Origin: Koleobacter methoxysyntrophicus
GTDB taxonomy: Bacteria; Bacillota; Thermosediminibacteria; Koleobacterales; Koleobacteraceae
Assembly: GCF_017301615.1 (NCBI RefSeq)
Contig: NZ_CP059066.1
Coordinates: 1,533,001-1,597,000 of the forward strand
Direction: 5' to 3'
Length of the DNA stretch: 64,000 bases
The notes beneath the pieces were generated by a model that was not told the DNA's origin, did not search any database, and saw nothing but the letters and a program-made list of their open reading frames with translations. This document shows, one piece after another, positions 1-64,000 of the stretch. How positions within the stretch are numbered: the stretch's first letter is position 1; the number at the start of each line of letters is the position of its first letter. The position numbers and the translations under genes were made by a program.

Positions 1-674
1 ATTGCCTCCATAGAATTTAACTCCCCGATAATATTGAATTCATTTAAATTAGAACCTTCAAGGCTTTTTTCTACAATTTCTCTTATTCCTGACCCTTTTT
101 CCCTTATAATCAAAGGGAGTTTTTTTAATTCCTCTATTGTTATTTCATCCTTCTTAAATAACTTGGGAGATACCACTGCGAAGATTTCATCGGGAGCCAG
201 TTTAATCAGTTTTATCTGCTGGTTTATAACTCTACCCTGAATAATCCCGATGTCTATAGAATGGTTGATTAGCCTGTTAATTACTTCTCTTGTATTGCGT
301 ATTTCAAGGTTTACCTTGATATCGGGGTATTTTTCCCTGAACAAAAAAATGCTGCAGGGAAGGGCATATTCCCCGACACTGCTGCATGACCCTATCATTA
401 CAGGGCTTCCATTTCCGGAAAGTTTCTTTAGGTCCCTTTGAATATTATTGTTTAAAGCAAGTATAGTTTTTGCATAATCAAAGACGATTTGACCGGCTTC
501 AGTGAGTTCTACTCCTTTATTGCTCCTTACCAGCAGTTTTGAATCCAGTTCTTTTTCAAGGGCCTGGATCTGCATGCTGAGAGCAGGTTGGGTTAAATGA
601 AGTTCTTTGGCAGCCTTTGAGATACTGTTGGTTAAGACCGTTAAATAAAAAGCCTTTAAATAATCAAGATTCAA
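1..674 (-). CDS. LysR-family transcriptional regulator (C-terminus off the left edge)
   Basis: The reverse strand reads MNLDYLKAFYLTV followed by a winged helix-turn-helix of LysR type (SKAAKELHLTQPALSMQIQALE at about residues 18-39) and then the start of a periplasmic-binding-like effector domain. The start is a TTG at 674, preceded by a very strong AGGGGGGG ribosome site; there is no competing ATG. About 224 residues are visible and the last 70 or so lie outside the window. It is divergent from the flavin/Fe-S oxidoreductase gene at 951, the usual arrangement of a LysR regulator and its target, so control of that gene is a reasonable inference. The effector is not readable from sequence. 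Confidence 0.9.
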   Translation of the reverse strand, partial: MNLDYLKAFYLTVLTNSISKAAKELHLTQPALSMQIQALEKELDSKLLVRSNKGVELTEAGQIVFDYAKTILALNNNIQRDLKKLSGNGSPVMIGSCSSVGEYALPCSIFLFREKYPDIKVNLEIRNTREVINRLINHSIDIGIIQGRVINQQIKLIKLAPDEIFAVVSPKLFKKDEITIEELKKLPLIIREKGSGIREIVEKSLEGSNLNEFNIIGELNSMEA

Positions 675-950
675 TTAAACCCCCCCTACTTCTTTTTGTA
701 AGACTTCGCCATCGTTAATTAAAATAGATGATTAAAATAGGATTTAAGTGCACGGTTGATTATAAATCTTGAGGGAATCCAAGTTGTAATCGGCCCAGCA
801 GTATAAGTTAAATAATATAAGGAATTTTTATATAACATAAAGAAGCGTTATTATTTTTTGTGAATAATTGAACTATAATTAAATTATAACACAGGCTTAC
901 AGAAAATAAAAGAAAGTGAATGTTATAACAATTACTAAAGGGGGTTAGAC
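675..950. promoter_or_regulatory. Divergent intergenic region (LysR gene / oxidoreductase operon)
   Basis: AT-rich 276-base spacer between two divergent genes. It must hold the promoters and LysR binding sites, but I see no -35/-10 pair or T-N11-A dyad good enough to name. An AAAGGGGG ribosome site ends it just before the ATG at 951. Confidence 0.4.
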
Positions 951-3503
951 ATGTTAGTTCAGGATCTTAAGAAGGATTTAAAAAAGGATTTAAATGAGAG
1001 AATGGAGGAGATAGCAAGGGATTGTATGGGGGATGCCCCATCATATTGTGTCGCTACATGCCCCCTCCATGTTGATGCCAGGGGCTATATTAAGCATATA
1101 GCTGAGGGCAATTATAAGGAATCTGTAAAATTAATCAGAGAAAAGCTTCCCTTTCCGGCCATTATGGGTAGAATATGTGCTCATCCATGTGAAGAAAAGT
1201 GCAAGAGAAATGAACTAAACCAGCCTATGGCCATAGCTGCTCTTAAGAGATTTGCAGCACAATATGACGAAGAAGCTGATTGGGACCTTACTAAGGAAGA
1301 TGCTACAGGTAAAAAAGTGGCTGTAATCGGTTTAGGCCCTGCCGGCGCACTGGCAGCTTATGACCTGGCTAAAAAAGGCCATGATGTTACAGTTTTTGAA
1401 GCCCTCCCGGTGATGGGAGGTATGTTGAGGGTGGGGATCCCTGCTTACCGCCTTCCCAGAGAAATCATCGATAGGGAGTTTTCTATTCTCGAAAAATTAG
1501 GGGTAAATGTCAGGCTGAATACGCGGGTAGGAACGGATATAACTTTTGAAGACCTTCAGAAGGAATTCGATGCAGTGCTTATTACTGTAGGTTCCCATAA
1601 AAGTGCAATGCTCAATATTCCGGGCAGTGACCTGGCCGGCATCCTTCCGGGAGTGGATTTCTTAAGGGATGCAAGCCTTGGAAACAAAGTAGAATTGGGC
1701 AAAAGGGTAGTGGTTATCGGTGGAGGCAATGTAGCAATAGATGTAGCCAGAACTGCATGGAGGTTGGGGGCTGATGAGGTTGAACTCGTCTGTCTTGAAA
1801 GGGACTATAATGAAATGCCTGCCCACAGCTGGGAGATAGAAGATGCCGAAAAGGAAGGTGTTAAGATAAACTGCGGCTGGGGACCAAAGGAATTTTTAGG
1901 GGACAACGGCAGGGTAAAAGGTGTATCCTTGAAAAAATGCACTGCTGTATTCAATTCAGAGGGGAAATTCAGCCCTGAGTATGATGAAAATACAACCAGA
2001 ACTATTGAAGCCGATAATGTAATTATAGCAATAGGTCAGATTACCGACAGTTCGTTTATACCTGAACAGCTGGGTATAGAGAGAATAAGGGGATCAAAAT
2101 TTGTTGTAAACCCAATGACCCTTGAAACCAATGTAAAAGGGGTATTTGCTGCAGGAGATGCTGCAGGTCCTCCCCTCCTGGCGGTAGAAGCTATGGCAGC
2201 GGGCAGAAAGGCAGCGATTTCCATAGACCGGTTCCTGAAAGGCCAGGATATGACAATTGATAGGGAATATGAGGGGGCATATGAAACCTGGCTGGAAACG
2301 GAAATACCTGAAAATACAGAAAGGCTTCCGAGGGTAGAAATGCCGACAATCCCTGTAGAAAAGAGAAAAGGGAATTTCAATGAAGTAGAGTTGGGTTTAA
2401 CAGAAGAACAGGCAAGAAGAGAAGCAGAACGCTGTCTCGAATGTGAGTGCAAACTGTGTGTTAAGGAATGTGAATTCCTGGCTGATGTGTGTGAGTATCC
2501 GAAGGAGCTTATGAAAAAACTTCTGGAAGACCCGTATACGGACATAAAACTTCCATACTACTGCAATCTGTGTAAGACATGTACCGTACACTGCCCCAAG
2601 GATTTTGAGATTAGCGAAATAATGCTGGATTTGAGAAGGAAGTATGTAAGGGAAGGCAAGGCACCCCTGCCTGAACACAAACCTGTATACAAATTTCACC
2701 AGAGATTTGGAGTATCCAGTTTGTTTACCCTGACCTATCCCGACAGAAAAGCAGGGTTTACAAAAAGGGTATTTTTCCCTGGGTGCAGCTTTCCGTCATA
2801 TTCTCCGGAGCTGGTTACAAAAACCCTCGCGTACCTGCAGGAGAAGCTGCCGGGAACGGGTTTTGTCCTGAGGTGCTGCGGAGCACCTACCTATGCCCTC
2901 GGACAGGAAAAAAGGTTCCGGGAGATATTTGACAGCCTCCTTGCAGAGATACAAAAACTGGGTGCAGAAGAAATCATCTGTGCGTGTCCCGATTGTACCC
3001 ATAACATAGAACACCATGCACCCTCATGGCTCAAGGTCAGCTCCCTGTATGTGGTCCTTGACGAGATAGGGATACCCCAGGAGGCTAAGGATAGGGGACG
3101 GGGCAGGGTATTTTCCATCCATGACTCGTGTTCCAGCAGGGATTATTCTGATATTCAGGAAAGCGTAAGAAACCTTATTACCGAGATGGGTTACAAAATC
3201 CAAGAGATGAAGAACATCAAAGGTAAGACTCGCTGCTGTGGTTTCGGCGGTATGGTAGTACCCATTAACCCTGAACTCTCCCTGAGGAATATGAAAAGAA
3301 GGGTATCAGAGACTGATAAGGACATCATCACCTACTGTGCTGCCTGTAGGGAATCCATGATCATGGGCGGAGGACAGGCACTGCATATTCTGGATCTGAT
3401 TTTCAATGATAAATGGCAGGAGATCGGCATACCTGGGAACACAGGTACCTTAAAGAGCTGGTTAAACAGATGGCGTACAAAATCAATGGTTAGAAAATTA
3501 TAA
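951..3503 (+). CDS. FAD/NAD(P)-dependent Fe-S oxidoreductase: GltD-like core fused to HdrB-type CCG domains
   Basis: An 850-residue flavoprotein, predicted cytoplasmic. Residues about 15-110 carry the cysteine-rich Fe-S domain of GltD/dihydropyrimidine dehydrogenase N-termini. Next is an FAD Rossmann motif (VIGLGPAGALAAYDLA, ~125) and an NAD(P) Rossmann motif (VVVIGGGNVAIDVARTA, ~255), then the FAD-contacting GVFAAGDAAG (~400). Two CxxC-type ferredoxin clusters follow (CLECECKLC and CNLCKTCTVHC, ~495-550). The C-terminal 250 residues hold two complete CCG modules (C...CCG...CPDC and C...CCGFGG...CAAC), the motif that binds non-cubane clusters in heterodisulfide reductase subunit B. The family is known for NAD(P)H-linked transfer to disulfides or electron carriers; the actual substrate is unknown. 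The rhodanese gene begins 16 bases later, which suggests persulfide or sulfur chemistry. Confidence 0.85.
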   Translation: MLVQDLKKDLKKDLNERMEEIARDCMGDAPSYCVATCPLHVDARGYIKHIAEGNYKESVKLIREKLPFPAIMGRICAHPCEEKCKRNELNQPMAIAALKRFAAQYDEEADWDLTKEDATGKKVAVIGLGPAGALAAYDLAKKGHDVTVFEALPVMGGMLRVGIPAYRLPREIIDREFSILEKLGVNVRLNTRVGTDITFEDLQKEFDAVLITVGSHKSAMLNIPGSDLAGILPGVDFLRDASLGNKVELGKRVVVIGGGNVAIDVARTAWRLGADEVELVCLERDYNEMPAHSWEIEDAEKEGVKINCGWGPKEFLGDNGRVKGVSLKKCTAVFNSEGKFSPEYDENTTRTIEADNVIIAIGQITDSSFIPEQLGIERIRGSKFVVNPMTLETNVKGVFAAGDAAGPPLLAVEAMAAGRKAAISIDRFLKGQDMTIDREYEGAYETWLETEIPENTERLPRVEMPTIPVEKRKGNFNEVELGLTEEQARREAERCLECECKLCVKECEFLADVCEYPKELMKKLLEDPYTDIKLPYYCNLCKTCTVHCPKDFEISEIMLDLRRKYVREGKAPLPEHKPVYKFHQRFGVSSLFTLTYPDRKAGFTKRVFFPGCSFPSYSPELVTKTLAYLQEKLPGTGFVLRCCGAPTYALGQEKRFREIFDSLLAEIQKLGAEEIICACPDCTHNIEHHAPSWLKVSSLYVVLDEIGIPQEAKDRGRGRVFSIHDSCSSRDYSDIQESVRNLITEMGYKIQEMKNIKGKTRCCGFGGMVVPINPELSLRNMKRRVSETDKDIITYCAACRESMIMGGGQALHILDLIFNDKWQEIGIPGNTGTLKSWLNRWRTKSMVRKL

Positions 3504-3519
3504 AAGGGGGAACAAAAAA

Positions 3520-4470
3520 ATGAAAAAAAGTTTTGCCGTAGTGGTATCTCTTTTAATTATCGTTTCGATGATCCTTACTATTACTGGTTGCGGCAAAAAG
3601 GTTGAGGCACCGGAAGATACATCAATTGCCAAAAAGGGTTATAAAAATCCCCAGTATCTCATCGGGGCTGATAAGTTAAAAGAACTGATTGACAGCGGTA
3701 AGGAAAACCTTGTAATTGTGGATACCAGACCTAAAGCCAAGTATATTTTAGGCCATATCCCCGGTGCGGTAAATACGTGGAGAGAAGATTACAGTGACCC
3801 GAACCATGAAATACCAGGTATGATAGCACCAAAAGAACAGATGGAAAAGCTGTTAGGCAGTTTAGGTATCAGCAATGACACCCATGTAGTAATATATGAC
3901 GATAATGGAGACTTGGATGCTGCCAGGTTCTGGTGGGTACTTTATGTATATGGCCATGAAAAAATGCAGCTGCTGGACGGCGGCCTGGATGTGTGGAAGG
4001 CTAAAGGTTTTGAGACGGAAATGAGTGCACCGGAGATAAAACCAGCTGAATACAAAATAACAAAAGTCAATGAACAGTACATTGCATCTACACAGGAAGT
4101 AAAGGATGCCATTAATAAAGAAGGTTACGTTATTCTTGATACTAGATCTAAAGAAGAATATACAGGAGAAAAACTCCTGAAAGGTGCCCACAGAAAAGGC
4201 AGAATACCGGCTGCCGTTTGGATTGAATGGACCCAGGCCCTAAATGAAGATAAGACCTTCAAAACAGCTGAAGAACTAAAGGAGCTGTATGAAAGCAAAG
4301 GGATAACCCCTGATTTGAAAACTATTTATCCTTATTGCCAAAGTGCTGTAAGAGCAGCACATACCTTCTTTGTATTAAAACTTTTAGGGTATGAAAATGT
4401 TAAAAACTACGATGCATCATGGCTCGGATGGAGCAAGGATGAAAGCCTGCCGATAGAAACAGGGGAATAA
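3520..4470 (+). CDS. Rhodanese-family sulfurtransferase, lipoprotein
   Basis: A 316-residue protein with a lipoprotein signal peptide (MKKSFAVVVSLLIIV..., lipobox ITGC at ~24), so it acts outside the membrane. It has the two-domain layout of thiosulfate sulfurtransferases. Domain 1 (~45-150) starts with VDTRPKAKYILGHIPGAVN but has D in place of the catalytic Cys (YDDNGDLDAAR), as is usual for the inactive half. Domain 2 (~185-312) carries the active-site loop YCQSAVRAAH, so catalytic Cys is present. It moves sulfane sulfur between donors and thiol acceptors. It shares an operon with the preceding Fe-S oxidoreductase and a terminator follows directly. Confidence 0.9.
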   Translation: MKKSFAVVVSLLIIVSMILTITGCGKKVEAPEDTSIAKKGYKNPQYLIGADKLKELIDSGKENLVIVDTRPKAKYILGHIPGAVNTWREDYSDPNHEIPGMIAPKEQMEKLLGSLGISNDTHVVIYDDNGDLDAARFWWVLYVYGHEKMQLLDGGLDVWKAKGFETEMSAPEIKPAEYKITKVNEQYIASTQEVKDAINKEGYVILDTRSKEEYTGEKLLKGAHRKGRIPAAVWIEWTQALNEDKTFKTAEELKELYESKGITPDLKTIYPYCQSAVRAAHTFFVLKLLGYENVKNYDASWLGWSKDESLPIETGE

Positions 4471-4473
4471 TCG

Positions 4474-4506
4474 AAAAGGGAAAGGTTCCGTTCCTTTCCC
4501 TTTTTT
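4474..4506 (+). terminator. Rho-independent terminator after the rhodanese gene
   Basis: A 12-base stem (AAAAGGGAAAGG / CCTTTCCCTTTT) with a short TTCCGTT loop runs into six T residues right after the rhodanese stop. Confidence 0.85.
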
Positions 4507-4547
4507 AAAAGGTGCTGAAAATACTTATTTTTGGAGGTAAGCAGGTT

Positions 4548-5273
4548 ATGTCGATTAAAAAAGAAGTTATTCTGAATAAGGATAATTCAAACGTTTCTGC
4601 AAAAAAGAAGAATAAGACTAAGATGTTAGTAATAATAGGTGTCCTTGCAGCTGCTATAATCGCCCTCAGGTATTTTGGGGTTACCGATTACCTGAGTATG
4701 GAGAATATAAATAAATTAAATCAGTGGATTAAGGGTTTAGGTATTATTGGGCCCATTGTATATATAGCCATATTTATTATTTCCACGGTATTTTTTCTAC
4801 CCGGCCTGCCTATAACCCTTGTAGGCGGTTTCGTATTCGGCCCCATATTTGGTACCATTTATGTTTCAATAGGTTCAACTATAGGTGCCTCTCTTGCATT
4901 TCTGGTTGCCCGCTATGCCGCCAGGTCAATGGTTGAAGAATGGGTGGCGGGGAATCCCCAGTTTAAAAAGATCGATGAAGGGGTAGAAAAACACGGGTGG
5001 AGGATGTTGATGATAACCAGACTGGTTCCCATATTCCCCTTCAATCTGCAGAATTATGCATATGGTCTGACAAAGATTAAATTCGGCACATACGTTCTGG
5101 TATCGTGGTTGTGTATGCTCCCGGGAACTGTAGCCTATGTATTTGCCGGCGGTTCCATTATCGGGGGTCAAGGGGACTTAAAGAAAACCTTCGTTTATTT
5201 AGGGATTGCTGCGATATTCTTTGTAATTATGTCGTTGATTCCCGGATGGATTAAAAAACGCCATGATATATAG
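4548..5273 (+). CDS. TVP38/TMEM64 (SNARE-associated, DedA-like) membrane protein
   Basis: A polytopic inner-membrane protein of 241 residues with about six hydrophobic segments. The family signature is visible around residues 85-135 (GGFVFGPIFGTIYVS, then GSTIGASLAFLVARY) with NLQNYAYGLT further on. The reading frame opens upstream at a GTG (4512), but GGAGGT at 4533-4538 sits nine bases before the ATG at 4548, so the shorter start is chosen. Relatives are proposed to act in lipid scrambling or transport; the substrate is not established. It lies just behind the rhodanese terminator, so it may depend on read-through or its own promoter. Confidence 0.88.
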   Translation: MSIKKEVILNKDNSNVSAKKKNKTKMLVIIGVLAAAIIALRYFGVTDYLSMENINKLNQWIKGLGIIGPIVYIAIFIISTVFFLPGLPITLVGGFVFGPIFGTIYVSIGSTIGASLAFLVARYAARSMVEEWVAGNPQFKKIDEGVEKHGWRMLMITRLVPIFPFNLQNYAYGLTKIKFGTYVLVSWLCMLPGTVAYVFAGGSIIGGQGDLKKTFVYLGIAAIFFVIMSLIPGWIKKRHDI

Positions 5274-5286
5274 TCTGTTTATGTTA

Positions 5287-5318
5287 AAAAGCTGTCTTAT
5301 CGTGACAGCTTTTATTTT
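5287..5318 (+). terminator. Terminator after the TVP38-like gene
   Basis: Stem AAAAGCTGTC / GACAGCTTTT with loop TTATCGT, followed by TATTTTT. Confidence 0.8.
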
Positions 5319-5400
5319 TGAAAATGATTATTACCTTAACTCAAGTAAACTCATGTTCATTTTTAAAAATCATTCCCGTTATATTCGGAAATCGTTCCTG

Positions 5401-5757
5401 TTATAGTCGGGCCTTAATTTCAGCTAACTGATTTTCTAAATAAGCAATTTTTTCCTTAAGCTGAACCATTTCATTTCCGGAGATTTCCTCTGGATGTTCG
5501 ATTTTGTCTGAAAGCTGAATCCTTTTTTTAAAACCTCCCTTCTGTTCCCTCATTTCTCTTAACATTTTGCCGAGTCCTTTCCAGGCCCTATTAAGGGTTT
5601 CTACTGTATCCTCCATTACATTTATAACACCTTTTGTGCCGGCAAACCGAATACCTCTTTTTGCAGAGAGCCTCACCAGATATATTAAACCAATAGCGCC
5701 GAGGCTTAACAGTATCTTTGATGAATTAAAGGGTCTGAAAGTATGTCTCTTTAGCAT
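5401..5757 (-). CDS. Small membrane-anchored protein with C-terminal coiled coil, unknown function
   Basis: A 118-residue protein that I do not recognise. Residues 14-30 form one hydrophobic segment (KILLSLGAIGLIYLVRL); the rest is basic and charged, and the last 25 residues are a heptad-like coiled coil (VQLKEKIAYLENQLAEIKARL). A longer frame exists, but AAGGAGG ten bases before the ATG at 5757 fixes the start. It begins 67 bases after the histidine kinase gene on the same strand, so the two are probably co-transcribed; it could be a membrane partner of that signalling system, which is only inference. Confidence 0.65.
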   Translation of the reverse strand: MLKRHTFRPFNSSKILLSLGAIGLIYLVRLSAKRGIRFAGTKGVINVMEDTVETLNRAWKGLGKMLREMREQKGGFKKRIQLSDKIEHPEEISGNEMVQLKEKIAYLENQLAEIKARL

Positions 5758-5824
5758 AATGTCCCAACCTCCTTTAGTAATATTTTGCGTAATTGTGACA
5801 GTAATATACATGCGCGAAATTATA

Positions 5825-6904
5825 TTAATCCGCAACAGGTAGGGTAATAATAAAAGATGCCCCTTTAAAAGGTTTACTTTTTACACTGATAGCACCGTTG
5901 TGGTTTTTTATGATCCTGTAGGATATACTCAGGCCCAGACCTGTACCATTCTCTTTGGTGGTAAAGAAAGGGGTAAATAGATTGTCCATATGTATATTAG
6001 GAATTCCCTGACCCGTATCTGTTATCTTAATTACAATATGATTTTTGTCTCTAGACATATGGGTGATATAGCGGATCTGTTTTATAGGGGCGTTGGAAAG
6101 AGCATCAACGGCATTTTGAGATATATGCCACAGTGCCTGTTTGATTTTTTCCGGGTCAACCATGATATACGGGAGGTCTTCAGATAATTTTACGATTGGA
6201 CGAATACCCTCAACATAAAAGAGATTCTGTAGATTGTTGATAATTTCGTTGATAAGCGTATTTACATTACATTTTGTTTTTTGGTAGGGTTCGGGTTCTG
6301 CAAAGGACAAAAAGTTTTCTATTATCATATTTGTTTTATTGGTTTCATGCACCATAATATCAAGATATTCTTTGATGTTCATATCCTGATTTTTGATGTT
6401 CATATCCTGATTGAAATATTCCTTTATATATTGGGAAAAACCTTTTATTGCAGTAAGGGGGTTGCGTAGTTCATGAGCTATACCTGCGGCCATCTGGCCC
6501 ATAGCTGCAAACTTCTTCCTTTCAGCTAGATTCCGTTCTGCAATAACGAGATCTGTAATATCATTAAATACAATTACATAGCCCTTCTTTTTATCTTTAA
6601 TATTGGATAAAAAATTAGTATTTACTGTAAAGATTTTTTCCTGGTTTTTAATACTTAAAACAACCTTTCTATTTACCTGTTTAACACCCGTTTCTTTAAT
6701 TTTTTTTAAAATAACCGATAGTTCACGGCTCTTGATGATTCTATTAAAGGGTTCACCTATAACTTTACAATTATAAAGTTTAAACATATCCCGGGCTGCC
6801 CTGTTAAGTGATATAATTCTCATTCTATCGTTTATAATTATAATACCGGAGTGAATCAGGTCCAGGACTGTTTCATAACTTTTTAACAATACTTTATAGT
6901 TCAT
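5825..6904 (-). CDS. PAS-domain sensor histidine kinase
   Basis: A 359-residue soluble kinase with no membrane segment. It has an N-terminal PAS domain (~5-120, with GIIIINDRMRIISLNRAARDMF), a HisKA dimerisation domain with the phospho-acceptor His in the H-box (GIAHELRNPLTAIKGF, ~140-156), and a HATPase_c domain with N (HISQNAVDAL), G1 (DTGQGIP) and G2 (GTGLGLSIS) boxes. It resembles NtrB or sporulation-type kinases. No response regulator is adjacent, so the partner is elsewhere. An AGGAGG site precedes the ATG at 6904. A perfect in-frame 21-base duplication lies between the two HisKA helices (see the repeat entry). Confidence 0.92.
   Translation of the reverse strand: MNYKVLLKSYETVLDLIHSGIIIINDRMRIISLNRAARDMFKLYNCKVIGEPFNRIIKSRELSVILKKIKETGVKQVNRKVVLSIKNQEKIFTVNTNFLSNIKDKKKGYVIVFNDITDLVIAERNLAERKKFAAMGQMAAGIAHELRNPLTAIKGFSQYIKEYFNQDMNIKNQDMNIKEYLDIMVHETNKTNMIIENFLSFAEPEPYQKTKCNVNTLINEIINNLQNLFYVEGIRPIVKLSEDLPYIMVDPEKIKQALWHISQNAVDALSNAPIKQIRYITHMSRDKNHIVIKITDTGQGIPNIHMDNLFTPFFTTKENGTGLGLSISYRIIKNHNGAISVKSKPFKGASFIITLPVAD
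6371..6412 (-). repeat. Perfect 21-bp tandem duplication inside the histidine kinase
   Basis: Positions 6371-6391 are repeated exactly at 6392-6412. In the protein this doubles the heptad NQDMNIK between HisKA helix 1 and helix 2, keeping the reading frame. Confidence 0.95.
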
Positions 6905-7050
6905 TTGCAGGAACCTCCTAATAATTTTGAAATCGAAATATTATTGCAAAAAATGACCCAAATATAATTATACAAAAACTGTTGTAGAAGTTTGTCAAAG
7001 TCGGTCAACAACAAAAAAAATATATCACCTATTAACTGTTTTAAAGAACT

Positions 7051-7085
7051 AAAAGACCTTCCTGTTTCATACAGAAAGGTCTTTT
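7051..7085 (-). terminator. Hairpin terminator downstream of the ZIP transporter
   Basis: Stem AAAAGACCTT / AAGGTCTTTT with an inner CTGT/ACAG pair, lying past the end of the minus-strand ZIP gene. The T run is short (TTTT). The rest of 6905-7188 is AT-rich and shows nothing else I can name beyond the kinase ribosome site. Confidence 0.6.
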
Positions 7086-7188
7086 CAGTACATCGGGTAT
7101 ATACTCAGTTTAGGGTAGAAGCCTGTTATCTGAGGTGATACCGGCAGTTGGCAAAAAACCAAAATTATGGCTTAAGATGGAATATTTT

Positions 7189-7926
7189 TTATTGCAACAA
7201 TACCGATATAAGCAAGCCGACAATAATCCCCATTACACCGCTAAAGGTAGCCGTATGTCCCCTGCCTATACTGTGAGATTGGGGTATCAGTTCATCGAAT
7301 GAGATATACAGCATAGCTCCTGCTGCAAACCCAAGAGCAATGGAAAGAAATTGTTCGGAAATAGTTCCGACTTCTGCACCTATATATGCCCCGATACCCA
7401 TGGGCAGCCCGGCCAGCAGGCATGCCAGGATTATTTTCAGGGGCCTGACCCCTCCTATATACATAGGTGCAGCCATAGCAATGCCTTCAGGGGCATTCTG
7501 CAGAGCTATAACGATAGCCAGACTCAAACCCAGTTCTGTTGAATGGGCATATCCTGCGCCTATTGCCAGGCCTTCGGGGAGGTTGTGCATGGCAATGCCT
7601 ATGCCGAGAAGGATTCCCGTGCGCACATATCTACGGTTATCGTTATCAGAAATGAAGTGGGCATGGGGAGTAATGTAATCAAGAAGGGCTATAATTATCG
7701 AACCGAGAATTATGCCCGTAAGACCGTATAAAATGCCCCCTACTGCCAGGGATTCAGGTATAAGGTCAAAACAGACTATACTTATCATTATACCTCCTGA
7801 AAATCCGAGAACAGTGCTGATTGTTGTATAAGTGGGTTTACATAAAAAAATCGCTATCAGGGCACCCAATCCCGTACCTATAACCCCTGCCAGAAGGCCT
7901 ATCAAAGTTGTATTTAAGATATTCAT
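7189..7926 (-). CDS. ZIP-family divalent metal (zinc/iron) transporter
   Basis: A 245-residue polytopic membrane protein with about eight hydrophobic helices. The two ZIP metal-path signatures are clear: HNLPEGLAIGAGYAHS in TM4 and QNAPEGIAMAAPMYIGG in TM5 (the family has H/N-x-x-P-E-G in both). A small acidic/His loop (YITPHAHFISDND) sits between TM3 and TM4. The family imports Zn2+, Fe2+ or Mn2+ down gradients, although some prokaryotic members export. It is a single-gene unit. The Fur/znu locus 8 kb away suggests zinc, but no Zur-like box was found in front of this gene. Confidence 0.9.
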   Translation of the reverse strand: MNILNTTLIGLLAGVIGTGLGALIAIFLCKPTYTTISTVLGFSGGIMISIVCFDLIPESLAVGGILYGLTGIILGSIIIALLDYITPHAHFISDNDNRRYVRTGILLGIGIAMHNLPEGLAIGAGYAHSTELGLSLAIVIALQNAPEGIAMAAPMYIGGVRPLKIILACLLAGLPMGIGAYIGAEVGTISEQFLSIALGFAAGAMLYISFDELIPQSHSIGRGHTATFSGVMGIIVGLLISVLLQ

Positions 7927-8068
7927 ATTTTCTGTCCGTCCTCTTTTAAGAATTCTACATCCATTTTATAGTAAAAAAAAACCATTTTCAAGTGAAATTT
8001 AAGACTCACTAAAGCTTAGAAGATGCCAGATGCTTTTATGCTATCCTGCATCATTGTAAAAATAATGC

Positions 8069-8097
8069 TTGCTTTTCATATAAAATTATGTTATTGT
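8069..8097 (+). promoter_or_regulatory. Probable promoter of the riboflavin operon
   Basis: TTGCTT and TATTGT separated by 17 bases, about 30 bases before the FMN aptamer. The -10 match is only fair. Confidence 0.45.
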
Positions 8098-8124
8098 AAA
8101 CTTGTCAATTGAATATGATTTATA

Positions 8125-8242
8125 ACCTTCAGGGCAGGGTGAAATTCCCGACCGGCGGTAACGTGAAAACGAAGCCCGCGAGCCGTATAGGCTGATCTGG
8201 TGTAATTCCAGAGCCGACAGTAAAGTCTGGATGGGAGAAGGT
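8125..8242 (+). promoter_or_regulatory. FMN riboswitch (RFN element)
   Basis: The conserved RFN core is easily read: ACCTTC closing with GAAGGT (P1), GGGCAGGGTGAAATTCCCGA, CCGGCGGT, GCCCGCGAGCC, CTGGTGTAATTCCAG, CCGACAGT and TCTGGATGGGAGAAGG. FMN binding should favour the terminator at 8287-8320 and shut off ribD-ribE-ribBA-ribH. Confidence 0.97.
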
Positions 8243-8286
8243 GATTGTACCTATGCTGTATAGGAAAATAATTGCAACTGAATTTA

Positions 8287-8320
8287 ATGCCCTGGGAATT
8301 ACCCCGGGGTATTTTATTTA
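8287..8320 (+). terminator. Riboswitch-controlled terminator before ribD
   Basis: A ten-pair stem with two wobbles (ATGCCCTGGG with CCCGGGGTAT) is followed by TTTTATTT. It is the expression platform of the FMN switch. Confidence 0.8.
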
Positions 8321-8351
8321 AAAGGGAGGAAAACTAAACTGAGGTGAGGAT

Positions 8352-9452
8352 ATGGATGTCCAGTACATGAAAAAGGCAGTAGAACTGGCAAAAAAAGGAT
8401 GGGGAAAGACCAGACCCAATCCATTGGTGGGTGCGGTTATTGTGAAGGATGGGAAAATACTGGCAGAAGGATTTCACAGTGCTTATGGAGGGGATCATGC
8501 GGAGGTAGATGCCTTAAAAAAAATAGAATTTCAAGGGGAGGGAGCTACCCTTTATGTGAATCTCGAACCCTGCTCTCATTACGGGAAAACGCCTCCCTGT
8601 ACGGAAGCCATTATCAGGAGCGGCATCAAGAAAGTTGTAATGGCCATGAAAGACCCCAATCCCTTAGTGGCCGGAAGAGGAATGAATCTTTTAAAGGAAC
8701 ATGGAATAGAAGTTATAAGTGGGGTATTGGAAAAGGAAGCCCGACAATTAAATGAGATATTTATAAAATACATTACTACCCAAAAACCCTTCTGCATTAT
8801 GAAAATGGCTATGACCCTGGATGGTAAAATCGCTACTGTCAATGGTGACTCCAAATGGATAACTGCTGAGGATTCAAGAGAATATGTTCACCAGATTCGA
8901 AACAGAGTTTCGGCAATTATGGTGGGGGTTTCCACCGTAGTCAAGGATAATCCCCGGTTGAATACAAGGATTAAAGGGATAGAAGCAAACCAACCTGTAC
9001 GGGTAATTGTCGATTCCCGTTTAAGAATCCCCCTTGACAGCATTGTAGTTGAAACCGCCTGGAAACAGCCTACTATTGTGGCAACAACTGAAATGGCACC
9101 GGAAAAAAATATCCGGCAGCTGGAGGCGAAAAAGGTAGAGGTGTTAATTCTACCTGACAAAAACGGACGGGTGGATTTACAGCAATTGATGATCCGGTTA
9201 GGCAAAAAGCAAATTGACAGTGTCCTTCTAGAGGGGGGAGGTACCCTAAACTACTCTGCATTAGAGTCGGGTATTGTAGATAAAGTAATAGCTTTTATTG
9301 CCCCTAAGATTTTGGGGGGGAGTAATGCCATTACTCCTGTAGAGGGGAAAGGTAAATCTTTTGTAAAAGAAGCATTTGGGATTCAAAATCTAACCCTCCG
9401 GTCTTTTCAGAAGGATATTCTTATAGAAGGTTATATAGAAGGGAAAGATTAG
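8352..9452 (+). CDS. ribD: Bifunctional riboflavin deaminase/reductase RibD
   Basis: At 366 residues this matches the usual bifunctional RibD, which deaminates diaminohydroxyphosphoribosylaminopyrimidine and then reduces its ribosyl side chain with NADPH. The N-terminal cytidine-deaminase-like domain shows the zinc site (HAE at 49-51, PCSHYGKTPPC at 73-83). The C-terminal RibD_C reductase domain (~148-360) begins MKMAMTLDGKIATVNGDSKWIT. It is the first gene of the four-gene operon behind the FMN riboswitch. Start ATG 8352 has a GAGGTGAGG site. Confidence 0.97.
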   Translation: MDVQYMKKAVELAKKGWGKTRPNPLVGAVIVKDGKILAEGFHSAYGGDHAEVDALKKIEFQGEGATLYVNLEPCSHYGKTPPCTEAIIRSGIKKVVMAMKDPNPLVAGRGMNLLKEHGIEVISGVLEKEARQLNEIFIKYITTQKPFCIMKMAMTLDGKIATVNGDSKWITAEDSREYVHQIRNRVSAIMVGVSTVVKDNPRLNTRIKGIEANQPVRVIVDSRLRIPLDSIVVETAWKQPTIVATTEMAPEKNIRQLEAKKVEVLILPDKNGRVDLQQLMIRLGKKQIDSVLLEGGGTLNYSALESGIVDKVIAFIAPKILGGSNAITPVEGKGKSFVKEAFGIQNLTLRSFQKDILIEGYIEGKD

Positions 9453-9453
9453 C

Positions 9454-10110
9454 ATGTTTACGGGAATTATTGAGGAAATTGGGAAAATCAAAAGCATTAA
9501 GAAAAGCGGTGATGGAGCCAGCATTGTCATTGAAGCTAGAAAGGTTTTAGAAGATGTAAAGCTGGGTGATAGTATTGCCGTCAATGGAGTATGTCTGACA
9601 GTTAACCATTTTAACCATAACAGTTTTACAGTAGATGTGATGGCAGAAACCATGAGGAGAAGTAATTTAAAAAATCTTAAAGCGGGTGATCTAGTTAACC
9701 TGGAAAGGGCAGTAGCAGTTGGAGCACGACTGGGAGGACATCTTGTAAGCGGGCATATTGACGATGTAGGGATAATTCGTCAGTATGAAAAGGAGGATAA
9801 TGCCGTATGGGTGACTATTGAACCTCCTCCTCAATTGTTAAAATACATTATTCATAAAGGTTCTATTGCCGTAGATGGAATTAGTTTGACAGTGGCATAT
9901 GTAGATGACCGGATTTTCAAGGTATCTATTATTCCCCACACAAGGGACGAAACAACCTTGATTGATAAAGGAGTTGGGCAACTGGTGAATCTTGAATGTG
10001 ATATGATTGGAAAATATATAGAAAAGCTTATAAAAACAGGTATGGAAGAAAAACAGGGAAAAAAAGGAATAACAATGGAGTTTCTTGCCCAATATGGTTT
10101 TGATCGATAG
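9454..10110 (+). CDS. ribE: Riboflavin synthase, alpha subunit
   Basis: A 218-residue protein starting with the diagnostic MFTGIIEEIG and made of two tandem lumazine-binding repeats (~1-97 and ~98-200; the repeat signature is GxxxxxNGVCLTV and its counterpart VDGISLTV). It dismutates two 6,7-dimethyl-8-ribityllumazine molecules into riboflavin and the pyrimidine precursor. It begins one base after the ribD stop. The symbol follows the E. coli convention; Bacillus literature calls this ribB. Confidence 0.97.
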   Translation: MFTGIIEEIGKIKSIKKSGDGASIVIEARKVLEDVKLGDSIAVNGVCLTVNHFNHNSFTVDVMAETMRRSNLKNLKAGDLVNLERAVAVGARLGGHLVSGHIDDVGIIRQYEKEDNAVWVTIEPPPQLLKYIIHKGSIAVDGISLTVAYVDDRIFKVSIIPHTRDETTLIDKGVGQLVNLECDMIGKYIEKLIKTGMEEKQGKKGITMEFLAQYGFDR

Positions 10111-10125
10111 GGAAGGAGGATGAAG

Positions 10126-11346
10126 ATGAAGTTTCAATTTAATACAATTGAAGAGGCTATTGAAGACATCAAACGGGGAAGGATGATTGTAGTTGTTGAT
10201 GATGAAGACCGTGAAAATGAAGGAGATCTGGTTGCAGCTGCCGAATTGGTAACTTCTGATATTATCAATTTTATGGCAAAATATGGGAGAGGCCTGATTT
10301 GCCTCACCATAACGGAAGAGCGAGTGATTGAACTGGATTTGCCCCAGATGGTTTCACAGAATACCGATGAACATGGGACTGCCTTTACCGTTTCCATTGA
10401 TGCTGTAGAAACAACCACCGGTATTTCTGCCCCAGAAAGGGCTCTAACCATTAGAAAAGCCGTTTCCCCTGACGCAAAACCTAATGACTTCAAACGACCA
10501 GGACATGTTTTCCCCCTTGCCGCCAAAAAGGGTGGTGTATTAACAAGGGCTGGACATACTGAAGCATCAGTGGATCTGGCAAGACTGGCAGGATTATATC
10601 CGGCCGGAGTTATCTGTGAGATTATGAATGAAGATGGGACGATGGCCAGGGTTCCGGAATTGATGGAATTTGTAAAAAAGCACCAACTAAAAATTATTAC
10701 GATTGCTGACCTTATTGCTTATCGAAGGAAAACGGAGCGGATTATCCGAAGAGTTGCGGAAGCCAACATGCCTACTAAATATGGAGATTTTAAGATTTTT
10801 GGCTACGAAAATACTTTGAATAATGAACACCATATAGCACTGGTAAAGGGTAAGGTAGAAGGAGAAGAACCTGTACTGGTGCGGGTACATTCCGAATGCT
10901 TGACCGGGGATGCCTTTGGATCCCTTCGATGCGACTGTGGAGATCAGCTGGCAGCTGCCATGAAAAAAATTGAAAAGGAAGGAAAAGGGATTATCCTTTA
11001 TATGAGACAAGAAGGGCGTGGCATTGGATTAATTAACAAGCTGCGGGCATACGCCCTCCAAGATCAAGGATATGATACAGTTGAGGCTAACTTGGCTCTA
11101 GGATTTCCTGAGGATATGAGGGATTATGGGATAGGGGTGCAAATCCTGAAAGACCTGGGAGTGCATAAAATCAAACTGATGACTAATAACCCAAGAAAAC
11201 TGGTGGGATTATCTGGATACGGTCTTGAGATTGTAGAGAGGATTCCTATTCAAATAAATCATAATGAAAGAAATAGAGATTATTTAAAAACTAAAAAAAG
11301 AAAACTAGGACATATGCTAGAGTTTAAGAAGGAGGAAAGAAAATGA
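10126..11346 (+). CDS. ribBA: Fused 3,4-dihydroxy-2-butanone-4-phosphate synthase / GTP cyclohydrolase II
   Basis: A 406-residue bifunctional enzyme that supplies both riboflavin precursors. The N-terminal RibB domain (~1-200) shows [13 protein letters not shown] and the [16 protein letters not shown] stretch; the C-terminal RibA domain (~205-400) shows the zinc motif [21 protein letters not shown] and RQEGRGIGL. The frame also has an ATG at 10120, but AAGGAGG at 10113-10119 touches it, so the ATG at 10126 is preferred. Nine to fifteen bases separate it from ribE, and its stop overlaps the ribH start. Confidence 0.96.
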
Positions 11347-11804
11347 AAATGTATGAAGGCAAATTAATTGCAGAGGGATTGAAATTTGGAATTGTTGTGG
11401 CTAGATTTAATGAATTTATTGGCAGCAAATTATTGTCAGGAGCACTGGATGCTATTAAGAGGCATGGTGGTGTAGAAGAGAATATTGAAATAGCATGGGT
11501 ACCTGGAGCTTTTGAAATTCCTCTAGTTGCTAAAAAAATGGCTAAATCTGGTAAATATGATGCGGTAATTTGTCTAGGGGCAGTTATTCGAGGAGCAACA
11601 CCCCATTTTGACTATGTCTCCAATGAAGTGAGTAAGGGTATTGCCCTAGTGGGATTAGAAACAGAAGTGCCTACCGTTTTTGGAGTATTAACCACCGATA
11701 CCATTGAACAAGCCATTGAGAGGGCTGGCACCAAGGCCGGAAATAAAGGTTTTGATGTAGCTGTTACTGCCATAGAAATGGCCAATTTAATAAGGGAATT
11801 ATAA
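11343..11804 (+). CDS. ribH: 6,7-dimethyl-8-ribityllumazine synthase
   Basis: A 153-residue lumazine synthase, normal length. Visible features are [16 protein letters not shown], the substrate-binding [15 protein letters not shown], the [14 protein letters not shown] loop with the catalytic His, and [12 protein letters not shown]. It condenses 5-amino-6-ribitylaminouracil with dihydroxybutanone phosphate. The ATGA overlap with ribBA points to translational coupling. It closes the riboflavin operon; no strong terminator follows before the thiamine promoter. Confidence 0.97.
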
Positions 11805-11879
11805 AAAGGAAACTAGCTAAGAGAGAGGAAGCAACTAGGTCTAAACAGTATATTGACATGAACCATCATATTTTTAAAC

Positions 11880-11908
11880 TTTACAATTTTAAGATAAAAT
11901 ATTATAAT
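11880..11908 (+). promoter_or_regulatory. Sigma-A-type promoter of the thiamine operon
   Basis: TTTACA, a 17-base spacer and TATAAT, about 25 bases ahead of the TPP aptamer. Confidence 0.75.
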
Positions 11909-11931
11909 TATAACATAAAGAACTGAATATG

Positions 11932-12020
11932 CAGGCTAGGGGTGCCATTTGGCTGAGAAGGAGCAATCCTAACCCTTTGAACCTGATGTGGTTAGTACCA
12001 CCGTAGGGAAGCTGTGCCTG
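11932..12020 (+). promoter_or_regulatory. TPP riboswitch (THI element)
   Basis: Conserved THI elements are present: GGGGTGCC, GGCTGAGA, ACCCTTTGAACCTGAT, GTTAGTACCACCGTAGGGAAG, with CAGGC/GCCTG closing P1. TPP binding should favour the terminator that follows and repress thiE-thiC. Confidence 0.97.
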
Positions 12021-12038
12021 AAGATGATTGAAACCTGA

Positions 12039-12080
12039 TTAAAAAGAGCTTACCCTAGGGTAAGCCCTTTTTAATTTTTT
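12039..12080 (+). terminator. Riboswitch-controlled terminator before thiE
   Basis: A long stem built around the palindrome GCTTACCCTAGGGTAAGC, extended by TTAAAAAG / CTTTTTAA, then TTTTTT. Confidence 0.9.
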
Positions 12081-12116
12081 AAACTATTTATTAATCTGGC
12101 TTAAGGGAGTGGTCCA

Positions 12117-13187
12117 TTGAATAAGATCTATAGGATAATTGATGTAAATATTAATCGCGTTTCAGAAGGGTTACGGGTATTAGAAGATTTAACTCGTTTT
12201 TACTATGAAGAACCTCAAATAACGGAAAAGATTAGAAAAATAAGGCATTGCGTTAGAAAAACTGTAAAGGATTTAAACCCGGAGTTTTTGAATCAAAGGG
12301 ATGCAGAGGATGATTTAGGGTTTGAGATATCACAAACAACTAATTTGGATAATAAGACAAATATAAAGGAGCTAATAACCGCAAATTTTAAGAGGGTTCA
12401 GGAAGGCCTGAGAGTTATAGAAGAGACTCTAAAAATAGCAGGGTACTATGAAATGGCCAAGATTTACGAAACCTGTAGATATGATTCCTATACTGCCGAA
12501 AAAATTTATTTCAATACCTTCAATAGAATTGCAAAAAGGAAACTGCCGGAAAGTAATTTATATTGTATTATTGCAGAAAAGTATTCAAAAGGTCGAAGCA
12601 ATATAGAAATAGTGCGGCAGATAATAGAAGCTGGGGTTAAAATAATCCAGTATAGAGAAAGGAACAAAAAGAAGCTGTATAAGTATAAAGAGTGCGAAAA
12701 AATAAGGGAATTAACCAGACAGGCCGGGGTCACCTTTATTGTAAATGGTGATATTGATATTGCGATTCTTGTCCAGGCCGATGGTGTGCATATCGACCAG
12801 AAAGATTTGCCTGTCGAAAAAGTAAGGGAATTAACAGGGAATGAAATGATTATCGGTCTTTCTACTCACTCCCGGCAGCAGGCACAGGATGCTTTTGAAA
12901 AAGGAGCAGACTATATATGGGCTGGACCTTTATTTAAAACGAACTGCAAAGGTGATATATGGGATCCTGCCGGATTGGAATATTTAAAATATGTAGTAAA
13001 CAATGTGAATATTCCCTTTGTTGCTGTAGGGGGTATAAGGGAGCATAATGTGGCCCAGGTGTTTAGACTGGGTGCCAAATGTATTGCAATGGCAACTGAG
13101 ATAGCAGGTGCAGATGATATTAAGCAAAAGGTCAATAACATAAGGGCCATTATCCGAAATATATCAGATGAGGGGGAGTTAAAATGA
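12117..13187 (+). CDS. thiE: ThiD2-ThiE fusion: HMP-P kinase-like domain plus thiamine phosphate synthase
   Basis: A 356-residue protein. Residues ~1-135 match the ThiD2 domain ([20 protein letters not shown], with an internal echo [16 protein letters not shown]), a family reported to phosphorylate HMP phosphate but not HMP. Residues ~145-350 are a TIM-barrel ThiE ([48 protein letters not shown]). Together they join the pyrimidine and thiazole halves of thiamine. The start is TTG at 12117 with an AAGGGAG site. It is the first gene after the TPP riboswitch and overlaps thiC by four bases. A plain ThiE is about 210 residues, so the fusion is clear. Confidence 0.92.
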
Positions 13188-14485
13188 ATTATACAACTCA
13201 GATGAATGCTGCCAGAAAAGGGATTATAACGAAAGAAATGGATACAGTTGCTCGAAAGGAAAACATAGACGTTGATAGGCTTAGGGAACTGGTAGCCGCA
13301 GGTAAAGTAGTGATACCTGCTAATAAAAACCATACCAATTTAGAGCCCGAGGGCATTGGTGAAGGTCTGAGAACCAAAATTAATGTGAATTTAGGGATAT
13401 CCAGAGACTGCTGTAATATAGATCTGGAATTAGAAAAAGCAAAAAAGGCCCTGGAAATGAAAGCTGAATCTATAATGGATTTAAGTTCGTACGGAAAGAC
13501 TCAAGAATTCCGAAAAAAGCTGATAAATCTTTCCCATGCGATGATTGGTACCGTTCCGGTATATGATGCTGTTGGTTTCTATAGTAAAGAGCTGAAAGAT
13601 ATTACCGTCCGGGAATTTTTGGAGATAATAGAGAGGCATGCCCGGGATGGTGTGGACTTTATGACCATCCATGCAGGGATTAATAGATCTACAGTAGAAA
13701 GGTTTAAAAAAAATGAGAGGCTTACAAACATAGTATCTCGAGGGGGTTCTCTGATTTTTGCCTGGATGGAATTGAACAACCGGGAGAATCCCTTCTATGA
13801 ATATTATGATGATATTCTCAATATATGTGAGAAATATGACGTTACAATAAGTTTAGGGGATGCGTGCAGACCCGGCAGCATCCACGATTCTACCGATGCT
13901 TCTCAAATAGAAGAACTAATTGTGCTTGGAGAATTAACAAAAAGGGCCTGGGAGAAGAATGTTCAGGTTATGGTAGAAGGTCCCGGGCATATGGCAGTCA
14001 ATGAAATTCCCGGGAATATGATATTGCAAAAAAGGCTGTGTTACGGTGCACCCTTTTATGTATTAGGGCCTATTGTTACCGATATAGCACCCGGTTATGA
14101 CCATATTACCGGTGCCATAGGAGGGGCAATTGCAGCAGCTAATGGAGCAGATTTTCTATGTTATGTTACTCCGGCCGAACACCTCAGATTGCCCACATTG
14201 GAGGACATGAAAGAAGGTATTATTGCGGCAAAAATTGCTGCTCATGCTGCGGATATCGCCAAAGGAATTAGGGGATCAAGGGATTGGGATAATCAGATGA
14301 GCAAAGCCAGAGCCGATCTTGACTGGAACAGGATGTTTGAATTAGCTATAGACCCCGAAAAAGCGAGGAGATACAGGGAAGAATCTGTACCGGCATACGA
14401 GGATTCGTGTACGATGTGCGGCAAGATGTGCTCAATGAGGAATATGAAAAAGATATTACAGGGAGAGAATATCAACGTATTGTAG
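13184..14485 (+). CDS. thiC: Phosphomethylpyrimidine synthase ThiC
   Basis: A 433-residue radical-SAM-type enzyme that rearranges aminoimidazole ribotide into HMP phosphate. Recognisable stretches are [43 protein letters not shown] and [21 protein letters not shown]. The C-terminal cluster motif is CTMCGKMC, the C-x2-C-x3-C form that I recall as common in the short ThiC type (E. coli has one more spacer residue). The ATGA overlap with thiE indicates coupling. Confidence 0.97.
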
Positions 14486-14521
14486 AATAATTGAAGGTTA
14501 CAGTAACGATTGGCGAAAAAT

Positions 14522-14911
14522 TTACCCAATAGCAGGTTTACTATCATCCTGTTTGTCAAGATAATCCATTACAGCAAGATGCAAAGCTCCTGCTCCTAAA
14601 TTGGAACAGTGAGCTTTTTCTTCGGGAAGCACACCGATGGCTTCCAGTATATCATCATCGGTGATTTTTAAAGCCTCTTCTATAGTTTTACCTGTGGCAA
14701 GTTCAGTCATAATACTGCTGGTAGCAATGGCAGCAGGGCAGCCCTGAATAAGAAACTTCACGTCTTTAAGCCTTCCATTTTCTACTTTTATATACACCCT
14801 TAAAAAATCCCCACAGGCAGGATCTCCGTATTGCCCTATGCCGTCGGCATCGGGAATGACCCCTAAATTTCTAGGGTTTAAGAAGTGATCGAGGACCTTT
14901 TCAGTATACAT
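14522..14911 (-). CDS. IscU/NifU-N type Fe-S cluster scaffold
   Basis: A 129-residue cytoplasmic scaffold with the three conserved ligand cysteines (GDPACGDFLRV, IQGCPAAIATSS and AHCSNLGAGAL) and the MYTEKVLDHFLNPRNLG N-terminus typical of IscU-like proteins of Clostridia. The frame extends to 14932, but AAAGGAG nine bases before the ATG at 14911 fixes the start. No IscS/SufS, SufB or ferredoxin gene is next to it, so it works as a stand-alone scaffold here. Confidence 0.88.
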   Translation of the reverse strand: MYTEKVLDHFLNPRNLGVIPDADGIGQYGDPACGDFLRVYIKVENGRLKDVKFLIQGCPAAIATSSIMTELATGKTIEEALKITDDDILEAIGVLPEEKAHCSNLGAGALHLAVMDYLDKQDDSKPAIG

Positions 14912-15037
14912 TAGTCTTTGCTCCTTTAACATTAAATTCCTCTTTAAATATTAATACGATAAGGAGCATATGTCAATTACAATTTTATTAGGAATTTACA
15001 GTTTTTAATAAAGTTGTTTAGGGATAACTGCTTGTTA

Positions 15038-15469
15038 TTAACCCGATGTATCCATACTTTCAACATTACACTTATTACAGTACCCGTAAACTTCAAACCG
15101 GTGTTCCGTCGGAGTAAAACTAAGTCTTTTCAATTCTTTTTTCATTGCGTCCATAGGGCAGAAATCTATAGGGATAGAAATGCCGCAGCCTTTACAGATT
15201 ACATGGTGGTGGTGGCTGCCCTTACGCCGGAGTTCATACATCACCACTCCGTTTTCAGGGGCAATACGGCAGAGCAGGCCTTTGGAAAGCATTACGTCCA
15301 AATTCCGGTAAACAGTTGAAAAATTTACACCGGGTAAAAGCTTTATAACTTCCTGAAAAAGTTCCTGCGCGCTTAAGACCGATTGAGATTTTTTCAACAC
15401 CGTTAGGATTGCTTTCCTCTGAGGAGTTACCTTGAGGTCTTTTTCCCTTAACATTTGTTCTATTTCCAC
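15038..15469 (-). CDS. Fur-family metalloregulator, probably Zur
   Basis: A 143-residue Fur-type repressor. The N-terminal winged helix is visible (KVTPQRKAILTVLKKS, then NFSTVYRNLDVMLSKGL). The dimerisation domain has HHHHVICKGCG (~85-95) and the structural zinc pair CNKC (~131-134, first pair CKGC). Its start overlaps the znuB stop by ten bases, so it is the last gene of the znuA-znuC-znuB operon. That context favours a zinc-sensing Zur over iron or peroxide sensors. It should bind the 9-3-9 dyad at 18170-18190. Confidence 0.85.
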   Translation of the reverse strand: MEIEQMLREKDLKVTPQRKAILTVLKKSQSVLSAQELFQEVIKLLPGVNFSTVYRNLDVMLSKGLLCRIAPENGVVMYELRRKGSHHHHVICKGCGISIPIDFCPMDAMKKELKRLSFTPTEHRFEVYGYCNKCNVESMDTSG

Positions 15470-16269
15470 CGGTTTCTTACCCCCTTTATAAAAATAACTG
15501 CAATTAAGATGGCTACTGCTGTCAGGACAATAGTGCCTCCCGGAGCAAGGTCCCAGATAAACGATATATAAAGCCCGAAAACTACCGAAAATAAGGCTAT
15601 CCCCACGGCGATAAAGAGAGCTGCCTTAAAGCTTTTGGCGGTCTGCAAACTAACTGCTGCCGGAATTACCATCAGGGCCGATACCAGCAGGGTTCCCACT
15701 ATCCGCACTGAAAGAGCTACCGCTAGGGCTGTCAGCATTGTGAAATACATATTTACGGCACGCACCGGGATTCCTGAAAGCCTGGCAGCTTCTTCATCAA
15801 GGGTGATCGAGAAAAGCTCCCTTGATAAAACCCCTATTGATATCATTATAAACAGCCCTACTCCCGTTATAACCCGGACATCAGAAGGAGATACGGCTAC
15901 CAGGCTGCCGAATAAATAGGAAAAAAGGTCGGCATTAAAGGATTTCCCAAGGCTTATAAGTACCACCGCCAGGCTCATACCCCCTGACATCACCACCGCA
16001 AGAGACACCTCGGCGTATTTTTGAAATGCCCCCCGTATGAATTCTATTAAAAGTGCCGCAAAAACGGAAAAGATTAATGCTCCATAAAAAGGATAAAATC
16101 CGAAAAGCATTCCGAAAGCCACCCCTGCCAGAGAAGCATGAGAAAGGGTATCACCTACCAGAGACATGCGCCTTAAAACGATAAAAACTCCCATTGTGGA
16201 GGTAAGTATTGCCGCGGCTGTACCTGCTATAAAAGCCCGCTGCATGAAGTCAAAACTAAAAATATACAT
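15460..16269 (-). CDS. znuB: Zinc/manganese ABC transporter permease ZnuB
   Basis: A 269-residue membrane protein of the ABC-3 permease family with eight or nine hydrophobic segments. Family features are RRMSLVGDTLSHASLAGVA near residues 33-51, the conserved loop contacting the ATPase, and VRIVGTLLVSALMVIPAA near 188-205. It forms the channel of the importer with ZnuC and ZnuA. It lies 80 bases after znuC and overlaps the fur/zur gene. Confidence 0.93.
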   Translation of the reverse strand: MYIFSFDFMQRAFIAGTAAAILTSTMGVFIVLRRMSLVGDTLSHASLAGVAFGMLFGFYPFYGALIFSVFAALLIEFIRGAFQKYAEVSLAVVMSGGMSLAVVLISLGKSFNADLFSYLFGSLVAVSPSDVRVITGVGLFIMISIGVLSRELFSITLDEEAARLSGIPVRAVNMYFTMLTALAVALSVRIVGTLLVSALMVIPAAVSLQTAKSFKAALFIAVGIALFSVVFGLYISFIWDLAPGGTIVLTAVAILIAVIFIKGVRNRWK

Positions 16270-16350
16270 AATTGCCCCTTACTCCCTCCTGCCTAAATTA
16301 GAGTGCAGCCCTATGCAGCAGGCTGCCTAAAGCTTATCGATATAAGCCTT

Positions 16351-17145
16351 TTAATCTCTCAATATTCTATAACCCAATACCTCGGCTATATGTTCCTGGG
16401 TGATCTCGTTAATATCTTCATGAATATAAACCTTCCGATCCCTGACACACCCAATTTTTTTAGCCTTGCCAAAAGCTGCAGCGATATCATGGGTAATTAT
16501 AACAATAGTTACCTTTTCATTTTTATTCAAATCAAGCAGTAGCTGATAAAATTCTGTCTGTGAGGCTGTATCAATACCTGTAGTAGGTTCGTCTAGGAAT
16601 AAGGCTTCGGGTTTCTTAACAAGTGCCTTTGCTAAAAAAACCTTTTGCCTCTGACCGCCGGACAGCTCTCCCATGAGGCGGTCGGAGAGTTCATAGATTC
16701 CCACTGATTCTAGAGTCTGTTTGACAGCCCTTTTTCTTTCAAAGGCATTAAAGAACCTTCCAAAACCGCTGTAAAACCCTGAGGCCACTACTTCTTCTAC
16801 TGTTGCAGGAAAGGCGGTATTTATATGACCTGCCTGCTGGGATATATAGCCTACCCTTTTCCAATCTCGAAATCGCCCGACATCCTGTCCGAAAAGCTTT
16901 ACTTCTCCTGTTTTTGGCCGCAGGAGGCCCAACATTATCTTCATGAGGGTGGACTTGGCGGCACCGTTAGGTCCTATAAGGGCGAGAAAATCACCGGCTC
17001 TGACAGAAAGGCTTACATTTTCCAGCACAGGTTTGTCGTTATAGGAAAAGGTGACATCTTTAAGTCTTACTGCTTCCCGACTGTTTAATGGATAAGATGT
17101 ATTTGAATTCCGGCTTTTGTCCATTATAAATCTTCCATTTGTCAT
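16351..17145 (-). CDS. znuC: Zinc/manganese ABC transporter ATP-binding protein ZnuC
   Basis: An ABC ATPase of about 264 residues with Walker A (GPNGAAKST), Q-loop (YISQQ), signature LSGGQRQ, Walker B (ALFLDEPTTGID) and an H-loop (IITHD). The Walker A Gly just before the Lys is Ala; from memory the same change occurs in AdcC-type zinc ATPases of Gram-positives, so it need not mean loss of function. The frame begins at 17157, but a weak GGGTG site better suits the ATG at 17145; the start is uncertain by four codons. It energises uptake through ZnuB. Confidence 0.92.
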   Translation of the reverse strand: MTNGRFIMDKSRNSNTSYPLNSREAVRLKDVTFSYNDKPVLENVSLSVRAGDFLALIGPNGAAKSTLMKIMLGLLRPKTGEVKLFGQDVGRFRDWKRVGYISQQAGHINTAFPATVEEVVASGFYSGFGRFFNAFERKRAVKQTLESVGIYELSDRLMGELSGGQRQKVFLAKALVKKPEALFLDEPTTGIDTASQTEFYQLLLDLNKNEKVTIVIITHDIAAAFGKAKKIGCVRDRKVYIHEDINEITQEHIAEVLGYRILRD

Positions 17146-17167
17146 AATATCACCCATATTACTACTA

Positions 17168-17201
17168 TTATTAAAGAATGTTATTTATTAAAGAATGTTA
17201 T
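17168..17201. repeat. 17-bp tandem duplication between znuA and znuC
   Basis: TTATTAAAGAATGTTAT occurs twice head to tail in the 110-base spacer. No function is apparent; it lengthens the intercistronic gap upstream of the znuC start. Confidence 0.85.
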
Positions 17202-17266
17202 TAATATGCAGCTTTAAAAAACTTTTTACTGTAACCGCTGATAGCTTATATCATTATAATTCATTA

Positions 17267-18157
17267 TTAATATAAAGCTTTCTTAAGGTTGGATAAATTT
17301 TTCTCCATAATAGAAAAATAATCTTCTCCTGTATTTATATCTTCCTTTGTAAGGCCGCCGATAGGGTTCAGCACCAGGGTTTGAGCTCCTACCTCTCGGG
17401 CCAGGGTTTCTGAAAGCTTTGGGCTTGTAAGGGATTCAAAGAAAATATATTTAATATCTTTTTTTTTACAAAGTTCCACCAGCTCAGCCATCTTTTTGGG
17501 TGAGGGTTCCTCCTGTGGTGAAAGCCCCTTAATAGCTATCTGATTCAATCCATAGCGCTCTGCCAAATATCCAAAAGCCGCATGTGATGTGACGATGTCT
17601 TTTCTTATTGCTTTAGATAAGATATCGCTGTAGCGGTGGTCCAGATCATCGAATTTCTTCTCTAGGTCCTGCAGGTTTTTCTCATAGAATAATTTATTGC
17701 CGCTGTCAGCTGCTACTATGGCCTCATATATACGGCGGGAGATCTCTTTTGCCAGAATAGGATCCAGCCATATATGCGGGTCATTGTTTTTAATAAGCCC
17801 CTTCCCGGCTTCCACCACTATGACTCCCTTTTGCCTTAGCCGGTCTTCAATCTTTTTTGCCCACGGTTCCATAGGTTCTCCCAGAAATATAAAAACTCCG
17901 GCATCGTAAATCTCTGCTATTCGTTTAGGTGAAGGCTCAAAATCATGGGGTTCAGCGCCGGCCGGCACTATGTTTTCCACAACGGCCTTATCCCCAACGA
18001 TTTTTTTTGTAAAATCATACAGAGGATAAAGAGTTGTATAGATTTTAAACCGTTCGGAAAATCCTTCGGATGTTTTATTTTGAAATGCACATCCTGCTGC
18101 AGCAAGAATCATATTTAAGGCCAAAACAGTTACCAGAAAGCGTTTAAAGATTTTCAT
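17267..18157 (-). CDS. znuA: Zinc/manganese ABC transporter substrate-binding lipoprotein ZnuA
   Basis: A 296-residue extracytoplasmic lipoprotein with a signal peptide ending in the lipobox AAAGC (~19). It belongs to the cluster A-I metal-binding family: candidate metal ligands are His in AGAEPHDFEPSP, His in NNDPHIWLDP, His in VTSHAAFGYLAERYG, and a late Asp/Glu. There is no His-rich loop of the enteric ZnuA type. The frame opens at 18232, but AGGAGGG before the ATG at 18157 and the signal peptide fix the start. It is the first gene of znuA-znuC-znuB-fur under the promoter and operator at 18170-18232. Confidence 0.93.
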   Translation of the reverse strand: MKIFKRFLVTVLALNMILAAAGCAFQNKTSEGFSERFKIYTTLYPLYDFTKKIVGDKAVVENIVPAGAEPHDFEPSPKRIAEIYDAGVFIFLGEPMEPWAKKIEDRLRQKGVIVVEAGKGLIKNNDPHIWLDPILAKEISRRIYEAIVAADSGNKLFYEKNLQDLEKKFDDLDHRYSDILSKAIRKDIVTSHAAFGYLAERYGLNQIAIKGLSPQEEPSPKKMAELVELCKKKDIKYIFFESLTSPKLSETLAREVGAQTLVLNPIGGLTKEDINTGEDYFSIMEKNLSNLKKALY

Positions 18158-18169
18158 AATACCCTCCTG

Positions 18170-18190
18170 AAATGCAAAAAATTTGCATTT
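18170..18190 (-). promoter_or_regulatory. Fur-family (likely Zur) operator before znuA
   Basis: A perfect inverted repeat with 9-base arms, AAATGCAAA and TTTGCATTT, around a 3-base spacer. This 9-3-9 shape is that of Gram-positive Zur boxes. It lies just downstream of the -10 box, about +7 to +27, and ends next to the ribosome site. Confidence 0.8.
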
Positions 18191-18203
18191 GCATCTTATA
18201 TTT

Positions 18204-18232
18204 ATTATATATTGTTCCCATTTTTTTGTCAA
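18204..18232 (-). promoter_or_regulatory. Consensus sigma-A promoter of the znu operon
   Basis: On the minus strand TTGACA (18227-18232), a 17-base spacer and TATAAT (18204-18209): a perfect consensus promoter. Confidence 0.9.
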
Positions 18233-18294
18233 TTAATGCGTATATTTTTTGGTTTTAGATGAGGTTTCCGGGATATGATTCTTCGGTGACTTCA

Positions 18295-19197
18295 TTAGAA
18301 AAGGGCATTTAGCGTGAAGTAGATTTCCATTTTAACTGCGTCTTTGAAATTCCTGAGGTCAAGACCGGTAAGGGAGAAAACCTTATCAAGCCTGTACATG
18401 AGGGTGTTGCGGTGGATGTACAGCCTGCGGGCGGCTTCGGCCATATTTAGATTGCATTCCAGAACTACCTGAATGGTCTTTAAGGTTTCTTCATCCAGTT
18501 TTTTTAAATTTATGCCCATCTCATCAATAAATACCTGCCGGTCCTTTTCAGGCAGTGATAACAGCAGCCTTTCCAGGGCCATTTCGGGATAATACAAAAC
18601 ACCTTTTTTGGGCAATAATGGAAATATTAGAGCCTTTTTAGCATTACAGTATACCTTGGTCAATTCTTCCCGGGAATCAGCTATGCCCCCTATGCTTATA
18701 ACGGCTCTTGAAGAAATTTCCTCGCTTATGGTCTGATACAGGGCTTGAGAGGTTTCCTTTATTTCTTCAATACTGTTCATCGGGAATATAAGCAGCAGAA
18801 ATCCTTCAATATTCATCATAAATCCTTCCTCAAAGAGATCCTGCAGGAATAGCTCCAATTCTGCAAGGGCATCACTCTTTATAAGGACCAATCCACAGGG
18901 AAAGGGGAAATTTTCAAGCTGTAAATTTAAGTTTTTTCCTTGAATAAGAGCTCTCAGCATTTCATTAAACCTGCTGTTAATAAATCCTTCCATTAAGAGG
19001 CAAAAATCTTTCATCTGGGTAGAGGGGAGATCTGCCAGCAGGACATATTTTGTTCCGCAAAGCCTCACCTCCATCTTCCTGACCTTTCCCTTTAAATCAT
19101 CTCCGAATATTTTTTGCCCTTTCCTGTCAAACAGGGCAAAGGGGGTGTGAAGCTTTGGTTTTATCTCTAAAAGGATTTTTGAAAGGGTTTTTTCCAT
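18295..19197 (-). CDS. CdaR/PucR-type sugar-responsive transcriptional regulator
   Basis: A protein of about 300 residues whose C-terminus carries the HTH_30 domain (LECNLNMAEAARRLYIHRNTLMYRLDKV at ~250-278) found in CdaR and PucR activators, preceded by a GGDEF-like degenerate middle domain (SRAVISIGGIADSREELTKVYCNAKKAL). The ATG at 19197 is preferred over an upstream GTG at 19209 because GGTGAT precedes it. It lies just downstream of, and on the same strand as, the MsmK-type ATPase, with a terminator between. Control of the sugar genes is possible but not shown. Confidence 0.8.
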   Translation of the reverse strand: MEKTLSKILLEIKPKLHTPFALFDRKGQKIFGDDLKGKVRKMEVRLCGTKYVLLADLPSTQMKDFCLLMEGFINSRFNEMLRALIQGKNLNLQLENFPFPCGLVLIKSDALAELELFLQDLFEEGFMMNIEGFLLLIFPMNSIEEIKETSQALYQTISEEISSRAVISIGGIADSREELTKVYCNAKKALIFPLLPKKGVLYYPEMALERLLLSLPEKDRQVFIDEMGINLKKLDEETLKTIQVVLECNLNMAEAARRLYIHRNTLMYRLDKVFSLTGLDLRNFKDAVKMEIYFTLNALF

Positions 19198-19241
19198 TTT
19201 TATCACCAAGAATATAATACATTATCTCAATATTAAAGTAA

Positions 19242-19264
19242 ACCGCCCTGGAATTTAGGGCGGT
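19242..19264 (-). terminator. Hairpin terminator after the MsmK-type ATPase gene
   Basis: Stem ACCGCCCT / AGGGCGGT; on the minus strand it is followed by TTACTTT, a modest T tract. Confidence 0.6.
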
Positions 19265-19279
19265 CCCGTTTGTATCTAA

Positions 19280-20392
19280 TCATTTCTTCAATATTCTCTT
19301 TGTAGTAACCCTGTCAAATAGATGAACTTTGTTCATGTCAAAGCCTATCTTAATCTTATTGCCGGGCCGGGCATTGCATCTAGGGTCTACCCTGGCCGTC
19401 AGTGTGTTATTTCCAAAGGCGAGATACAGATAGGTCTCTGAACCCATGAGTTCTACTACATCCACATTTACCTCAAAGCAGTAGTCGGGGAAGCATTCCA
19501 GAAAGGCTGCTTCATCATGGATGTCTTCGGGGCGGATACCCATAACTACTTCCTTCCCGATATAGAAAGGATCAATTTTCTTTTTAATCCCTTCCGGTAT
19601 TAAAAGCTTAATGTTATCGAAGTTTATATAAACACCGTTTTTTTCGGCAGAGAGGTTTCCTTCTAGGAAGTTCATCTGGGGACTGCCGATAAAACTGGCG
19701 ACAAAGATATTGGAAGGATGGTCATAAATCTGTTGAGGTGTATCTATCTGATGAACAATACCGTCCTTCATGACTACTATTCTGTCACCCATGGTCATAG
19801 CCTCGGTCTGGTCATGGGTTACATATATAAAAGTGGTCTGGAGTTTCTTGTGAAGCTTTGAAAGCTCGGTTCTCATTTGTACCCTGAGCTTTGCATCGAG
19901 ATTTGATAACGGTTCGTCCATTAAAAATACTTTAGGTTCCCGGACTATAGCTCTCCCTAAAGCTACCCGCTGCCTCTGACCTCCCGACAAAGCCCTGGGC
20001 TTTCTTCTTAAGAGCTCCTCTATGCCGAGGATTCTGGCAGCTTCCCGTACCCTTCGATCAATTTCCGATTTTGAGACTTTCCGTAGTTTAAGCCCGAAGG
20101 CCATGTTATCATATACACTCATATGGGGATAGAGGGCATAATTCTGGAATACCATAGCTATATCCCGGTCCTTGGGAGGTACATCATTTACCAGCCTGTC
20201 ACCGATATAAAGTTCCCCCGAGGAGATCTCTTCAAGGCCTGCAACCATCCGGAGGGTGGTAGACTTCCCGCACCCTGACGGACCCACCAGCACTATGAAT
20301 TCCTTATCTCTGATTTCCAGATTAAGATTGCTGACAGCTTTAACCCCACCGGGATAAATTTTATTAACATTCTTCAAAACAACACCTGCCAT
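19280..20392 (-). CDS. Sugar ABC transporter ATP-binding protein (MsmK/UgpC/MalK type)
   Basis: A 370-residue CUT1-family ATPase: Walker A GPSGCGKST (~37-45), Q-loop, signature LSGGQRQRVALGRA, Walker B VFLMDEPLSNLD, H-loop YVTHDQTEAM, and a C-terminal TOBE/OB region (~240-370). It energises sugar importers whose operons lack their own ATPase. The operon at 21833-24819 has two permeases and a binding protein but no ATPase, so this divergent neighbour is its likely motor. It is transcribed away from the LacI gene and carries no matching LacI operator, so it may be shared among importers. Confidence 0.93.
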   Translation of the reverse strand: MAGVVLKNVNKIYPGGVKAVSNLNLEIRDKEFIVLVGPSGCGKSTTLRMVAGLEEISSGELYIGDRLVNDVPPKDRDIAMVFQNYALYPHMSVYDNMAFGLKLRKVSKSEIDRRVREAARILGIEELLRRKPRALSGGQRQRVALGRAIVREPKVFLMDEPLSNLDAKLRVQMRTELSKLHKKLQTTFIYVTHDQTEAMTMGDRIVVMKDGIVHQIDTPQQIYDHPSNIFVASFIGSPQMNFLEGNLSAEKNGVYINFDNIKLLIPEGIKKKIDPFYIGKEVVMGIRPEDIHDEAAFLECFPDYCFEVNVDVVELMGSETYLYLAFGNNTLTARVDPRCNARPGNKIKIGFDMNKVHLFDRVTTKRILKK

Positions 20393-20679
20393 AGTTTATT
20401 CCCCCTTAACAATTAAGTTATGTCAGATAAGATCCTAATTTCAAGGGTTATCAAATCTTAAAACCCCTGGTATATAAAAATTTGAGCAAAAAGAAGGTTT
20501 TTCTCCCTTTATATTATTTTAATCTTTATTAACTCTATTCTAAATTGACAAAATTACCGAAGGTAGGATGTAAAAATCTACTTTTTATACAAAGCTGAAG
20601 ATTCATGAAATATGAGAAAGCGACCGGGCAAGGACTCAGACCGATGCCTTGAATTAAAGAATATTTTTAAAAAAATCCA

Positions 20680-20708
20680 TTGAATTCTATAAAAACATAT
20701 GTTAAAAT
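20680..20708 (+). promoter_or_regulatory. Promoter of the lacI-type gene
   Basis: TTGAAT, a 17-base spacer and TAAAAT, directly followed by the operator at 20713. Confidence 0.7.
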
Positions 20709-20712
20709 TATA

Positions 20713-20728
20713 CCGTAAGCGTTTACGA
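20713..20728 (+). promoter_or_regulatory. LacI-family operator O1 (autoregulation)
   Basis: CCGTAAGCGTTTACGA, an inverted repeat with the central CG typical of LacI-family sites. It covers the expected transcription start of the regulator gene. Confidence 0.85.
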
Positions 20729-20749
20729 ATTTTAGAAGGGATGTAACGA

Positions 20750-21757
20750 ATGGCAAATATCGAGGATGTAGCGAGATTAGCAAATGTATCAATTGCGACG
20801 GTATCCAGGGCCTTTAACAATAAGCCTGATGTAAGTGAAAAGACCAAGGCCAGAATTTTGGAAATCGCAAGGAGTATCGGCTATGAGCCCAGTGTGCCGG
20901 CCCGCAGTTTGACTAAAAGAAAAACAAATACCCTGGGGCTTATAGTCCCGGATATATCAAACCCGTTTTATGGAGAGGTTGTAAGAGGTATTGAAGATAC
21001 GTGTCATAATCACAATTACAACGTAATATTATGTAATGCCGATAATAAAAGGGATAAGGAATTTCTATATATTGATATGCTGAAAAACCGTTGGGTAGAT
21101 GGGATAATATTTCACAGTGATTATTTTACAGAACGGCACTATGAGGTTTTTAAAGGCAAAAAAATACCGCTGGTTCTTGCAGGCAGGGCGACCAAGTATG
21201 ATATTTTATATGTAGCCATTGATAATTTTAAAGCTGCTTATGATGCAACAAATTATCTTATTTCCCTGGGCCATGAAAGAATCGGTATAATACACGGGCC
21301 GTTGAACGGTATGGAGGAAACCGTTGATAGTGTTGATAGGTTCCTGGGCTATAAAAAAGCCCTAAAGGATGCAGGTTTAAAAGTATACGATGAACTCATA
21401 AAGGAAGCAAATTTTAAGGCTAAAGGCGGCTATAAGGCGGCAAAAATGATGTTGGAAGGCGAAATAAAACCTACCGCCATATTTGCCATAAGTGATATGA
21501 TGGCGATTGGTGCAATCAATGCTGTATTTGATAGCGGCTTTAAATGTCCCGAGGATGTATCTGTTATAGGTTTTGATAATATCGACCTCTGTGAGGTTAT
21601 AAGGCCTCCACTGACAACTATTGCCCAGCCCATGTATCAGATAGGGGCTGTGGCAGCGAAGCTGCTGGTAAAAATTATTGGCGGGGAGCAGGTAGAACAA
21701 AAATCGGTCTTGCTAGATCATGAACTGGTTGTAAGGAAATCCTGCAGCAGACTTTAA
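20750..21757 (+). CDS. LacI-family transcriptional repressor
   Basis: A 335-residue repressor. The N-terminal LacI helix-turn-helix and hinge helix are classic (MANIEDVARLANVSIATVSRAFNN, then SVPARSLTKRKTNTLGLIVPDISNPFY). The remainder is a periplasmic-binding-like sugar-sensing core (VIGFDNIDLCEVIRPPLTTIAQP near the end). It sits directly before the sugar ABC/phosphorylase operon and one operator copy lies on each side of it (20713 and 21772). So it most likely represses itself and the operon until the disaccharide or its product is present. Confidence 0.95.
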   Translation: MANIEDVARLANVSIATVSRAFNNKPDVSEKTKARILEIARSIGYEPSVPARSLTKRKTNTLGLIVPDISNPFYGEVVRGIEDTCHNHNYNVILCNADNKRDKEFLYIDMLKNRWVDGIIFHSDYFTERHYEVFKGKKIPLVLAGRATKYDILYVAIDNFKAAYDATNYLISLGHERIGIIHGPLNGMEETVDSVDRFLGYKKALKDAGLKVYDELIKEANFKAKGGYKAAKMMLEGEIKPTAIFAISDMMAIGAINAVFDSGFKCPEDVSVIGFDNIDLCEVIRPPLTTIAQPMYQIGAVAAKLLVKIIGGEQVEQKSVLLDHELVVRKSCSRL

Positions 21758-21771
21758 TTTTTTTCATTTTA

Positions 21772-21787
21772 CCGTAAACGGTTACGG
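21772..21787 (+). promoter_or_regulatory. LacI-family operator O2, before the sugar ABC operon
   Basis: CCGTAAACGGTTACGG, matching O1 in the CCGTAA and TTACG arms. It lies in the 75-base gap between the repressor gene and the first permease gene. No clear separate promoter is visible, so it may also act as a roadblock to read-through. Confidence 0.85.
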
Positions 21788-21832
21788 AATTCCTGATATC
21801 CTTATAACGGTAAATGGGGAGGAGGAGCCGGC

Positions 21833-22681
21833 ATGATACTTTTAAAAAAATACAGGCTTGAGATAATTATGATAACCCCGCTTTTATTATACATCCTGGG
21901 GTTCACCATATATCCTATATTTAAAACGGTAGTTATGAGCTTTCAGCATCCGTATACGGGAGCCTTTACCCTTGCAAATTATAAGGAAATAATCGGAAAG
22001 GTGGAATTTAAAAGTGCCCTTTTCAATACCGTTGCTTTTGCCCTGATCAGCCTGACCCTTGAAATGATTGCGGCTATCGTTATTGCACTCATATTAAAAA
22101 GAAGGTTTAAGGGGAGAGGGCTATTGCGCTCCTTAATGCTGGTTCCTATGGGGGTGCCGACCCTGGTTTCAGGGGTTGCGATGATATATATATTCAGCAT
22201 GCACGGTTATTTAAATGAGCTATTATACAGATTAAATATAATACAGATCCCTGTGGACTGGGCCGGAGGCGGGCTCAAAACCCTGCTGATGGTATCTGTT
22301 GCTGATATGTGGAAGGTAACTCCCATGGTTATACTTATACTGCTGGCAGGGCTTGAAAGCATTCCAGGAGAGGTATATGAAGCATCAAATATTGACGGCG
22401 CTACAGCCTGGCAGACCTTCAGATACATAACATTACCGCTCTTAAAACCTTCCATCACAATGGCCCTGATCCTTAGGGGTATTGATGCATTCAGGGTGTT
22501 TGAATTGATGCTGGTCCTGGCAGGAAGGGCAACACCAGTCCTTTCTACCTTTGCCTATGATGAATACAACAACTATGCAAATGCGTATTCATCTGCAGCA
22601 GCCTCGACAATACTGGTTGTAATAATAGCCGTATTTATCATCGGTTATTTGAAAATCACCGATTCTGGGGAGGCCAGGTAA
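21833..22681 (+). CDS. Sugar ABC transporter permease (MalF/UgpA type)
   Basis: A 282-residue polytopic protein with six predicted membrane helices. The EAA loop that docks on the ATPase is visible at ~180-200 (EASNIDGATAWQTFRYITLPLL). It pairs with the following MalG-type permease. GGAGGAGG precedes the ATG at 21833. The position next to a GH65 phosphorylase suggests import of an alpha-glucodisaccharide such as maltose, trehalose, kojibiose or nigerose. Confidence 0.93.
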   Translation: MILLKKYRLEIIMITPLLLYILGFTIYPIFKTVVMSFQHPYTGAFTLANYKEIIGKVEFKSALFNTVAFALISLTLEMIAAIVIALILKRRFKGRGLLRSLMLVPMGVPTLVSGVAMIYIFSMHGYLNELLYRLNIIQIPVDWAGGGLKTLLMVSVADMWKVTPMVILILLAGLESIPGEVYEASNIDGATAWQTFRYITLPLLKPSITMALILRGIDAFRVFELMLVLAGRATPVLSTFAYDEYNNYANAYSSAAASTILVVIIAVFIIGYLKITDSGEAR

Positions 22682-22682
22682 C

Positions 22683-23513
22683 ATGAAGAGAATTGATTAT
22701 TCAGAGAAGTTATCAAATTATTTATATCTGCCGGTGGCTGTTCTGGCAATGATTGCTATGATAATACCCGTCTATATTTTATTTAAAGTATCTGTAAGTT
22801 CCCCCCAGGAAATTATGACTGCCCACCCTTCCTTTTTAATAAAAAAATTTACCTTAGAACACTGGAAGGCAATCTTCAAATCCGGTAATCTGTGGGCACC
22901 ATTAAGCAAAAGCTTTACCGTAGCCACTATGACAACCCTCATCGCTATAATCATAGCAGCACCTGCAGCCTATGTCATAGCCAGAATGCCTTCAAAAGCA
23001 AAGTATGCCGTTGTGCTCTCATTATTCCTTCTGAGGATGTTTCCCGAGGTAGCCATAGCCCTATCTATATCTGTTCAATTTCTGAAGTGGAATCTGATAG
23101 ATACCAATACGGGCCTCGTAATGGCCCATCTCATATTAAATCTGCCTTTTGCTGCATGGATACTGGTGGGCACCTTCGAGACAATACCGAAGGGCCTGGA
23201 GGAGGCAGCTCTTGTAGATGGGGCCGGGAAAGTAGAAGCCCTTTTAAAAATAATAATGCCCCTTGCAATACCCGGTATTGCAGTGGCTGCCATTTTTGTA
23301 TGGCTGAATTCATGGAATGAGTTTACGTATGCCCTGTATCTTACTATGTCGAAAAGGACACTTCCGCTCCAGACATACTATTATGTGGTTAGAGGGGGGT
23401 GGTTTGATGCAGCAACCTATGGAACCATACTTATGATACCTGTGCTCATGGTTACATTTTTACTGCAGAGGTATATGAAGGGGGGATATTTGTCAGGTGC
23501 TGTTAAAGGTTAG
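22683..23513 (+). CDS. Sugar ABC transporter permease (MalG/UgpE type)
   Basis: A 276-residue polytopic protein with six helices and an EAA loop at ~180-198 (EEAALVDGAGKVEALLKIIMPLA). It begins one base after the preceding permease gene, so translation is coupled. N- and C-terminal features (IPVYILFKVSVSSP, MKGGYLSGAVKG) are standard for MalG-type permeases. Confidence 0.93.
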   Translation: MKRIDYSEKLSNYLYLPVAVLAMIAMIIPVYILFKVSVSSPQEIMTAHPSFLIKKFTLEHWKAIFKSGNLWAPLSKSFTVATMTTLIAIIIAAPAAYVIARMPSKAKYAVVLSLFLLRMFPEVAIALSISVQFLKWNLIDTNTGLVMAHLILNLPFAAWILVGTFETIPKGLEEAALVDGAGKVEALLKIIMPLAIPGIAVAAIFVWLNSWNEFTYALYLTMSKRTLPLQTYYYVVRGGWFDAATYGTILMIPVLMVTFLLQRYMKGGYLSGAVKG

Positions 23514-23574
23514 AAGATTTGTATAACGGGAGTAGTAGTAATTATTTTTAAAATTCAAGAATGGGGGTTTAAGC

Positions 23575-24819
23575 ATGAAAAAGGGTTATTTAAGATTTTT
23601 CGCCATGGCGCTGATGCTGGCCATTATTATAGCTGCAGCAGGATGTGGAGGAAATACCGAACAGGCACAAGAGACACGCAAAAATGTCCTTAAGGTATCC
23701 ATGGGATTGGCAGAAGAGGAATGGAAGGTAATGAAAGAAGACATTTTCCCTGCTTTTGAGGAAAAATACGGCATTAAAATAGAACCGTATCAGATGGAGG
23801 CCGGGGACACGGTTAAAAAATTAGAAGCGATGCACCAGGCAGGGGCAATGGATATTGACCTCATTACCCAAGACAATATGCAGCTTGCGCCTCTGGTTGA
23901 TAAGGGGCTGGTAGAAGATTTATCTTCCTACAGGGATATGATACCGAAGGAAGTCATTCCTGCCCTTATACCGGTGGGTGAATTTGATGGAAAACTCTAT
24001 TTTATGCCGTACAGACCCAATGTTGAGATAGCTTTTTACAACGAGAAAAAATTCGATGAGTACGGTTTAAAGCCGCCTACAAACTGGGATGAACTTTTAG
24101 AAGTAGCCAAAACCTTTAAGGAAAAGGAGGGCGTTGGAAGGGTAGTAATTAAACAAAACCTGGGGCCTGACAGCACCATTCACATGTTTGACCTTATCAG
24201 GTCAGCGGGTGGTGACCCGACGGTGCTGAATGACGAAGGTTCTGTACGGGCCTTTACATTCCTAAAGGAGCTTCAACCCTATCTGTCACCGGAGTGTAAA
24301 AAGGCTGACTGGAATACACCGAATCAGTTTCTGGCAACGGAGAGTGCATATCTTGTGCAGAATTGGCCGTTTACATCTGTTGTGGTTGTAAGAGACGGCG
24401 GCAAAAAGGAGATAAAGGCATATAACGGCTGGAGAGGTCCGGTAAAAGAATCCCATGTCCTCGGTGGAGAAGTAATAGGGATACCTAAAGGGGCTCCTAA
24501 TAAGGATATGGCCGTGAAATTCATGGAGTACCTCATGAGCAAAGAAGTCCAGGAGAAATTAACATCAAAACTGGGATGGCCTTCAATGAGGACCGATGCT
24601 TACGGTAAGGTGGAGGACTGGCAAAAACCGTATTTTGATGCCGTAAGTGAGGCATTAAAACATGCAGAACCGAGACCGAATCTTACGTACTGGGCAGATG
24701 TGGATAAGGCCGTAAACGGTGCATTGAGGGAAATAATCTTTGAAGGGAAGGATATAAGAGCAACCCTTGACAAATACCATAACATGATTGAACAGGCTAA
24801 AAAAGCAGCAGGAAACTAA
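23575..24819 (+). CDS. Sugar ABC transporter substrate-binding lipoprotein
   Basis: A 414-residue extracytoplasmic solute-binding protein of family 1 (MalE-like). The signal peptide ends in a lipobox AAAGC at ~22. Typical family features are PYRPNVEIAFYNEKKFDEYGLKPPTNWDEL (~140-170, seen as separate blocks) and a late GEVIGIPKGAPNKDMAVKFMEYL. It delivers the sugar to the two permeases encoded just upstream. An mRNA hairpin follows, which may raise its level over that of the downstream enzymes. Confidence 0.93.
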   Translation: MKKGYLRFFAMALMLAIIIAAAGCGGNTEQAQETRKNVLKVSMGLAEEEWKVMKEDIFPAFEEKYGIKIEPYQMEAGDTVKKLEAMHQAGAMDIDLITQDNMQLAPLVDKGLVEDLSSYRDMIPKEVIPALIPVGEFDGKLYFMPYRPNVEIAFYNEKKFDEYGLKPPTNWDELLEVAKTFKEKEGVGRVVIKQNLGPDSTIHMFDLIRSAGGDPTVLNDEGSVRAFTFLKELQPYLSPECKKADWNTPNQFLATESAYLVQNWPFTSVVVVRDGGKKEIKAYNGWRGPVKESHVLGGEVIGIPKGAPNKDMAVKFMEYLMSKEVQEKLTSKLGWPSMRTDAYGKVEDWQKPYFDAVSEALKHAEPRPNLTYWADVDKAVNGALREIIFEGKDIRATLDKYHNMIEQAKKAAGN

Positions 24820-24850
24820 TAGGATTTTAGGGTTAAGTGCAACCCCTTAA

Positions 24851-24899
24851 ATTCCCCCGCCCGAATCCTATTTCGATAGGGAGGTCCGGGTGGGGGAAA
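24851..24899 (+). other. Large hairpin between binding-protein and GH65 genes
   Basis: Long stem (TTCCCCCGCCCG with CGGGTGGGGGAA) carrying an inner CCTATTTCGATAGG hairpin. No T tract follows, so an mRNA-stabilising or attenuating role is more likely than plain termination. Confidence 0.65.
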
Positions 24900-24943
24900 A
24901 TTATTAAAACATAGGTAGTAATGAAGGTAGGTGGACATGCTGT

Positions 24944-27304
24944 ATGAAAAGATGCAGTGAATATAAAAAGGCCATTTATTCCCTGGACCCGTGGCAGGTC
25001 AGGGAAACGGAATTTGATATTGAGACCAATTACAGAGATGAAACTATTTTTGCCGTCGGGAATGGCTATATAGGCATGAGAGGGAACCTGGAAGAGGGTT
25101 ATACCGGTCCGGAAAATACTACATTTAATGCCACATATATCAACGGTTTTTATGAAGAGTATGATATAAGATATCCCGAGGATGGGTACGGGTTTGCCAG
25201 AAAGGGCCAGGCTATGGTGAATGTGGCCGATGGCAAAATAATAAAACCCGTTATCGATGGCGAGGAACTGGATTTGCTTAAAGGCAGGATTCATTTTTAC
25301 GAAAGAATACTGGATATGAAAAAAGGAATTGTAGAAAGAAAGGTTACATGGGAATCACCTAAAGGCAGGATTGTAGAAATTCACATAAAGAAATTGACTT
25401 CTTTTACAAGACCACATCTGGCTGTTATCTCATTCAGGATAAAGCCTGTGAATTTTGATGGAAGGTTAGAATTTATTTCCCGCGTAAATGGAAAGATTTT
25501 CAATAATGTAGAGTACGGTAAAGACTTCAGAGTGGGTTCAGGTATCAGGGGCCGGGTTTTAAAAACCGTTGAAAGAGCAGTAGATGATACGGTGGGTTTC
25601 ATTAAACAAAAAACAGAACGGAGCGGGCTTTCCCTGGTATGTGCGGTAGATCATGATATTACACCTAAAAAAGGATGTTTCATATCAACGGCTGAACAGG
25701 AAGACATGATAGAAATAAAGATAGCGGTAAATGCCCGAAGGGGAACCTGTTATACCCTTTTTAAGTATATTTCATATTTTACTTCAAGGGATTATCAAGA
25801 ATATGACCTGGAAAATCTGGCCATTAAAGAGGTTACCGGCGCTAAGGTCGACGGGATGTCCATTATCGAAGAGGAACAGGAGAAATTTTTAGATGGATTT
25901 TGGGAAGATGCCGATATTATCGTTGAAGGAGACCCGGTATCCCAGCAGGGAATACGGTTTTGTATGTTTTCATTACTTCAGTCCACGGGACGGGACGGGA
26001 AGACCAGTATAGCTGCCAAGGGCTTAACGGGTGCAGGTTATGAAGGTCACTATTTTTGGGATTCTGAAATTTATGTATTGCCGTTTTTTGTGTATACAAG
26101 ACACGAGATTGCAAGGAATCTACTGCTGTACCGCTACAGATTATTAGATGCTGCTAGGGGCAGGGCAAGGGAGCTTGGACACAGAGGAGCCCTTTTCCCA
26201 TGGAGGACTATCGATGGGCCCGAATGTTCTGCTTACTTTCCCGCTGGGACTGCCCAATACCATATTGATGCAGATATTGCCTTTGCCATAAAGGTATATG
26301 AGGAAGCAACGGAAGATATGGAGTTTTTGTATAAATACGGAGCCGAGATTCTTTTTGAAACGGCCCGGTTCTGGGCAGATCTGGGGGCATATATACCCTC
26401 AAAAGGGAATAGATTTTGTATAAATTGTGTTACCGGTCCTGATGAATACACGGCACTGGTTGATAACAATGCGTATACCAATTATATGGCAAAGGTTAAT
26501 ATGGAATATGCGGTTGAAGTTGCAGGAATGATGAAAAGGGAAAGGCCGGGAGATTATGAGCAGTTAGTTGAAAAAATAGGATTAAAACAGGAGGAAATAA
26601 GGGCGTGGCAGAAAGCGGCAGAGGATATGTACCTCCCGTATTCCGATGAACTTAAAATTATCCCTCAAGATGACAGCTTTTTGCATAGGAAGAGGATAGA
26701 TATCGACCAAATACCAGAAGACCAATTTCCCCTCCTATTACACTGGCATTATTTAAATATATACCGTCACCAGATCTGCAAACAACCGGATGTGCTGCTG
26801 TTAATGATGTTATTGCGGAAAAGATTTACGGTGGAAGAAATAAAGCGGAATTATGACTATTATGAACCTATAACCACCCATGATTCTTCCCTTTCACCTT
26901 CGGTGTTCAGCATCCTTGCCTGTGATATAGGATATGAAAGAGATGCTTATGACTATTTTATACAAACGGTACGCATGGACCTAGATGATTACAACGGAAA
27001 TGTGAAGCACGGCATTCATGCAGCAAACATGGGTGGAGCGTGGAATGCGGTTATCTACGGGTTCGCCGGTATGAAGCCCGATAGTGAGAGTTTAAATTTC
27101 TGTCCACATTTACCTGAAAAATGGCATGGTCTTTCCTTTAAGGTAAGGTATAAAAACAGAAAGATCCTCGTTGAGTTAAAAAGGGACAGCGCCAAGTTTA
27201 CCCTATTGGAAGGAGACTCTATAAAATTGCACTACTTTAATGAGGAAATCCTTTTGATGCAGGGATTGACGGTAACTAAGGAGGTTAAAAATGTTAAAGT
27301 ATAG
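24944..27304 (+). CDS. Glycoside hydrolase family 65 disaccharide phosphorylase
   Basis: A 786-residue cytoplasmic enzyme of the maltose/trehalose/kojibiose/nigerose phosphorylase family, normal length. It has the N-terminal beta-sandwich (~1-270), an (alpha/alpha)6 barrel with GHYFWDSEIYVLPFF (~365) and the catalytic acid Glu in VTGPDEYTALVDNNAYTNY (~490), and a C-terminal jelly-roll. The family splits an alpha-glucodisaccharide with phosphate to beta-glucose-1-phosphate and glucose, matching the beta-phosphoglucomutase gene that overlaps its end by 14 bases. Linkage specificity cannot be read from sequence. Start ATG 24944 follows GAAGGTAGGTGG. Confidence 0.93.
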   Translation: MKRCSEYKKAIYSLDPWQVRETEFDIETNYRDETIFAVGNGYIGMRGNLEEGYTGPENTTFNATYINGFYEEYDIRYPEDGYGFARKGQAMVNVADGKIIKPVIDGEELDLLKGRIHFYERILDMKKGIVERKVTWESPKGRIVEIHIKKLTSFTRPHLAVISFRIKPVNFDGRLEFISRVNGKIFNNVEYGKDFRVGSGIRGRVLKTVERAVDDTVGFIKQKTERSGLSLVCAVDHDITPKKGCFISTAEQEDMIEIKIAVNARRGTCYTLFKYISYFTSRDYQEYDLENLAIKEVTGAKVDGMSIIEEEQEKFLDGFWEDADIIVEGDPVSQQGIRFCMFSLLQSTGRDGKTSIAAKGLTGAGYEGHYFWDSEIYVLPFFVYTRHEIARNLLLYRYRLLDAARGRARELGHRGALFPWRTIDGPECSAYFPAGTAQYHIDADIAFAIKVYEEATEDMEFLYKYGAEILFETARFWADLGAYIPSKGNRFCINCVTGPDEYTALVDNNAYTNYMAKVNMEYAVEVAGMMKRERPGDYEQLVEKIGLKQEEIRAWQKAAEDMYLPYSDELKIIPQDDSFLHRKRIDIDQIPEDQFPLLLHWHYLNIYRHQICKQPDVLLLMMLLRKRFTVEEIKRNYDYYEPITTHDSSLSPSVFSILACDIGYERDAYDYFIQTVRMDLDDYNGNVKHGIHAANMGGAWNAVIYGFAGMKPDSESLNFCPHLPEKWHGLSFKVRYKNRKILVELKRDSAKFTLLEGDSIKLHYFNEEILLMQGLTVTKEVKNVKV

Positions 27305-27989
27305 GGGAGCTATATTCGACCTAGACGGGGTTATTACCGATACGGCCAGATATCATTATGAGGCATGGAAGAGGTTATCTGATGAATTAGGAATATACTT
27401 TGATGAGAAGATCAACGAAAGACTGAAAGGGATTGGTCGACTTCAATCACTGGAAATCATTTTAGAGAAAAGTAAAAAACAGTTTTCTATGGAAGAAAAA
27501 AGGTATTTTGCAGACAAGAAGAATCAGTACTACAGAGAGATGATAAAAAGCATAACACCGAAAGATTTACTTCCCGGGATACCTGAGCTTATCAGAGAGC
27601 TAAAAGAAAGAGGGATTAAAATAGCCGTAGCATCAGCCAGTCGAAACGCTTTTACCGTTTTAAAGAATCTGGGTATTTCAGATAAATTTGATTATATAGT
27701 AGATGCCTCGAGGATAAAAAAAGGTAAACCACATCCAGAATTATTTCTTACCGCTGCTGAAAATATAGGATTAAAACCCGATGTATGTGTCGGAATTGAG
27801 GATTCGGCAGCAGGAATTGAAGCCATAAAAAGAGCGGGCATGTTTGCCATTGGGGTTGGAGATTTTGAAATTTTAAAAAAAGCTGATATGGTTTTAAAGG
27901 ACCTAAGGGATACTGAAAAAATCCTCCGTTTATTTTCTATAAATGTACCTGGGGGAATTCATACCAAAAAGGTGAGGGACAGCAGATGA
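27291..27989 (+). CDS. pgmB: Beta-phosphoglucomutase
   Basis: A 232-residue HAD-superfamily mutase. Motif I is FDLDGVITDTARYH (nucleophile and acid/base Asp near residues 10 and 12), motif II VASAS, and the late GIEDSAAGIEAIKRAGM carries motif IV. The cap domain region has RLKGIGRLQSLE, matching the substrate-gating segment of PgmB. It converts beta-glucose-1-phosphate from the GH65 enzyme to glucose-6-phosphate. It overlaps both neighbours (14 bases upstream, 4 downstream), so it is tightly coupled. Confidence 0.95.
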   Translation: MLKYRGAIFDLDGVITDTARYHYEAWKRLSDELGIYFDEKINERLKGIGRLQSLEIILEKSKKQFSMEEKRYFADKKNQYYREMIKSITPKDLLPGIPELIRELKERGIKIAVASASRNAFTVLKNLGISDKFDYIVDASRIKKGKPHPELFLTAAENIGLKPDVCVGIEDSAAGIEAIKRAGMFAIGVGDFEILKKADMVLKDLRDTEKILRLFSINVPGGIHTKKVRDSR

Positions 27990-30058
27990 CCAGGGTTATA
28001 AATGATGATAGGGTTTTTGTTATTACAAATGATTGTGGTGATATAGAAGAAGCAGACCTGGGGATGTTTTATAAAGATACCCGTTTTCTGTCAAGATACG
28101 AACTCTTGATAAACGGTAAGAAGCCTCTATTACTTTCATCTACAGCCGAAAATAACTATTTTAAGGAAATAAGACTCACCAATGGGATTGGTAAAGATAC
28201 ACCGTTCAATACCCTATCGATTAACAGACGGTCATATATCTACAATAATAGTTTTTATGAACAAATATCAGTAACCAACTACAATCCGGAAGAAAAAGTA
28301 CTGTTTCTTGTATTGAACTTTGATGCTGACTTTAAGGATATGTTCGATATCAGGGGTTTTATAGAAGGCAGATACGGTCAAAAACACGACACCAAATTTG
28401 AATCGAGAAGGATAATTTTTAAATACAGCGGTTTGGATAATATTTTGAGAGAAACCATTATTCAATTCAATAAAGACGCGGAATATGAAGATGGCAAAGC
28501 GGTTTTTAAAGCAATTTTAAGTACAAAAGAAACTTTTACTCTTGACATTTGTGTAAGGGTAAATGCCGGAGATAACGGAGGAAATGACGAATTTGTCGGT
28601 TTTGAAGAGGGGTATAACAAAATAAAGAAACTCTATGATAACTGGATTAACGAATGCACCGAAATTGTTACCGACAATGAACAGTTCAACAATCTATGCA
28701 TTAGGGGTCTTACTGATTTAAGGGCCCTTATGATGAATTTCGGGCAGGATCAGATGGTTGTGGGGGGGATACCGTGGTTTGCTGCGCCTTTTGCAAGAGA
28801 CGGCCTCATTGCGGGTATCCAATCCATTATGATAAATCCCCGCATTGGCAGAGGAGTTCTTCGAATTCTGGCGGGATATCAGGGGAAAGAGACGGATAAA
28901 TGGAATGATGAAGAACCCGGAAAGATATTTCACGAGCTGAGGGAAGGGGAGCTTACACTAACGCGTCAGGCCCCTTTCGGGCCCTATTATGGCAGTCATG
29001 ATGCCACACCCCTGTTTCTTGTCCTTCTATCGAAGTATTTCAGGTGGACCGGCGATACGGAATTTTTGGAGCAGATGCTCCCTGCAGCGGAAAAGGCTTT
29101 AAGCTGGATATCCCGGTACGGTGACAGAGATGGGGATGGTTTTTTGGAATATATGAGGGAAAGGGATGGGGGCCTGATAAATCAGGGTTGGAAGGATTCA
29201 GGGGATTCTGTGGTATTCAGCAACGGCAAACTGGCGGAACCACCTATAGCCCTTGTTGAAATCCAGGGATATGTATATGATGCTTACATGGGAATGGCTG
29301 AAATTTACGAAATACTGGGTTATGGCAAAAAGGCCGGAGAACTCAGGAACAGGGCAGCTGCCCTTAAGGAAAAATTTAATGTTTGCTACTGGATGGAGGA
29401 TAAACGATATTTTGCAGAGGCCCTTGATAAAAATAAAAAACGAGTTGATTCAATAACATCCAATCCGGGGCATTGCTTATGGTCGGGTATAATTAACGGT
29501 GATAAAGCAAGCTACGTGGCTGATACCCTTTTGAATGATGGGGTGTTTTCAGGCTGGGGCATCAGGACCATGAGCAGTAATGAGGCTGCTTATAAACCTG
29601 CAAGTTATCACAACGGGTCCGTTTGGCCCCATGATAATTCATTAATAGTAATGGGGTTTTCAAGGTACGGATTTAAAGATCACATTAAGAAGGTATTCGA
29701 TGCCCTCCTTGATGCATCGGCTCAATTTGAACATTACAGGCTGCCCGAGCTATTTTGCGGATATGAAAGAAAGGGAAACAGGTTGATAAAATACCCAGCG
29801 GCATGTTTACCACAGGCCTGGGCTGCTGCCGCTCCTTTTGCCCTTCTTGAAGGGATATTGGGCTTAAGGGTAGATGCTAAGAACTATATCATTGAACTGG
29901 ATCCGGCCATGCCTGAAAGAATAAACCTTATTGCAATAAAGAGGATGAAGGTGCGGGATAAATCCGTAGATTTCATTGTTAATAGAAACGAGCAGGGCAA
30001 TGTGGAACTAAAGGTTTTTAAGAATGAAGGCTTTCAAATCCTTTTGAGACATCATTAA
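27986..30058 (+). CDS. Glycogen-debranching-like glucosidase (bacterial GDE N-domain + (alpha/alpha)6 GDE domain)
   Basis: A 690-residue cytoplasmic protein. Residues ~1-200 match the bacterial GDE N-terminal domain (GDIEEADLGMFYKDTRFLSRYEL), and ~240-660 the amylo-alpha-1,6-glucosidase type barrel, with GIPWFAAPFARDGLIAGIQS, DGFLEYMRERDGGLINQGWKDSGDS and YHNGSVWPHDNSLI. The family removes branch or terminal glucose residues from alpha-glucans; related proteins are also found with sucrose and glucosylglycerate metabolism, so the exact substrate is open. ATGA overlap with pgmB and a strong terminator mark it as the operon's last gene. Confidence 0.88.
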   Translation: MTRVINDDRVFVITNDCGDIEEADLGMFYKDTRFLSRYELLINGKKPLLLSSTAENNYFKEIRLTNGIGKDTPFNTLSINRRSYIYNNSFYEQISVTNYNPEEKVLFLVLNFDADFKDMFDIRGFIEGRYGQKHDTKFESRRIIFKYSGLDNILRETIIQFNKDAEYEDGKAVFKAILSTKETFTLDICVRVNAGDNGGNDEFVGFEEGYNKIKKLYDNWINECTEIVTDNEQFNNLCIRGLTDLRALMMNFGQDQMVVGGIPWFAAPFARDGLIAGIQSIMINPRIGRGVLRILAGYQGKETDKWNDEEPGKIFHELREGELTLTRQAPFGPYYGSHDATPLFLVLLSKYFRWTGDTEFLEQMLPAAEKALSWISRYGDRDGDGFLEYMRERDGGLINQGWKDSGDSVVFSNGKLAEPPIALVEIQGYVYDAYMGMAEIYEILGYGKKAGELRNRAAALKEKFNVCYWMEDKRYFAEALDKNKKRVDSITSNPGHCLWSGIINGDKASYVADTLLNDGVFSGWGIRTMSSNEAAYKPASYHNGSVWPHDNSLIVMGFSRYGFKDHIKKVFDALLDASAQFEHYRLPELFCGYERKGNRLIKYPAACLPQAWAAAAPFALLEGILGLRVDAKNYIIELDPAMPERINLIAIKRMKVRDKSVDFIVNRNEQGNVELKVFKNEGFQILLRHH

Positions 30059-30090
30059 AAACAAAAAGCTTTAAGCCCCCTTATGATAAA

Positions 30091-30116
30091 GAGGAGGGAA
30101 TCCCCTCCTCTTTTTT
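30091..30116 (+). terminator. Terminator of the sugar ABC/phosphorylase operon
   Basis: Perfect stem GAGGAGGG / CCCTCCTC followed by TTTTTT. Confidence 0.93.
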
Positions 30117-30121
30117 CTTTG

Positions 30122-31015
30122 TCATCTCTTTATAGAAGCTGCCATACGCCTGAAAGTATGACGACGACCTCTTATGGCTATTGAATAATTCATGATATTT
30201 TCAGGTAAAGCAATTCCTGAGTACCCGGCATCTCCTATATGAAATATATCTGCTCCGGCCATTTTACCCTGGAGGGCAATAGCCTTTATGGTATCCGGAT
30301 CAGCCCCTTCCTGGGATGTGCCTATAGTCACCATTGCCAGCTTTCCCCCGGCATGAGCTGCATCAATACCTTTTTTAACCGTTTCAATGGTCATACCGGG
30401 GACAGTGCCGGGAGCAGGGAAGAGAATAATATCTGCCCCTGCTTCGACAAAACCATGAACGGTTTCGGCATCTACAATTTTATCTGAAGATTCTTCTTGT
30501 ATTCCGGAGCAGTGCATTTTACCCGCAGCAATTATGATTTCATCTTTCAGCTCAGAGCGGATTTCTCTGACTGCATTTATTATTGCAGAATTGGTGACTC
30601 CGGTTTTGGGATTTCCGGTGAGAACAATTAAATCAATGCCGATTTCTAAGGCCCTTCTTGCTGTTTCCGCTGTTGCCCTTCTTCCCGGGGAGATTAGTGT
30701 TGTAGGTTCAAGGTTGACGCCAACAGGTCTGCCGATTAATTCCTTTAATATCTTTATGGTTTCATCTTTGTTCTTAACGGGGGGCATACCCTGAATAACC
30801 GGCTGGTGAACATCCAGCATATTTAGCAGAATAATATCACTGCCAAAAGCACAGGCCAGTTCAGCATTTGTTATGCTATCTATCAAAGGTTGTGCTGTTA
30901 CTACGACTTCTGCGATAACTGTTCTGCCTTCTGAGGCAGCTATGCTTATTAAAAGGTCTTTACCCTTTATTTTGTTAAAATCTGAAGCAAAAGAATCAAG
31001 GATTCTCTTTACCAT
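30122..31015 (-). CDS. DUF7916-type TIM-barrel protein linked to the PTS operon
   Basis: About 297 residues. It looks like a TIM-barrel protein of the PTS-associated family formerly annotated as PEP phosphonomutase-like (starts MVKRILDSFASDF; GVNLEPTT, LTGNPKTGVTN, ADIILFPAPGTVPGM, FHIGDAGYSGIALPENIM). I place it by memory of that family and its location; its reaction is not established. It ends the PTS operon, 13 to 45 bases after the EIIA gene depending on the start. An AAGGAG lies 15 bases before the ATG at 31015; the frame stays open to 31048, so the start is uncertain. Confidence 0.65.
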   Translation of the reverse strand: MVKRILDSFASDFNKIKGKDLLISIAASEGRTVIAEVVVTAQPLIDSITNAELACAFGSDIILLNMLDVHQPVIQGMPPVKNKDETIKILKELIGRPVGVNLEPTTLISPGRRATAETARRALEIGIDLIVLTGNPKTGVTNSAIINAVREIRSELKDEIIIAAGKMHCSGIQEESSDKIVDAETVHGFVEAGADIILFPAPGTVPGMTIETVKKGIDAAHAGGKLAMVTIGTSQEGADPDTIKAIALQGKMAGADIFHIGDAGYSGIALPENIMNYSIAIRGRRHTFRRMAASIKR

Positions 31016-31060
31016 ATAAATAACTATCATCTCCTTTTCCAGGGTCAACCTTCTGGATAA

Positions 31061-31564
31061 CTATACAATATTCTTTAAGACAACCCTGAATAATACATCT
31101 ATTCCCTTTTCAACCCGTTGTATGCGTGGTTTATCTATTTTTGCTACATTGCCCATTTCAGGAAGGACCACAGGGCTTATGGTTGAGAGGGCATGTTTTT
31201 CGATAAAATCCATATCGAACCTAATAAGGGTTTGACCTGGAACTACCTGTTCACCTTCCTTAACCAGGACTTCAAATCCCCTGCCTTTCAGCTTAACAGT
31301 ATCCAGACCTACATGTATTAACAAGTTTAACTTTTCGGGGGTTTCTAAAACTAAAGCATGACCGCTGGAAAAAACCTGCTTGACTATCCCTTTAATAGGG
31401 GAAACTACTGTTCCTTCTGAAGGTTTAATCGCACGACCGTCACCTACCATTTTTTCGGCGAAAACCTTATCAGGCAGACTTTCTAAACTGACTACCTCCC
31501 CTGTTATGGGTGCTTTTACTGTAATAACTCTGCTTAAAAACCGGTTAAATATGTTCAGATTCAT
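31061..31564 (-). CDS. PTS glucose-family EIIA component (Crr-like)
   Basis: A 167-residue phosphocarrier. It carries the EIIA-Glc fold: APITGEVVSLESLPDKVFAEKMVGDG, then GHALVLET, and the phospho-accepting His in LLIHVGLDTV. It passes phosphate from HPr to the EIIB domain of the upstream EIICB. The frame opens at 31588, but GGAGG ten bases before the ATG at 31564 fixes the start. It lies about 70 bases behind the EIICB gene on the same strand. Confidence 0.92.
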   Translation of the reverse strand: MNLNIFNRFLSRVITVKAPITGEVVSLESLPDKVFAEKMVGDGRAIKPSEGTVVSPIKGIVKQVFSSGHALVLETPEKLNLLIHVGLDTVKLKGRGFEVLVKEGEQVVPGQTLIRFDMDFIEKHALSTISPVVLPEMGNVAKIDKPRIQRVEKGIDVLFRVVLKNIV

Positions 31565-31635
31565 ATCAGCAGTTCCTCCCCGATTCAAAAATTAAAAACA
31601 GAGGCAGACAGGAAAGTCTGCCGTCTTTCTATATT

Positions 31636-33015
31636 TTATAACAATTTCTTTATTTGTTCTACAATTAATTCGGCATCTGTTCCTACAATAACCTGCAGGT
31701 TTTTGCCACCGAGGTCCATTAACCCGGTAGCACCGGCTCTCTTTATATCATTTTCGTTTATAATGGATTTGTCGTAAACGGTTAACCTTATTCTGGTAAT
31801 ACATGAATCAATCGTTTCAATATTATCTTTTCCACCCAGGGCTTCCAGGATAGCAGCAGCCTTATCACTCACTTTTATCTGCCCTCTATCGGCTGTAGGC
31901 TCAACTTCACCTTCAATTCTTCCCGGAGTGGGCAGATTCATTTTTCTAATTGCGGTCCTAAAAATCACATAGTAGATGCCGCCGTATACAATTCCTATAC
32001 CGAGAAGTAAAATCGGCCTGGTTGCGAGACCGTAGTTTATAACATAATCAATAGCTCCGGCAGAAAATCCGAACCCGTGCTTTAACCCTAACATGTACGT
32101 AATAGCCATAGATACTCCTGTAAGAGCAGCATGGAGCAGGTATAGAACGGGTGCCAAAAACATGAAGGCAAATTCTACCGGTTCAGTAATGCCCGTCAGG
32201 AAGGAAGTAAGGGCTGCACTGACCAGAACCCCTGTTACAGCTTTTTTCTGGGAAGGCAGGGCTTCACTTATCATTGCAAAACATGCAGCTGGAAGACCGA
32301 ACATGAATATAGGGAAGAACCCTGTCATAAATATTCCTGCAGAAGGGTCTCCTGCAAAAAACCTGTGGAGGTCACCTGTCACTACTTTTCCGGCAGCACT
32401 TGTAAATTCACCGAATACGAACCATACAAGACTGTTTATAACGTGATGAAGACCAAAGGGTATTAATAACCGGTTTAAAAACCCGAATAGGAAAACCCCT
32501 GACGCACCTGCCCGAATAATCCACTGGCCGGCGGCATAAATTCCCTGCTGGATGGGGGGCCAGACGTATCCGAAGATTATACCCAAAATCAGCATCGCAA
32601 AGGCTGTAACAATAGGGACAAAGCGTTTTCCGCCGAAAAAACCTAAGAAGTCGGGGAGTTTTATGTCTTTGTATTTATTGTATAAATTTGCTGCAACTAA
32701 TCCGGTTATTATACCGGCCAGCACACCCATATTAATCTCCGAATTTATATTTGATAACACAGAAGTTAGGACGAAATAACCGACTCCTGCAGCGAGGGCT
32801 GCAGCTCCGGCCCCACCGGCAAGACCCATTGAGACACCCAGGGCAAATATCAACGGGAGATTGCTGAATACCGCATCTCCGGCTGCCATAACCACAGGTA
32901 TATCAAATACGTCAGGGGCCCCAAGCCTTAAAAGAAGGGCAGCAGCCGGGAGAACCGCTACCGGGGCCATAAGGGCCTTTCCCAGCTTTTGAAGATTACC
33001 TAAATATCTTTTCAT
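31636..33015 (-). CDS. PTS EIICB component, N-acetylglucosamine/glucose type
   Basis: A 459-residue membrane permease. The EIIC domain (~1-360) has about ten helices and family landmarks such as LGKALMAPVAVLPAAALLLRLG, HHVINSLVWF, GITEPVEFAFMFLAP and LKHGFGFSAGAIDY; these look closer to NagE than to PtsG. The C-terminal EIIB domain (~385-459) has the phosphocysteine in IDSCITRIRL. It imports and phosphorylates a hexose or GlcNAc. GGAGGTG precedes the ATG. Expression is governed by the promoter at 33192-33220 and the RAT/terminator at 33095-33163. Confidence 0.9.
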   Translation of the reverse strand: MKRYLGNLQKLGKALMAPVAVLPAAALLLRLGAPDVFDIPVVMAAGDAVFSNLPLIFALGVSMGLAGGAGAAALAAGVGYFVLTSVLSNINSEINMGVLAGIITGLVAANLYNKYKDIKLPDFLGFFGGKRFVPIVTAFAMLILGIIFGYVWPPIQQGIYAAGQWIIRAGASGVFLFGFLNRLLIPFGLHHVINSLVWFVFGEFTSAAGKVVTGDLHRFFAGDPSAGIFMTGFFPIFMFGLPAACFAMISEALPSQKKAVTGVLVSAALTSFLTGITEPVEFAFMFLAPVLYLLHAALTGVSMAITYMLGLKHGFGFSAGAIDYVINYGLATRPILLLGIGIVYGGIYYVIFRTAIRKMNLPTPGRIEGEVEPTADRGQIKVSDKAAAILEALGGKDNIETIDSCITRIRLTVYDKSIINENDIKRAGATGLMDLGGKNLQVIVGTDAELIVEQIKKLL

Positions 33016-33094
33016 TTTTTACACCTCCGGGATTTTATAAAAGAGTTTTATTGGATGAATACGGGTCAAATGTAAGGAAATCCCCCCTTTCTTG

Positions 33095-33140
33095 AAAAAA
33101 ATAAGAGCCGGGAAAGGACTATTAATCCTTCCCGGCTCTT
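33095..33140 (-). terminator. Conditional terminator in the PTS leader
   Basis: On the minus strand the stem AAGAGCCGGGAAGGA / TCCTTTCCCGGCTCTT is followed by ATTTTTTT. It lies between promoter and EIICB start and its left arm overlaps the RAT site, so antiterminator binding should block it. Confidence 0.93.
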
Positions 33141-33163
33141 GCCTGCATTACCAGTAACACGCC
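33134..33163 (-). promoter_or_regulatory. RAT site (ribonucleic antiterminator) for the LicT/SacY/GlcT-type protein
   Basis: The minus-strand RNA reads GGCGTGTTACTGGTAATGCA then GGCAAGAGCC, matching the bgl/lic/sac RAT pattern (GTTACTG ... GCAGGCAAGA). It overlaps the terminator stem by seven bases. The antiterminator encoded at 35285-36145 is the obvious ligand. Confidence 0.92.
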
Positions 33164-33189
33164 GAGTTTAAAGTATTCTGAATTTATCT

Positions 33190-33287
33190 TTATTATATCT
33201 TGTTACCTTCATATTGTCAAGGTTATTTTACTTCCCCTCCGCCAGTATTATCCGCTGAAGGTGAATAGCCAGATAACCCAGTTCTTC
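33190..33287. repeat. 98-bp direct repeat, left copy (target duplication of the IS)
   Basis: Identical to 35247-35344 except for one base (T at 33198, C at 35255). It directly abuts the left end of the IS. It contains the PTS promoter and an orphan copy of the last 60 bases of the antiterminator gene (33228-33287). Confidence 0.95.
33192..33220 (-). promoter_or_regulatory. Consensus promoter of the PTS operon (copy A)
   Basis: TTGACA (33215-33220), 17-base spacer, TATAAT (33192-33197) on the minus strand. It lies entirely inside the left copy of the 98-bp direct repeat. Confidence 0.9.
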
Positions 33288-33386
33288 CCTAGTTTTGCAG
33301 TAATTTAATAAACCCAATCCGAAATAAATCCTTGCAACCAGTAAAATTGCAGGGATTTATTTTGTCAAATTTTTAGATATATATAG

Positions 33387-33415
33387 TTGCCAATTGTTGA
33401 TAATTATGGTATAAT
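33387..33415 (+). promoter_or_regulatory. Promoter of the IS1634-type transposase
   Basis: TTGCCA, 17-base spacer, TATAAT, ending 24 bases before the ATG at 33439; a TGGAGGTG ribosome site lies between. Confidence 0.8.
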
Positions 33416-33438
33416 AACTATAAAATGGAGGTGTTGCC

Positions 33439-35148
33439 ATGTATCTTCAAATAGGCACCAGCAACGGCCGTCGTTATCTGGCAATCGTTCAGGGCTATAG
33501 GGATCCTGTAACAAAAAAAGTTAGGCACAAAACGGTCAAATCTTTAGGATATCTTGATGAGCTTAAAAAGCAGTATCCCGATCCTATTGCCCATTTTAAG
33601 AGTGTTGCCGAGGAAATGAACAAAAAAGCGGCTTTAGAAAAACAGCCCGTCACAATCAGCCTCGATCCGAAAGAAACTTTGAAAGAAAAACAGGTTAACC
33701 GCAAAAATATTGGCTACGCTGCTCTTAGTAAAATTTACCATGAACTTGGTCTTAATACTTTTTTTTATAACAAATCAAGGGCATTTAAATCTAAGTTCAA
33801 CACAAACAATATTATGAAGCTCCTCATTTTCTCCCGCATCCTTGCTCCTGCCTCTAAGAAAAAAACCTATGAGGAGAAAGACCGCTATTTCGAGAATACC
33901 GATTTCTCATTAGATGATATTTATCGCTGTCTCTCGCAGGTTGTCACTTTTAAAGATGAACTGCAGTTACATCTGCACCGGCAGATGAAAAATAAGTTTG
34001 GCAGAAGCACCGAACTGGTCTATTACGATGTTACAAATTACTACTTTGAGATCGACAGGCAGGACGAGATGAGAAAAAAGGGTGTTTCAAAAGAACATCG
34101 CCCGGATCCGATCATACAGATGGGGCTGCTCATGGACACAAAGGGTATTCCTATTAAGTATGACCTTTTTCCGGGCAACACTAATGACTGCGAGACTCTA
34201 ATGCCGGTTTTGGGCAGAGTGAAAAAAGATTATGAAGTGGGCCGCATTATTATTGTGGCGGACAAGGGGGTCAACACAGCAGATAATATCGCCTTCTGCC
34301 TTGCTAAGGGTGATGGGTATATCTATTCGCAGACGGTGCGCGGTGGGAATAAGGAGCTAAAAGATTACGTCCTTAGCGAATCTGGATACCGCCAGATCGG
34401 AGACGGTTACAAGGTTAAGTCCAGGATTTATCCACGTGAAATTGCTGTCAGCAATTCAAAAGGAGGTAGAACCAAGGTCCGCATTGACGAAAAGCAGGTC
34501 GTGTTTTACAGCGCTGACTATGACCGTAAAGCAAAGGCCGACCGTGAAGGTACCATTATGAAAGCCAGGGACCTGGTAAAAAACCCTTCAAAATACAACA
34601 AAGCTACCTCTTACGGAGCAGCTAAATATGTGAAAAACCTTGTTTTCGACCCGAAAACAGGTGAGATCCTGACAACAAAGCAAAGGCCCGTATTCGATGA
34701 GGAAAAATTGCGTGAGGAAGAGAAGTTCGACGGTTATTACGCTATCGTCACGAGCGAGTGGAAGATGAGCGATGAAGAGATTATCGAAATCTACCGCGGA
34801 CTCTGGCGGATCGAAGAGGCGTTTAAAGTAACAAAAAGCGATCTTGAGGCCCGGCCTGTTTATCTTTCTCGCAATGACCACATACAGGCACATTTCCTTA
34901 TCTGTTTCGTCGCTCTTGTTATTGCCCGCCTGTTGGCGCTGCTCCTCGGAAACAAATACTCTATCACAAGGATTGTGGAAAGCCTGAATAAAGCATCAGG
35001 AAGCCGTCTTGAAGAAAACTGGTATGTCTTCGACTATGCCGATGAGATAACAAGTGCAATCACTGAAATACTGGGGGTGGATCTCAGCCGCAAATACCTT
35101 AGGTTGGGGGATATAAAAAAAATTTTGGGAGCTACGAAAAAAACTTAA
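33439..35148 (+). CDS. IS1634-family DDE transposase
   Basis: A 569-residue transposase. The N-terminal MYLQIGTSNGRRYLAIVQGYRDP stretch (first 20: MYLQIGTSNGRRYLAIVQGY) is characteristic of the family. The DDE core shows D1 in VYYDVTNYYFE (~197), D2 in IIIVADKGVN (~275) and the IS4-type Y-x2-R-x3-E-x6-K signature in YRGLWRIEEAFKVTK (~453-467). It is full length and in frame, so the element may still be active. Base use is similar to that of its neighbours. Confidence 0.95.
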   Translation: MYLQIGTSNGRRYLAIVQGYRDPVTKKVRHKTVKSLGYLDELKKQYPDPIAHFKSVAEEMNKKAALEKQPVTISLDPKETLKEKQVNRKNIGYAALSKIYHELGLNTFFYNKSRAFKSKFNTNNIMKLLIFSRILAPASKKKTYEEKDRYFENTDFSLDDIYRCLSQVVTFKDELQLHLHRQMKNKFGRSTELVYYDVTNYYFEIDRQDEMRKKGVSKEHRPDPIIQMGLLMDTKGIPIKYDLFPGNTNDCETLMPVLGRVKKDYEVGRIIIVADKGVNTADNIAFCLAKGDGYIYSQTVRGGNKELKDYVLSESGYRQIGDGYKVKSRIYPREIAVSNSKGGRTKVRIDEKQVVFYSADYDRKAKADREGTIMKARDLVKNPSKYNKATSYGAAKYVKNLVFDPKTGEILTTKQRPVFDEEKLREEEKFDGYYAIVTSEWKMSDEEIIEIYRGLWRIEEAFKVTKSDLEARPVYLSRNDHIQAHFLICFVALVIARLLALLLGNKYSITRIVESLNKASGSRLEENWYVFDYADEITSAITEILGVDLSRKYLRLGDIKKILGATKKT

Positions 35149-35177
35149 AATCTACAACATTTTTTTGTGTAATTAAT

Positions 35178-35219
35178 AAGCCGCTAAGACCTTAGATAAT
35201 AAGGGCTTGGCGGCTTTTG
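35178..35219 (+). terminator. Terminator at the end of the IS transposase gene
   Basis: Stem AAGCCGC / GCGGCTT with an inner CTAAG/CTTAG hairpin, then TTTT. Confidence 0.75.
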
Positions 35220-35246
35220 TTACCAAACTTAACTGCAAAAGTTAGG

Positions 35247-35344
35247 TTATTATACCTTGTTACCTTCATATTGTCAAGGTTATTTTACTTCCCCTCCGCC
35301 AGTATTATCCGCTGAAGGTGAATAGCCAGATAACCCAGTTCTTC
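35247..35344. repeat. 98-bp direct repeat, right copy (target duplication of the IS)
   Basis: Matches 33190-33287 at 97 of 98 positions and starts directly at the right end of the IS. It contains the genuine 3' end of the antiterminator gene and a second copy of the TTGACA-17-TATAAT promoter (35249-35277, minus strand), which now points into the IS. Confidence 0.95.
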
Positions 35345-36145
35345 TTTGGGTACGGGTTTTTCAAAGCGTTCTTCCATGACACGTCCGAGCTTTTCGGCAA
35401 TACTGAAAGCTGTGGGAAATTCTGACTCGATTCGTTCAAGTAAAGGGTTGACTGACTGTATATCCTTTTCCATTCTTTCAATAGCGAACCGCATATGTGT
35501 AATAAGCCTGGCGTAATTCATACCATTTTTGTCTAATTTTATACCTGTTTCACCTTCGATTATGTTAACCATTTTATTTATAAGAGAAGTATATTTAACG
35601 GTACGGGATACCTCCCTATTAACCCTGGCTGCATGAATATGCATTGCAATGAAGCCTTTTTCACCTTCGGGTATATCTATTCCGAGTTCACGTCTTATTA
35701 TTTCTGCTGCCTTTGAGGCAAGACGGTATTCGGTAGGATAAAGGGTCTGTATTTCTACCAAAAAAGGATTAGTTATTTCCAAATTGCCTTCAAGCCTTTC
35801 TAGTGTAAAGTTTATATGATCAGCCAGAGCTACATGAATGTGTTCGTTTAACGGTTCCCCCAGCTCTCTGCAAACCATAGCGATGATCTCTTCCGATACA
35901 CCGATTATCCTTTTATTTATGTAGTTGATAATTCCTTTGTACTGCTGATAGTTGGATTTATCGAAGAAATAAAACTGCCTTTCAATATCAGCGGTGTTTA
36001 TTTTGGCCATTTGTTCCTTTGAAAGGCCGAAACCTATACCTTTTCCAACCAATACTGCCTCTTCCTGCGTTTTAATGTCCGTTACCCAGATAACGTTATT
36101 ATTAAAAACCTTATTAACTTTGTATTCTTTTAATTCACCATTCAT
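35285..36145 (-). CDS. BglG/LicT/GlcT-family transcription antiterminator
   Basis: A 286-residue RNA-binding regulator. Residues ~1-57 are the CAT RNA-binding domain (VNKVFNNNVIWV, GKGIGFGLS). Two PRD domains follow (~70-170 and ~175-285) with candidate phosphorylated His in EHIHVALADHINF, FIAMHIHAA, LITHMRF and LAIHLQRI. PTS-dependent phosphorylation would tune binding to the RAT site at 33134-33163. The gene was originally next to the PTS operon on the same strand; the IS now separates them, but its 3' end is intact because the target duplication restored it. Confidence 0.95.
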   Translation of the reverse strand: MNGELKEYKVNKVFNNNVIWVTDIKTQEEAVLVGKGIGFGLSKEQMAKINTADIERQFYFFDKSNYQQYKGIINYINKRIIGVSEEIIAMVCRELGEPLNEHIHVALADHINFTLERLEGNLEITNPFLVEIQTLYPTEYRLASKAAEIIRRELGIDIPEGEKGFIAMHIHAARVNREVSRTVKYTSLINKMVNIIEGETGIKLDKNGMNYARLITHMRFAIERMEKDIQSVNPLLERIESEFPTAFSIAEKLGRVMEERFEKPVPKEELGYLAIHLQRIILAEGK

Positions 36146-36274
36146 AAAAATCCATTCCTTAAGATTTTACTGAGATGGTTTGCCCCGTGGAACTTCCATC
36201 CTGCCTTATAAGCCTATGATGCTAAACAAAAAGCTTACCCTGGTCCGCATTGACAGTTTTCTCTGCTTTGAATT

Positions 36275-36670
36275 TTATGGCCTATCATGAATGCCGAGCT
36301 TTTCTTTTAAAGCTTCTTGCAACACTTGTGAAAAATTAATACCAGCTTTTTCTGCTAGGGTGTTAAGCCAACTGGGGATGGTTAGATTCTTCCTTATAGT
36401 TCTATTATCGTTTGCTTTACGGTAGGCACCAAAGTCAATATCTACCAAGGTAACAATTTCATCAGGTGAGTGTTCTGGTAATTTGGAAGACGGCTCTGGT
36501 ATAGAACGACCCATATCTTCCTCTGTTATACCCCACAAACCGATAGCATCCCGTGCCATTTCAATGGCATTTGCAATGTCTGTGCCCTGGGTATTAATTT
36601 CAAGATCAGGCACATACACAACATATCCTATTTTGGATGGAGTTAATATAACCGGATATACTTTTTTCAA
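36275..36670 (-). CDS. hicB: HicB-family antitoxin
   Basis: A 131-residue antitoxin. The N-terminal RNase-H-like HicB fold is seen in YPVILTPSKIGYVVYVPDL (~5-23) and TDIANAIEMARDAIGLW (~30-46). The C-terminal 40 residues (RKNLTIPSWLNTLAEKAG, FSQVLQEALKEKLG) form a ribbon-helix-helix DNA-binding domain. It neutralises HicA, whose gene lies 34 bases upstream on the same strand, and probably represses their shared promoter. Confidence 0.9.
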   Translation of the reverse strand: MKKVYPVILTPSKIGYVVYVPDLEINTQGTDIANAIEMARDAIGLWGITEEDMGRSIPEPSSKLPEHSPDEIVTLVDIDFGAYRKANDNRTIRKNLTIPSWLNTLAEKAGINFSQVLQEALKEKLGIHDRP

Positions 36671-36704
36671 CGAGAATACCTCCCAATTTAATAGTCCGCT
36701 TGGC

Positions 36705-36878
36705 TTATTCCAGCCTTTGTCGTTTGATAATTGCTTTTGCTAACATTTCATCAATTTCTCGATGGCGGGGGATCGGTTCACATTTAATTCCGTTTGTGTA
36801 TATATCATGATTCACACCATACCTCAGCAACCACCAACCGTTGTCAGTTAATATTTTTATTAATTTTTTCCGTTTCAT
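36705..36878 (-). CDS. hicA: HicA-family mRNA interferase toxin
   Basis: A 57-residue double-stranded-RNA-binding-fold toxin: MKRKKLIKILTDNGWWLLRY, then the catalytic His in GVNHDIYTNG (residue 24), then IPRHREIDEMLAKAIIKR. HicA cleaves mRNA. The frame is open to 36908, but GAGGTGGGG before the ATG at 36878 gives the start. The catalytic His is present, so it should be active. Confidence 0.88.
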   Translation of the reverse strand: MKRKKLIKILTDNGWWLLRYGVNHDIYTNGIKCEPIPRHREIDEMLAKAIIKRQRLE

Positions 36879-36897
36879 TTCCCCACCTCTTGATAAT

Positions 36898-36926
36898 ATT
36901 ATACACATTTTATACGTATATGTTAA
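36898..36926 (-). promoter_or_regulatory. hicAB promoter with a palindrome in the spacer
   Basis: Minus strand TTAACA (36921-36926), 17-base spacer, TATAAT (36898-36903). The spacer contains the perfect palindrome TATACGTATA (36911-36920), a candidate HicB operator. Confidence 0.7.
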
Positions 36927-37311
36927 GGGGATTCAATCTTTTATTTTGACAAAGTTTTTTGTAATTCGTTTTTTATAAACCCTTAAAATTTCGCTAACAG
37001 AAGTTATTTACCTTACTGCACAAAAACACCAAAACAACCAATAAGGCTTATACAAAATGGTAAGGCTTAATCTTGACACGGCCTTAGCTCGCAGAAGTGA
37101 AGCATGAATTTTGAAACATAGAATTATCAAGGCTTGAAGGAATAGAAGAGTAAAAACTTTTCGCGCTAGTTTCAGCACAAAATTGCGAAAGAGAAAGGAT
37201 TCTAAGCATTTTTCATGCTTCAGCTCTGCTTAGCTCGTGGCCATATTTACAAAAAACTGTAAATGTGATACCATGAAATCAAATATCCTATGATTTGGGG
37301 ATGATAAGCGC
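36927..37311. other. Non-coding stretch between hicA and the MNT gene
   Basis: 385 bases with no convincing gene. Its right half holds the imperfect inverted repeat listed separately; a possible TTGACA-like box occurs at about 37074 but lacks a -10 partner I trust. Confidence 0.5.
37080..37242. repeat. 163-bp segment bounded by an imperfect inverted repeat
   Basis: The left arm (37080-37109: GGCC, AGCT, GCAGA, TGAAGCATGAA in order) recurs as its reverse complement at 37211-37242 with a one-base gap and few mismatches; the inner block TGAAGCATGAA is exact. It could be a small MITE-like relic or a long-stem RNA. Confidence 0.6.
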
Positions 37312-37665
37312 ATGGACATAAAAACGACAGAAAAGGAATACAAAACTTTGCTAAAAACCGAATTGGAAAGAATTACAAGAGAATTAAAACAACTTGGAGC
37401 GGAAAAAATAATGCTCTTTGGGTCTTATGCCAGCGGGCGTGCGGACCTTTTTACAGATCTGGACATTATAGCTGTTTTAAAAAGCGATTTGTCTTTTATA
37501 AAGCGGATAGGTTTTATTTATAGTAAAATTATCCCTAGAGTAGCTACAGATATACTAGTTTATACACCGGAGGAATGGCAAACTCTTAAAGAGAAGCCAT
37601 TTTTCAAAAAGGCTGCTGCCGAAGGGAAGGTGCTGTATGAGAAAGTCGGGGATGGAGGAAGGTAA
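37312..37665 (+). CDS. MNT-type minimal nucleotidyltransferase (partner of HEPN)
   Basis: A 117-residue protein of the Pol-beta-like minimal nucleotidyltransferase family. The metal-binding motif is complete: GSYASGRADLFTDLDI (G37, S38, D49, D51) and a third Asp in RVATDILVY (D80). In HEPN-MNT toxin-antitoxin pairs MNT is the antitoxin, transferring AMP to the HEPN toxin. The HEPN-like gene overlaps its end but has lost its core, so this antitoxin appears orphaned. Start ATG 37312. Confidence 0.88.
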   Translation: MDIKTTEKEYKTLLKTELERITRELKQLGAEKIMLFGSYASGRADLFTDLDIIAVLKSDLSFIKRIGFIYSKIIPRVATDILVYTPEEWQTLKEKPFFKKAAAEGKVLYEKVGDGGR

Positions 37666-37822
37666 GAGATGGCTGAGATATCCCAACGGCCTGCCTGATA
37701 GTATTCCCGCAAAAGTATACAATAGGGAAATAGCGATTGAGGCTGTAGATTTGGCCGAGGATGCGGTTAGTACTGCCGATGAAATAATAAGGGATCTGGT
37801 GAAGGATTTGAATAATAAATGA
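37637..37822 (+). pseudogene. HEPN-domain protein with internal deletion
   Basis: A 61-residue frame. Residues MEEGKRWLR match the start of HEPN proteins and RYPNGLPDSIPAKVYNRE onward (EIAIEAVDLAEDAV) matches the end. The roughly 70 residues normally between them, which hold the helices and the R-x4-6-H catalytic motif, are missing without breaking the frame. It overlaps the MNT gene. The product cannot be an active RNase; it may be a dead relic of a HEPN-MNT toxin pair. Confidence 0.75.
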
Positions 37823-37836
37823 AAAGTATAAAAAAG

Positions 37837-37865
37837 GAGCCATTACATTTTTTAATGGCTCTTTA
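37837..37865. terminator. Bidirectional terminator between HEPN relic and lyase-like gene
   Basis: Stem GAGCCATTA / TAATGGCTC. On the minus strand it runs into CTTTTTT, on the plus strand into TTTATAT. Confidence 0.85.
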
Positions 37866-37884
37866 TATATAGAATAATGGTTTA

Positions 37885-38979
37885 TCAGGGAAATTTCTGG
37901 CCGGGTTTTTCCCCTAGCTGCTGTTTTTTTTCTTCCAGACCCTTACGTTTGAATTCAAGACGGGGGGATTTTGGTATGCGCCCGTTGAGAATAGCGTAGG
38001 AACGCAGACGGCGACCGATAGTTTTTTCCATTAGAGTTCCTAATTCCAGAATACGGTTTACATCAATACCTGTTTCGATTCCCATTTCATCCATCATTAC
38101 AACCATATCCTCAATGGTTACCAGGCCGACGGCATTAGGGTTTTTGTAGTAATAAGCACCTGTTCCGGTAACGGGAGTGTCATTAATGAAATTTGCCGGC
38201 TGACCGCCGATACCCCCTATAGTTCCTTCAAATATGTCGATTCCGGCATTAAGGGCTGCTAAAACATTGGCGAGGCCCCAACCCCTTGAGTCATGGAAAT
38301 GAGCTATATGAAGGTCAGTATTAGGTATGGCATCGAGAATCATCGAAAAGTAACGATAGACCTGATCCGGTGTAGCTGAACCATCATGGTCGGCATGTTC
38401 GATATCTGAAGCACCGATTTCCAGCCAGTATTTGCTGAAATTTACAGCTTCTTCTAGTCTGGTAGGCCCTGAAATAGGGCTCCCCCAAATGGTGCTGACG
38501 GTGCCGCATACTTTTATACCTGCATCGGTAGCTTTTTTGATACAGCGTTCAGCTTCCTTCCAGTATTCAGGTAATGTAGTACCGGAGTTTGCATAATGGT
38601 GTTCTTCATCGGTGGAAACCATCATAAGAATCCGGTCGGGGCCGTATCCCCTTTTTTTTGCTTCTATTGCTCTGTCAACAGCCTGTTCTCGAATAGTAAC
38701 GGCTGTTAATTCTATTTCATTCCAGTTTATGCCGGCACACTTCAGCTTATCGCTGTTTCTTATCCGTTTAAGCAGTTCATCGGCATCCTTAAACTGAGGC
38801 ATCCTTTGAGGATTTCCGAAATTTGTAACTTCGATTCTTTTAAAACCGGCCAAGATTAATTCTTCTGCATAGTATACTTTGGCATCAGTAGAAATAAATT
38901 TTTCTTCATGCTGGAAACCGTCACGGATTGTAATGTCGCCTAAACGAACCTTTTTTGGAAACTTCATTAGGGCTACCAT
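37885..38979 (-). CDS. HMG-CoA-lyase-like (HMGL/DRE-TIM) enzyme
   Basis: A 364-residue TIM-barrel protein of the DRE-TIM metallolyase family. Metal and catalytic residues are present: TIRDGFQ (R19, D20) and HFHDSRGWGLAN (H227, H229). The loop that in HMG-CoA lyase reads GGCPYA with the catalytic Cys here reads GGQPAN (Gln260), so it may not be a true HMG-CoA lyase. It is the last gene of the operon with HMG-CoA reductase and the TctA-like transporter, which argues for cleavage or processing of a related 3-hydroxy-3-methyl acid or its thioester. GGAGGG precedes the ATG. Confidence 0.8.
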   Translation of the reverse strand: MVALMKFPKKVRLGDITIRDGFQHEEKFISTDAKVYYAEELILAGFKRIEVTNFGNPQRMPQFKDADELLKRIRNSDKLKCAGINWNEIELTAVTIREQAVDRAIEAKKRGYGPDRILMMVSTDEEHHYANSGTTLPEYWKEAERCIKKATDAGIKVCGTVSTIWGSPISGPTRLEEAVNFSKYWLEIGASDIEHADHDGSATPDQVYRYFSMILDAIPNTDLHIAHFHDSRGWGLANVLAALNAGIDIFEGTIGGIGGQPANFINDTPVTGTGAYYYKNPNAVGLVTIEDMVVMMDEMGIETGIDVNRILELGTLMEKTIGRRLRSYAILNGRIPKSPRLEFKRKGLEEKKQQLGEKPGQKFP

Positions 38980-38998
38980 TATATCCCTCCCTTTCTTT

Positions 38999-40261
38999 TT
39001 ATTTTAACTGTTTCAGCAATTCTAAAGCCCTGTCCATCTTAACTTTTCCTTCTTTAACCATGATTTCGGCAATCCTGTCAATCTGTTCTCCAACGGCCCC
39101 GGCATTTATCGCAATATTCCTGGCATGTAATGCCATATGTCCCCTTTGAATGCCTTCTGTTGCCAGAGCCCTGACGGCGCCAAGATTTTGCGCTAACCCT
39201 GTTGCTGTAATGATTTCTGCCAGTTCGACGGCCGTTTTTACGCCTAAAATTTTAACTGCCAGTTTGGCTATTGGGTGGGTTGCTGTAGCACCGCCGACCA
39301 GGCCGACAGCCATAGGCATTTCAAGAGTACCCACCAAGTCTCCGTCTTTATTCTTTTCCCATGTGGACAGGGAAGTATATCTGCCGAATCGGGCTGCATA
39401 AGCATGAGCACCGGCTTCAATAGCTCTGGTATCATTACCTGTAGCCAGGACCACTGCCGTTACGCCGTTCATAATCCCTTTGTTATGGGTAGCAGCTCTA
39501 TAAGGATCTGCTTCGGCAAAGGCATAGGCCATGACAATCCCGTCTACTACTTCTTCTCCACCGAGGGCTTCTTTAGAAACGACCGTTTTGGCTCTGACAA
39601 GCCTTTTTACTGCGAGGTTTGAAAGTATGCGCAGATAAACCCTTCCTCCCGTGATTTTCTCAATGGTAGGTGCTAAAGCTTCAGCCATTGTATTCACCGC
39701 ATTAGCGCCCATGGCATCACGGGTATCGACTATAAGGTGGGTAATAACCATTGGACCCATTTTTGTATCTATAACCCTAACTTCTATATCCTTTGCCCCC
39801 CCGCCCAGTTTTACCAGGACGGGGTCCTGATTATTGGCCTGCTCGATTATTTCCTGCCTGTTTTCTAGAATAGCCATTTTTGCGCCAAAGGGGTCATTTA
39901 CTCCAACGGTTTGAATTTGAGAGATCATCACCGGACCGGTGTTGCTTGTGGTTATGCCGTTTTTGCTTCTTGTCAGTTTAGCAGCATTGCTGGCAGCAGC
40001 TATAACGGAAGGTTCTTCGGTAGCCATGGGGACGAAATATTCTCTGCCGTTAATCAGGAAATTTGCGGCTACTCCGAGGGGTATTTCGATTTTTCCAATA
40101 ACGTTCTCTACCATTTTATCTGCTCTTTCAATGGGTAAAGCCCCTGGCCTTTTAAGGAGTTCTACATCTTCCGGCTCGAGACCGGCAAACTCCTTTAGAA
40201 TCTGTATCCTTTCTTCGATGCTTAATTTGTAAAAACCCGAAATCTGTGAAGTTTTTTTCAT
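38999..40261 (-). CDS. mvaA: Class II hydroxymethylglutaryl-CoA reductase (degradative type)
   Basis: A 420-residue enzyme, the length of class II (Pseudomonas mevalonii type) reductases. Catalytic residues are visible: Glu in MATEEPSV (E82/E83), Lys in THNKGIMNG (K261), Asp in ATGNDTRA (D277) and His in GHMALHARN (H379). The DTRDAMGAN block lies near the nucleotide site. In catabolic settings the enzyme oxidises mevalonate to HMG-CoA. No other mevalonate-pathway genes are nearby, and the operon with transporter, lyase-like protein and sigma-54 control favours degradation. AGGAGG precedes the ATG. Confidence 0.92.
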   Translation of the reverse strand: MKKTSQISGFYKLSIEERIQILKEFAGLEPEDVELLKRPGALPIERADKMVENVIGKIEIPLGVAANFLINGREYFVPMATEEPSVIAAASNAAKLTRSKNGITTSNTGPVMISQIQTVGVNDPFGAKMAILENRQEIIEQANNQDPVLVKLGGGAKDIEVRVIDTKMGPMVITHLIVDTRDAMGANAVNTMAEALAPTIEKITGGRVYLRILSNLAVKRLVRAKTVVSKEALGGEEVVDGIVMAYAFAEADPYRAATHNKGIMNGVTAVVLATGNDTRAIEAGAHAYAARFGRYTSLSTWEKNKDGDLVGTLEMPMAVGLVGGATATHPIAKLAVKILGVKTAVELAEIITATGLAQNLGAVRALATEGIQRGHMALHARNIAINAGAVGEQIDRIAEIMVKEGKVKMDRALELLKQLK

Positions 40262-40288
40262 TGTTATTCATCCTCCTGTTTATTTTTT

Positions 40289-40315
40289 AAAAAGGGAGTC
40301 GAAACTCCCTTTTTA
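40289..40315 (-). terminator. Intra-operon hairpin between TctA-like and HMG-CoA reductase genes
   Basis: Stem AAAAAGGGAGT / ACTCCCTTTTT with a CGAA-type loop, overlapping the TctA stop codon. The T run is only the stem's own TTTTT, so it is probably a partial terminator that sets relative expression. Confidence 0.65.
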
Positions 40316-41659
40316 AAACACTACGAACTTTGTAATCCAGCCGGCAGCGTATAAGGTCATAAACTGAACACCGTAATTTACTCCCCATCTGTTTAATATT
40401 CCCGCTGTAATAGCGACTAAGAGAACACCCCATATATTAATGAAACCTGCATCCATATAAGCCAGCATCATCACCAAACCGAAGAATATTCCTAATAAGG
40501 CTTCATGGGAGATCTTCATGAACACAAACCTACATATTTGTGTTGAATATTTTATGGTTATCGGGTATGTTATCAGCAGTGCAACAGCAGCACCTATAAT
40601 TACGGGCATAACATAGCCGCCGTTTTGTAGAATGTGGTGCAGGTTATTTTCCAGTGAAAATCTAGGGGGAGCATTGAACAACGGATTGGCGGGTCCGATA
40701 GCCATCGGGCTTAACGGAACCCCTAAAGCAATCAGCGGTATGAGGGTGCCCGAAATATATGTCGCATTAGTTAAGGCATCCATACAGGATATGGCCCGAG
40801 AAGCCCTTTTAATCGGGTCCTTTACCTGGCTTGACAGGGTTTCACCTAAAAATATTGTCATACCTACAGGGCTCATAAAAAAGGTTATAGTTCCTATTAT
40901 GCTGCCGATGGCTGAAGTGATAATTTCAGGCATGTCGAGTATCCTGAAAGGATTAGGCAGTCCCTTTAGTGTCTTATCTTCGCGAATTGATATTTTCTTG
41001 TAACCGGAGCGCAGGAGATTTTTTCTGGTATTTGATACGGTCAATTCTAGGATGCTTATTATCATAGGCCCTATTGTAATGCCGAGAAAGAAGGATACGA
41101 AAACTACTTTTCCCTCAGGGACCGCTCCCACACCCCAGTATAAATGTCTGAGACCCTGAATTAAAAGTGCGAAGGGGATGATACTTACTAATGAGATGAA
41201 CTTTTCCCTTGCCATAAGGGCCAGGAAGATAGCACCGATAAAGAACAGCTGGTTAGCGTAATTTTTAATGACAGGGGCCAGAGGAATCAGTGCATTAGCC
41301 AGAAACAGACTTGCAGGAACGGATATTAGAGTTCCGATAACGGAACCGGAGGCCATTTTCCTCATGCTCAGATCGGCCTTACCGTGAGATTTTAAAACTA
41401 CAGCATGTTCTACCATAGGGGCAGCCATTACACCTCCCGGGATTCCCGCTACTGCCACGGGTATAGAATCGGTCAATTTTTTGGCTACAATGGCAGCTAT
41501 AAAGAAACTCAGGATAACAGCGGGATGGACGCCCATCAAAACGATGGCCAGGGTTATGGGTGCCAGTACAGCCGTTTCATCCGTCCCCGGTGCGACGCCA
41601 ATTATTGTATAGACGATGGACCCGATTATGGAAGCAAGTACCATTTGAACGAGCAGCAT
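40313..41659 (-). CDS. TctA-family large transporter permease
   Basis: A 448-residue protein with about eleven hydrophobic segments, similar to the large membrane subunit of tripartite tricarboxylate transporters: TDETAVLAPITLAIVLMG near the start, PVAVAGIPGGVMAAP (~70-85), and a mirrored second half with GIPLSPMA-like ALGVPLSPMAIGPANP (~325-340). It presumably takes up the organic acid used by the operon, for example mevalonate. AGGAGG precedes the ATG. No TctC-type binding protein gene is present in the operon. Confidence 0.82.
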   Translation of the reverse strand: MLLVQMVLASIIGSIVYTIIGVAPGTDETAVLAPITLAIVLMGVHPAVILSFFIAAIVAKKLTDSIPVAVAGIPGGVMAAPMVEHAVVLKSHGKADLSMRKMASGSVIGTLISVPASLFLANALIPLAPVIKNYANQLFFIGAIFLALMAREKFISLVSIIPFALLIQGLRHLYWGVGAVPEGKVVFVSFFLGITIGPMIISILELTVSNTRKNLLRSGYKKISIREDKTLKGLPNPFRILDMPEIITSAIGSIIGTITFFMSPVGMTIFLGETLSSQVKDPIKRASRAISCMDALTNATYISGTLIPLIALGVPLSPMAIGPANPLFNAPPRFSLENNLHHILQNGGYVMPVIIGAAVALLITYPITIKYSTQICRFVFMKISHEALLGIFFGLVMMLAYMDAGFINIWGVLLVAITAGILNRWGVNYGVQFMTLYAAGWITKFVVF

Positions 41660-41660
41660 G

Positions 41661-41912
41661 TTATTCTACCTCCTCTTCATAAAATTCCCTTTTGGGTTTA
41701 AATACCACTGCACAAACCAAAAATCCTATAAATCCTCCTGCCAGGCCGAAAAGCAGCGGTTTAGGGGGTGTATTAGGAGCAAAGATATAACCGCCGAGGG
41801 CACCGATGGTACAAATTATAAGGGAATAAAGCATGTCCTTGACATCTACAATATCTTCCCACACTTCAGCTAAAATCTGATTATTTCCGCCTGTATTTTT
41901 TTGAGACTTCAT
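41661..41912 (-). CDS. Small two-helix membrane protein, probable TctB-like partner
   Basis: An 83-residue protein with two hydrophobic segments (SLIICTIGALGGYIFA ~30-46 and LLFGLAGGFIGFLVCAVVF ~53-71) and an acidic tail. It is the first gene after the sigma-54 promoter, and the TctA-like gene starts one base after its stop, so a small-subunit role is likely. It is shorter than normal TctB (~150 residues), and I do not recognise its family. AAGGAGG precedes the ATG. Confidence 0.75.
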   Translation of the reverse strand: MKSQKNTGGNNQILAEVWEDIVDVKDMLYSLIICTIGALGGYIFAPNTPPKPLLFGLAGGFIGFLVCAVVFKPKREFYEEEVE

Positions 41913-41962
41913 TGTTTGTTACCTCCTTCCATAAAAAATTATTATTTGATTTAATTTCAATT

Positions 41963-41978
41963 TGCATTTTCCGTGCCA
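41963..41978 (-). promoter_or_regulatory. Sigma-54 promoter of the HMG-CoA reductase operon
   Basis: Minus strand TGGCACGGAAAATGCA: -24 TGGCAC and -12 TGC at the exact spacing of the sigma-54 consensus. It precedes the small membrane protein gene by about 50 bases. Confidence 0.9.
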
Positions 41979-42039
41979 CGGGAATTATGCCCTGAAAGCC
42001 TTTCTTTGCAGCATATAAATAAAAGCTGCAGGCCTCTTT

Positions 42040-42054
42040 GTATACTTAGTATAC
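42040..42054. promoter_or_regulatory. Palindrome GTATAC-N3-GTATAC, candidate activator site
   Basis: GTATACTTAGTATAC, 62 bases upstream of the -24 box of the sigma-54 promoter, within the range where enhancer-binding proteins bind. Confidence 0.5.
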
Positions 42055-42091
42055 GTTATGGCCTGCATTTATCTCTCTAATAACTTTAAAG

Positions 42092-42139
42092 ATGTTTATA
42101 TAATATACATTTCTTAAGGATTGTATATTATATAAACAT
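42092..42139. repeat. 18-bp perfect inverted repeat between activator gene and sigma-54 promoter
   Basis: ATGTTTATATAATATACA at 42092-42109 and its exact reverse complement at 42122-42139, 12 bases apart, directly after the activator's stop codon. No T run follows on the minus strand, so an upstream activator site is at least as likely as a terminator. Confidence 0.6.
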
Positions 42140-43921
42140 TTATTGTATATTATATTCCTTCATTTTTTTATAAAAGGTCCTTCTGCTGATTCCCAGCAGT
42201 TCAATTGCCCTGCTTTTATTTTGACCTGAAATATCTAAGGCCTTTATAATTGCCTGTTTTTCTACATCTTTTATGATATCATTTAATTTTTTGATTTTAG
42301 TGGGAGGAACCGGTAATTTTTCATCCTGTTTATCCGATAGATTTTTAAAATATCGGGGTAGTTTATCAAGGGTAATGATGCTGTCATCGGACATTACGAT
42401 AGCGTGTTCGATGACGTTTTTTAGTTCTCTTATATTTCCGGGCCATTCGTATTTCAAAAAGACTTCCAGGCACTCCTTTGAGAAATCGGTATTTTTTTCG
42501 TATTTATCGTTATAAACCTTTGTATAATGTTTAATTAATGAAACTATATCTATCCTTCTTTCCCTTAAAGGCGGGAGGTTAATAGTAAATACATTGACCC
42601 TGTAGAAAAGGTCTTCGCGAAATTGTTTGTTTTTAACCATCTCTTCCAGGTCCCTGTTGGTAGCAGCTATAATTCTCACATCTACTCTTTGGGTTTTAAT
42701 TCCCCCGACTTTTTCAAATTCCTTTTCCTGAAGGAATCTTAACAGTTTGGGCTGCATAAAGAGGGGCATATCACCTATTTCATCTAAAAAAAGGGTGCCT
42801 CCGTCAGCCTGTTCTATTTTACCTATTTTCCCCCCCTTTTTTGCCCCTGTAAAAGCACCGTCTTCATATCCGAACAGTTCGCTTTCAATAAGATTATCGG
42901 GGACTGCAGCGCAGTTTATTTTAACAAAGGGTTTATCTCTTCTGCTGCTGGAGTCGTGGATCGCCTTTGCTACCAGTTCTTTACCGGTTCCGCTTTCCCC
43001 CAGGATCAGAACACTTGAGTCGGTTTTTGCTACACGGGCTGCAATGACCAGTTCTTTTTTCAGCTTTTTACTCGAACCTATTATGCCTTTGAAAGATTCG
43101 GGAAGGGGGGTATCTTCCTTTAGTTCCTTCGCCAAAAAGTCATTTAGGAAGGTGGCTTTTTCCAGCTGATTTGCGATACTTATTATTTCTGTAATATCGG
43201 AAAAAGTTGAAATTGCCCCTATAATTTTTTCGTCCATTTTTAAAGGTGTAATATTTGCTACGATGATCGTTCCGAGGCTTTTTATATTAATTGTTTGTTC
43301 AAACATGGGCACCCCTGTTTTCAAAACCTGAATAATTTTGGCTTCAGGTTCAATTTCGGACAGAAAACGATTTAATACTTTATGGGGTTGTACGCCGAGG
43401 ATCCTGGAATAGGCCCTGTTTGCGAATATAACCTTTGTATTATTATCAACAACTATAACGCCCTCATGCAAACAATTAAGCAGTTTTTTCAAATACGGAT
43501 TGTTGAAGATGTTTGATATGTTTTCATCGAATAATGTGTTGTTGTTAAAAAAGATATCGCCGCTTGCAAGTAATTTCAGGATGTCATTCCTTGTAACCAA
43601 TCCTACTAAAATTCCTTTTCTATCAACTACATATATAATCGAAAATCTGGGGTTTTCCAAAAAGATTTTAATCATATCGCTTTTTGGAGTTTCCATGCAA
43701 ACCTTAATATAGTCACTGCTGATAATAGATTTGATGTTTGCCTTCCAATTTTCTATCCCCAATACGTCCTTTTCTGAAACAACACCCAGGAATCTATTCA
43801 TGTCATCTACGACCGGAATATAACTGAAATTATATTTTTTGAAGATATCCAATGCCCTTTCGATGGTTTCTTCTTCGTTAATCGAAATGACCTTTTTTGA
43901 CATATATGTTTCTACGGTCAT
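42140..43921 (-). CDS. Sigma-54-dependent activator with CBS pair and PAS sensor
   Basis: A 593-residue enhancer-binding protein. Order: two CBS domains (~1-120), a PAS domain (~145-250), an AAA+ domain (~280-510) with Walker A GESGTGKE (~308), the sigma-54 contact loop GAFTGA (~354), Walker [11 protein letters not shown] and an R-finger region, then a Fis-type HTH (~550-593, [21 protein letters not shown]). CBS domains often bind adenylates or CoA-type ligands and PAS a small metabolite. It lies just upstream of, and on the same strand as, the sigma-54 operon and is its likely activator. AGGAGGGG precedes the ATG. Confidence 0.95.
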
Positions 43922-43987
43922 TTTTTACCCCTCCTGATTAAGTGGAACTCCCGGTTCCCGGCTGTGTCTTAAATGCAGGAAACAGCC

Positions 43988-44168
43988 TTATTTGAACGTT
44001 ATAATCGTTTTTAGTATATCCATACTTTTTTCCAGCTTATCCGGCATAATATTTGTCTTTATTTTATTATCTCTGCAAAGATTAATCAAATCTCTCTGTT
44101 TCTATGAAAAAGGGTATGCTCTGAAATCCATCCCTGGGGCTTACTTCAACGATAATTAGTTCTGCCAT
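43988..44168 (-). pseudogene. Decayed N-terminus of a second HMG-CoA-lyase-like gene
   Basis: From an ATG at 44168 with an intact AGGAAGG site the minus strand reads MAELIIVEVSPRDGFQSIPF then FIETERFD, the start of an HMG-CoA-lyase-type protein (V-E-V-x-P-R-D-G-x-Q). TAA follows; in the next frame it continues LINLC, as the lyase family does, and then an unrelated stretch ending at a TAA at 43988. A frameshift and a large deletion have removed the rest. It lies directly upstream of the sigma-54 activator gene. Confidence 0.7.
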
Positions 44169-44467
44169 GGTATTTCCCTTCCTAAATTACATAACATTAT
44201 ATAATATTACAATTTTTATACTGTTTAAAGAATATTTATTATATATTTCTCCATATTTTTTAAACCTCCTCTTTATTGATGGCTGATTAATTATGCCAGT
44301 AAATTTCTATAAAGGGATTAACCCTATGCATATTATACAATTATATATTTAAAAACAGGGCATATGCATAAAGGAATGATGCCTGTTAAACGTGAAATTT
44401 ATTGACATATTGAAAAATTTATTAATAAAAAAGATTGTGAAAATCTTGCATGGGGAGGATGGATAAA
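44169..44467. other. AT-rich spacer before the M29-like peptidase gene
   Basis: About 300 bases without a gene. A TTGACA occurs at 44402-44407, but I find only weak -10 candidates at the right distance. GGGGAGG at 44452-44458 is the ribosome site for the next gene. Confidence 0.45.
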
Positions 44468-45532
44468 ATGGATTTTGTCATAGGAACTGAAGGCAGGGAT
44501 GAATTTTTATTCTTGGAGGTTGCAAAAAGCGCGAAGAAGTTAGTGGAAGATGTTATGCTGGTTAAAACAGATGAGAATGTTGTTATTACTGCCGATACAT
44601 CGACAGATAAAAGGGTAGTTGACGCTACGGCAAGGGCTGTTTATGCAGCAGGTGGGGTGCCGACGGTGATATGGTATGAAACCAGACCTACGGCTGTTGT
44701 GGAACCGCCGGCTCCGGTAGCAGGAGCGGTTAAAAATGCAGATGTTTGGATCGAATACTCTTATGCATATATCCTGCATACCAATGCCTGGAAAGAGGCA
44801 TTAAAATCAGGTACCAGATATATTTGCCTTACGGGCATGGATGCCTTAATGATGGTCAACACTATAGGTAGGGTAGATTACCCGAAAATGCTGGAATTGG
44901 GAGAAAGACTGCGGCAGCTTGTCGAGTCAGCTGATGAGGTTATAATAAAAAGCCCGGCAGGCACAGACCTGACTGCCTACAACAGGGGGCGAAGGGTGAG
45001 ACAATCGGGGAAACTGGCCGATACACCGGGAGAACCCATCATGCTGGGTGGACAGGTTTCATGGTGTCCTGTTGAAGAGACTATAAACGGCAGGCTTGTT
45101 TTTGACGGAGCCCTTTGGCCGCCCGCTGAGATAGGCTTATTACGGTCCCCCGTAGTGCTGACGCTGGAAAAAGGGGTTGTAACCCGTGTAGAAGGAGGGG
45201 CCGAAGCCAAAACCTTTGAAAGGTGGCTGGCGGGATTTAATGACCCTACCATGTACCATTTGGCCCATTATTCGCTGGGGTTTAATCCCGGAGTAACGAG
45301 ATGCACCGGAAGGATTGTGGAAGATGAGAGGGTGTTCGGGTGTATAGAGATGGGGTTGGGGAGCCAGGGGCCCCAGATCGGAGGCAAGACATGGAAGAGC
45401 GCATCCCACACTGATGGTATAGTTTTGAACCCGACGATAATTCTGGATGGGGAAGTAATAGAAGAGGAAGGCAGATACGTTCATCCCGATTTGGTCCGAT
45501 TATGCAGGGACTTAGGGGTTCCGGGATACTGA
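44468..45532 (+). CDS. M29-like aminopeptidase / NicX-type metalloprotein
   Basis: A 354-residue protein of the aminopeptidase T (M29) superfamily, which also includes the ring-opening 2,5-dihydroxypyridine dioxygenase NicX. Visible late-domain blocks are HLAHYSLGFNPGV (~270), FGCIEMGLGSQ (~300) and SASHTDGIVLNPTI (~325), which hold Glu, His and Asp metal-ligand candidates. ATGs also occur at 44450 and 44459, but GGGGAGG nine bases before the ATG at 44468 decides the start. It is followed 45 bases later by an M20 peptidase, so a role in peptide or cyclic amide breakdown is likely. Confidence 0.8.
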   Translation: MDFVIGTEGRDEFLFLEVAKSAKKLVEDVMLVKTDENVVITADTSTDKRVVDATARAVYAAGGVPTVIWYETRPTAVVEPPAPVAGAVKNADVWIEYSYAYILHTNAWKEALKSGTRYICLTGMDALMMVNTIGRVDYPKMLELGERLRQLVESADEVIIKSPAGTDLTAYNRGRRVRQSGKLADTPGEPIMLGGQVSWCPVEETINGRLVFDGALWPPAEIGLLRSPVVLTLEKGVVTRVEGGAEAKTFERWLAGFNDPTMYHLAHYSLGFNPGVTRCTGRIVEDERVFGCIEMGLGSQGPQIGGKTWKSASHTDGIVLNPTIILDGEVIEEEGRYVHPDLVRLCRDLGVPGY

Positions 45533-45577
45533 TAACTAAATTGTAGTTTATCCATTAAGAATTTATGGAGGGGTATT

Positions 45578-46675
45578 ATGGATATGCACGGTATTGTAGA
45601 TTATTTCCTTGAGCTGGTTAAAATAGACAGCCCTTCGAAGAATGAAAGGGCACTGGCTGATAAATTGAAAAGGGATTTAATGGAGTTAGGTTTTCAGGTG
45701 GAAGAAGATGATGCCGGTTCGAAAGTTAACGGGAATGCGGGTAATATCATCGCACGTCTTAGAGGAAACGCCCAAAAGCCGACGATACTTTTCGGCGCGC
45801 ACATGGATACGGTGTCGAAAACCCCTGGAATAAAGCCGGTTATTAATAATGGAAAAATATTCAGTGACGGCACAACGATTCTGTCAGCTGATGATAAAGC
45901 CGGTATATGTGCTGTGATTCAGGGCATAAGATCAGCCCTGAAGGAAGGTGTGGAACACGGTGATATAGAAGTGGTATTTACAATATGTGAAGAAATAGGG
46001 CTGAAGGGTTCGAAGAATCTGGACGTCAAAAAACTGAAGGCAGAAATGGGTTTTATTTTGGACAGCAGCGGAGAAGTAGGGAAAATTATAACGAGTGCCC
46101 CTGCACAGAATAAATTCTATTTCAAGATCAAAGGGAAGCCTGCCCATGCGGGAGTTGAACCCGAAAAGGGCATAAGTGCCGTAAAGGTAGCCGGGGTGGC
46201 ACTTGCTAATATGAATTTTGGGCGCATAGACCAGGAGACTACGGCAAATATCGGAATAATAAAAGGCGGCAGTGCCACAAACATTATAACAGATTTAGTT
46301 GAAATGGAAGGGGAGGCCAGGAGCAGAAATGAAGAAAAGCTAGAGAAGCAGACGGAACATATGATTGAGGCAGTAAAGGATGCCGCAGAAAAGTACGGGG
46401 CTCAGGTAGAATACAGGGTTGATTCCTCATACCCTGCTTTTAAGTTTGATGAAAACAGCCCGATTGTAAGATATGCCGTGAGAGCTGTTGAAAAGATAGG
46501 TTTAAAGCCGCAAGCAGCTCCATCGGGTGGGGGGAGTGACGCGAATATCCTTAATGGAAAGGGTATTCCCTGTATTAATATGGGCTCAGGGTTTTTTAAC
46601 CCGCACTCCCCGGAAGAATGCATAACTATTGAGAATCTGGTCAATCTGAGTAAACTGGTCAAAGCCCTTTTGTGA
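45578..46675 (+). CDS. M20-family metallopeptidase (PepT-like)
   Basis: A 365-residue di-zinc peptidase. Metal-site motifs are present: FGAHMDTV (~72-79), SADDKAGICAVI (~109-120, bridging Asp), ICEEIGLKGS (catalytic Glu pair ~139-148) and a late His in NPHSPEE (~348). The lid domain (~180-290) has GKPAHAGVEPEKG. It most resembles the tripeptidase T-like branch of M20. It follows the M29-like gene and is translationally adjacent to a PucR regulator gene (one base). Confidence 0.9.
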   Translation: MDMHGIVDYFLELVKIDSPSKNERALADKLKRDLMELGFQVEEDDAGSKVNGNAGNIIARLRGNAQKPTILFGAHMDTVSKTPGIKPVINNGKIFSDGTTILSADDKAGICAVIQGIRSALKEGVEHGDIEVVFTICEEIGLKGSKNLDVKKLKAEMGFILDSSGEVGKIITSAPAQNKFYFKIKGKPAHAGVEPEKGISAVKVAGVALANMNFGRIDQETTANIGIIKGGSATNIITDLVEMEGEARSRNEEKLEKQTEHMIEAVKDAAEKYGAQVEYRVDSSYPAFKFDENSPIVRYAVRAVEKIGLKPQAAPSGGGSDANILNGKGIPCINMGSGFFNPHSPEECITIENLVNLSKLVKALL

Positions 46676-46676
46676 G

Positions 46677-48374
46677 GTGATATATGAATATGGGGTAACG
46701 GTAGAAGAAGCCTTGAAACTTCCTGCTTTTAAGGGCGCAAACTTGGTAGCCGGGGAAAAAGGGAGATTCAAAGTTATAAAATACGTGGATGTAATGGAGG
46801 TCCCCGATGCAGTAAACTGGGTAAGGGAACAGGAAATGCTCTTAACTACTGCTTACGCAATAAAAAATGATGCAAAAGCCCAGGAGGATTTGATTATAAA
46901 GCTGGCGGAAGTAAAAGCTTCCGCCCTGTGCATAAAACCGGGAAGGTTTATTGACAGGATTCCGCAAAAAATAATTAATCTTGCGGAAAAACTGGACTTT
47001 CCAGTTATCGAGCTTCCTCCGGAAGTTCCGTATATAGATATAATTAACCAGGTGTTGAGCCGGATTTTAAGCAAGAAAACATCCTTTCTTGAAACCATAA
47101 ATAAAATCCACAACACTTTGACTGATGCCGTACTTGAGGGCGGGGGTTTACAGGCTATATGCAGTAAATTGGCTGAACTAACGGGAAACCCTATAGCGAT
47201 ATTCAGCAGCAGCAGCAGGATAATTGCTTTTTCGGGTAAACAGGGAGAAATATGCCAGCTAACAGACCAGCTGCAGTTAATAAAAGAATACGGTAGATAT
47301 GATAAATGTGATAAACATAATGAGACCAATTCACCGTCAACAAGGATTCTGGAAAGCGAGAGAGGTAAGTTTATAATTACTCCTATTGTTATAGAAAGAA
47401 GGCTTTACGGCTTTTTGGTGATGTTCGGCTACAGCCACCAGGATAGCGAATTAAATATTAAAGCCCTGGAACAGGGTGCGGTTGTGGCTGCCCTGGAGTT
47501 TTTGAAGGACAAAAACGTCCAGGAGACGAAGAAGCGTATAATGAAGGATCTTATCAACGACCTGCTGGAAGGAAATATTTCAAATCCGGATGTACTGCAG
47601 GAGAGGGGGCGCTATTTAGGCTGGGATTTAAAAAAGGGTATGCAGGTAATGGTAGCGGATATAGAAGAACGGCACACCAGATATAACGGGAAAGAAGAAG
47701 GAAACATAGGAAACGTACAGGAGTTTAAAAACCCTCTTCTGGATATAGTTAAGGTTACTGTGAAAAAAATAGATCCCGGGTCAATAATTACAGATAAAAG
47801 CGAAAGGGTTGTTATACTTATAAACATACCTGATGATTACAGGAGATCCCCCAACAACCTGTACTCATATACAAAAGGAATAGCAGTGAATATTCAGAGG
47901 GAAGTTACTGCAAATTTAAATGAAGTTAACATAAATCTGGGCATAGGAAGGTATTATGGGGATATACAGAATATTTCAAAGGGCTATAAAGAAGCTTTGG
48001 AAGCCCTGAATCTGGGCAAGGGAATCCTCGGACCGGGTAAAGTCGTTCACTTCGATGACTTAGGTGTATATAAAGTAATGTTGGATGTATCCGATAAAAG
48101 AATCTTAAAAAACTTTGCTTTAAAATATCTGCAGCCCCTTATCGATTACGATGAACAGTACGGGTCTGATTTAATAACCACCCTTGAAGCCTATCTGAAA
48201 AATGACAAAAAGATTTCGCGAACGGCTGATGAGTTATTTATCCATAGAAACACAGTAAGATACAGGATAGACAGGATTAATGATATTCTGGGTGTGGATT
48301 TAGAAGACGGAGAAATGCTGTTTAATATATACTTCAGCCTTAAAGCCTTAAAGGTAATTGATTCAACATATTGA
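46677..48374 (+). CDS. PucR-family transcriptional regulator (first)
   Basis: A 565-residue activator. The N-terminal PucR domain is at ~5-125 (TVEEALKLPAFKGANLVAG, EMLLTTAYAI, LCIKPGRFIDRIP), a GAF/GGDEF-like middle follows, and the C-terminal HTH_30 is at ~515-555 (ISRTADELFIHRNTVRYRID). The start is GTG at 46677, one base after the peptidase stop, with no good separate ribosome site, so translation is probably coupled. PucR proteins respond to small nitrogen compounds. It lies between the peptidases and the OPT operon, and probably controls both or one of them. Confidence 0.9.
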   Translation: MIYEYGVTVEEALKLPAFKGANLVAGEKGRFKVIKYVDVMEVPDAVNWVREQEMLLTTAYAIKNDAKAQEDLIIKLAEVKASALCIKPGRFIDRIPQKIINLAEKLDFPVIELPPEVPYIDIINQVLSRILSKKTSFLETINKIHNTLTDAVLEGGGLQAICSKLAELTGNPIAIFSSSSRIIAFSGKQGEICQLTDQLQLIKEYGRYDKCDKHNETNSPSTRILESERGKFIITPIVIERRLYGFLVMFGYSHQDSELNIKALEQGAVVAALEFLKDKNVQETKKRIMKDLINDLLEGNISNPDVLQERGRYLGWDLKKGMQVMVADIEERHTRYNGKEEGNIGNVQEFKNPLLDIVKVTVKKIDPGSIITDKSERVVILINIPDDYRRSPNNLYSYTKGIAVNIQREVTANLNEVNINLGIGRYYGDIQNISKGYKEALEALNLGKGILGPGKVVHFDDLGVYKVMLDVSDKRILKNFALKYLQPLIDYDEQYGSDLITTLEAYLKNDKKISRTADELFIHRNTVRYRIDRINDILGVDLEDGEMLFNIYFSLKALKVIDSTY

Positions 48375-48629
48375 TAAAACCTATGCTTTGTTTTAATTGT
48401 GCATCAAATATAAATATTTCTCCGCAATTTTGTAATTGTATACTATACTGAACTTTATTAAATTTGATATAATTACAAAAACCACAGCTTTATCTTGTAA
48501 AATTAATGCTTTGATAAAGTGATGTGGCATTAGTATTGAATTCACTGGTAGGTAGGGTATTAAAGAAAGGAGGGATATATTTAAACTAAAAAGCTAAAAA
48601 CTCGATATTTCTAAAAAGGAGGAGTTAAA
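48375..48629 (+). promoter_or_regulatory. Leader region of the OPT-AroM operon
   Basis: 255 bases, AT-rich. It should contain the operon promoter. A TGGCAT-N5-TTGAA at 48525-48539 resembles a sigma-54 site but lacks the invariant GC of the -12 box, and TATAAT at about 48468 has no good -35. AAGGAGG precedes the ATG at 48630. Confidence 0.4.
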
Positions 48630-50276
48630 ATGTCGCAAAACGGTAGTAACGGTAATTTCGGCGATGCTTTATCAGGCGGCATGGGGCCTCAGATTTCCCG
48701 GGAGAAACTACCCGAAAAACATCCATCGGCCCTGAATCCTGCAATTTTAGTCCTTAACATCATAGTAGCGGTATTAGGTGCGATAATAGGGTTAGAGCTC
48801 ATAACTAGGCTGGGGATCAGTACTAATACATCAATTATAGGAGCCCTTATAGCGATCCTTATAGCCAGATTACCATTTGCATTTTTCAAACAGTTCAGAC
48901 AGGTAAACAGCCAGAACCTCATACAAACGGCCATTTCAGGGGCTACCTTTTCGGCGGCAAATGCCCTGCTTCTACCTATAGGTGTACCGTACCTGTTGGG
49001 TAAGCCGGAGCTTGTTATGCCAATGTTAATCGGAGCGTCTATCGCATTGTTAACCGACGCCACAATTATATACTGGATTTTCGATACTAAGATTTTTCCC
49101 GCTGAAGGCACATGGCCTCCAGGGATAGCAACGGCTGAAGCTATTCTGGCAGCGGCAAAAGGCGGTAAAAAAGCTCTGATGCTGGTTTACGGAACTATTG
49201 GAGGCATAATCGGCAAACATCTGGGTATCCCTACCGATGTCTTCGGTGTATCCTGGATCGGTAATGTTTGGGCTTTAACGATGTTCGGCGTAGGGTTAAT
49301 TATGAGGGGGTATTCACCCAGGTTTTTCGGGATAGATATTAACAAGTATTATGTTCCCCATGGTATCATGATAGGAGCCGGATTGGTAGCCCTCGTTCAA
49401 ATAATCATGATAATTACCAGGAAGGAAGAGAAAGGAAAGGAAGAGGTTAAATTTACTAGAACAAATACAGACCTGGGTAATGGTTTAGGAAAAGGCCTTG
49501 TAATATATTTAGCTGCAGCTCTTATCCTTGCAGTAGTGGGTGGCCTGATATCCCAAATGTCAACAGGTCAGTTCATATTCTGGATAATCTTTGCTGCCTT
49601 TGCTGCCATAGTATCCGAACTTATAGTAGGCCTTTCGGCAATGCATGCCGGCTGGTTTCCTGCCTTTGCTACAGCCCTGATTTTCCTGGTACTCGGGATG
49701 CTGTTCGGGTTCCCGCCCGTTGCCCTGGCATTGCTGGTTGGGTATACAGCAGCTACCGGCCCGGCGTTTGCCGATATGGCTTACGACCTGAAAGCCGGCT
49801 GGATACTAAGAGGCTCAGGGGAAGACCCTGAATTCGAACTAGAAGGACGGAAGCAGCAGTATATTGCAGAAGTAATTTCCTTCCTGGTTGCTATAGTGAT
49901 TGTAGGTCTTGTTTACAAGGTGTATTTCGCTCAGGACCTTTTTCCTCCAGTAGATAGGGTATATGTGGCAACCATAAAAGCAGGGACCGATATGCAGGTG
50001 GCCAGATACCTGCTAATGTGGGCCATACCCGGAGCCATAATCCAGTTTTTGGGCGGCCCGGCAAGACAGCTGGGTATTCTGTTTGCTACAGGGTTACTTA
50101 TTAACTATCCCATTGCAGGTATAACGGTGTTGGTGGGTATAGCAATACGGCTCATTACCGTTAAGAGATTCGGTGAAGAAGGCCAAAGACAGCTCTATGT
50201 TCTGGGGGCCGGATTTATTGCAGGTGCCAGCCTATACAGCTTCTTTATGTCAACCCTTAAACTGGGCAAAAAATAG
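48630..50276 (+). CDS. OPT-family oligopeptide transporter
   Basis: A 548-residue polytopic protein with about fourteen hydrophobic segments of the OPT (OPT/YSL) family: HPSALNPAILVLNIIVAVLG at the start (seen ~20-40), SGATFSAANALLLPIGVPYLLG (blocks ~100-120), FPAEGTWPPGIATAEAI (~150-165) and YDLKAGWILRGSG (~385-397). The family takes up peptides or metal-chelate complexes by proton symport. It begins a run of five further genes on the same strand (DUF917, DUF1177, AroM and others), so it is the likely entry point for their substrate. Confidence 0.9.
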   Translation: MSQNGSNGNFGDALSGGMGPQISREKLPEKHPSALNPAILVLNIIVAVLGAIIGLELITRLGISTNTSIIGALIAILIARLPFAFFKQFRQVNSQNLIQTAISGATFSAANALLLPIGVPYLLGKPELVMPMLIGASIALLTDATIIYWIFDTKIFPAEGTWPPGIATAEAILAAAKGGKKALMLVYGTIGGIIGKHLGIPTDVFGVSWIGNVWALTMFGVGLIMRGYSPRFFGIDINKYYVPHGIMIGAGLVALVQIIMIITRKEEKGKEEVKFTRTNTDLGNGLGKGLVIYLAAALILAVVGGLISQMSTGQFIFWIIFAAFAAIVSELIVGLSAMHAGWFPAFATALIFLVLGMLFGFPPVALALLVGYTAATGPAFADMAYDLKAGWILRGSGEDPEFELEGRKQQYIAEVISFLVAIVIVGLVYKVYFAQDLFPPVDRVYVATIKAGTDMQVARYLLMWAIPGAIIQFLGGPARQLGILFATGLLINYPIAGITVLVGIAIRLITVKRFGEEGQRQLYVLGAGFIAGASLYSFFMSTLKLGKK

Positions 50277-50363
50277 TTTGATTACAATTTAATAAACGGA
50301 TATACTACTTACACCGCAACCTTCTTTAGAGAATAGTATTGAAATCCGGGAGCCGGGGACAAA

Positions 50364-50400
50364 AGACTAAAACCTGCCCTTAACAGGCAGGTTTTAGTCT
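50364..50400. other. Perfect 15-bp hairpin between OPT and racemase genes
   Basis: AGACTAAAACCTGCC and its exact reverse complement around the loop CTTAACA. On the plus strand no T tract follows (GGAAG); on the minus strand TTTTG follows. It may stabilise or attenuate the operon mRNA. Confidence 0.7.
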
Positions 50401-50456
50401 GGAAGAAAAGATTAACGAAGGGAAATTTATAATCTAAAAGAGGGGAGAGACCGAAA

Positions 50457-51104
50457 GTGAAAACCTTTAAAATAGGATTGATTAGAGTCCTTACTACCGA
50501 TGACAGAGAGCTCTTAAACCGCCACGGCAAGATCCTTCAGGAAAATTTCCCTTTTTTTGAGGTCGAAAGCCGGTGTATTCCTGAACAATATACCGGGGTT
50601 CATTCGGAAGAAACCCACCTCAAAGCCGTTCCTAAAGTTGTAGACCTGGCTGTTGAAATGGAGAAGGAAGGCAAGGACGGGATAATCATAAGCTGTGCCG
50701 GTGATCCCGGGCTGGAGGAAGCAAGGCAGAAACTGAGGATACCCGTGGTGGGAGCCGGGGCTTCCACTGCATCAATAGCCCTTGGCTGCAGCAGAAGGGT
50801 TGGGGTGCTGAATTTAACGGAGCCAACACCTGAAGGGATGAAGCAGATACTCGGTAAACACCTTGTGGCAGAAGAAACTGTAGATGCTAGAAATACCCTT
50901 GAGCTGATGACCCTAGAGGGGATGGAAAGCGCAGTTCGATCTTCATTTAAGCTTAAGAGTTCTGGGGCAGAGGTTATAGCCCTGGCATGTACCGGTATGT
51001 CAACCATAGGTGCCGCAGCCAGGATAAAGGAAAGAATTGGTATACATGTAATAGACCCGGTACTAGCAGAAGGGATGGTTATGTGGAGTTTACTTAGATT
51101 TTGA
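50457..51104 (+). CDS. Asp/Glu/hydantoin racemase-superfamily protein
   Basis: A 215-residue protein with the two cysteines of cofactor-independent racemases, in IIISCAGDPGLEEAR (~75-89) and IALACTGMSTIG (~178-189), placed in the two half-domains. The nearest known functions are hydantoin and aspartate/glutamate racemases. The start is GTG at 50457 with a GAGGGGAG site. It is followed six to fifteen bases later by the DUF917 gene, a pairing reported in hydantoin-type catabolism, so racemisation of an amino acid derivative is a fair guess. Confidence 0.82.
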   Translation: MKTFKIGLIRVLTTDDRELLNRHGKILQENFPFFEVESRCIPEQYTGVHSEETHLKAVPKVVDLAVEMEKEGKDGIIISCAGDPGLEEARQKLRIPVVGAGASTASIALGCSRRVGVLNLTEPTPEGMKQILGKHLVAEETVDARNTLELMTLEGMESAVRSSFKLKSSGAEVIALACTGMSTIGAAARIKERIGIHVIDPVLAEGMVMWSLLRF

Positions 51105-51119
51105 CTGGAGGTGGTGAGG

Positions 51120-52193
51120 ATGGAGTTAACCAGAGAGATGGTGGAAGCGGCAGTATACGGAGGTGCCGTCCTTGGAGGAGGAGGCGGCGGCTGGATAGAC
51201 AGCGGCCTGGAACTGGGAAATCTGGCCTTGGACTACGGCCATCCGAAGCTTATTACAATTGATGACATACCGCCTGATGCGGTTGTTGTTACCGCTGCTG
51301 CAGTGGGGGCACCGGCTGCCAGGGAAAGATATGTGAAGCCCTATGATTATGTTAGAGCGGTGGAGATGCTCGCAGAATTGCTGGAGGGGTGTATAGACGG
51401 AATTATTACAAATGAAAACGGGGCATCCACAACAGTTAACGGATGGCTTCAGTCGGCGGTTCTGGGTATCCCTGTTATCGATGCCCCGTGCAATGGAAGG
51501 GCTCATCCTATAAGCACCATGGGGGCTATGGGCCTTACCCGGGTTGAGGATTATGTATCTGTCCAGGCAGCTTCGGGAGGCAACCCGAAAACGGGCAGAA
51601 GATTAGAGCTTACCGTAAAAGGGAATATCCATTACTGCAGCAATATTATAAGGAATATGGCGGTAGAAGCCGGGGGAATCGTGGCCGTGGCAAGAAACCC
51701 GGTAAAAGCCGAATATATTGCAAAAAATGGCGCTCCAGGAGCCATAACCCAGGCCGTACATGTGGGGCAGGAAATGATAAAGGCCAGACCTAAAGGCCCC
51801 AAAAGGGTTATTGAAGCTGCAGCCCGTGCTGTAGAGGGCGAAGTAGTTACTTGGGGTAAAGTCACAAAGGTTATTCTGGAAACAAAAGGCGGATTTGATG
51901 TTGGTGAGGTAGCAGTAAGAGATGGCAATATAGTCTACACCATGACCTTCTGGAATGAATACATGACCCTGGAAAAGGGAGAAGAGCGGATTGCTACCTT
52001 CCCCGACCTCATTATGACCCTTTCCATGGAAGATGCTACTCCCTTAACTACGGCAAAAATCAAAGAAGGTCAGGAAGTTGCCGTAATCAAGACCCACAGG
52101 AACAACTTGAAACTGGGGGCGGGGATGTTCGAAATGGAACTCTACAAAAGGGTGGAAGATACTATCAATAAACCTATATTGAAATATCTGTAA
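51120..52193 (+). CDS. DUF917 family protein (S-methyl thiohydantoin desulfurase-like)
   Basis: A 357-residue protein starting MELTREMVEAAVYGGAVLGG and a Gly-rich loop (GGGGGGWIDSG, ~17-28), the hallmark of DUF917. Other family blocks are DDIPPDAVVVTAAAVGAP and NENGASTTVNGWLQSAVLGIP. Members are found next to hydantoinases and some are annotated as thiohydantoin desulfurases; the reaction here is unknown. GTGs upstream extend the frame to 51111, but GGAGG eight bases before the ATG at 51120 decides the start. Confidence 0.88.
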   Translation: MELTREMVEAAVYGGAVLGGGGGGWIDSGLELGNLALDYGHPKLITIDDIPPDAVVVTAAAVGAPAARERYVKPYDYVRAVEMLAELLEGCIDGIITNENGASTTVNGWLQSAVLGIPVIDAPCNGRAHPISTMGAMGLTRVEDYVSVQAASGGNPKTGRRLELTVKGNIHYCSNIIRNMAVEAGGIVAVARNPVKAEYIAKNGAPGAITQAVHVGQEMIKARPKGPKRVIEAAARAVEGEVVTWGKVTKVILETKGGFDVGEVAVRDGNIVYTMTFWNEYMTLEKGEERIATFPDLIMTLSMEDATPLTTAKIKEGQEVAVIKTHRNNLKLGAGMFEMELYKRVEDTINKPILKYL

Positions 52194-52261
52194 AAAGTAA
52201 TTGTCTTACAAGTGCGGTTAAGGCCAAGAAAAGATGATATCTTTTAGAAAGGGTGTTTTGA

Positions 52262-53200
52262 ATGCTGAAACAGGTAATAGAGCTCTTTGATCTTTTAGAT
52301 AGCAGCAAGGCAAATGGCGAGGTTATTAAGGAACTCCTGCTTGAAAAAAATCAGAAAAACGTTATAGTTGAAAGCGTTCAGGGGGACAAGGGGAAAACGG
52401 ATTTCATTAAGATAAAGATCTCCGGCATAAAGGGCAAGGACAAAGGGGGAGATGCCCCTACCCTTGGAATAATCGGGCGTTTGGGCGGATTGGGAGCACG
52501 CCCGGAGCGGATTGGGTTTGTATCCGATGGAGATGGTGCCCTTACGGTACTAAGTGTTGCCCTGAAGCTTTCTGAAATGGCAACTCAGGGGGATCATCTT
52601 GACGGAGACGTAATAGTAACCACCCATATCTGCCCTGATGCACCTACGAGACCCCATGACCCCGTTCCCTTTATGGATTCCCCCGTTGATATATATACTA
52701 TGAACAAGCATGAAATAGATGCAGAAATGGATGCAATCCTTTCCGTTGATACCACTAAAGGGAACAGGATAATAAACCACAAGGGTTTTGCTGTATCCCC
52801 TACTGTAAAAGAAGGGTATATATTAAGGGTAAGCGAGGACCTGCTCGATATAATGCAGAACGTTACCGGTAAACTGCCCGTTACCTTTCCTATAACGACC
52901 CAGGATATAACCCCTTATGGAAACGGTATTTATCACTTGAACAGTATCCTCCAGCCTTCGGTGGCAACCAAGGCCCCTGTTGTAGGTATCGCCATCACCG
53001 CGGAGACCCCCGTTCCCGGCTGTGCTACAGGGGCAACCCACCTGACGGATATAGAGATGGCTTCCAGGTTCTGCCTTGAAGTCGCAAAAGCCTTCGGGAG
53101 AAAACAGTGCAGGTTTTTCGATGAACAGGAATTTTCAAGGTTAAAGAAGCTGTACGGTGATTTATCCCACCTTCAGACCTTCGGGAATATGGAGGAATAA
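52262..53200 (+). CDS. DUF1177 family protein
   Basis: A 312-residue protein that I recognise as DUF1177: GDAPTLGIIGRLGGLGARPERIGFVSDGDGA in blocks near residues 63-93, then TTHICPDAPTRPHDPVPFMDSP (~118-138) with several His and Asp that could bind metal, and VGIAITAETPVPGCATGATH late. No reaction is known. It typically travels with AroM and OPT transporters, as it does here. GAAAGGGTG precedes the ATG. Confidence 0.85.
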   Translation: MLKQVIELFDLLDSSKANGEVIKELLLEKNQKNVIVESVQGDKGKTDFIKIKISGIKGKDKGGDAPTLGIIGRLGGLGARPERIGFVSDGDGALTVLSVALKLSEMATQGDHLDGDVIVTTHICPDAPTRPHDPVPFMDSPVDIYTMNKHEIDAEMDAILSVDTTKGNRIINHKGFAVSPTVKEGYILRVSEDLLDIMQNVTGKLPVTFPITTQDITPYGNGIYHLNSILQPSVATKAPVVGIAITAETPVPGCATGATHLTDIEMASRFCLEVAKAFGRKQCRFFDEQEFSRLKKLYGDLSHLQTFGNMEE

Positions 53201-53203
53201 ATA

Positions 53204-54028
53204 ATGAACATCCAGTTCACCCTTACGGTTCCCGAAGGCAAAAGGCTTATAGCGGAAGGTATTGTAAGCCTGCCCGAAATCAAAAGGGTTTTGGAATCGG
53301 GTAAGATTCTGTTAAAAGGGGGTACCACAGTATCGGCCATTTCCGAAAGGCTGATCGGGAGAAAGCTGAGGATAAGCGGCAGGATATCTCCTTTAGGTAC
53401 AAAGGGGAGCAGGAAAAATGTAAGTCTACCCCACAGCATTTTAATTATGGGGCATAATATATATGAAGTAGATGACAAACTGGAGGAAACAGTAAATTCC
53501 ATGGGGCCTGAGGATATATGCCTTATATCTGCCAATGCTATCGATTCAGAAGGGAATGCGGCTATGATGGCAGGGGCTCCGCTAGGAGGAAACCCCGGAA
53601 GGATAATATCGGGTCTTATGGCAGAAGGTGTAAACATTATTATTCCTGTAGGGCTCGAAAAGCTCATTCCCGGGAAAATTCAACAGGCGGTTGCAGCTTC
53701 TGGCCGGAAAAAACCGGATACTGCCATGGGGATGGCAGTAGGGCTTATCCCCTTAACAGGCCGTGTTTTTACCGAAATAGATGCGATAAAAGCCATATCA
53801 GGCCTGGATGCTGTAGTAATCGGGAGAGGCGGCATCTGCGGTGCCGAAGGGGCGTCCGTATTCGCCGTTGAAGGCCCTGAAAAACAGTGCAAAAATCTGA
53901 TGGATATTATAAGGGATATTAAGGGGAAAGGAATTTCAGGGGATGAAATGACCCTTGAAGAATGCAGACCCGGCAGCCCGGGATGCAAATACCATCTAGC
54001 CTGCATGTACAGGGAGGGTTTCAAATGA
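53204..54028 (+). CDS. Unknown protein with CoA-transferase/LUD-like features
   Basis: A 274-residue protein that I do not place in a named family. Several blocks resemble the NagB/RpiA/CoA-transferase (LUD) fold: ILLKGGTTVSAISERLIG (~37-54), EDICLISANAIDSEGNAA (~102-119) and GVNIIIPVGLEKLIPGKI (~142-159). A Gly-rich VVIGRGGICGAEGASVF (~205-221) follows, and the tail has three cysteines (ECRPGSPGCKYHLAC, ~254-268) that could bind a metal. It begins three bases after the DUF1177 gene and overlaps the AroM start, so it belongs to the same pathway. Confidence 0.65.
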   Translation: MNIQFTLTVPEGKRLIAEGIVSLPEIKRVLESGKILLKGGTTVSAISERLIGRKLRISGRISPLGTKGSRKNVSLPHSILIMGHNIYEVDDKLEETVNSMGPEDICLISANAIDSEGNAAMMAGAPLGGNPGRIISGLMAEGVNIIIPVGLEKLIPGKIQQAVAASGRKKPDTAMGMAVGLIPLTGRVFTEIDAIKAISGLDAVVIGRGGICGAEGASVFAVEGPEKQCKNLMDIIRDIKGKGISGDEMTLEECRPGSPGCKYHLACMYREGFK

Positions 54029-54696
54029 AGGCAAAAATAGGTATGATAACAATAGGCCAGAGCCCCAGAACCGATGTAACCCCTGACCTGGTGGAGGTCT
54101 GGAGAGATCGGGTGGATATAATTCAAAAAGGGGCCCTGGACGGCCTCACCTTAGAAGAGATACAGAAAATGGGGCCGGAAGATGGGGATTATACCCTTGT
54201 AACGAGACTAAATGACGGTACCCAGGTAATAATAGGAAAAAAGCACATCTTACCTAAAGTTCGGGAAAAGGTCAGAGAACTAAATGAGGAAAAAGTAGAT
54301 GTAATTCTTCTATTGTGTACCGGTGAGTTTCCTGAAATGGAATCAAAAATACTGATAATAAAACCTCAAGAGGTGCTGCATAAAACCGTAGCAGCTATTG
54401 CAGGAAAAAATAAAATAGGAGTACTTACACCATTACCGGAACAGGCTGAACAGGCCAGAGAAAAATGGCTGTCTTCGGGGGTGAACGCAGAAATAGCCTG
54501 GGGGTCACCCTATGGAGAAGAAGAGATAATCTTAAGGGGAATCCGGGAACTTTCAGGGAAAAATATATCCCTGATTGTAATGGACTGTATGGGCTATACA
54601 TGGGATATGAAGCAGAAGGCCAAAAAGCTAACCGATAAACCGGTAATCCTGCCCAGAACTCTTATTGCCAGGGTTATAGATGAAATGATAAGCTGA
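54025..54696 (+). CDS. AroM family protein
   Basis: A 223-residue AroM-type protein (MKAKIGMITIGQSPRTDVTP). It looks like a distant Asp/Glu racemase relative: cysteines occur in ILLLCTGEFPEM and VMDCMGYTWDMK, one per half. The enteric AroM sits by aroL but its role is unknown. The frame opens at 53962, but the ATG at 54025 overlaps the previous stop (ATGA) and has GGGAGGG before it. It is the last gene of the OPT operon and converges with the second PucR gene. Confidence 0.88.
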   Translation: MKAKIGMITIGQSPRTDVTPDLVEVWRDRVDIIQKGALDGLTLEEIQKMGPEDGDYTLVTRLNDGTQVIIGKKHILPKVREKVRELNEEKVDVILLLCTGEFPEMESKILIIKPQEVLHKTVAAIAGKNKIGVLTPLPEQAEQAREKWLSSGVNAEIAWGSPYGEEEIILRGIRELSGKNISLIVMDCMGYTWDMKQKAKKLTDKPVILPRTLIARVIDEMIS

Positions 54697-54704
54697 GATT
54701 TATG

Positions 54705-56345
54705 TTAAAACCCATTCAGATTATAGATTTCCTTTAGTTTAAGTGCCAGCTGGAATAACAGCTGGCCTTCTGATGTACCGATATTTATACCGGTAATTTC
54801 TGAAGCCCTTTCCAGACGGTTGTACAACGTATTCCTGTGAATATATAATTTCCTGGAAGTTTGATTGATGTTGCAGTTATTTTCGAAAAAGGCCGTAAGG
54901 GTTTTTACAAGGTTAGTGCTGTTTTTGCTATCATAATCGACAAGCTTACCTACAGTATCCCGGTAAAGATCTAACATTACAGGGTGATTCCTGAACAAAA
55001 ACAGTATATGGTACAGCTTCAGGTCATTATAGAAAAAAACAGGTGCTGAGTTAAAGATTTTAGGCCCCAGCTTCAAACTCAGGGAAGCCTCCTGATAGCT
55101 TTTATGAAGCTCTCCAAGGCTTCTGTAAATATTTCCTACACCCATATGAACGGATAATTTAGGGTGCTTATACACAAAGACTTTAGAAAAATATTCAAAC
55201 CAGCCCGTAAGCTCCTTTTTTAAAGAGGAAAAATCGTTTTCTTTTTTTACCTTATAGAGGATTATTATTCTATCTCCTTTCTTAATTATTTCCTTCTGGT
55301 GTTTCAGTTCAGGCAGTGACCGCAGTTCATATAAAACATCATCCGGTAATTCATTATCTGCAGAATTATCCTTTGAACCTGAATGGCTTATAATTACCAC
55401 TGCCCTGCTGGTATTAGTTTCAAGGTTAAAGAACTCAGCACCCTTTTCAATTGCCGACTCTGATAGATAATTCCCCAAAAGCAATCCCTCAAAAAAGTCT
55501 TCCCTTAATTTCAAGGACGATTCCTGCTGCTTTTGATGGGCAAGAATGGCAATAATTAGGAATGGTATACATTGAGCTGCCAGTATTTTTTCCAGTTCGT
55601 ATATTTCGGAACGTGAAGCAATACAGAGGTAACCCAGGATTTCATCCGGTGTTTTGAGTACAAATATAAGATAATTGTAACCTTCTATCTTAAAAGATAC
55701 AGGTGAAGGCGGTATATTATTCGTTATGAGATTATCTTCTAAATATTCAATAATATCCTCTACCGGGACCAGATCCTCCTGATTACTGCTTTTACCCTTA
55801 TATATCCTGACATCCAGGCGGTTATCCAGCAATATAACCGTTTTATTTATGTATGACAGCATTAAATTTAGTATATCATCCAAACTGTATTTCTCATTAT
55901 GGGTCTGCCATAAGGCTTTCCTGAGCTGTTCGGATATCTTCAGATTATAATTTTCTTCATTGATGATTCTCCCTATGATGGGCCATGTAAGGTCACGGTA
56001 ACTCATTTCAAAAGGGAGTTCCAGCAGCGGCAGGTTCAATTCATCTGCCAGTTTAACAGCCGAGCCGGGTATATCTTTTATAAATCTCCCTTTTTTGATA
56101 GCCAGTCCGGCAGCCCTTTTTTCACTAAGGACTTTTATGATTTCATCTAATTGTTCGATGTTATCTTTAAATCCAAAACCGGCGGAAACAAGAAAGTCCC
56201 CTTCCTTAACCCAGTAAGCCCCATCAGGGGCCTCCATAACCAGGACATCTTTGATCTTCCTGTGTATTCCCTTTTCTCCGGCAATTATCTTAATGTCCCT
56301 GAATTTTTCATTGAGGGTAAACAAGTCCCGTACGGTTAAGTTCAT
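54705..56345 (-). CDS. PucR-family transcriptional regulator (second)
   Basis: A 546-residue protein with the same layout as the one at 46677: PucR domain (~1-125: MNLTVRDLFTLNEKFRDIKI, WVKEGDFLVSAGFGF, LAIKKGRFIKDIPGSA), middle domain, and HTH_30 (~495-535, NINQTSRKLYIHRNTLYNRLERA). AAGGAG nine bases before the ATG at 56345 overrides a longer frame to 56378. It converges with the OPT-AroM operon, so two PucR paralogues bracket that operon. Confidence 0.9.
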   Translation of the reverse strand: MNLTVRDLFTLNEKFRDIKIIAGEKGIHRKIKDVLVMEAPDGAYWVKEGDFLVSAGFGFKDNIEQLDEIIKVLSEKRAAGLAIKKGRFIKDIPGSAVKLADELNLPLLELPFEMSYRDLTWPIIGRIINEENYNLKISEQLRKALWQTHNEKYSLDDILNLMLSYINKTVILLDNRLDVRIYKGKSSNQEDLVPVEDIIEYLEDNLITNNIPPSPVSFKIEGYNYLIFVLKTPDEILGYLCIASRSEIYELEKILAAQCIPFLIIAILAHQKQQESSLKLREDFFEGLLLGNYLSESAIEKGAEFFNLETNTSRAVVIISHSGSKDNSADNELPDDVLYELRSLPELKHQKEIIKKGDRIIILYKVKKENDFSSLKKELTGWFEYFSKVFVYKHPKLSVHMGVGNIYRSLGELHKSYQEASLSLKLGPKIFNSAPVFFYNDLKLYHILFLFRNHPVMLDLYRDTVGKLVDYDSKNSTNLVKTLTAFFENNCNINQTSRKLYIHRNTLYNRLERASEITGINIGTSEGQLLFQLALKLKEIYNLNGF

Positions 56346-56589
56346 AAGCCGTATCTCCTTAATCTCTAATCCGTCCATCTAGTGTCAACCGTTATATATA
56401 TTATGCTATTACAGGGGGTATATGTAAATATAAGTTTAAAAAAATTTTTTTATTTTTTGCAGGAATTTTATCATAAATTAATGCAAGAAGACCCCTATAC
56501 CTCTACAGGTGGGAGATGAACTGCATATACCATTTTGTAAAAAAATAGCATATAATATAAGCATAGCCCAAACGGAAGGAGGTGTGAAA

Positions 56590-56979
56590 ATGGAAGTAAC
56601 CAGGGTAATAGCAATACAACTAAATCCCACAAAAGAACAACAGATAATAATAGGGCACCTAACCTATTCTGCCTCCAAGCTTTGGAATGTCGCAAACTAC
56701 AATATAAAGCAAGGGAATATCAAACTAAAGAAATTAAAATCTATGCTTAAGAAAGACTTCTGGTATAAAAATCTACACTCTCAATCTGCACAAGCAGTAC
56801 TTGAGAAACTAAAAATCGCATGGGAAAACTGCTACAAAAAGTATACAAAAGAACCGCGATTTCAACCAAAAAGGAATAACAGGGTCCAAATCCATAAACC
56901 AAACCTTAGTCAAAGATGTGGAGAAAGACATAAGCCTTTGTTTCTCCACATCATACAGCAAAGGTATCTGCTGCCGTAA
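56590..56979 (+). pseudogene. Truncated TnpB (IS200/IS605 OrfB) gene, 5' fragment
   Basis: From an ATG at 56590 (GGAGGTG site) the frame reads MEVTRVIAIQLNPTKEQQII and LTYSASKLWNVANYNIK, closely resembling the start of the intact TnpB at 61153-59789. Homology fades after PRFQPKRN at about 56875, where a minus-strand transposase fragment seems to be joined; the RuvC core is absent. The segment before it (56480-56520) has short palindromes as at an IS200/IS605 left end. Confidence 0.75.
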
Positions 56980-57021
56980 AAACTGTTTAAACTCAGCATG
57001 AGAAGAACATTTGATAAGCAT
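56875..57021 (-). pseudogene. Possible N-terminal fragment of another IS transposase
   Basis: From an ATG at 57021 (GGGGGA site) the minus strand reads MLIKCSSHAEFKQFLRQQIP, then LLYDVEKQRLMSF, which looks like the beginning of a DDE transposase gene. The frame runs head-on into the TnpB fragment; the junction near 56875 is approximate. Family not identified. Confidence 0.35.
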
Positions 57022-57290
57022 AAAGGAATCCCCCTTATCTAGAAGTAATGGCAAAAAATACCATCCACTTCAATTATGGGGGCAATCCGAAAAAGTCAAG
57101 CATGATTATAAGCAGCTATTACTAATAATCCTATATTTACTCTTAATATCTAATGATTAATACTAGTATCAGCTTTTTTCGTGACGAAGAACAAGTGGAG
57201 GTCAAAAAATAATTGCCCTCTTGTGAGAGCTTGATAATAAAGGAAACTGAGTTTCCGAAAATCTACGCCCAATGAAAGGAGGGAAAGAAA
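57022..57290. other. Spacer between IS fragments and the nitrilase-like gene
   Basis: 269 bases without a recognisable gene. A GGAAACTGAGTTTCC hairpin (about 57242-57256) and an AAAGGAGGG ribosome site before 57291 are the only features seen. Confidence 0.45.
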
Positions 57291-58073
57291 ATGAAAATAT
57301 CACTTCTTCAAATGGATGTTATTCTTGGTCATCCTTCGGAGAACAGACAAAAGGTAGAAAAAATGTTTCGACAGACAATTGAAGATGCTCCTGATGTGAT
57401 AGTCCTGCCCGAAACATGGAACACCGGGTTTTTCCCCGAAAATGTGAAGGAACTAGCAGATCTACAGGGAGAACCCTCCTGCAGCTTGCTTTCAGAACTG
57501 GCCGGGGAGTATAAGGTTAATATCATAGGTGGGTCCATAGCTGATAATGAAAAGGGGAAGGTATATAACACCAATTACGTGTTTGACAGGAATGGTAGGA
57601 TGATATCCAAGTATAGAAAAATCCATCTGTTTTCACCTTCTGGAGAACATAATTTCTTTGAACATGGGGACGAAATAAGCGTATATGAAATCGACGGTGT
57701 TAAAGCGGCTACAATAATCTGCTACGACCTTAGATTTGTTGAACTGGTAAGGACACTGGCTCTGGAAGGAATACAAATATTATTTGTCCCTGCCGAGTGG
57801 TCCCATCACCGGTTAGAACATTGGAAGACATTGTTGAAGGCGAGGGCTGTTGAAAATCAGATGTTTGTAGTAGCAGTAAACGGTGTGGGAAAAGCAAAAG
57901 AATTGAAGTTCTGCGGAAATTCTATGATAATAGATCCCTGGGGTGAGGTAGTTGCTTGTGCTGGGGAAGAAGAAGGGGTTATCACAGGGGAAATAGACCT
58001 TTCGATTATTCACGACATCAGGGAGAGGATAAACGTTTTCAGGGATAGGCGACCTGGTATATACAAGATTTAG
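57291..58073 (+). CDS. Carbon-nitrogen hydrolase (omega-amidase/nitrilase superfamily)
   Basis: A 260-residue cytoplasmic amidase with the complete Glu-Lys-Cys triad: Glu in VLPETWNTGF (~42), Lys in YRKIHLF (~110) and Cys in IICYDLRF (~144). The overall pattern is that of omega-amidases such as MtnU, which hydrolyse alpha-ketoglutaramate or ketosuccinamate. The class II aldolase stub that follows hints at a former salvage or deamidation locus, which is only inference. AAGGAGGG precedes the ATG. Confidence 0.9.
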   Translation: MKISLLQMDVILGHPSENRQKVEKMFRQTIEDAPDVIVLPETWNTGFFPENVKELADLQGEPSCSLLSELAGEYKVNIIGGSIADNEKGKVYNTNYVFDRNGRMISKYRKIHLFSPSGEHNFFEHGDEISVYEIDGVKAATIICYDLRFVELVRTLALEGIQILFVPAEWSHHRLEHWKTLLKARAVENQMFVVAVNGVGKAKELKFCGNSMIIDPWGEVVACAGEEEGVITGEIDLSIIHDIRERINVFRDRRPGIYKI

Positions 58074-58257
58074 AAAATAAGAATGGAATGGGTGAAAATG
58101 GGTTGGTTTTATGTTTTAAATAAATCTAATAATATGTTACAATTTTACCAGATATAAAGCTAGGTAATTGTAAAAACTGCGAGAAAAATTGCAATAATAT
58201 TCAGAAATAACAGATGTAGGCAAGAAGTTGCAATAGCAAATAGGGAGGGTATAGGAA

Positions 58258-58383
58258 ATGTTGTTGAAAGAGGAAAGGGAATTGATCGTAGAATACGGCA
58301 AGAAACTTATAACTCACGGGCTTACCAGGGGCACAGGAGCAGGGGAGTTAAAAAGTGTTTATTATTTGATTGAGGGAAGCTAA
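58258..58383 (+). pseudogene. Stub of a class II (AraD/FucA-type) aldolase gene
   Basis: A 41-codon frame with an intact AGGGAGGG site reads MLLKEERELIVEYGKKLITH then GLTRGTGAGELKS. It matches the start of class II aldolases/epimerases, where GTGGNLS is the phosphate-binding loop, then breaks off and stops. The catalytic His-rich and metal regions are missing. It is a deletion relic. Confidence 0.7.
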
Positions 58384-58470
58384 AATGATAAAATCAGAAT
58401 AACATTGAGCTAAACTTAACGATAAAGATTTAATGGCGTAGACTAGAAATCTAACAGGGGGTTATAACAT

Positions 58471-59457
58471 ATGACTAAAAAAGTCCTCGTTACAGGGGGA
58501 GCAGGGTACATAGGAAGCCATGTAGTAAAGACCCTTGGGGAAAAGGGATATGATACTGTTACCTTTGATAACCTTTCTACCGGACATAAAGAGTCGGTTA
58601 TATACGGGAAACTGGCAGTGGGAGACCTTCTTGATTATGATGAGCTGAATGAGGTTTTTAAAATCCATAAACCCGATGCCGTTATGCACTTTGCTGCCCA
58701 TATAGTTGTTCCCGAGTCAGTAGAAAAGCCTGTTAAATATTACATAAATAATGTAAGCGGAACCTTAAATCTTCTGAAAGCGATGAAGGAGAATGACGTA
58801 AACAAATTCATATTCTCTTCAACGGCAGCCGTTTACGGTATCCCTGAGGAAATCCCAATAAGCGAAGATTCGCCCGTTAAACCCATAAACCCTTACGGCC
58901 ACAGTAAGGCAATGGTTGAAAAGGTCCTTGAGGATGTATCCAGAGCTGATGGGCTTAATTATATTGCCCTCCGTTATTTTAATGTAGCCGGTGCAGACCC
59001 GAAGGGGAGACTGGGTGAGAGGAAGGAAGATGCTACCCACCTTATTACCATGTGTGTGCGTACGGCGGCAGGCAAAAGACCGTGTCTGAACGTTTACGGT
59101 ACAGATTATCCCACACCTGATGGGACCTGTATAAGGGACTATATCCATGTAGATGACCTGGCGGAAGCTCATGTATTGTCTTTGGAATACCTTTTGGAAG
59201 GGGGAAAAAGCGATGTTTTTAACTGCGGTTATAGCAGGGGTTATTCGGTATTTGAGGTGGTGAGGGCTGCTAAGAAGGTAACGGGAGTAGATTTTCCGGT
59301 AACCCTTGCTGAAAGGAGGCCGGGAGACCCTCCGGTGCTTGTTGCCGATTCGGGCAGGATTAGGGAAGTCCTGGGATGGAAACCGGAGTACGATGATCTG
59401 GATTATATAATAAAAACGGCCTGGGAATGGGAAAAGGTTCTGGGGAGCAAGATATAG
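58471..59457 (+). CDS. galE: UDP-glucose 4-epimerase
   Basis: A 328-residue extended short-chain dehydrogenase/reductase. NAD-binding GGAGYIGSH (~8-16), the Ser/Thr-Tyr-Lys site (SSTAAVYG at ~113, then NPYGHSKAMVEK with Tyr and Lys at ~138-142), RYFNVAGADP and GTDYPTPDGTCIRDYIHVDD are all present. It interconverts UDP-glucose and UDP-galactose for surface polysaccharide or galactose use. It is intact though placed among damaged genes. GGGGG precedes the ATG. Confidence 0.96.
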   Translation: MTKKVLVTGGAGYIGSHVVKTLGEKGYDTVTFDNLSTGHKESVIYGKLAVGDLLDYDELNEVFKIHKPDAVMHFAAHIVVPESVEKPVKYYINNVSGTLNLLKAMKENDVNKFIFSSTAAVYGIPEEIPISEDSPVKPINPYGHSKAMVEKVLEDVSRADGLNYIALRYFNVAGADPKGRLGERKEDATHLITMCVRTAAGKRPCLNVYGTDYPTPDGTCIRDYIHVDDLAEAHVLSLEYLLEGGKSDVFNCGYSRGYSVFEVVRAAKKVTGVDFPVTLAERRPGDPPVLVADSGRIREVLGWKPEYDDLDYIIKTAWEWEKVLGSKI

Positions 59458-59509
59458 TATAACCCGGGAGCTTTTTGAATGGAACCTGTGGATTAGACCT
59501 ATTAAATTT

Positions 59510-59786
59510 ATGGAGGTATCCAAATTGGAACTCATTTTCTGTGGTGGTGCAGGAGAAGTAGGTGCTTCCTGCTATCTTATGAAAATTGATGGAAAAAACA
59601 TACTGCTTGACTGCGGCATAAGAATAACTTCATCAAAGGATAACCTCCCCGATTTCAGGCTGATACAGGAAAACGGCGGGATAGATGCCATAGTAGTGAG
59701 CCATGCCCATACTGACCATACCGGGGCCCTTCCGGCTATCAGCCGGCAGTATCCTAATGCCCTTATTTATATGACTCATGCTAGTG
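59510..59786 (+). pseudogene. 5' part of an MBL-fold (beta-CASP ribonuclease-type) gene cut by an IS
   Basis: The frame reads MEVSKLELIFCGGAGEVGAS and then VVSHAHTDHTGALPAI, the zinc-binding H-x-H-x-D-H motif of the metallo-beta-lactamase fold; the opening resembles beta-CASP RNA-processing hydrolases. It is interrupted after IYMTHAS, where the IS200/IS605 element begins (about 59785). The rest of the gene is not found beyond the element, so additional DNA was lost. ATG 59510 has a GGAGG-like site only weakly; a TTG at 59525 with GGAGG is an alternative start. Confidence 0.75.
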
Positions 59787-59788
59787 AA

Positions 59789-61153
59789 CTACATCGCCAA
59801 TGAATTGGCGAGCTTCGTGCTTCCGATGAAACCGTATTGAAAGCTCCATCGATACGCAGCCGGGGTGTCCAACCCCACTACTGCTGTAGCAGGTTTCCCT
59901 ACCCTTGGCAGATACTTTTTCATTATGTTATACGCACCTACACAATCAGCGTTTAATAATTTATCGTTGACTATATATAATCCTCTGTGTTTGCGATTTG
60001 TCTTCTCGGCAGTTTTTTCAGAAATCTCTTCTTCATAAGGACTACATTGACTTGTATAACTTTCTTCTTGTTTTTCTATCCTTATACCTCTGTCTTCTGC
60101 TTTGTATTTTATAAGTTTTTCTATTTTCTTAAAAGGCCATTTGTGAAATTTTTGATTGTTTTTGTGACCCAAATCTTTGTTTTCTCGTATATAAGTTATA
60201 TCCCCTATTATTATTTTTGTTACTCCTTCTTTTTCTGCAACTTCTATTACTTTTTTTGTCGCAGCGTGTAAAAGGTGGTTTATTTGTTTTCTTCTTTTTG
60301 CGTACAATTGCTGTATTCTTTTTGTATCTTTAGGGTATTTGTTTCCACCTGCTGTTTGTTGTGCATACGCTATAGACTGGTAATGGCCTATTGTTTTGTC
60401 GTAATATCTGTTTATACTTAATAATTGTCTCCCCGAGATGATAAATGTTTTTCCTGTTGTTATGTAGCATGTCATGAGGTTATTTATGCCCAAATCTATG
60501 CCCATGTATATTCCATTGTCTTCTTTGTATTCTACCGGCGGTAACTCGATAATAATATTAACCTTATACCTCTTTGCTTTAGGTACAGGTATTATTTCGA
60601 TGACTTTAGGATTACCGCCTATATTTTTGTATTCGTCAGGTATTGCTACATAGAGATAATCAACTTCTATATCATGTTTTTCTTTTAAGTATTTTTTCTG
60701 CTGTTTGGGTATTGTAAGTCTTATTATGCCATTGTTAATTATAAATCCTTTATTCAACCATCTTACATTGAAATTTGTATGTTTGTATCCTGGAGGCTTA
60801 GGATCTTCTATTGCCCCGGTTTGTTTTAGTTTATAAAATGACTGCCACGCTTCATGAAGTTGTTTTAATATTTCCTGTGATGATTGGGAGGGCAGCCTTT
60901 TGTACCAAAAGTGATTTTTTAATCTTGTCTTTTGATCATACCAGTTAGGGTATTTTTGACCGTTATCTTTGCTCCAATTCTTTATTTCATAGTTTGCAAC
61001 ATTCCACAGTTTCGATGAAGCATATGTTAATCCGCTCAATACTATATTTTGTTTTTTATTAGGATTTAATTCAAATTGTATAACCCTTTGTTTAAAACCA
61101 GGCTTATTTCTCTTTAGCTTCACTTTTTCACCCCCTTGTCTTTTGATTTTCAA
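59789..61153 (-). CDS. tnpB: TnpB RNA-guided nuclease (IS605 OrfB)
   Basis: A 454-residue TnpB. The N-terminal HTH/WED region includes QFELNPNKKQNIVLSGLTYA, and the RuvC residues are visible: Asp in YMGIDLGINNLMT (~208), Glu within IIIGDITYIRENKD (~313) and Asp in NADCVGAYNIMKKYLP (~411). The zinc-ribbon normally between them is degenerate: only YTSQCSP has a Cys and the CxxC pairs are missing, which I believe is a known sublineage. TnpB uses an omegaRNA guided by sequence flanking the RE. Start is uncertain: ATG at 61153 or the GTG/AAA codons a little later. Confidence 0.9.
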   Translation of the reverse strand: MKIKRQGGEKVKLKRNKPGFKQRVIQFELNPNKKQNIVLSGLTYASSKLWNVANYEIKNWSKDNGQKYPNWYDQKTRLKNHFWYKRLPSQSSQEILKQLHEAWQSFYKLKQTGAIEDPKPPGYKHTNFNVRWLNKGFIINNGIIRLTIPKQQKKYLKEKHDIEVDYLYVAIPDEYKNIGGNPKVIEIIPVPKAKRYKVNIIIELPPVEYKEDNGIYMGIDLGINNLMTCYITTGKTFIISGRQLLSINRYYDKTIGHYQSIAYAQQTAGGNKYPKDTKRIQQLYAKRRKQINHLLHAATKKVIEVAEKEGVTKIIIGDITYIRENKDLGHKNNQKFHKWPFKKIEKLIKYKAEDRGIRIEKQEESYTSQCSPYEEEISEKTAEKTNRKHRGLYIVNDKLLNADCVGAYNIMKKYLPRVGKPATAVVGLDTPAAYRWSFQYGFIGSTKLANSLAM

Positions 61154-61538
61154 TATATTCCTTTATTGCATCTTTAGATATTGAACCAATTGTTTCTATA
61201 TAAAATGACGAGTTCCAGAGGTGTCCTTTCCACAACTGTTTTTGTAATTCAGGATGCTTTATAAACAATTTTCTTGCACTTATCCCTTTTAACATTTTAA
61301 CAATATATGATGGTGCTATTTGTGGATGTGCTGATGCAAATATGTGAACATGATCCGGCATTATCTCCATAGTTGCTATAATGAAACCCTTTTCTCTGGC
61401 AATTTCAAAGAATAAATTTTTTAATTCTTCTTGTAAATTATTGTTCAGAACCTCCTTTCTATACTTTGTTGACCAAACAATGTGATAATTAACGTTATAT
61501 ACACAAGTCCTTGCATGAATAAGATTATTTTTCTTCAT
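61128..61538 (-). CDS. tnpA: TnpA Y1 transposase (IS200-like)
   Basis: A 136-residue HUH single-strand transposase: TCVYNVNYHIVWSTKYRKEV at the start, the HUH pair in MPDHVHIFASAHP (~62-74) and the catalytic Tyr probably in SSFYIETIGS (~113). It is full length, so the element may be mobile. It overlaps tnpB by 26 bases. Confidence 0.95.
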   Translation of the reverse strand: MKKNNLIHARTCVYNVNYHIVWSTKYRKEVLNNNLQEELKNLFFEIAREKGFIIATMEIMPDHVHIFASAHPQIAPSYIVKMLKGISARKLFIKHPELQKQLWKGHLWNSSFYIETIGSISKDAIKEYIENQKTRG

Positions 61539-61640
61539 ACATATAGTATATGGTATTTTTCATTAAACGTCAACTTGATTCGCGCATTTTCCTTATACAT
61601 ATGGTAGTATTTATATTTTTAATAAAATAACCGCTTTCAT

Positions 61641-62370
61641 CTCTCCAATAAATTGGAAAGGATTCCCGCCGGATTATGCTAAATTGTTGAAGAATTATGA
61701 GAGTTCGTACTTAACAACATCGGTATCGAGGCGGCCCTTTCTGTAGAGGAGCTTTCGGAGATATGGGACAGTAAGCGAGATATAGATGAAGTAAAGGGTA
61801 TGTTGAATACCACACTGTTTTTTGAATTTGATAGAAAGCGCATGGTTTTATATCATGCCGTTCAAAGAAAGCGAAATAGAGAAACAAAAAGGGCCTCATG
61901 CGATGGAAGTAAATGAAATGCTGGCTATAGAGGTAATAAAAACTATAAAACGCCTTGCAAAAGAGAACGGGATAACATTAAAGAAGAACCCCAGCATATT
62001 CCTTGATAAAATGACGGTGGAAATTATGCCTGCCGATGAGATAAACCCCGAATTAAAACAGATATTAAATAAATAGATCTTAGATATGACCGGATTTGTG
62101 CTAGAAAGCTAAAATATAACCAATTATATATGTAAGCGGGAAAAAGGTCCAAATTCTACAAGTTTTATCAAATTAAAACTGAGTGTCAAAATGATATAGA
62201 AACAATAAAAAGGAAGATTCTAAATATTGTTGATACTAGGGGGGCTTGCACAATCCTGTTACCGGATCGGGCGGATTATAGGAAATATAGAAAAAATAGG
62301 GGAAAAATTAAAAAATAAAATAAAATAAAATAAATATTAATGTAAATGAAAAAATTGCAACGCTTGTTTC
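61641..62370. other. Degenerate intergenic DNA right of the IS
   Basis: About 730 bases with short frames only. A plus-strand stretch at 61720-61890 reads NNIGIEAALSVEELSEIWDS and then KRDIDEVKGMLNTTLFFEFD, gene-like in composition, but I cannot name it and it lacks a start. From 62290 an A-rich run (AAATAAAATAAAATAAA) follows. Confidence 0.45.
61822..62076 (+). CDS. Short hypothetical frame, probably a gene fragment
   Basis: An 84-codon frame whose second half (MEVNEMLAIEVIKTIKRLAK, then ENGITLKKNPSIFLDKMTVE) looks protein-like. There is no good ribosome site at 61822 or at the internal ATG at 61900. I do not recognise it; in this worn region it is more likely the tail of a broken gene. Confidence 0.3.
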   Translation: MNLIESAWFYIMPFKESEIEKQKGPHAMEVNEMLAIEVIKTIKRLAKENGITLKKNPSIFLDKMTVEIMPADEINPELKQILNK

Positions 62371-62589
62371 ATTATCTCTTACGCCTCTAAAGCAGGGGTA
62401 ACGGAAAAGGTGGTTAATTATTCGTTTGCAAACGGCTTGATTGTGTATGCATCTAAGGGTGCAATAAACGGGGCTCTGGGTGATGCTATCCTTGTTACAC
62501 CGCCCCTTGTTATTAATGAGGAGGAGATGAAGGAGCTGGTGGGCATCCTTGATAAGGTTATCGGTGAGGTGGAAGGGGAGCTTTTGTAG
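62371..62589 (+). pseudogene. C-terminal remnant of a class III aminotransferase
   Basis: An open frame with no start reads VTEKVVNYSFANGLIVYASK and then GDAILVTPPLVINEEEMKEL before a TAG at 62587. This is the usual end of class III (PLP-dependent) aminotransferases (G-L-I-V-Y ... D-x-x-x-x-x-P-P-L-x-I-x-x-E-E). The PLP-binding part is absent. Confidence 0.7.
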
Positions 62590-62683
62590 TGTTAATTGAA
62601 TCTAGTAATGTTTTAAACAATAAAACTCAGAAAAAAATTAAAGAAAAATTTAGTATTTAGAAGAAATAATTTATTATATAAAA

Positions 62684-62724
62684 AAGCCGACAGTATAATG
62701 TCTCTACTATACTGGCGGTTTTTT
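62684..62724 (+). terminator. Terminator after the aminotransferase remnant
   Basis: Stem GCCGACAGTATA / TATACTGGCGGT with one mismatch, followed by TTTTTT. Confidence 0.85.
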
Positions 62725-62832
62725 CATTATTTTGAAAGATAAGTTTAAGGTTAGCTAAATGGACAAATATAATGTGGTAGGCCGGTATGGGTATCAAGGT
62801 CCGGAAAATAAGCGGCAAAGTTTTCTATAACA

Positions 62833-62847
62833 CTGCAAATTTTGCAG
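62833..62847. promoter_or_regulatory. Palindrome CTGCAAA-T-TTTGCAG, candidate enhancer site
   Basis: A perfect 7-1-7 dyad 85 bases upstream of the -24 box of the sigma-54 promoter, the usual place for an enhancer-binding activator. Confidence 0.55.
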
Positions 62848-62931
62848 GGTGTAAGTTTGTTTAAAAAAATCTATTTTTATAAAATGCTGTATTTTAGGGA
62901 CTTCAAAGGTATTTAAATCTTTATTCTATAG

Positions 62932-62947
62932 TGGCATAGTTATTGCA
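62932..62947 (+). promoter_or_regulatory. Sigma-54 promoter of the ureohydrolase gene
   Basis: TGGCATAGTTATTGCA: -24 TGGCA and -12 TTGCA at correct spacing. The only gene downstream is the ureohydrolase at 63099. Confidence 0.85.
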
Positions 62948-63098
62948 CTGATGTTTCTAGGGAGAAGTTTAAAGCCGATACTCCACTCCTTTATAAATAA
63001 TGTGAATTTCTCTTGTTAGGTTTAACAATCCGGGGTTTTTAGACGTTCCTTATACATTCGGTAATCAGGTTATATGGAACTACAAAAGGGGGATTTAA

Positions 63099-64000
63099 AT
63101 GAAAGGTAAAAAAGCAAATATGGCTTTTGTAGGAATATCTACTTTTTGCAAATCTCCGATAATAATGGATAACATGAAGGATTTTGACGTGGCTGTCATT
63201 GGGGTTCCTTATGATGGCGGGATAGGATTTAGACCGGGTGCAAGGTTCGGACCCAGGGCTATCAGGGAGATGTCAACAAGATATGCTTTTGGGGAAACCG
63301 GAACCGATGCCTCAGGGTACTGGGACTTAGAGACAGGTAAAAGAATGCTGGAGGGTGTCAGAATAGGGGATGCGGGGGATGTTGATATTCTGTACCTGGA
63401 CTATGAATATACCTTTAGCCGAATAACCGAAATGATACGGAGGGTCAAGTCGGAAAAAGCGTTTCCGGTAGTCCTTGGGGGAGACCATTCCATAACATAT
63501 CCCGTCGTAAGAGGGCTTTCCGGAGAAGGTCCGATGGGAATAATTCACCTGGATGCCCATCTCGATTTTAAGGATGAGGTTCTCGGAGTGAAGTATGGAA
63601 ACAGCAGTCCGATTAAGAGAATTTCCGAACTGGAATTCGTTGATAAAATTGTTTCCATAGGGACAAGGGGTATCAGGACATCTGAAAAGGACTATAAGGA
63701 TGCTGTTAATTATGGATGTACAATAATACCTTATTCAGAGGTTCAGGAATCGGGAATTGTTTCTGTTTTAAATCAGATTCCATTTATGGACAGGACCTAT
63801 GTAACCATTGATATTGATGTTTTGGACCCGGCCCTTGCTCCCGGAACGGGCAGTCCGGAACCTGAAGGATTATCATATACCCAGCTTATAAATATATTAA
63901 AAGGTATTGCATCCAGGACGGATGTAATAGGGTTTGACCTGGTAGAAGTTAACCCGCAGCTGGACCCAACGGGGTTAACTCCGTTGGCTGCAGCCAGGAT
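63099..64000 (+). CDS. Ureohydrolase (agmatinase/arginase) family protein, 3' end off the window
   Basis: About 300 residues are visible from ATG 63099 (GGGGG site). All six manganese ligands of the family are present: GGDHS (H130), DAHLD (D152, H154, D156) and DIDVLDP (D238, D240), followed by APGTGSPEPEG. Fourteen residues after D152, where agmatinase and arginase have a conserved catalytic His in an HGT-type motif, this protein has Tyr (YGNSSP, Y166). So it is probably a ureohydrolase for a substrate other than agmatine or arginine. It is under a sigma-54 promoter, as expected for nitrogen catabolism. Confidence 0.88.
   Translation, partial: MKGKKANMAFVGISTFCKSPIIMDNMKDFDVAVIGVPYDGGIGFRPGARFGPRAIREMSTRYAFGETGTDASGYWDLETGKRMLEGVRIGDAGDVDILYLDYEYTFSRITEMIRRVKSEKAFPVVLGGDHSITYPVVRGLSGEGPMGIIHLDAHLDFKDEVLGVKYGNSSPIKRISELEFVDKIVSIGTRGIRTSEKDYKDAVNYGCTIIPYSEVQESGIVSVLNQIPFMDRTYVTIDIDVLDPALAPGTGSPEPEGLSYTQLINILKGIASRTDVIGFDLVEVNPQLDPTGLTPLAAAR

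Follow-up and report, generated by a model that had tools for sequence, protein, structure and literature searches.

A conserved gene set around DUF1177 and AroM in Koleobacter methoxysyntrophicus points to uptake and degradation of unusual small peptides

Organization of the locus

What do an OPT-family transporter, two racemase-like proteins, and several proteins of uncharacterized families do between two PucR-family regulators? This question is raised by a locus of Koleobacter methoxysyntrophicus, which we analyzed within a 64,000-nucleotide window (contig NZ_CP059066.1, 1,533,001 to 1,597,000; coordinates below are those of the window). An ORF listing of the window contained all ten ORFs where a sequence-only reading had placed them, and most of these genes have a plausible ribosome-binding site. 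Pfam and NCBIfam searches found the families M20 PepT-like (TIGR01883), PucR, OPT, Asp_Glu_race, DUF917 (now S-Me-THD), DUF1177, AroM, and a second PucR. Pfam confirmed both regulators as bracketing the genes (46677 to 48374, forward strand; 54705 to 56345, reverse strand and convergent), with PF07905, PF17853, and PF13556 in each. The longest ORF of the second begins at 56378.

Six tightly spaced genes had been described between 48630 and 54696. Five of them do form a tight run, from the racemase gene through DUF917, DUF1177, and the unnamed gene 8 to aroM, with gaps of 6, 68, 3, and -4 bp. The start codon of aroM (ATG, 54025) overlaps the stop codon of gene 8. However, the OPT gene (48630 to 50276, forward strand; PF03169, 88.7 bits, passing the cut-off of 25.8) is set apart by a 180-bp gap before the racemase gene. 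This gap contains a strong hairpin (50364 to 50400, forward strand) with a perfect 15-bp stem, a 7-nucleotide loop, and a U-rich 3' arm, and the full 180 nucleotides had a folding z of -3.7. The hairpin is terminator- or attenuator-like. A promoter/terminator scan, in which promoters somewhat exceeded shuffled sequences and terminators were about equal to them, was uninformative. The same hairpin was also in the scan's reverse-strand list. No riboswitches were found within the cluster, and the only ones detected (FMN and TPP) are far upstream. A recent foreign origin of the cluster was rejected because its GC3 of 0.41 to 0.50 differs little from the local background (mean, 0.43).

The gene set is a conserved module with interchangeable transporters

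In an even sample of Bacillota, we counted the neighbors of 29 DUF1177 genes, with 20 random windows as the control. AroM was present around 17 of the 29, DUF917 around 13, racemase around 15, and a peptide transporter around 17, whereas the random windows yielded one peptide transporter and no AroM, DUF917, or racemase. Co-occurrence was far above chance. The grouping is thus a conserved module and not due to chance. This bears out the earlier statement that OPT, AroM, and DUF1177 occur together; the proposal was to fall if gene neighborhoods revealed no conserved co-occurrence, and these families do co-occur.

The 80 named loci came from a search of genome contigs with DUF1177 alone and are therefore biased toward close relatives, so the even Bacillota sample was added as an offset. 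The module was found across many phyla, in haloarchaea, and on plasmids. On a conjugative Klebsiella plasmid it lies between insertion elements, and a haloarchaeal plasmid carries it too, so it apparently spreads as one unit for catabolism.

Loci use OPT or an Opp/Dpp ABC system for transport, seldom the two together (OR, 0.15); DUF917 associates with OPT (OR, 9), and M20 associates with Opp (OR, 41), all three values coming from loci that are phylogenetically non-independent. The same genome has a second cassette with Opp for OPT, arranged as OppABCDF, two M29/NicX genes, PucR, racemase, DUF917, and gene 8. Bacilli and Clostridia have unnamed Opp/Dpp-M20-DUF1177-IclR/PucR loci, defined here, that share DUF1177, a peptidase, a peptide importer, and a regulator with the present locus. 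However, their importer is an ABC system, and they are usually without DUF917 or gene 8.

Racemase-fold proteins, metalloenzymes, and gene 8

Two racemase-superfamily proteins had been proposed, and each keeps both catalytic-type cysteines. The first (50457 to 51104, forward strand; PF01177, 79 bits against a cut-off of 31) has C80 and C178 and, by score and cysteines, belongs to the Asp/Glu/hydantoin racemase superfamily. Its nearest structure is 2eq5, named a hypothetical hydantoin racemase (E = 1.5e-65), and by this similarity hydantoin racemase activity is putative. AroM, which was named in E. coli decades ago, is the second (54025 to 54696, forward strand; PF07302, 268.9 bits against 23.8; NF007788, 231.8 bits against 198). 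Its C100 and C190 were invariant in 17 sequences, and hhalign aligned both cysteines between the AroM and racemase profiles (E = 6e-9). Thus, AroM is predicted to be a two-cysteine racemase-fold enzyme.

Of the two upstream genes, one had been read as an M20 peptidase and the other as an M29 peptidase. The M20 assignment stands: the PepT-like protein (45578 to 46675, forward strand) passed TIGR01883 with 407.7 bits (cut-off, 274.25) and keeps the M20 ligand-type residues H75, D105, E138, E139, and H343. The M29 assignment does not. That protein (44468 to 45532, forward strand) had no Pfam match, and its best PDB match was NicX, a 2,5-dihydroxypyridine dioxygenase (7cn3; E = 8e-13). His265, His318, and Asp320 of NicX, which we take to be its iron ligands, align with H267, H314, and D316. 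The canonical M29 pattern, E..E..H..HxD, is present in a neighboring subfamily but is broken here, with H267 for E and E294 for H, which excludes a canonical M29 peptidase. We refer to it as a NicX/M29-superfamily metalloenzyme with a NicX-type metal-ligand pattern; by similarity to NicX, dioxygenase activity on 2,5-dihydroxypyridine is putative.

DUF1177 (52262 to 53200, forward strand; PF06675, 471.7 bits) gave an AlphaFold model with a pTM of 0.90. Foldseek matched this model to M28/M17/M20 structures (E about 1e-7 to 3e-8; TM, 0.5), and the protein is predicted to fold like the clan MH (M28/M17/M20) zinc aminopeptidases. D89, D91, H122, C124, D163, and H225 are invariant. However, the metal ligands typical of such enzymes are hard to recognize, with H122-x-C124 in place of the usual Glu-Glu pair and a variable His close to the final helix, and neither hhalign against M20 nor hmmsearch against the PDB detected sequence similarity to peptidases. 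For these two reasons, DUF1177 may not be a peptidase.

Gene 8 (53204 to 54028, forward strand) belongs to an unnamed family with a C-terminal Cys/His motif, as seen in an alignment. It had been called CoA-transferase-like. There was no Pfam or NCBIfam match, hence no CoA-transferase family match, and its predicted model (pTM, 0.90) had weak Foldseek likeness to NagB/RpiA/CoA-transferase folds (best E = 3.7e-3; TM, 0.3 to 0.37). Therefore, we do not regard it as a demonstrated CoA-transferase.

What the module might act on

In our judgment there is an even chance that this regulated module imports and catabolizes small peptides, or cyclic amides derived from peptides (diketopiperazine-, hydantoin-, or imide-like), with unusual stereocenters. 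Co-occurrence, the replacement of OPT by Opp/Dpp, the associations of DUF917 with OPT and of M20 with Opp, the paralogous cassette, and the two-cysteine conservation of racemase and AroM all count for this, as do the predicted DUF1177 fold, PepE in the enterobacterial version, and other versions of the locus with hydantoinase A/B and with M20, M24, and S9 peptidases. Counting against it are the lack of DUF917 in enterobacterial versions, which means that not every version has the ring-opening step, metal chelates as alternative OPT cargo, the doubt about DUF1177 as a peptidase, and the fact that characterized DUF917 enzymes are, by family names, desulfurases and not ring-openers.

Alternatively, the module might serve to scavenge linear peptides that contain D-, beta-, or isoaspartyl residues. 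Peptidases would cut these, racemases would convert the freed D-amino acids, and DUF917 would be an add-on. The enterobacterial version, IclR-OPT-DUF1177-AroM-PepE-racemase (PepE is in peptidase family S51), is without DUF917. Opp-type versions likewise have M20 and often lack DUF917. However, DUF917 is strongly tied to OPT, there is a minimal IclR-OPT-DUF917 locus that also supports the cyclic-amide reading, and the racemase is nearest to a hydantoin-racemase-like structure. We consider linear-peptide scavenging unlikely.

PucR regulators, an allantoin racemase among the PDB matches of the racemase, and one OPT-DUF917 locus near xanthine-dehydrogenase-like genes suggest PucR-controlled catabolism of purine- or allantoin-related hydantoins. 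We find this distinctly improbable, because the loci are dominated by peptidases and peptide transporters, many of them have IclR instead of PucR, and no allantoinase or purine genes were among the recurrent neighbors.

DUF917 is related to thiohydantoin desulfurases but scores below their cut-offs

DUF917 (51111 to 52193, forward strand; PF06032 and PF20906, with similarity to 2o3i) had been assigned to a hydantoin-associated family, and it is indeed a hydantoin-related enzyme. Against NF058529, the model for thiohydantoin desulfurase, it reached 345.7 bits, which would fit ergothioneine or thiohydantoin degradation, but the cut-off is 440; with the S-methyl thiohydantoin desulfurase model NF058532 it scored 307 bits, under 450. 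It is related to these desulfurases yet fails their cut-offs. None of the DUF917 proteins in 300 Bacillota genomes scored above the desulfurase cut-off, whereas 17 genomes had the lower-scoring type. Two genomes do have desulfurases that pass, but these are encoded apart, beside thiourocanate hydratase; one of the two genomes also has two lower-scoring DUF917 copies. The active-site-like loop differs as well (APCNGRAHP versus ATGDIRAHP).

Ergothioneine catabolic loci (thiourocanate hydratase, NF058530, plus thiohydantoin desulfurase, NF058529) share a related DUF917 enzyme with the present cluster. In Paenibacillus (L256), aroM adjoins this pair, which we count for the cyclic-amide reading. 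However, the present cluster has no adjoining thiourocanate hydratase, and it has OPT where theirs is a polar amino-acid ABC transporter. Neither the curated models nor the true loci supported thiohydantoin as the substrate, as earlier suggested, and an ergothioneine or thiohydantoin route is very unlikely.

Relation to cyclodipeptide-oxidase clusters

The description of the locus as uncharacterized was right, though gene clusters of a related kind had been published in 2024. These non-CDPS cyclodipeptide-oxidase (CDO) clusters are enriched in hydantoin racemase (PF01177), DUF917, AroM, OPT or ABC peptide transporters, and peptidases; their Blautia members carry a fused CDO, and the authors left the substrate open (PMC11055893). 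That paper does not mention DUF1177, gene 8, the NicX-type enzyme, or the transporter-swap logic. In the open literature, "AroM family protein" was found only there, and DUF1177 was mentioned in one unrelated paper.

Blautia versions of our module have a nitroreductase fused to, or beside, DUF6092, matching those fused oxidases and gene content, so the locus could be part of a cluster that makes or tailors cyclic dipeptides. We give this little credence, because no cyclodipeptide synthase was seen, and importers and peptidases suggest catabolism. There is also no CDO-type ORF between the PucR genes and no DUF6092 match in the genome, which is a weak negative.

Uptake of metal-peptide chelates instead of peptide catabolism is highly improbable: the OPT family includes YSL-type metal-chelate transporters, and the RefSeq name of one relative is "OPT/YSL family transporter," but Opp/Dpp peptide systems replace OPT beside the same enzymes and no metal regulator was among the recurrent neighbors.

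A proposed pathway

The computation directly shows which genes are present and that they are conserved, how transporters are swapped, which cysteines are kept, and what folds are predicted. From family membership and context we infer the mechanism steps, their order, and the substrate. In the cyclic-amide and peptide reading, the PucR regulators would sense a compound that OPT imports. The DUF917 enzyme might hydrolyze a hydantoin-like or cyclic-amide carbon, with gene 8 as a possible accessory of this branch. The two-cysteine enzymes, racemase and AroM, would epimerize the alpha-carbon so that L-specific enzymes could act, and DUF1177, the PepT-like M20 protein, and the NicX/M29-like metalloenzyme might hydrolyze the product to amino acids. 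The proposal of import and stepwise degradation therefore keeps its conserved module, peptidases, and regulators, with added support from OPT replacement and the aminopeptidase-like DUF1177 model, but loses the thiohydantoin substrate, the canonical M29 enzyme, and the demonstrated CoA-transferase.

New here are the predicted aminopeptidase-like fold of DUF1177, the cysteine pairs of racemase and AroM, the sub-cut-off DUF917, and the NicX-type ligands in the "M29 peptidase." A more specific possibility, which we regard as doubtful, is that DUF1177 is a new metallohydrolase family with a nonstandard metal site, working with DUF917, AroM, and racemase as a dedicated, horizontally mobile bacterial and archaeal pathway that opens and degrades cyclic dipeptides or related cyclic amides.

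With swapped importers, the gene set recurs in bacteria, in archaea, and on plasmids, and this points to a putative, widespread route for uptake and degradation of unusual small peptides, probably cyclic or racemized. The exchange of transporters yields a prediction about substrate class that can be tested. If true, this would at once provide functions for DUF1177, AroM, one DUF917 branch, and an unnamed family, and it would define a widespread uptake route for peptides that are racemized or cyclic, an aspect of peptide turnover that is still poorly understood.

Conservation and variants of the cluster

All ten ORFs of the cluster (44468 to 56345) were present where the sequence-only reading had placed them, and most have a plausible ribosome-binding site. 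Pfam and NCBIfam assigned a PepT-like M20 peptidase, two PucR regulators, OPT, an Asp/Glu racemase family member, DUF917, DUF1177, and AroM. They gave no family match for the "M29" gene or for gene 8. The proposed tight gene set held for racemase through AroM, five genes in all, but not for OPT, which is 180 bp away. Because that gap contains a hairpin with a perfect 15-bp stem (50364 to 50400), we infer possible termination or attenuation after OPT. Shortly past the cluster are an ORF whose product resembles, by eye, the N terminus of an IS200/IS605-type OrfB (TnpB) (56509 to 56979; no Pfam match) and a carbon-nitrogen hydrolase (PF00795; 57291 to 58073). FMN (8121 to 8246) and TPP (11928 to 12026) riboswitches elsewhere in the window exceed Rfam gathering scores.

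A DUF1177 scan returned 80 named loci from Bacillota, Synergistota, Pseudomonadota, Actinomycetota, Chloroflexota, Bathyarchaeota, Thermoplasmata, and others. Within 10 kb, AroM was found at 61, OPT at 38, and DUF917 at 29. These loci are biased to close relatives, and 300 evenly sampled Bacillota genomes were added as an offset; 32 had DUF1177. Around 29 of the sampled genes were AroM (17), racemase (15), DUF917 (13), PucR (16), and a peptide transporter (17). Twenty random 20-kb Bacillota windows contained no AroM, racemase, or DUF917 and one each of PucR and peptide transporter. The grouping exceeds chance, and the co-occurrence of OPT, AroM, and DUF1177 noted in the sequence-only reading was supported.

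As importer, the loci have either OPT or an Opp/Dpp ABC system, and the two seldom occur together (5 of 109 loci; odds ratio, 0.15). DUF917 is associated with OPT (odds ratio, 9) and M20 with Opp (odds ratio, 41). The loci behind these associations are not phylogenetically independent, so p-values are a rough guide. One locus (L006) has both versions adjacent, each with its own DUF1177. The best evidence for a peptide-like substrate is that two unrelated kinds of peptide importer serve the same enzymes. An enterobacterial version (IclR-OPT-DUF1177-AroM-PepE-racemase) is also on the conjugative Klebsiella pneumoniae plasmid pRHB26-C08_2 (L163, NZ_CP057460.1), flanked by insertion sequences/transposase genes. 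A haloarchaeal plasmid version reads ABC transporter-DUF917-DUF1177-AroM-aminopeptidase-racemase. A minimal Paenibacillus IclR-OPT-DUF917 locus (L258:9681-13167) is a few genes from xanthine-dehydrogenase-like subunits.

The host genome, a single 3.10-Mb contig, has one copy each of DUF1177 and AroM. A paralogous cassette in this genome (G000:C1:983333-996431; L143, L148) reads OppABCDF-M29-NicX-PucR-racemase-DUF917-gene 8 paralogue, its two M29/NicX proteins being one of each type, and lacks DUF1177 and AroM. It adjoins an apparent type III CRISPR operon (Cas10-like GGDD protein, L143:6574-9114; by eye).

Predicted enzymes

Thiohydantoin was among the substrates suggested in the sequence-only reading. 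DUF917 (51111 to 52193, + strand) and true desulfurases have the RAHP motif in common and differ in the residues directly ahead of it (APCNG versus ATGDI). The cluster protein scored 345.7 bits against the thiohydantoin desulfurase model (cutoff, 440) and 307 bits against the S-methyl model (cutoff, 450). Scores in the 300 Bacillota genomes were bimodal: 17 had DUF917 at about 250 to 345 bits, mostly adjoining DUF1177, and the rest were at about 105 or lower. Desulfurases that pass the cutoff, scoring about 600 bits, lie at separate loci next to thiourocanate hydratase; one Paenibacillus has such a desulfurase plus two lower-scoring DUF917 proteins. By these scores and locations, the cluster DUF917 is a distinct branch, and a thiohydantoin substrate is disfavored.

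A canonical M29 peptidase is not supported for the "M29" gene (44468 to 45532, + strand). Its best PDB match is NicX, and H267, H314, and D316 align with the three NicX iron ligands, His265, His318, and Asp320. Canonical M29 relatives in the same alignment have Glu and His in place of its H267 and E294.

The DUF1177 (52262 to 53200, + strand) AlphaFold model is confident (pLDDT 87, pTM 0.90). Among solved structures, zinc aminopeptidases of families M28, M17, and M20 are nearest to it in fold (best E, 3e-8; TM, about 0.5); sequence methods gave no peptidase link. The invariant residues D89, D91, H122, C124, D163, and H225 may make up a metal site, but the usual Glu-Glu pair is not visible. DUF1177 is likely a metallohydrolase and may be a peptidase.

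The racemase matches 2eq5 (E, 1.5e-65), with C178 conserved and C80 conserved with one exception. AroM is probably a two-cysteine epimerase or racemase, because C100 and C190 are kept in 17 of 17 sequences and line up with the two racemase cysteines when the AroM and racemase profiles are aligned (E, 6e-9). This role was already proposed from predicted structures (PMC11055893). An AroM gene (L256:13909-14568) inside a Paenibacillus ergothioneine-degradation locus, with thiourocanate hydratase and thiohydantoin desulfurase above cutoff, fits a hydantoin-type racemase role.

Gene 8 (53204 to 54028, + strand), previously called CoA-transferase-like, is a member of an unnamed family present in 84 of the 300 Bacillota genomes; one distant clade of this family stands alone. 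DUF917 almost always accompanies gene 8 (12 of 13 loci). Its confident model (pTM 0.90) weakly resembles the NagB/RpiA/CoA-transferase group (best E, 3.7e-3). Family members have a C-terminal cysteine cluster, and the stand-alone clade likewise has a Cys-rich tail. A distant relative (L095; L146:7253-8065) adjoins a glycyl radical enzyme and a radical SAM protein.

Relation to published clusters

A 2024 paper describes cyclodipeptide oxidase (CDO) clusters without a cyclodipeptide synthase (non-CDPS) in which hydantoin racemase, DUF917, AroM, peptidases, and peptide transporters (OPT or ABC) are enriched; fused oxidases and Blautia are among them (PMC11055893). Our loci overlap this set, since our Blautia members carry nitroreductase/DUF6092. 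The window version lacks the oxidase, and that paper's text does not mention DUF1177.

The cluster is a real, conserved, mobile module. The general idea of the sequence-only reading is partly supported, but thiohydantoin and a canonical M29 peptidase are not. Reaction order and substrate are what we infer, and the module most likely takes up and degrades small peptides or cyclic amides derived from peptides.
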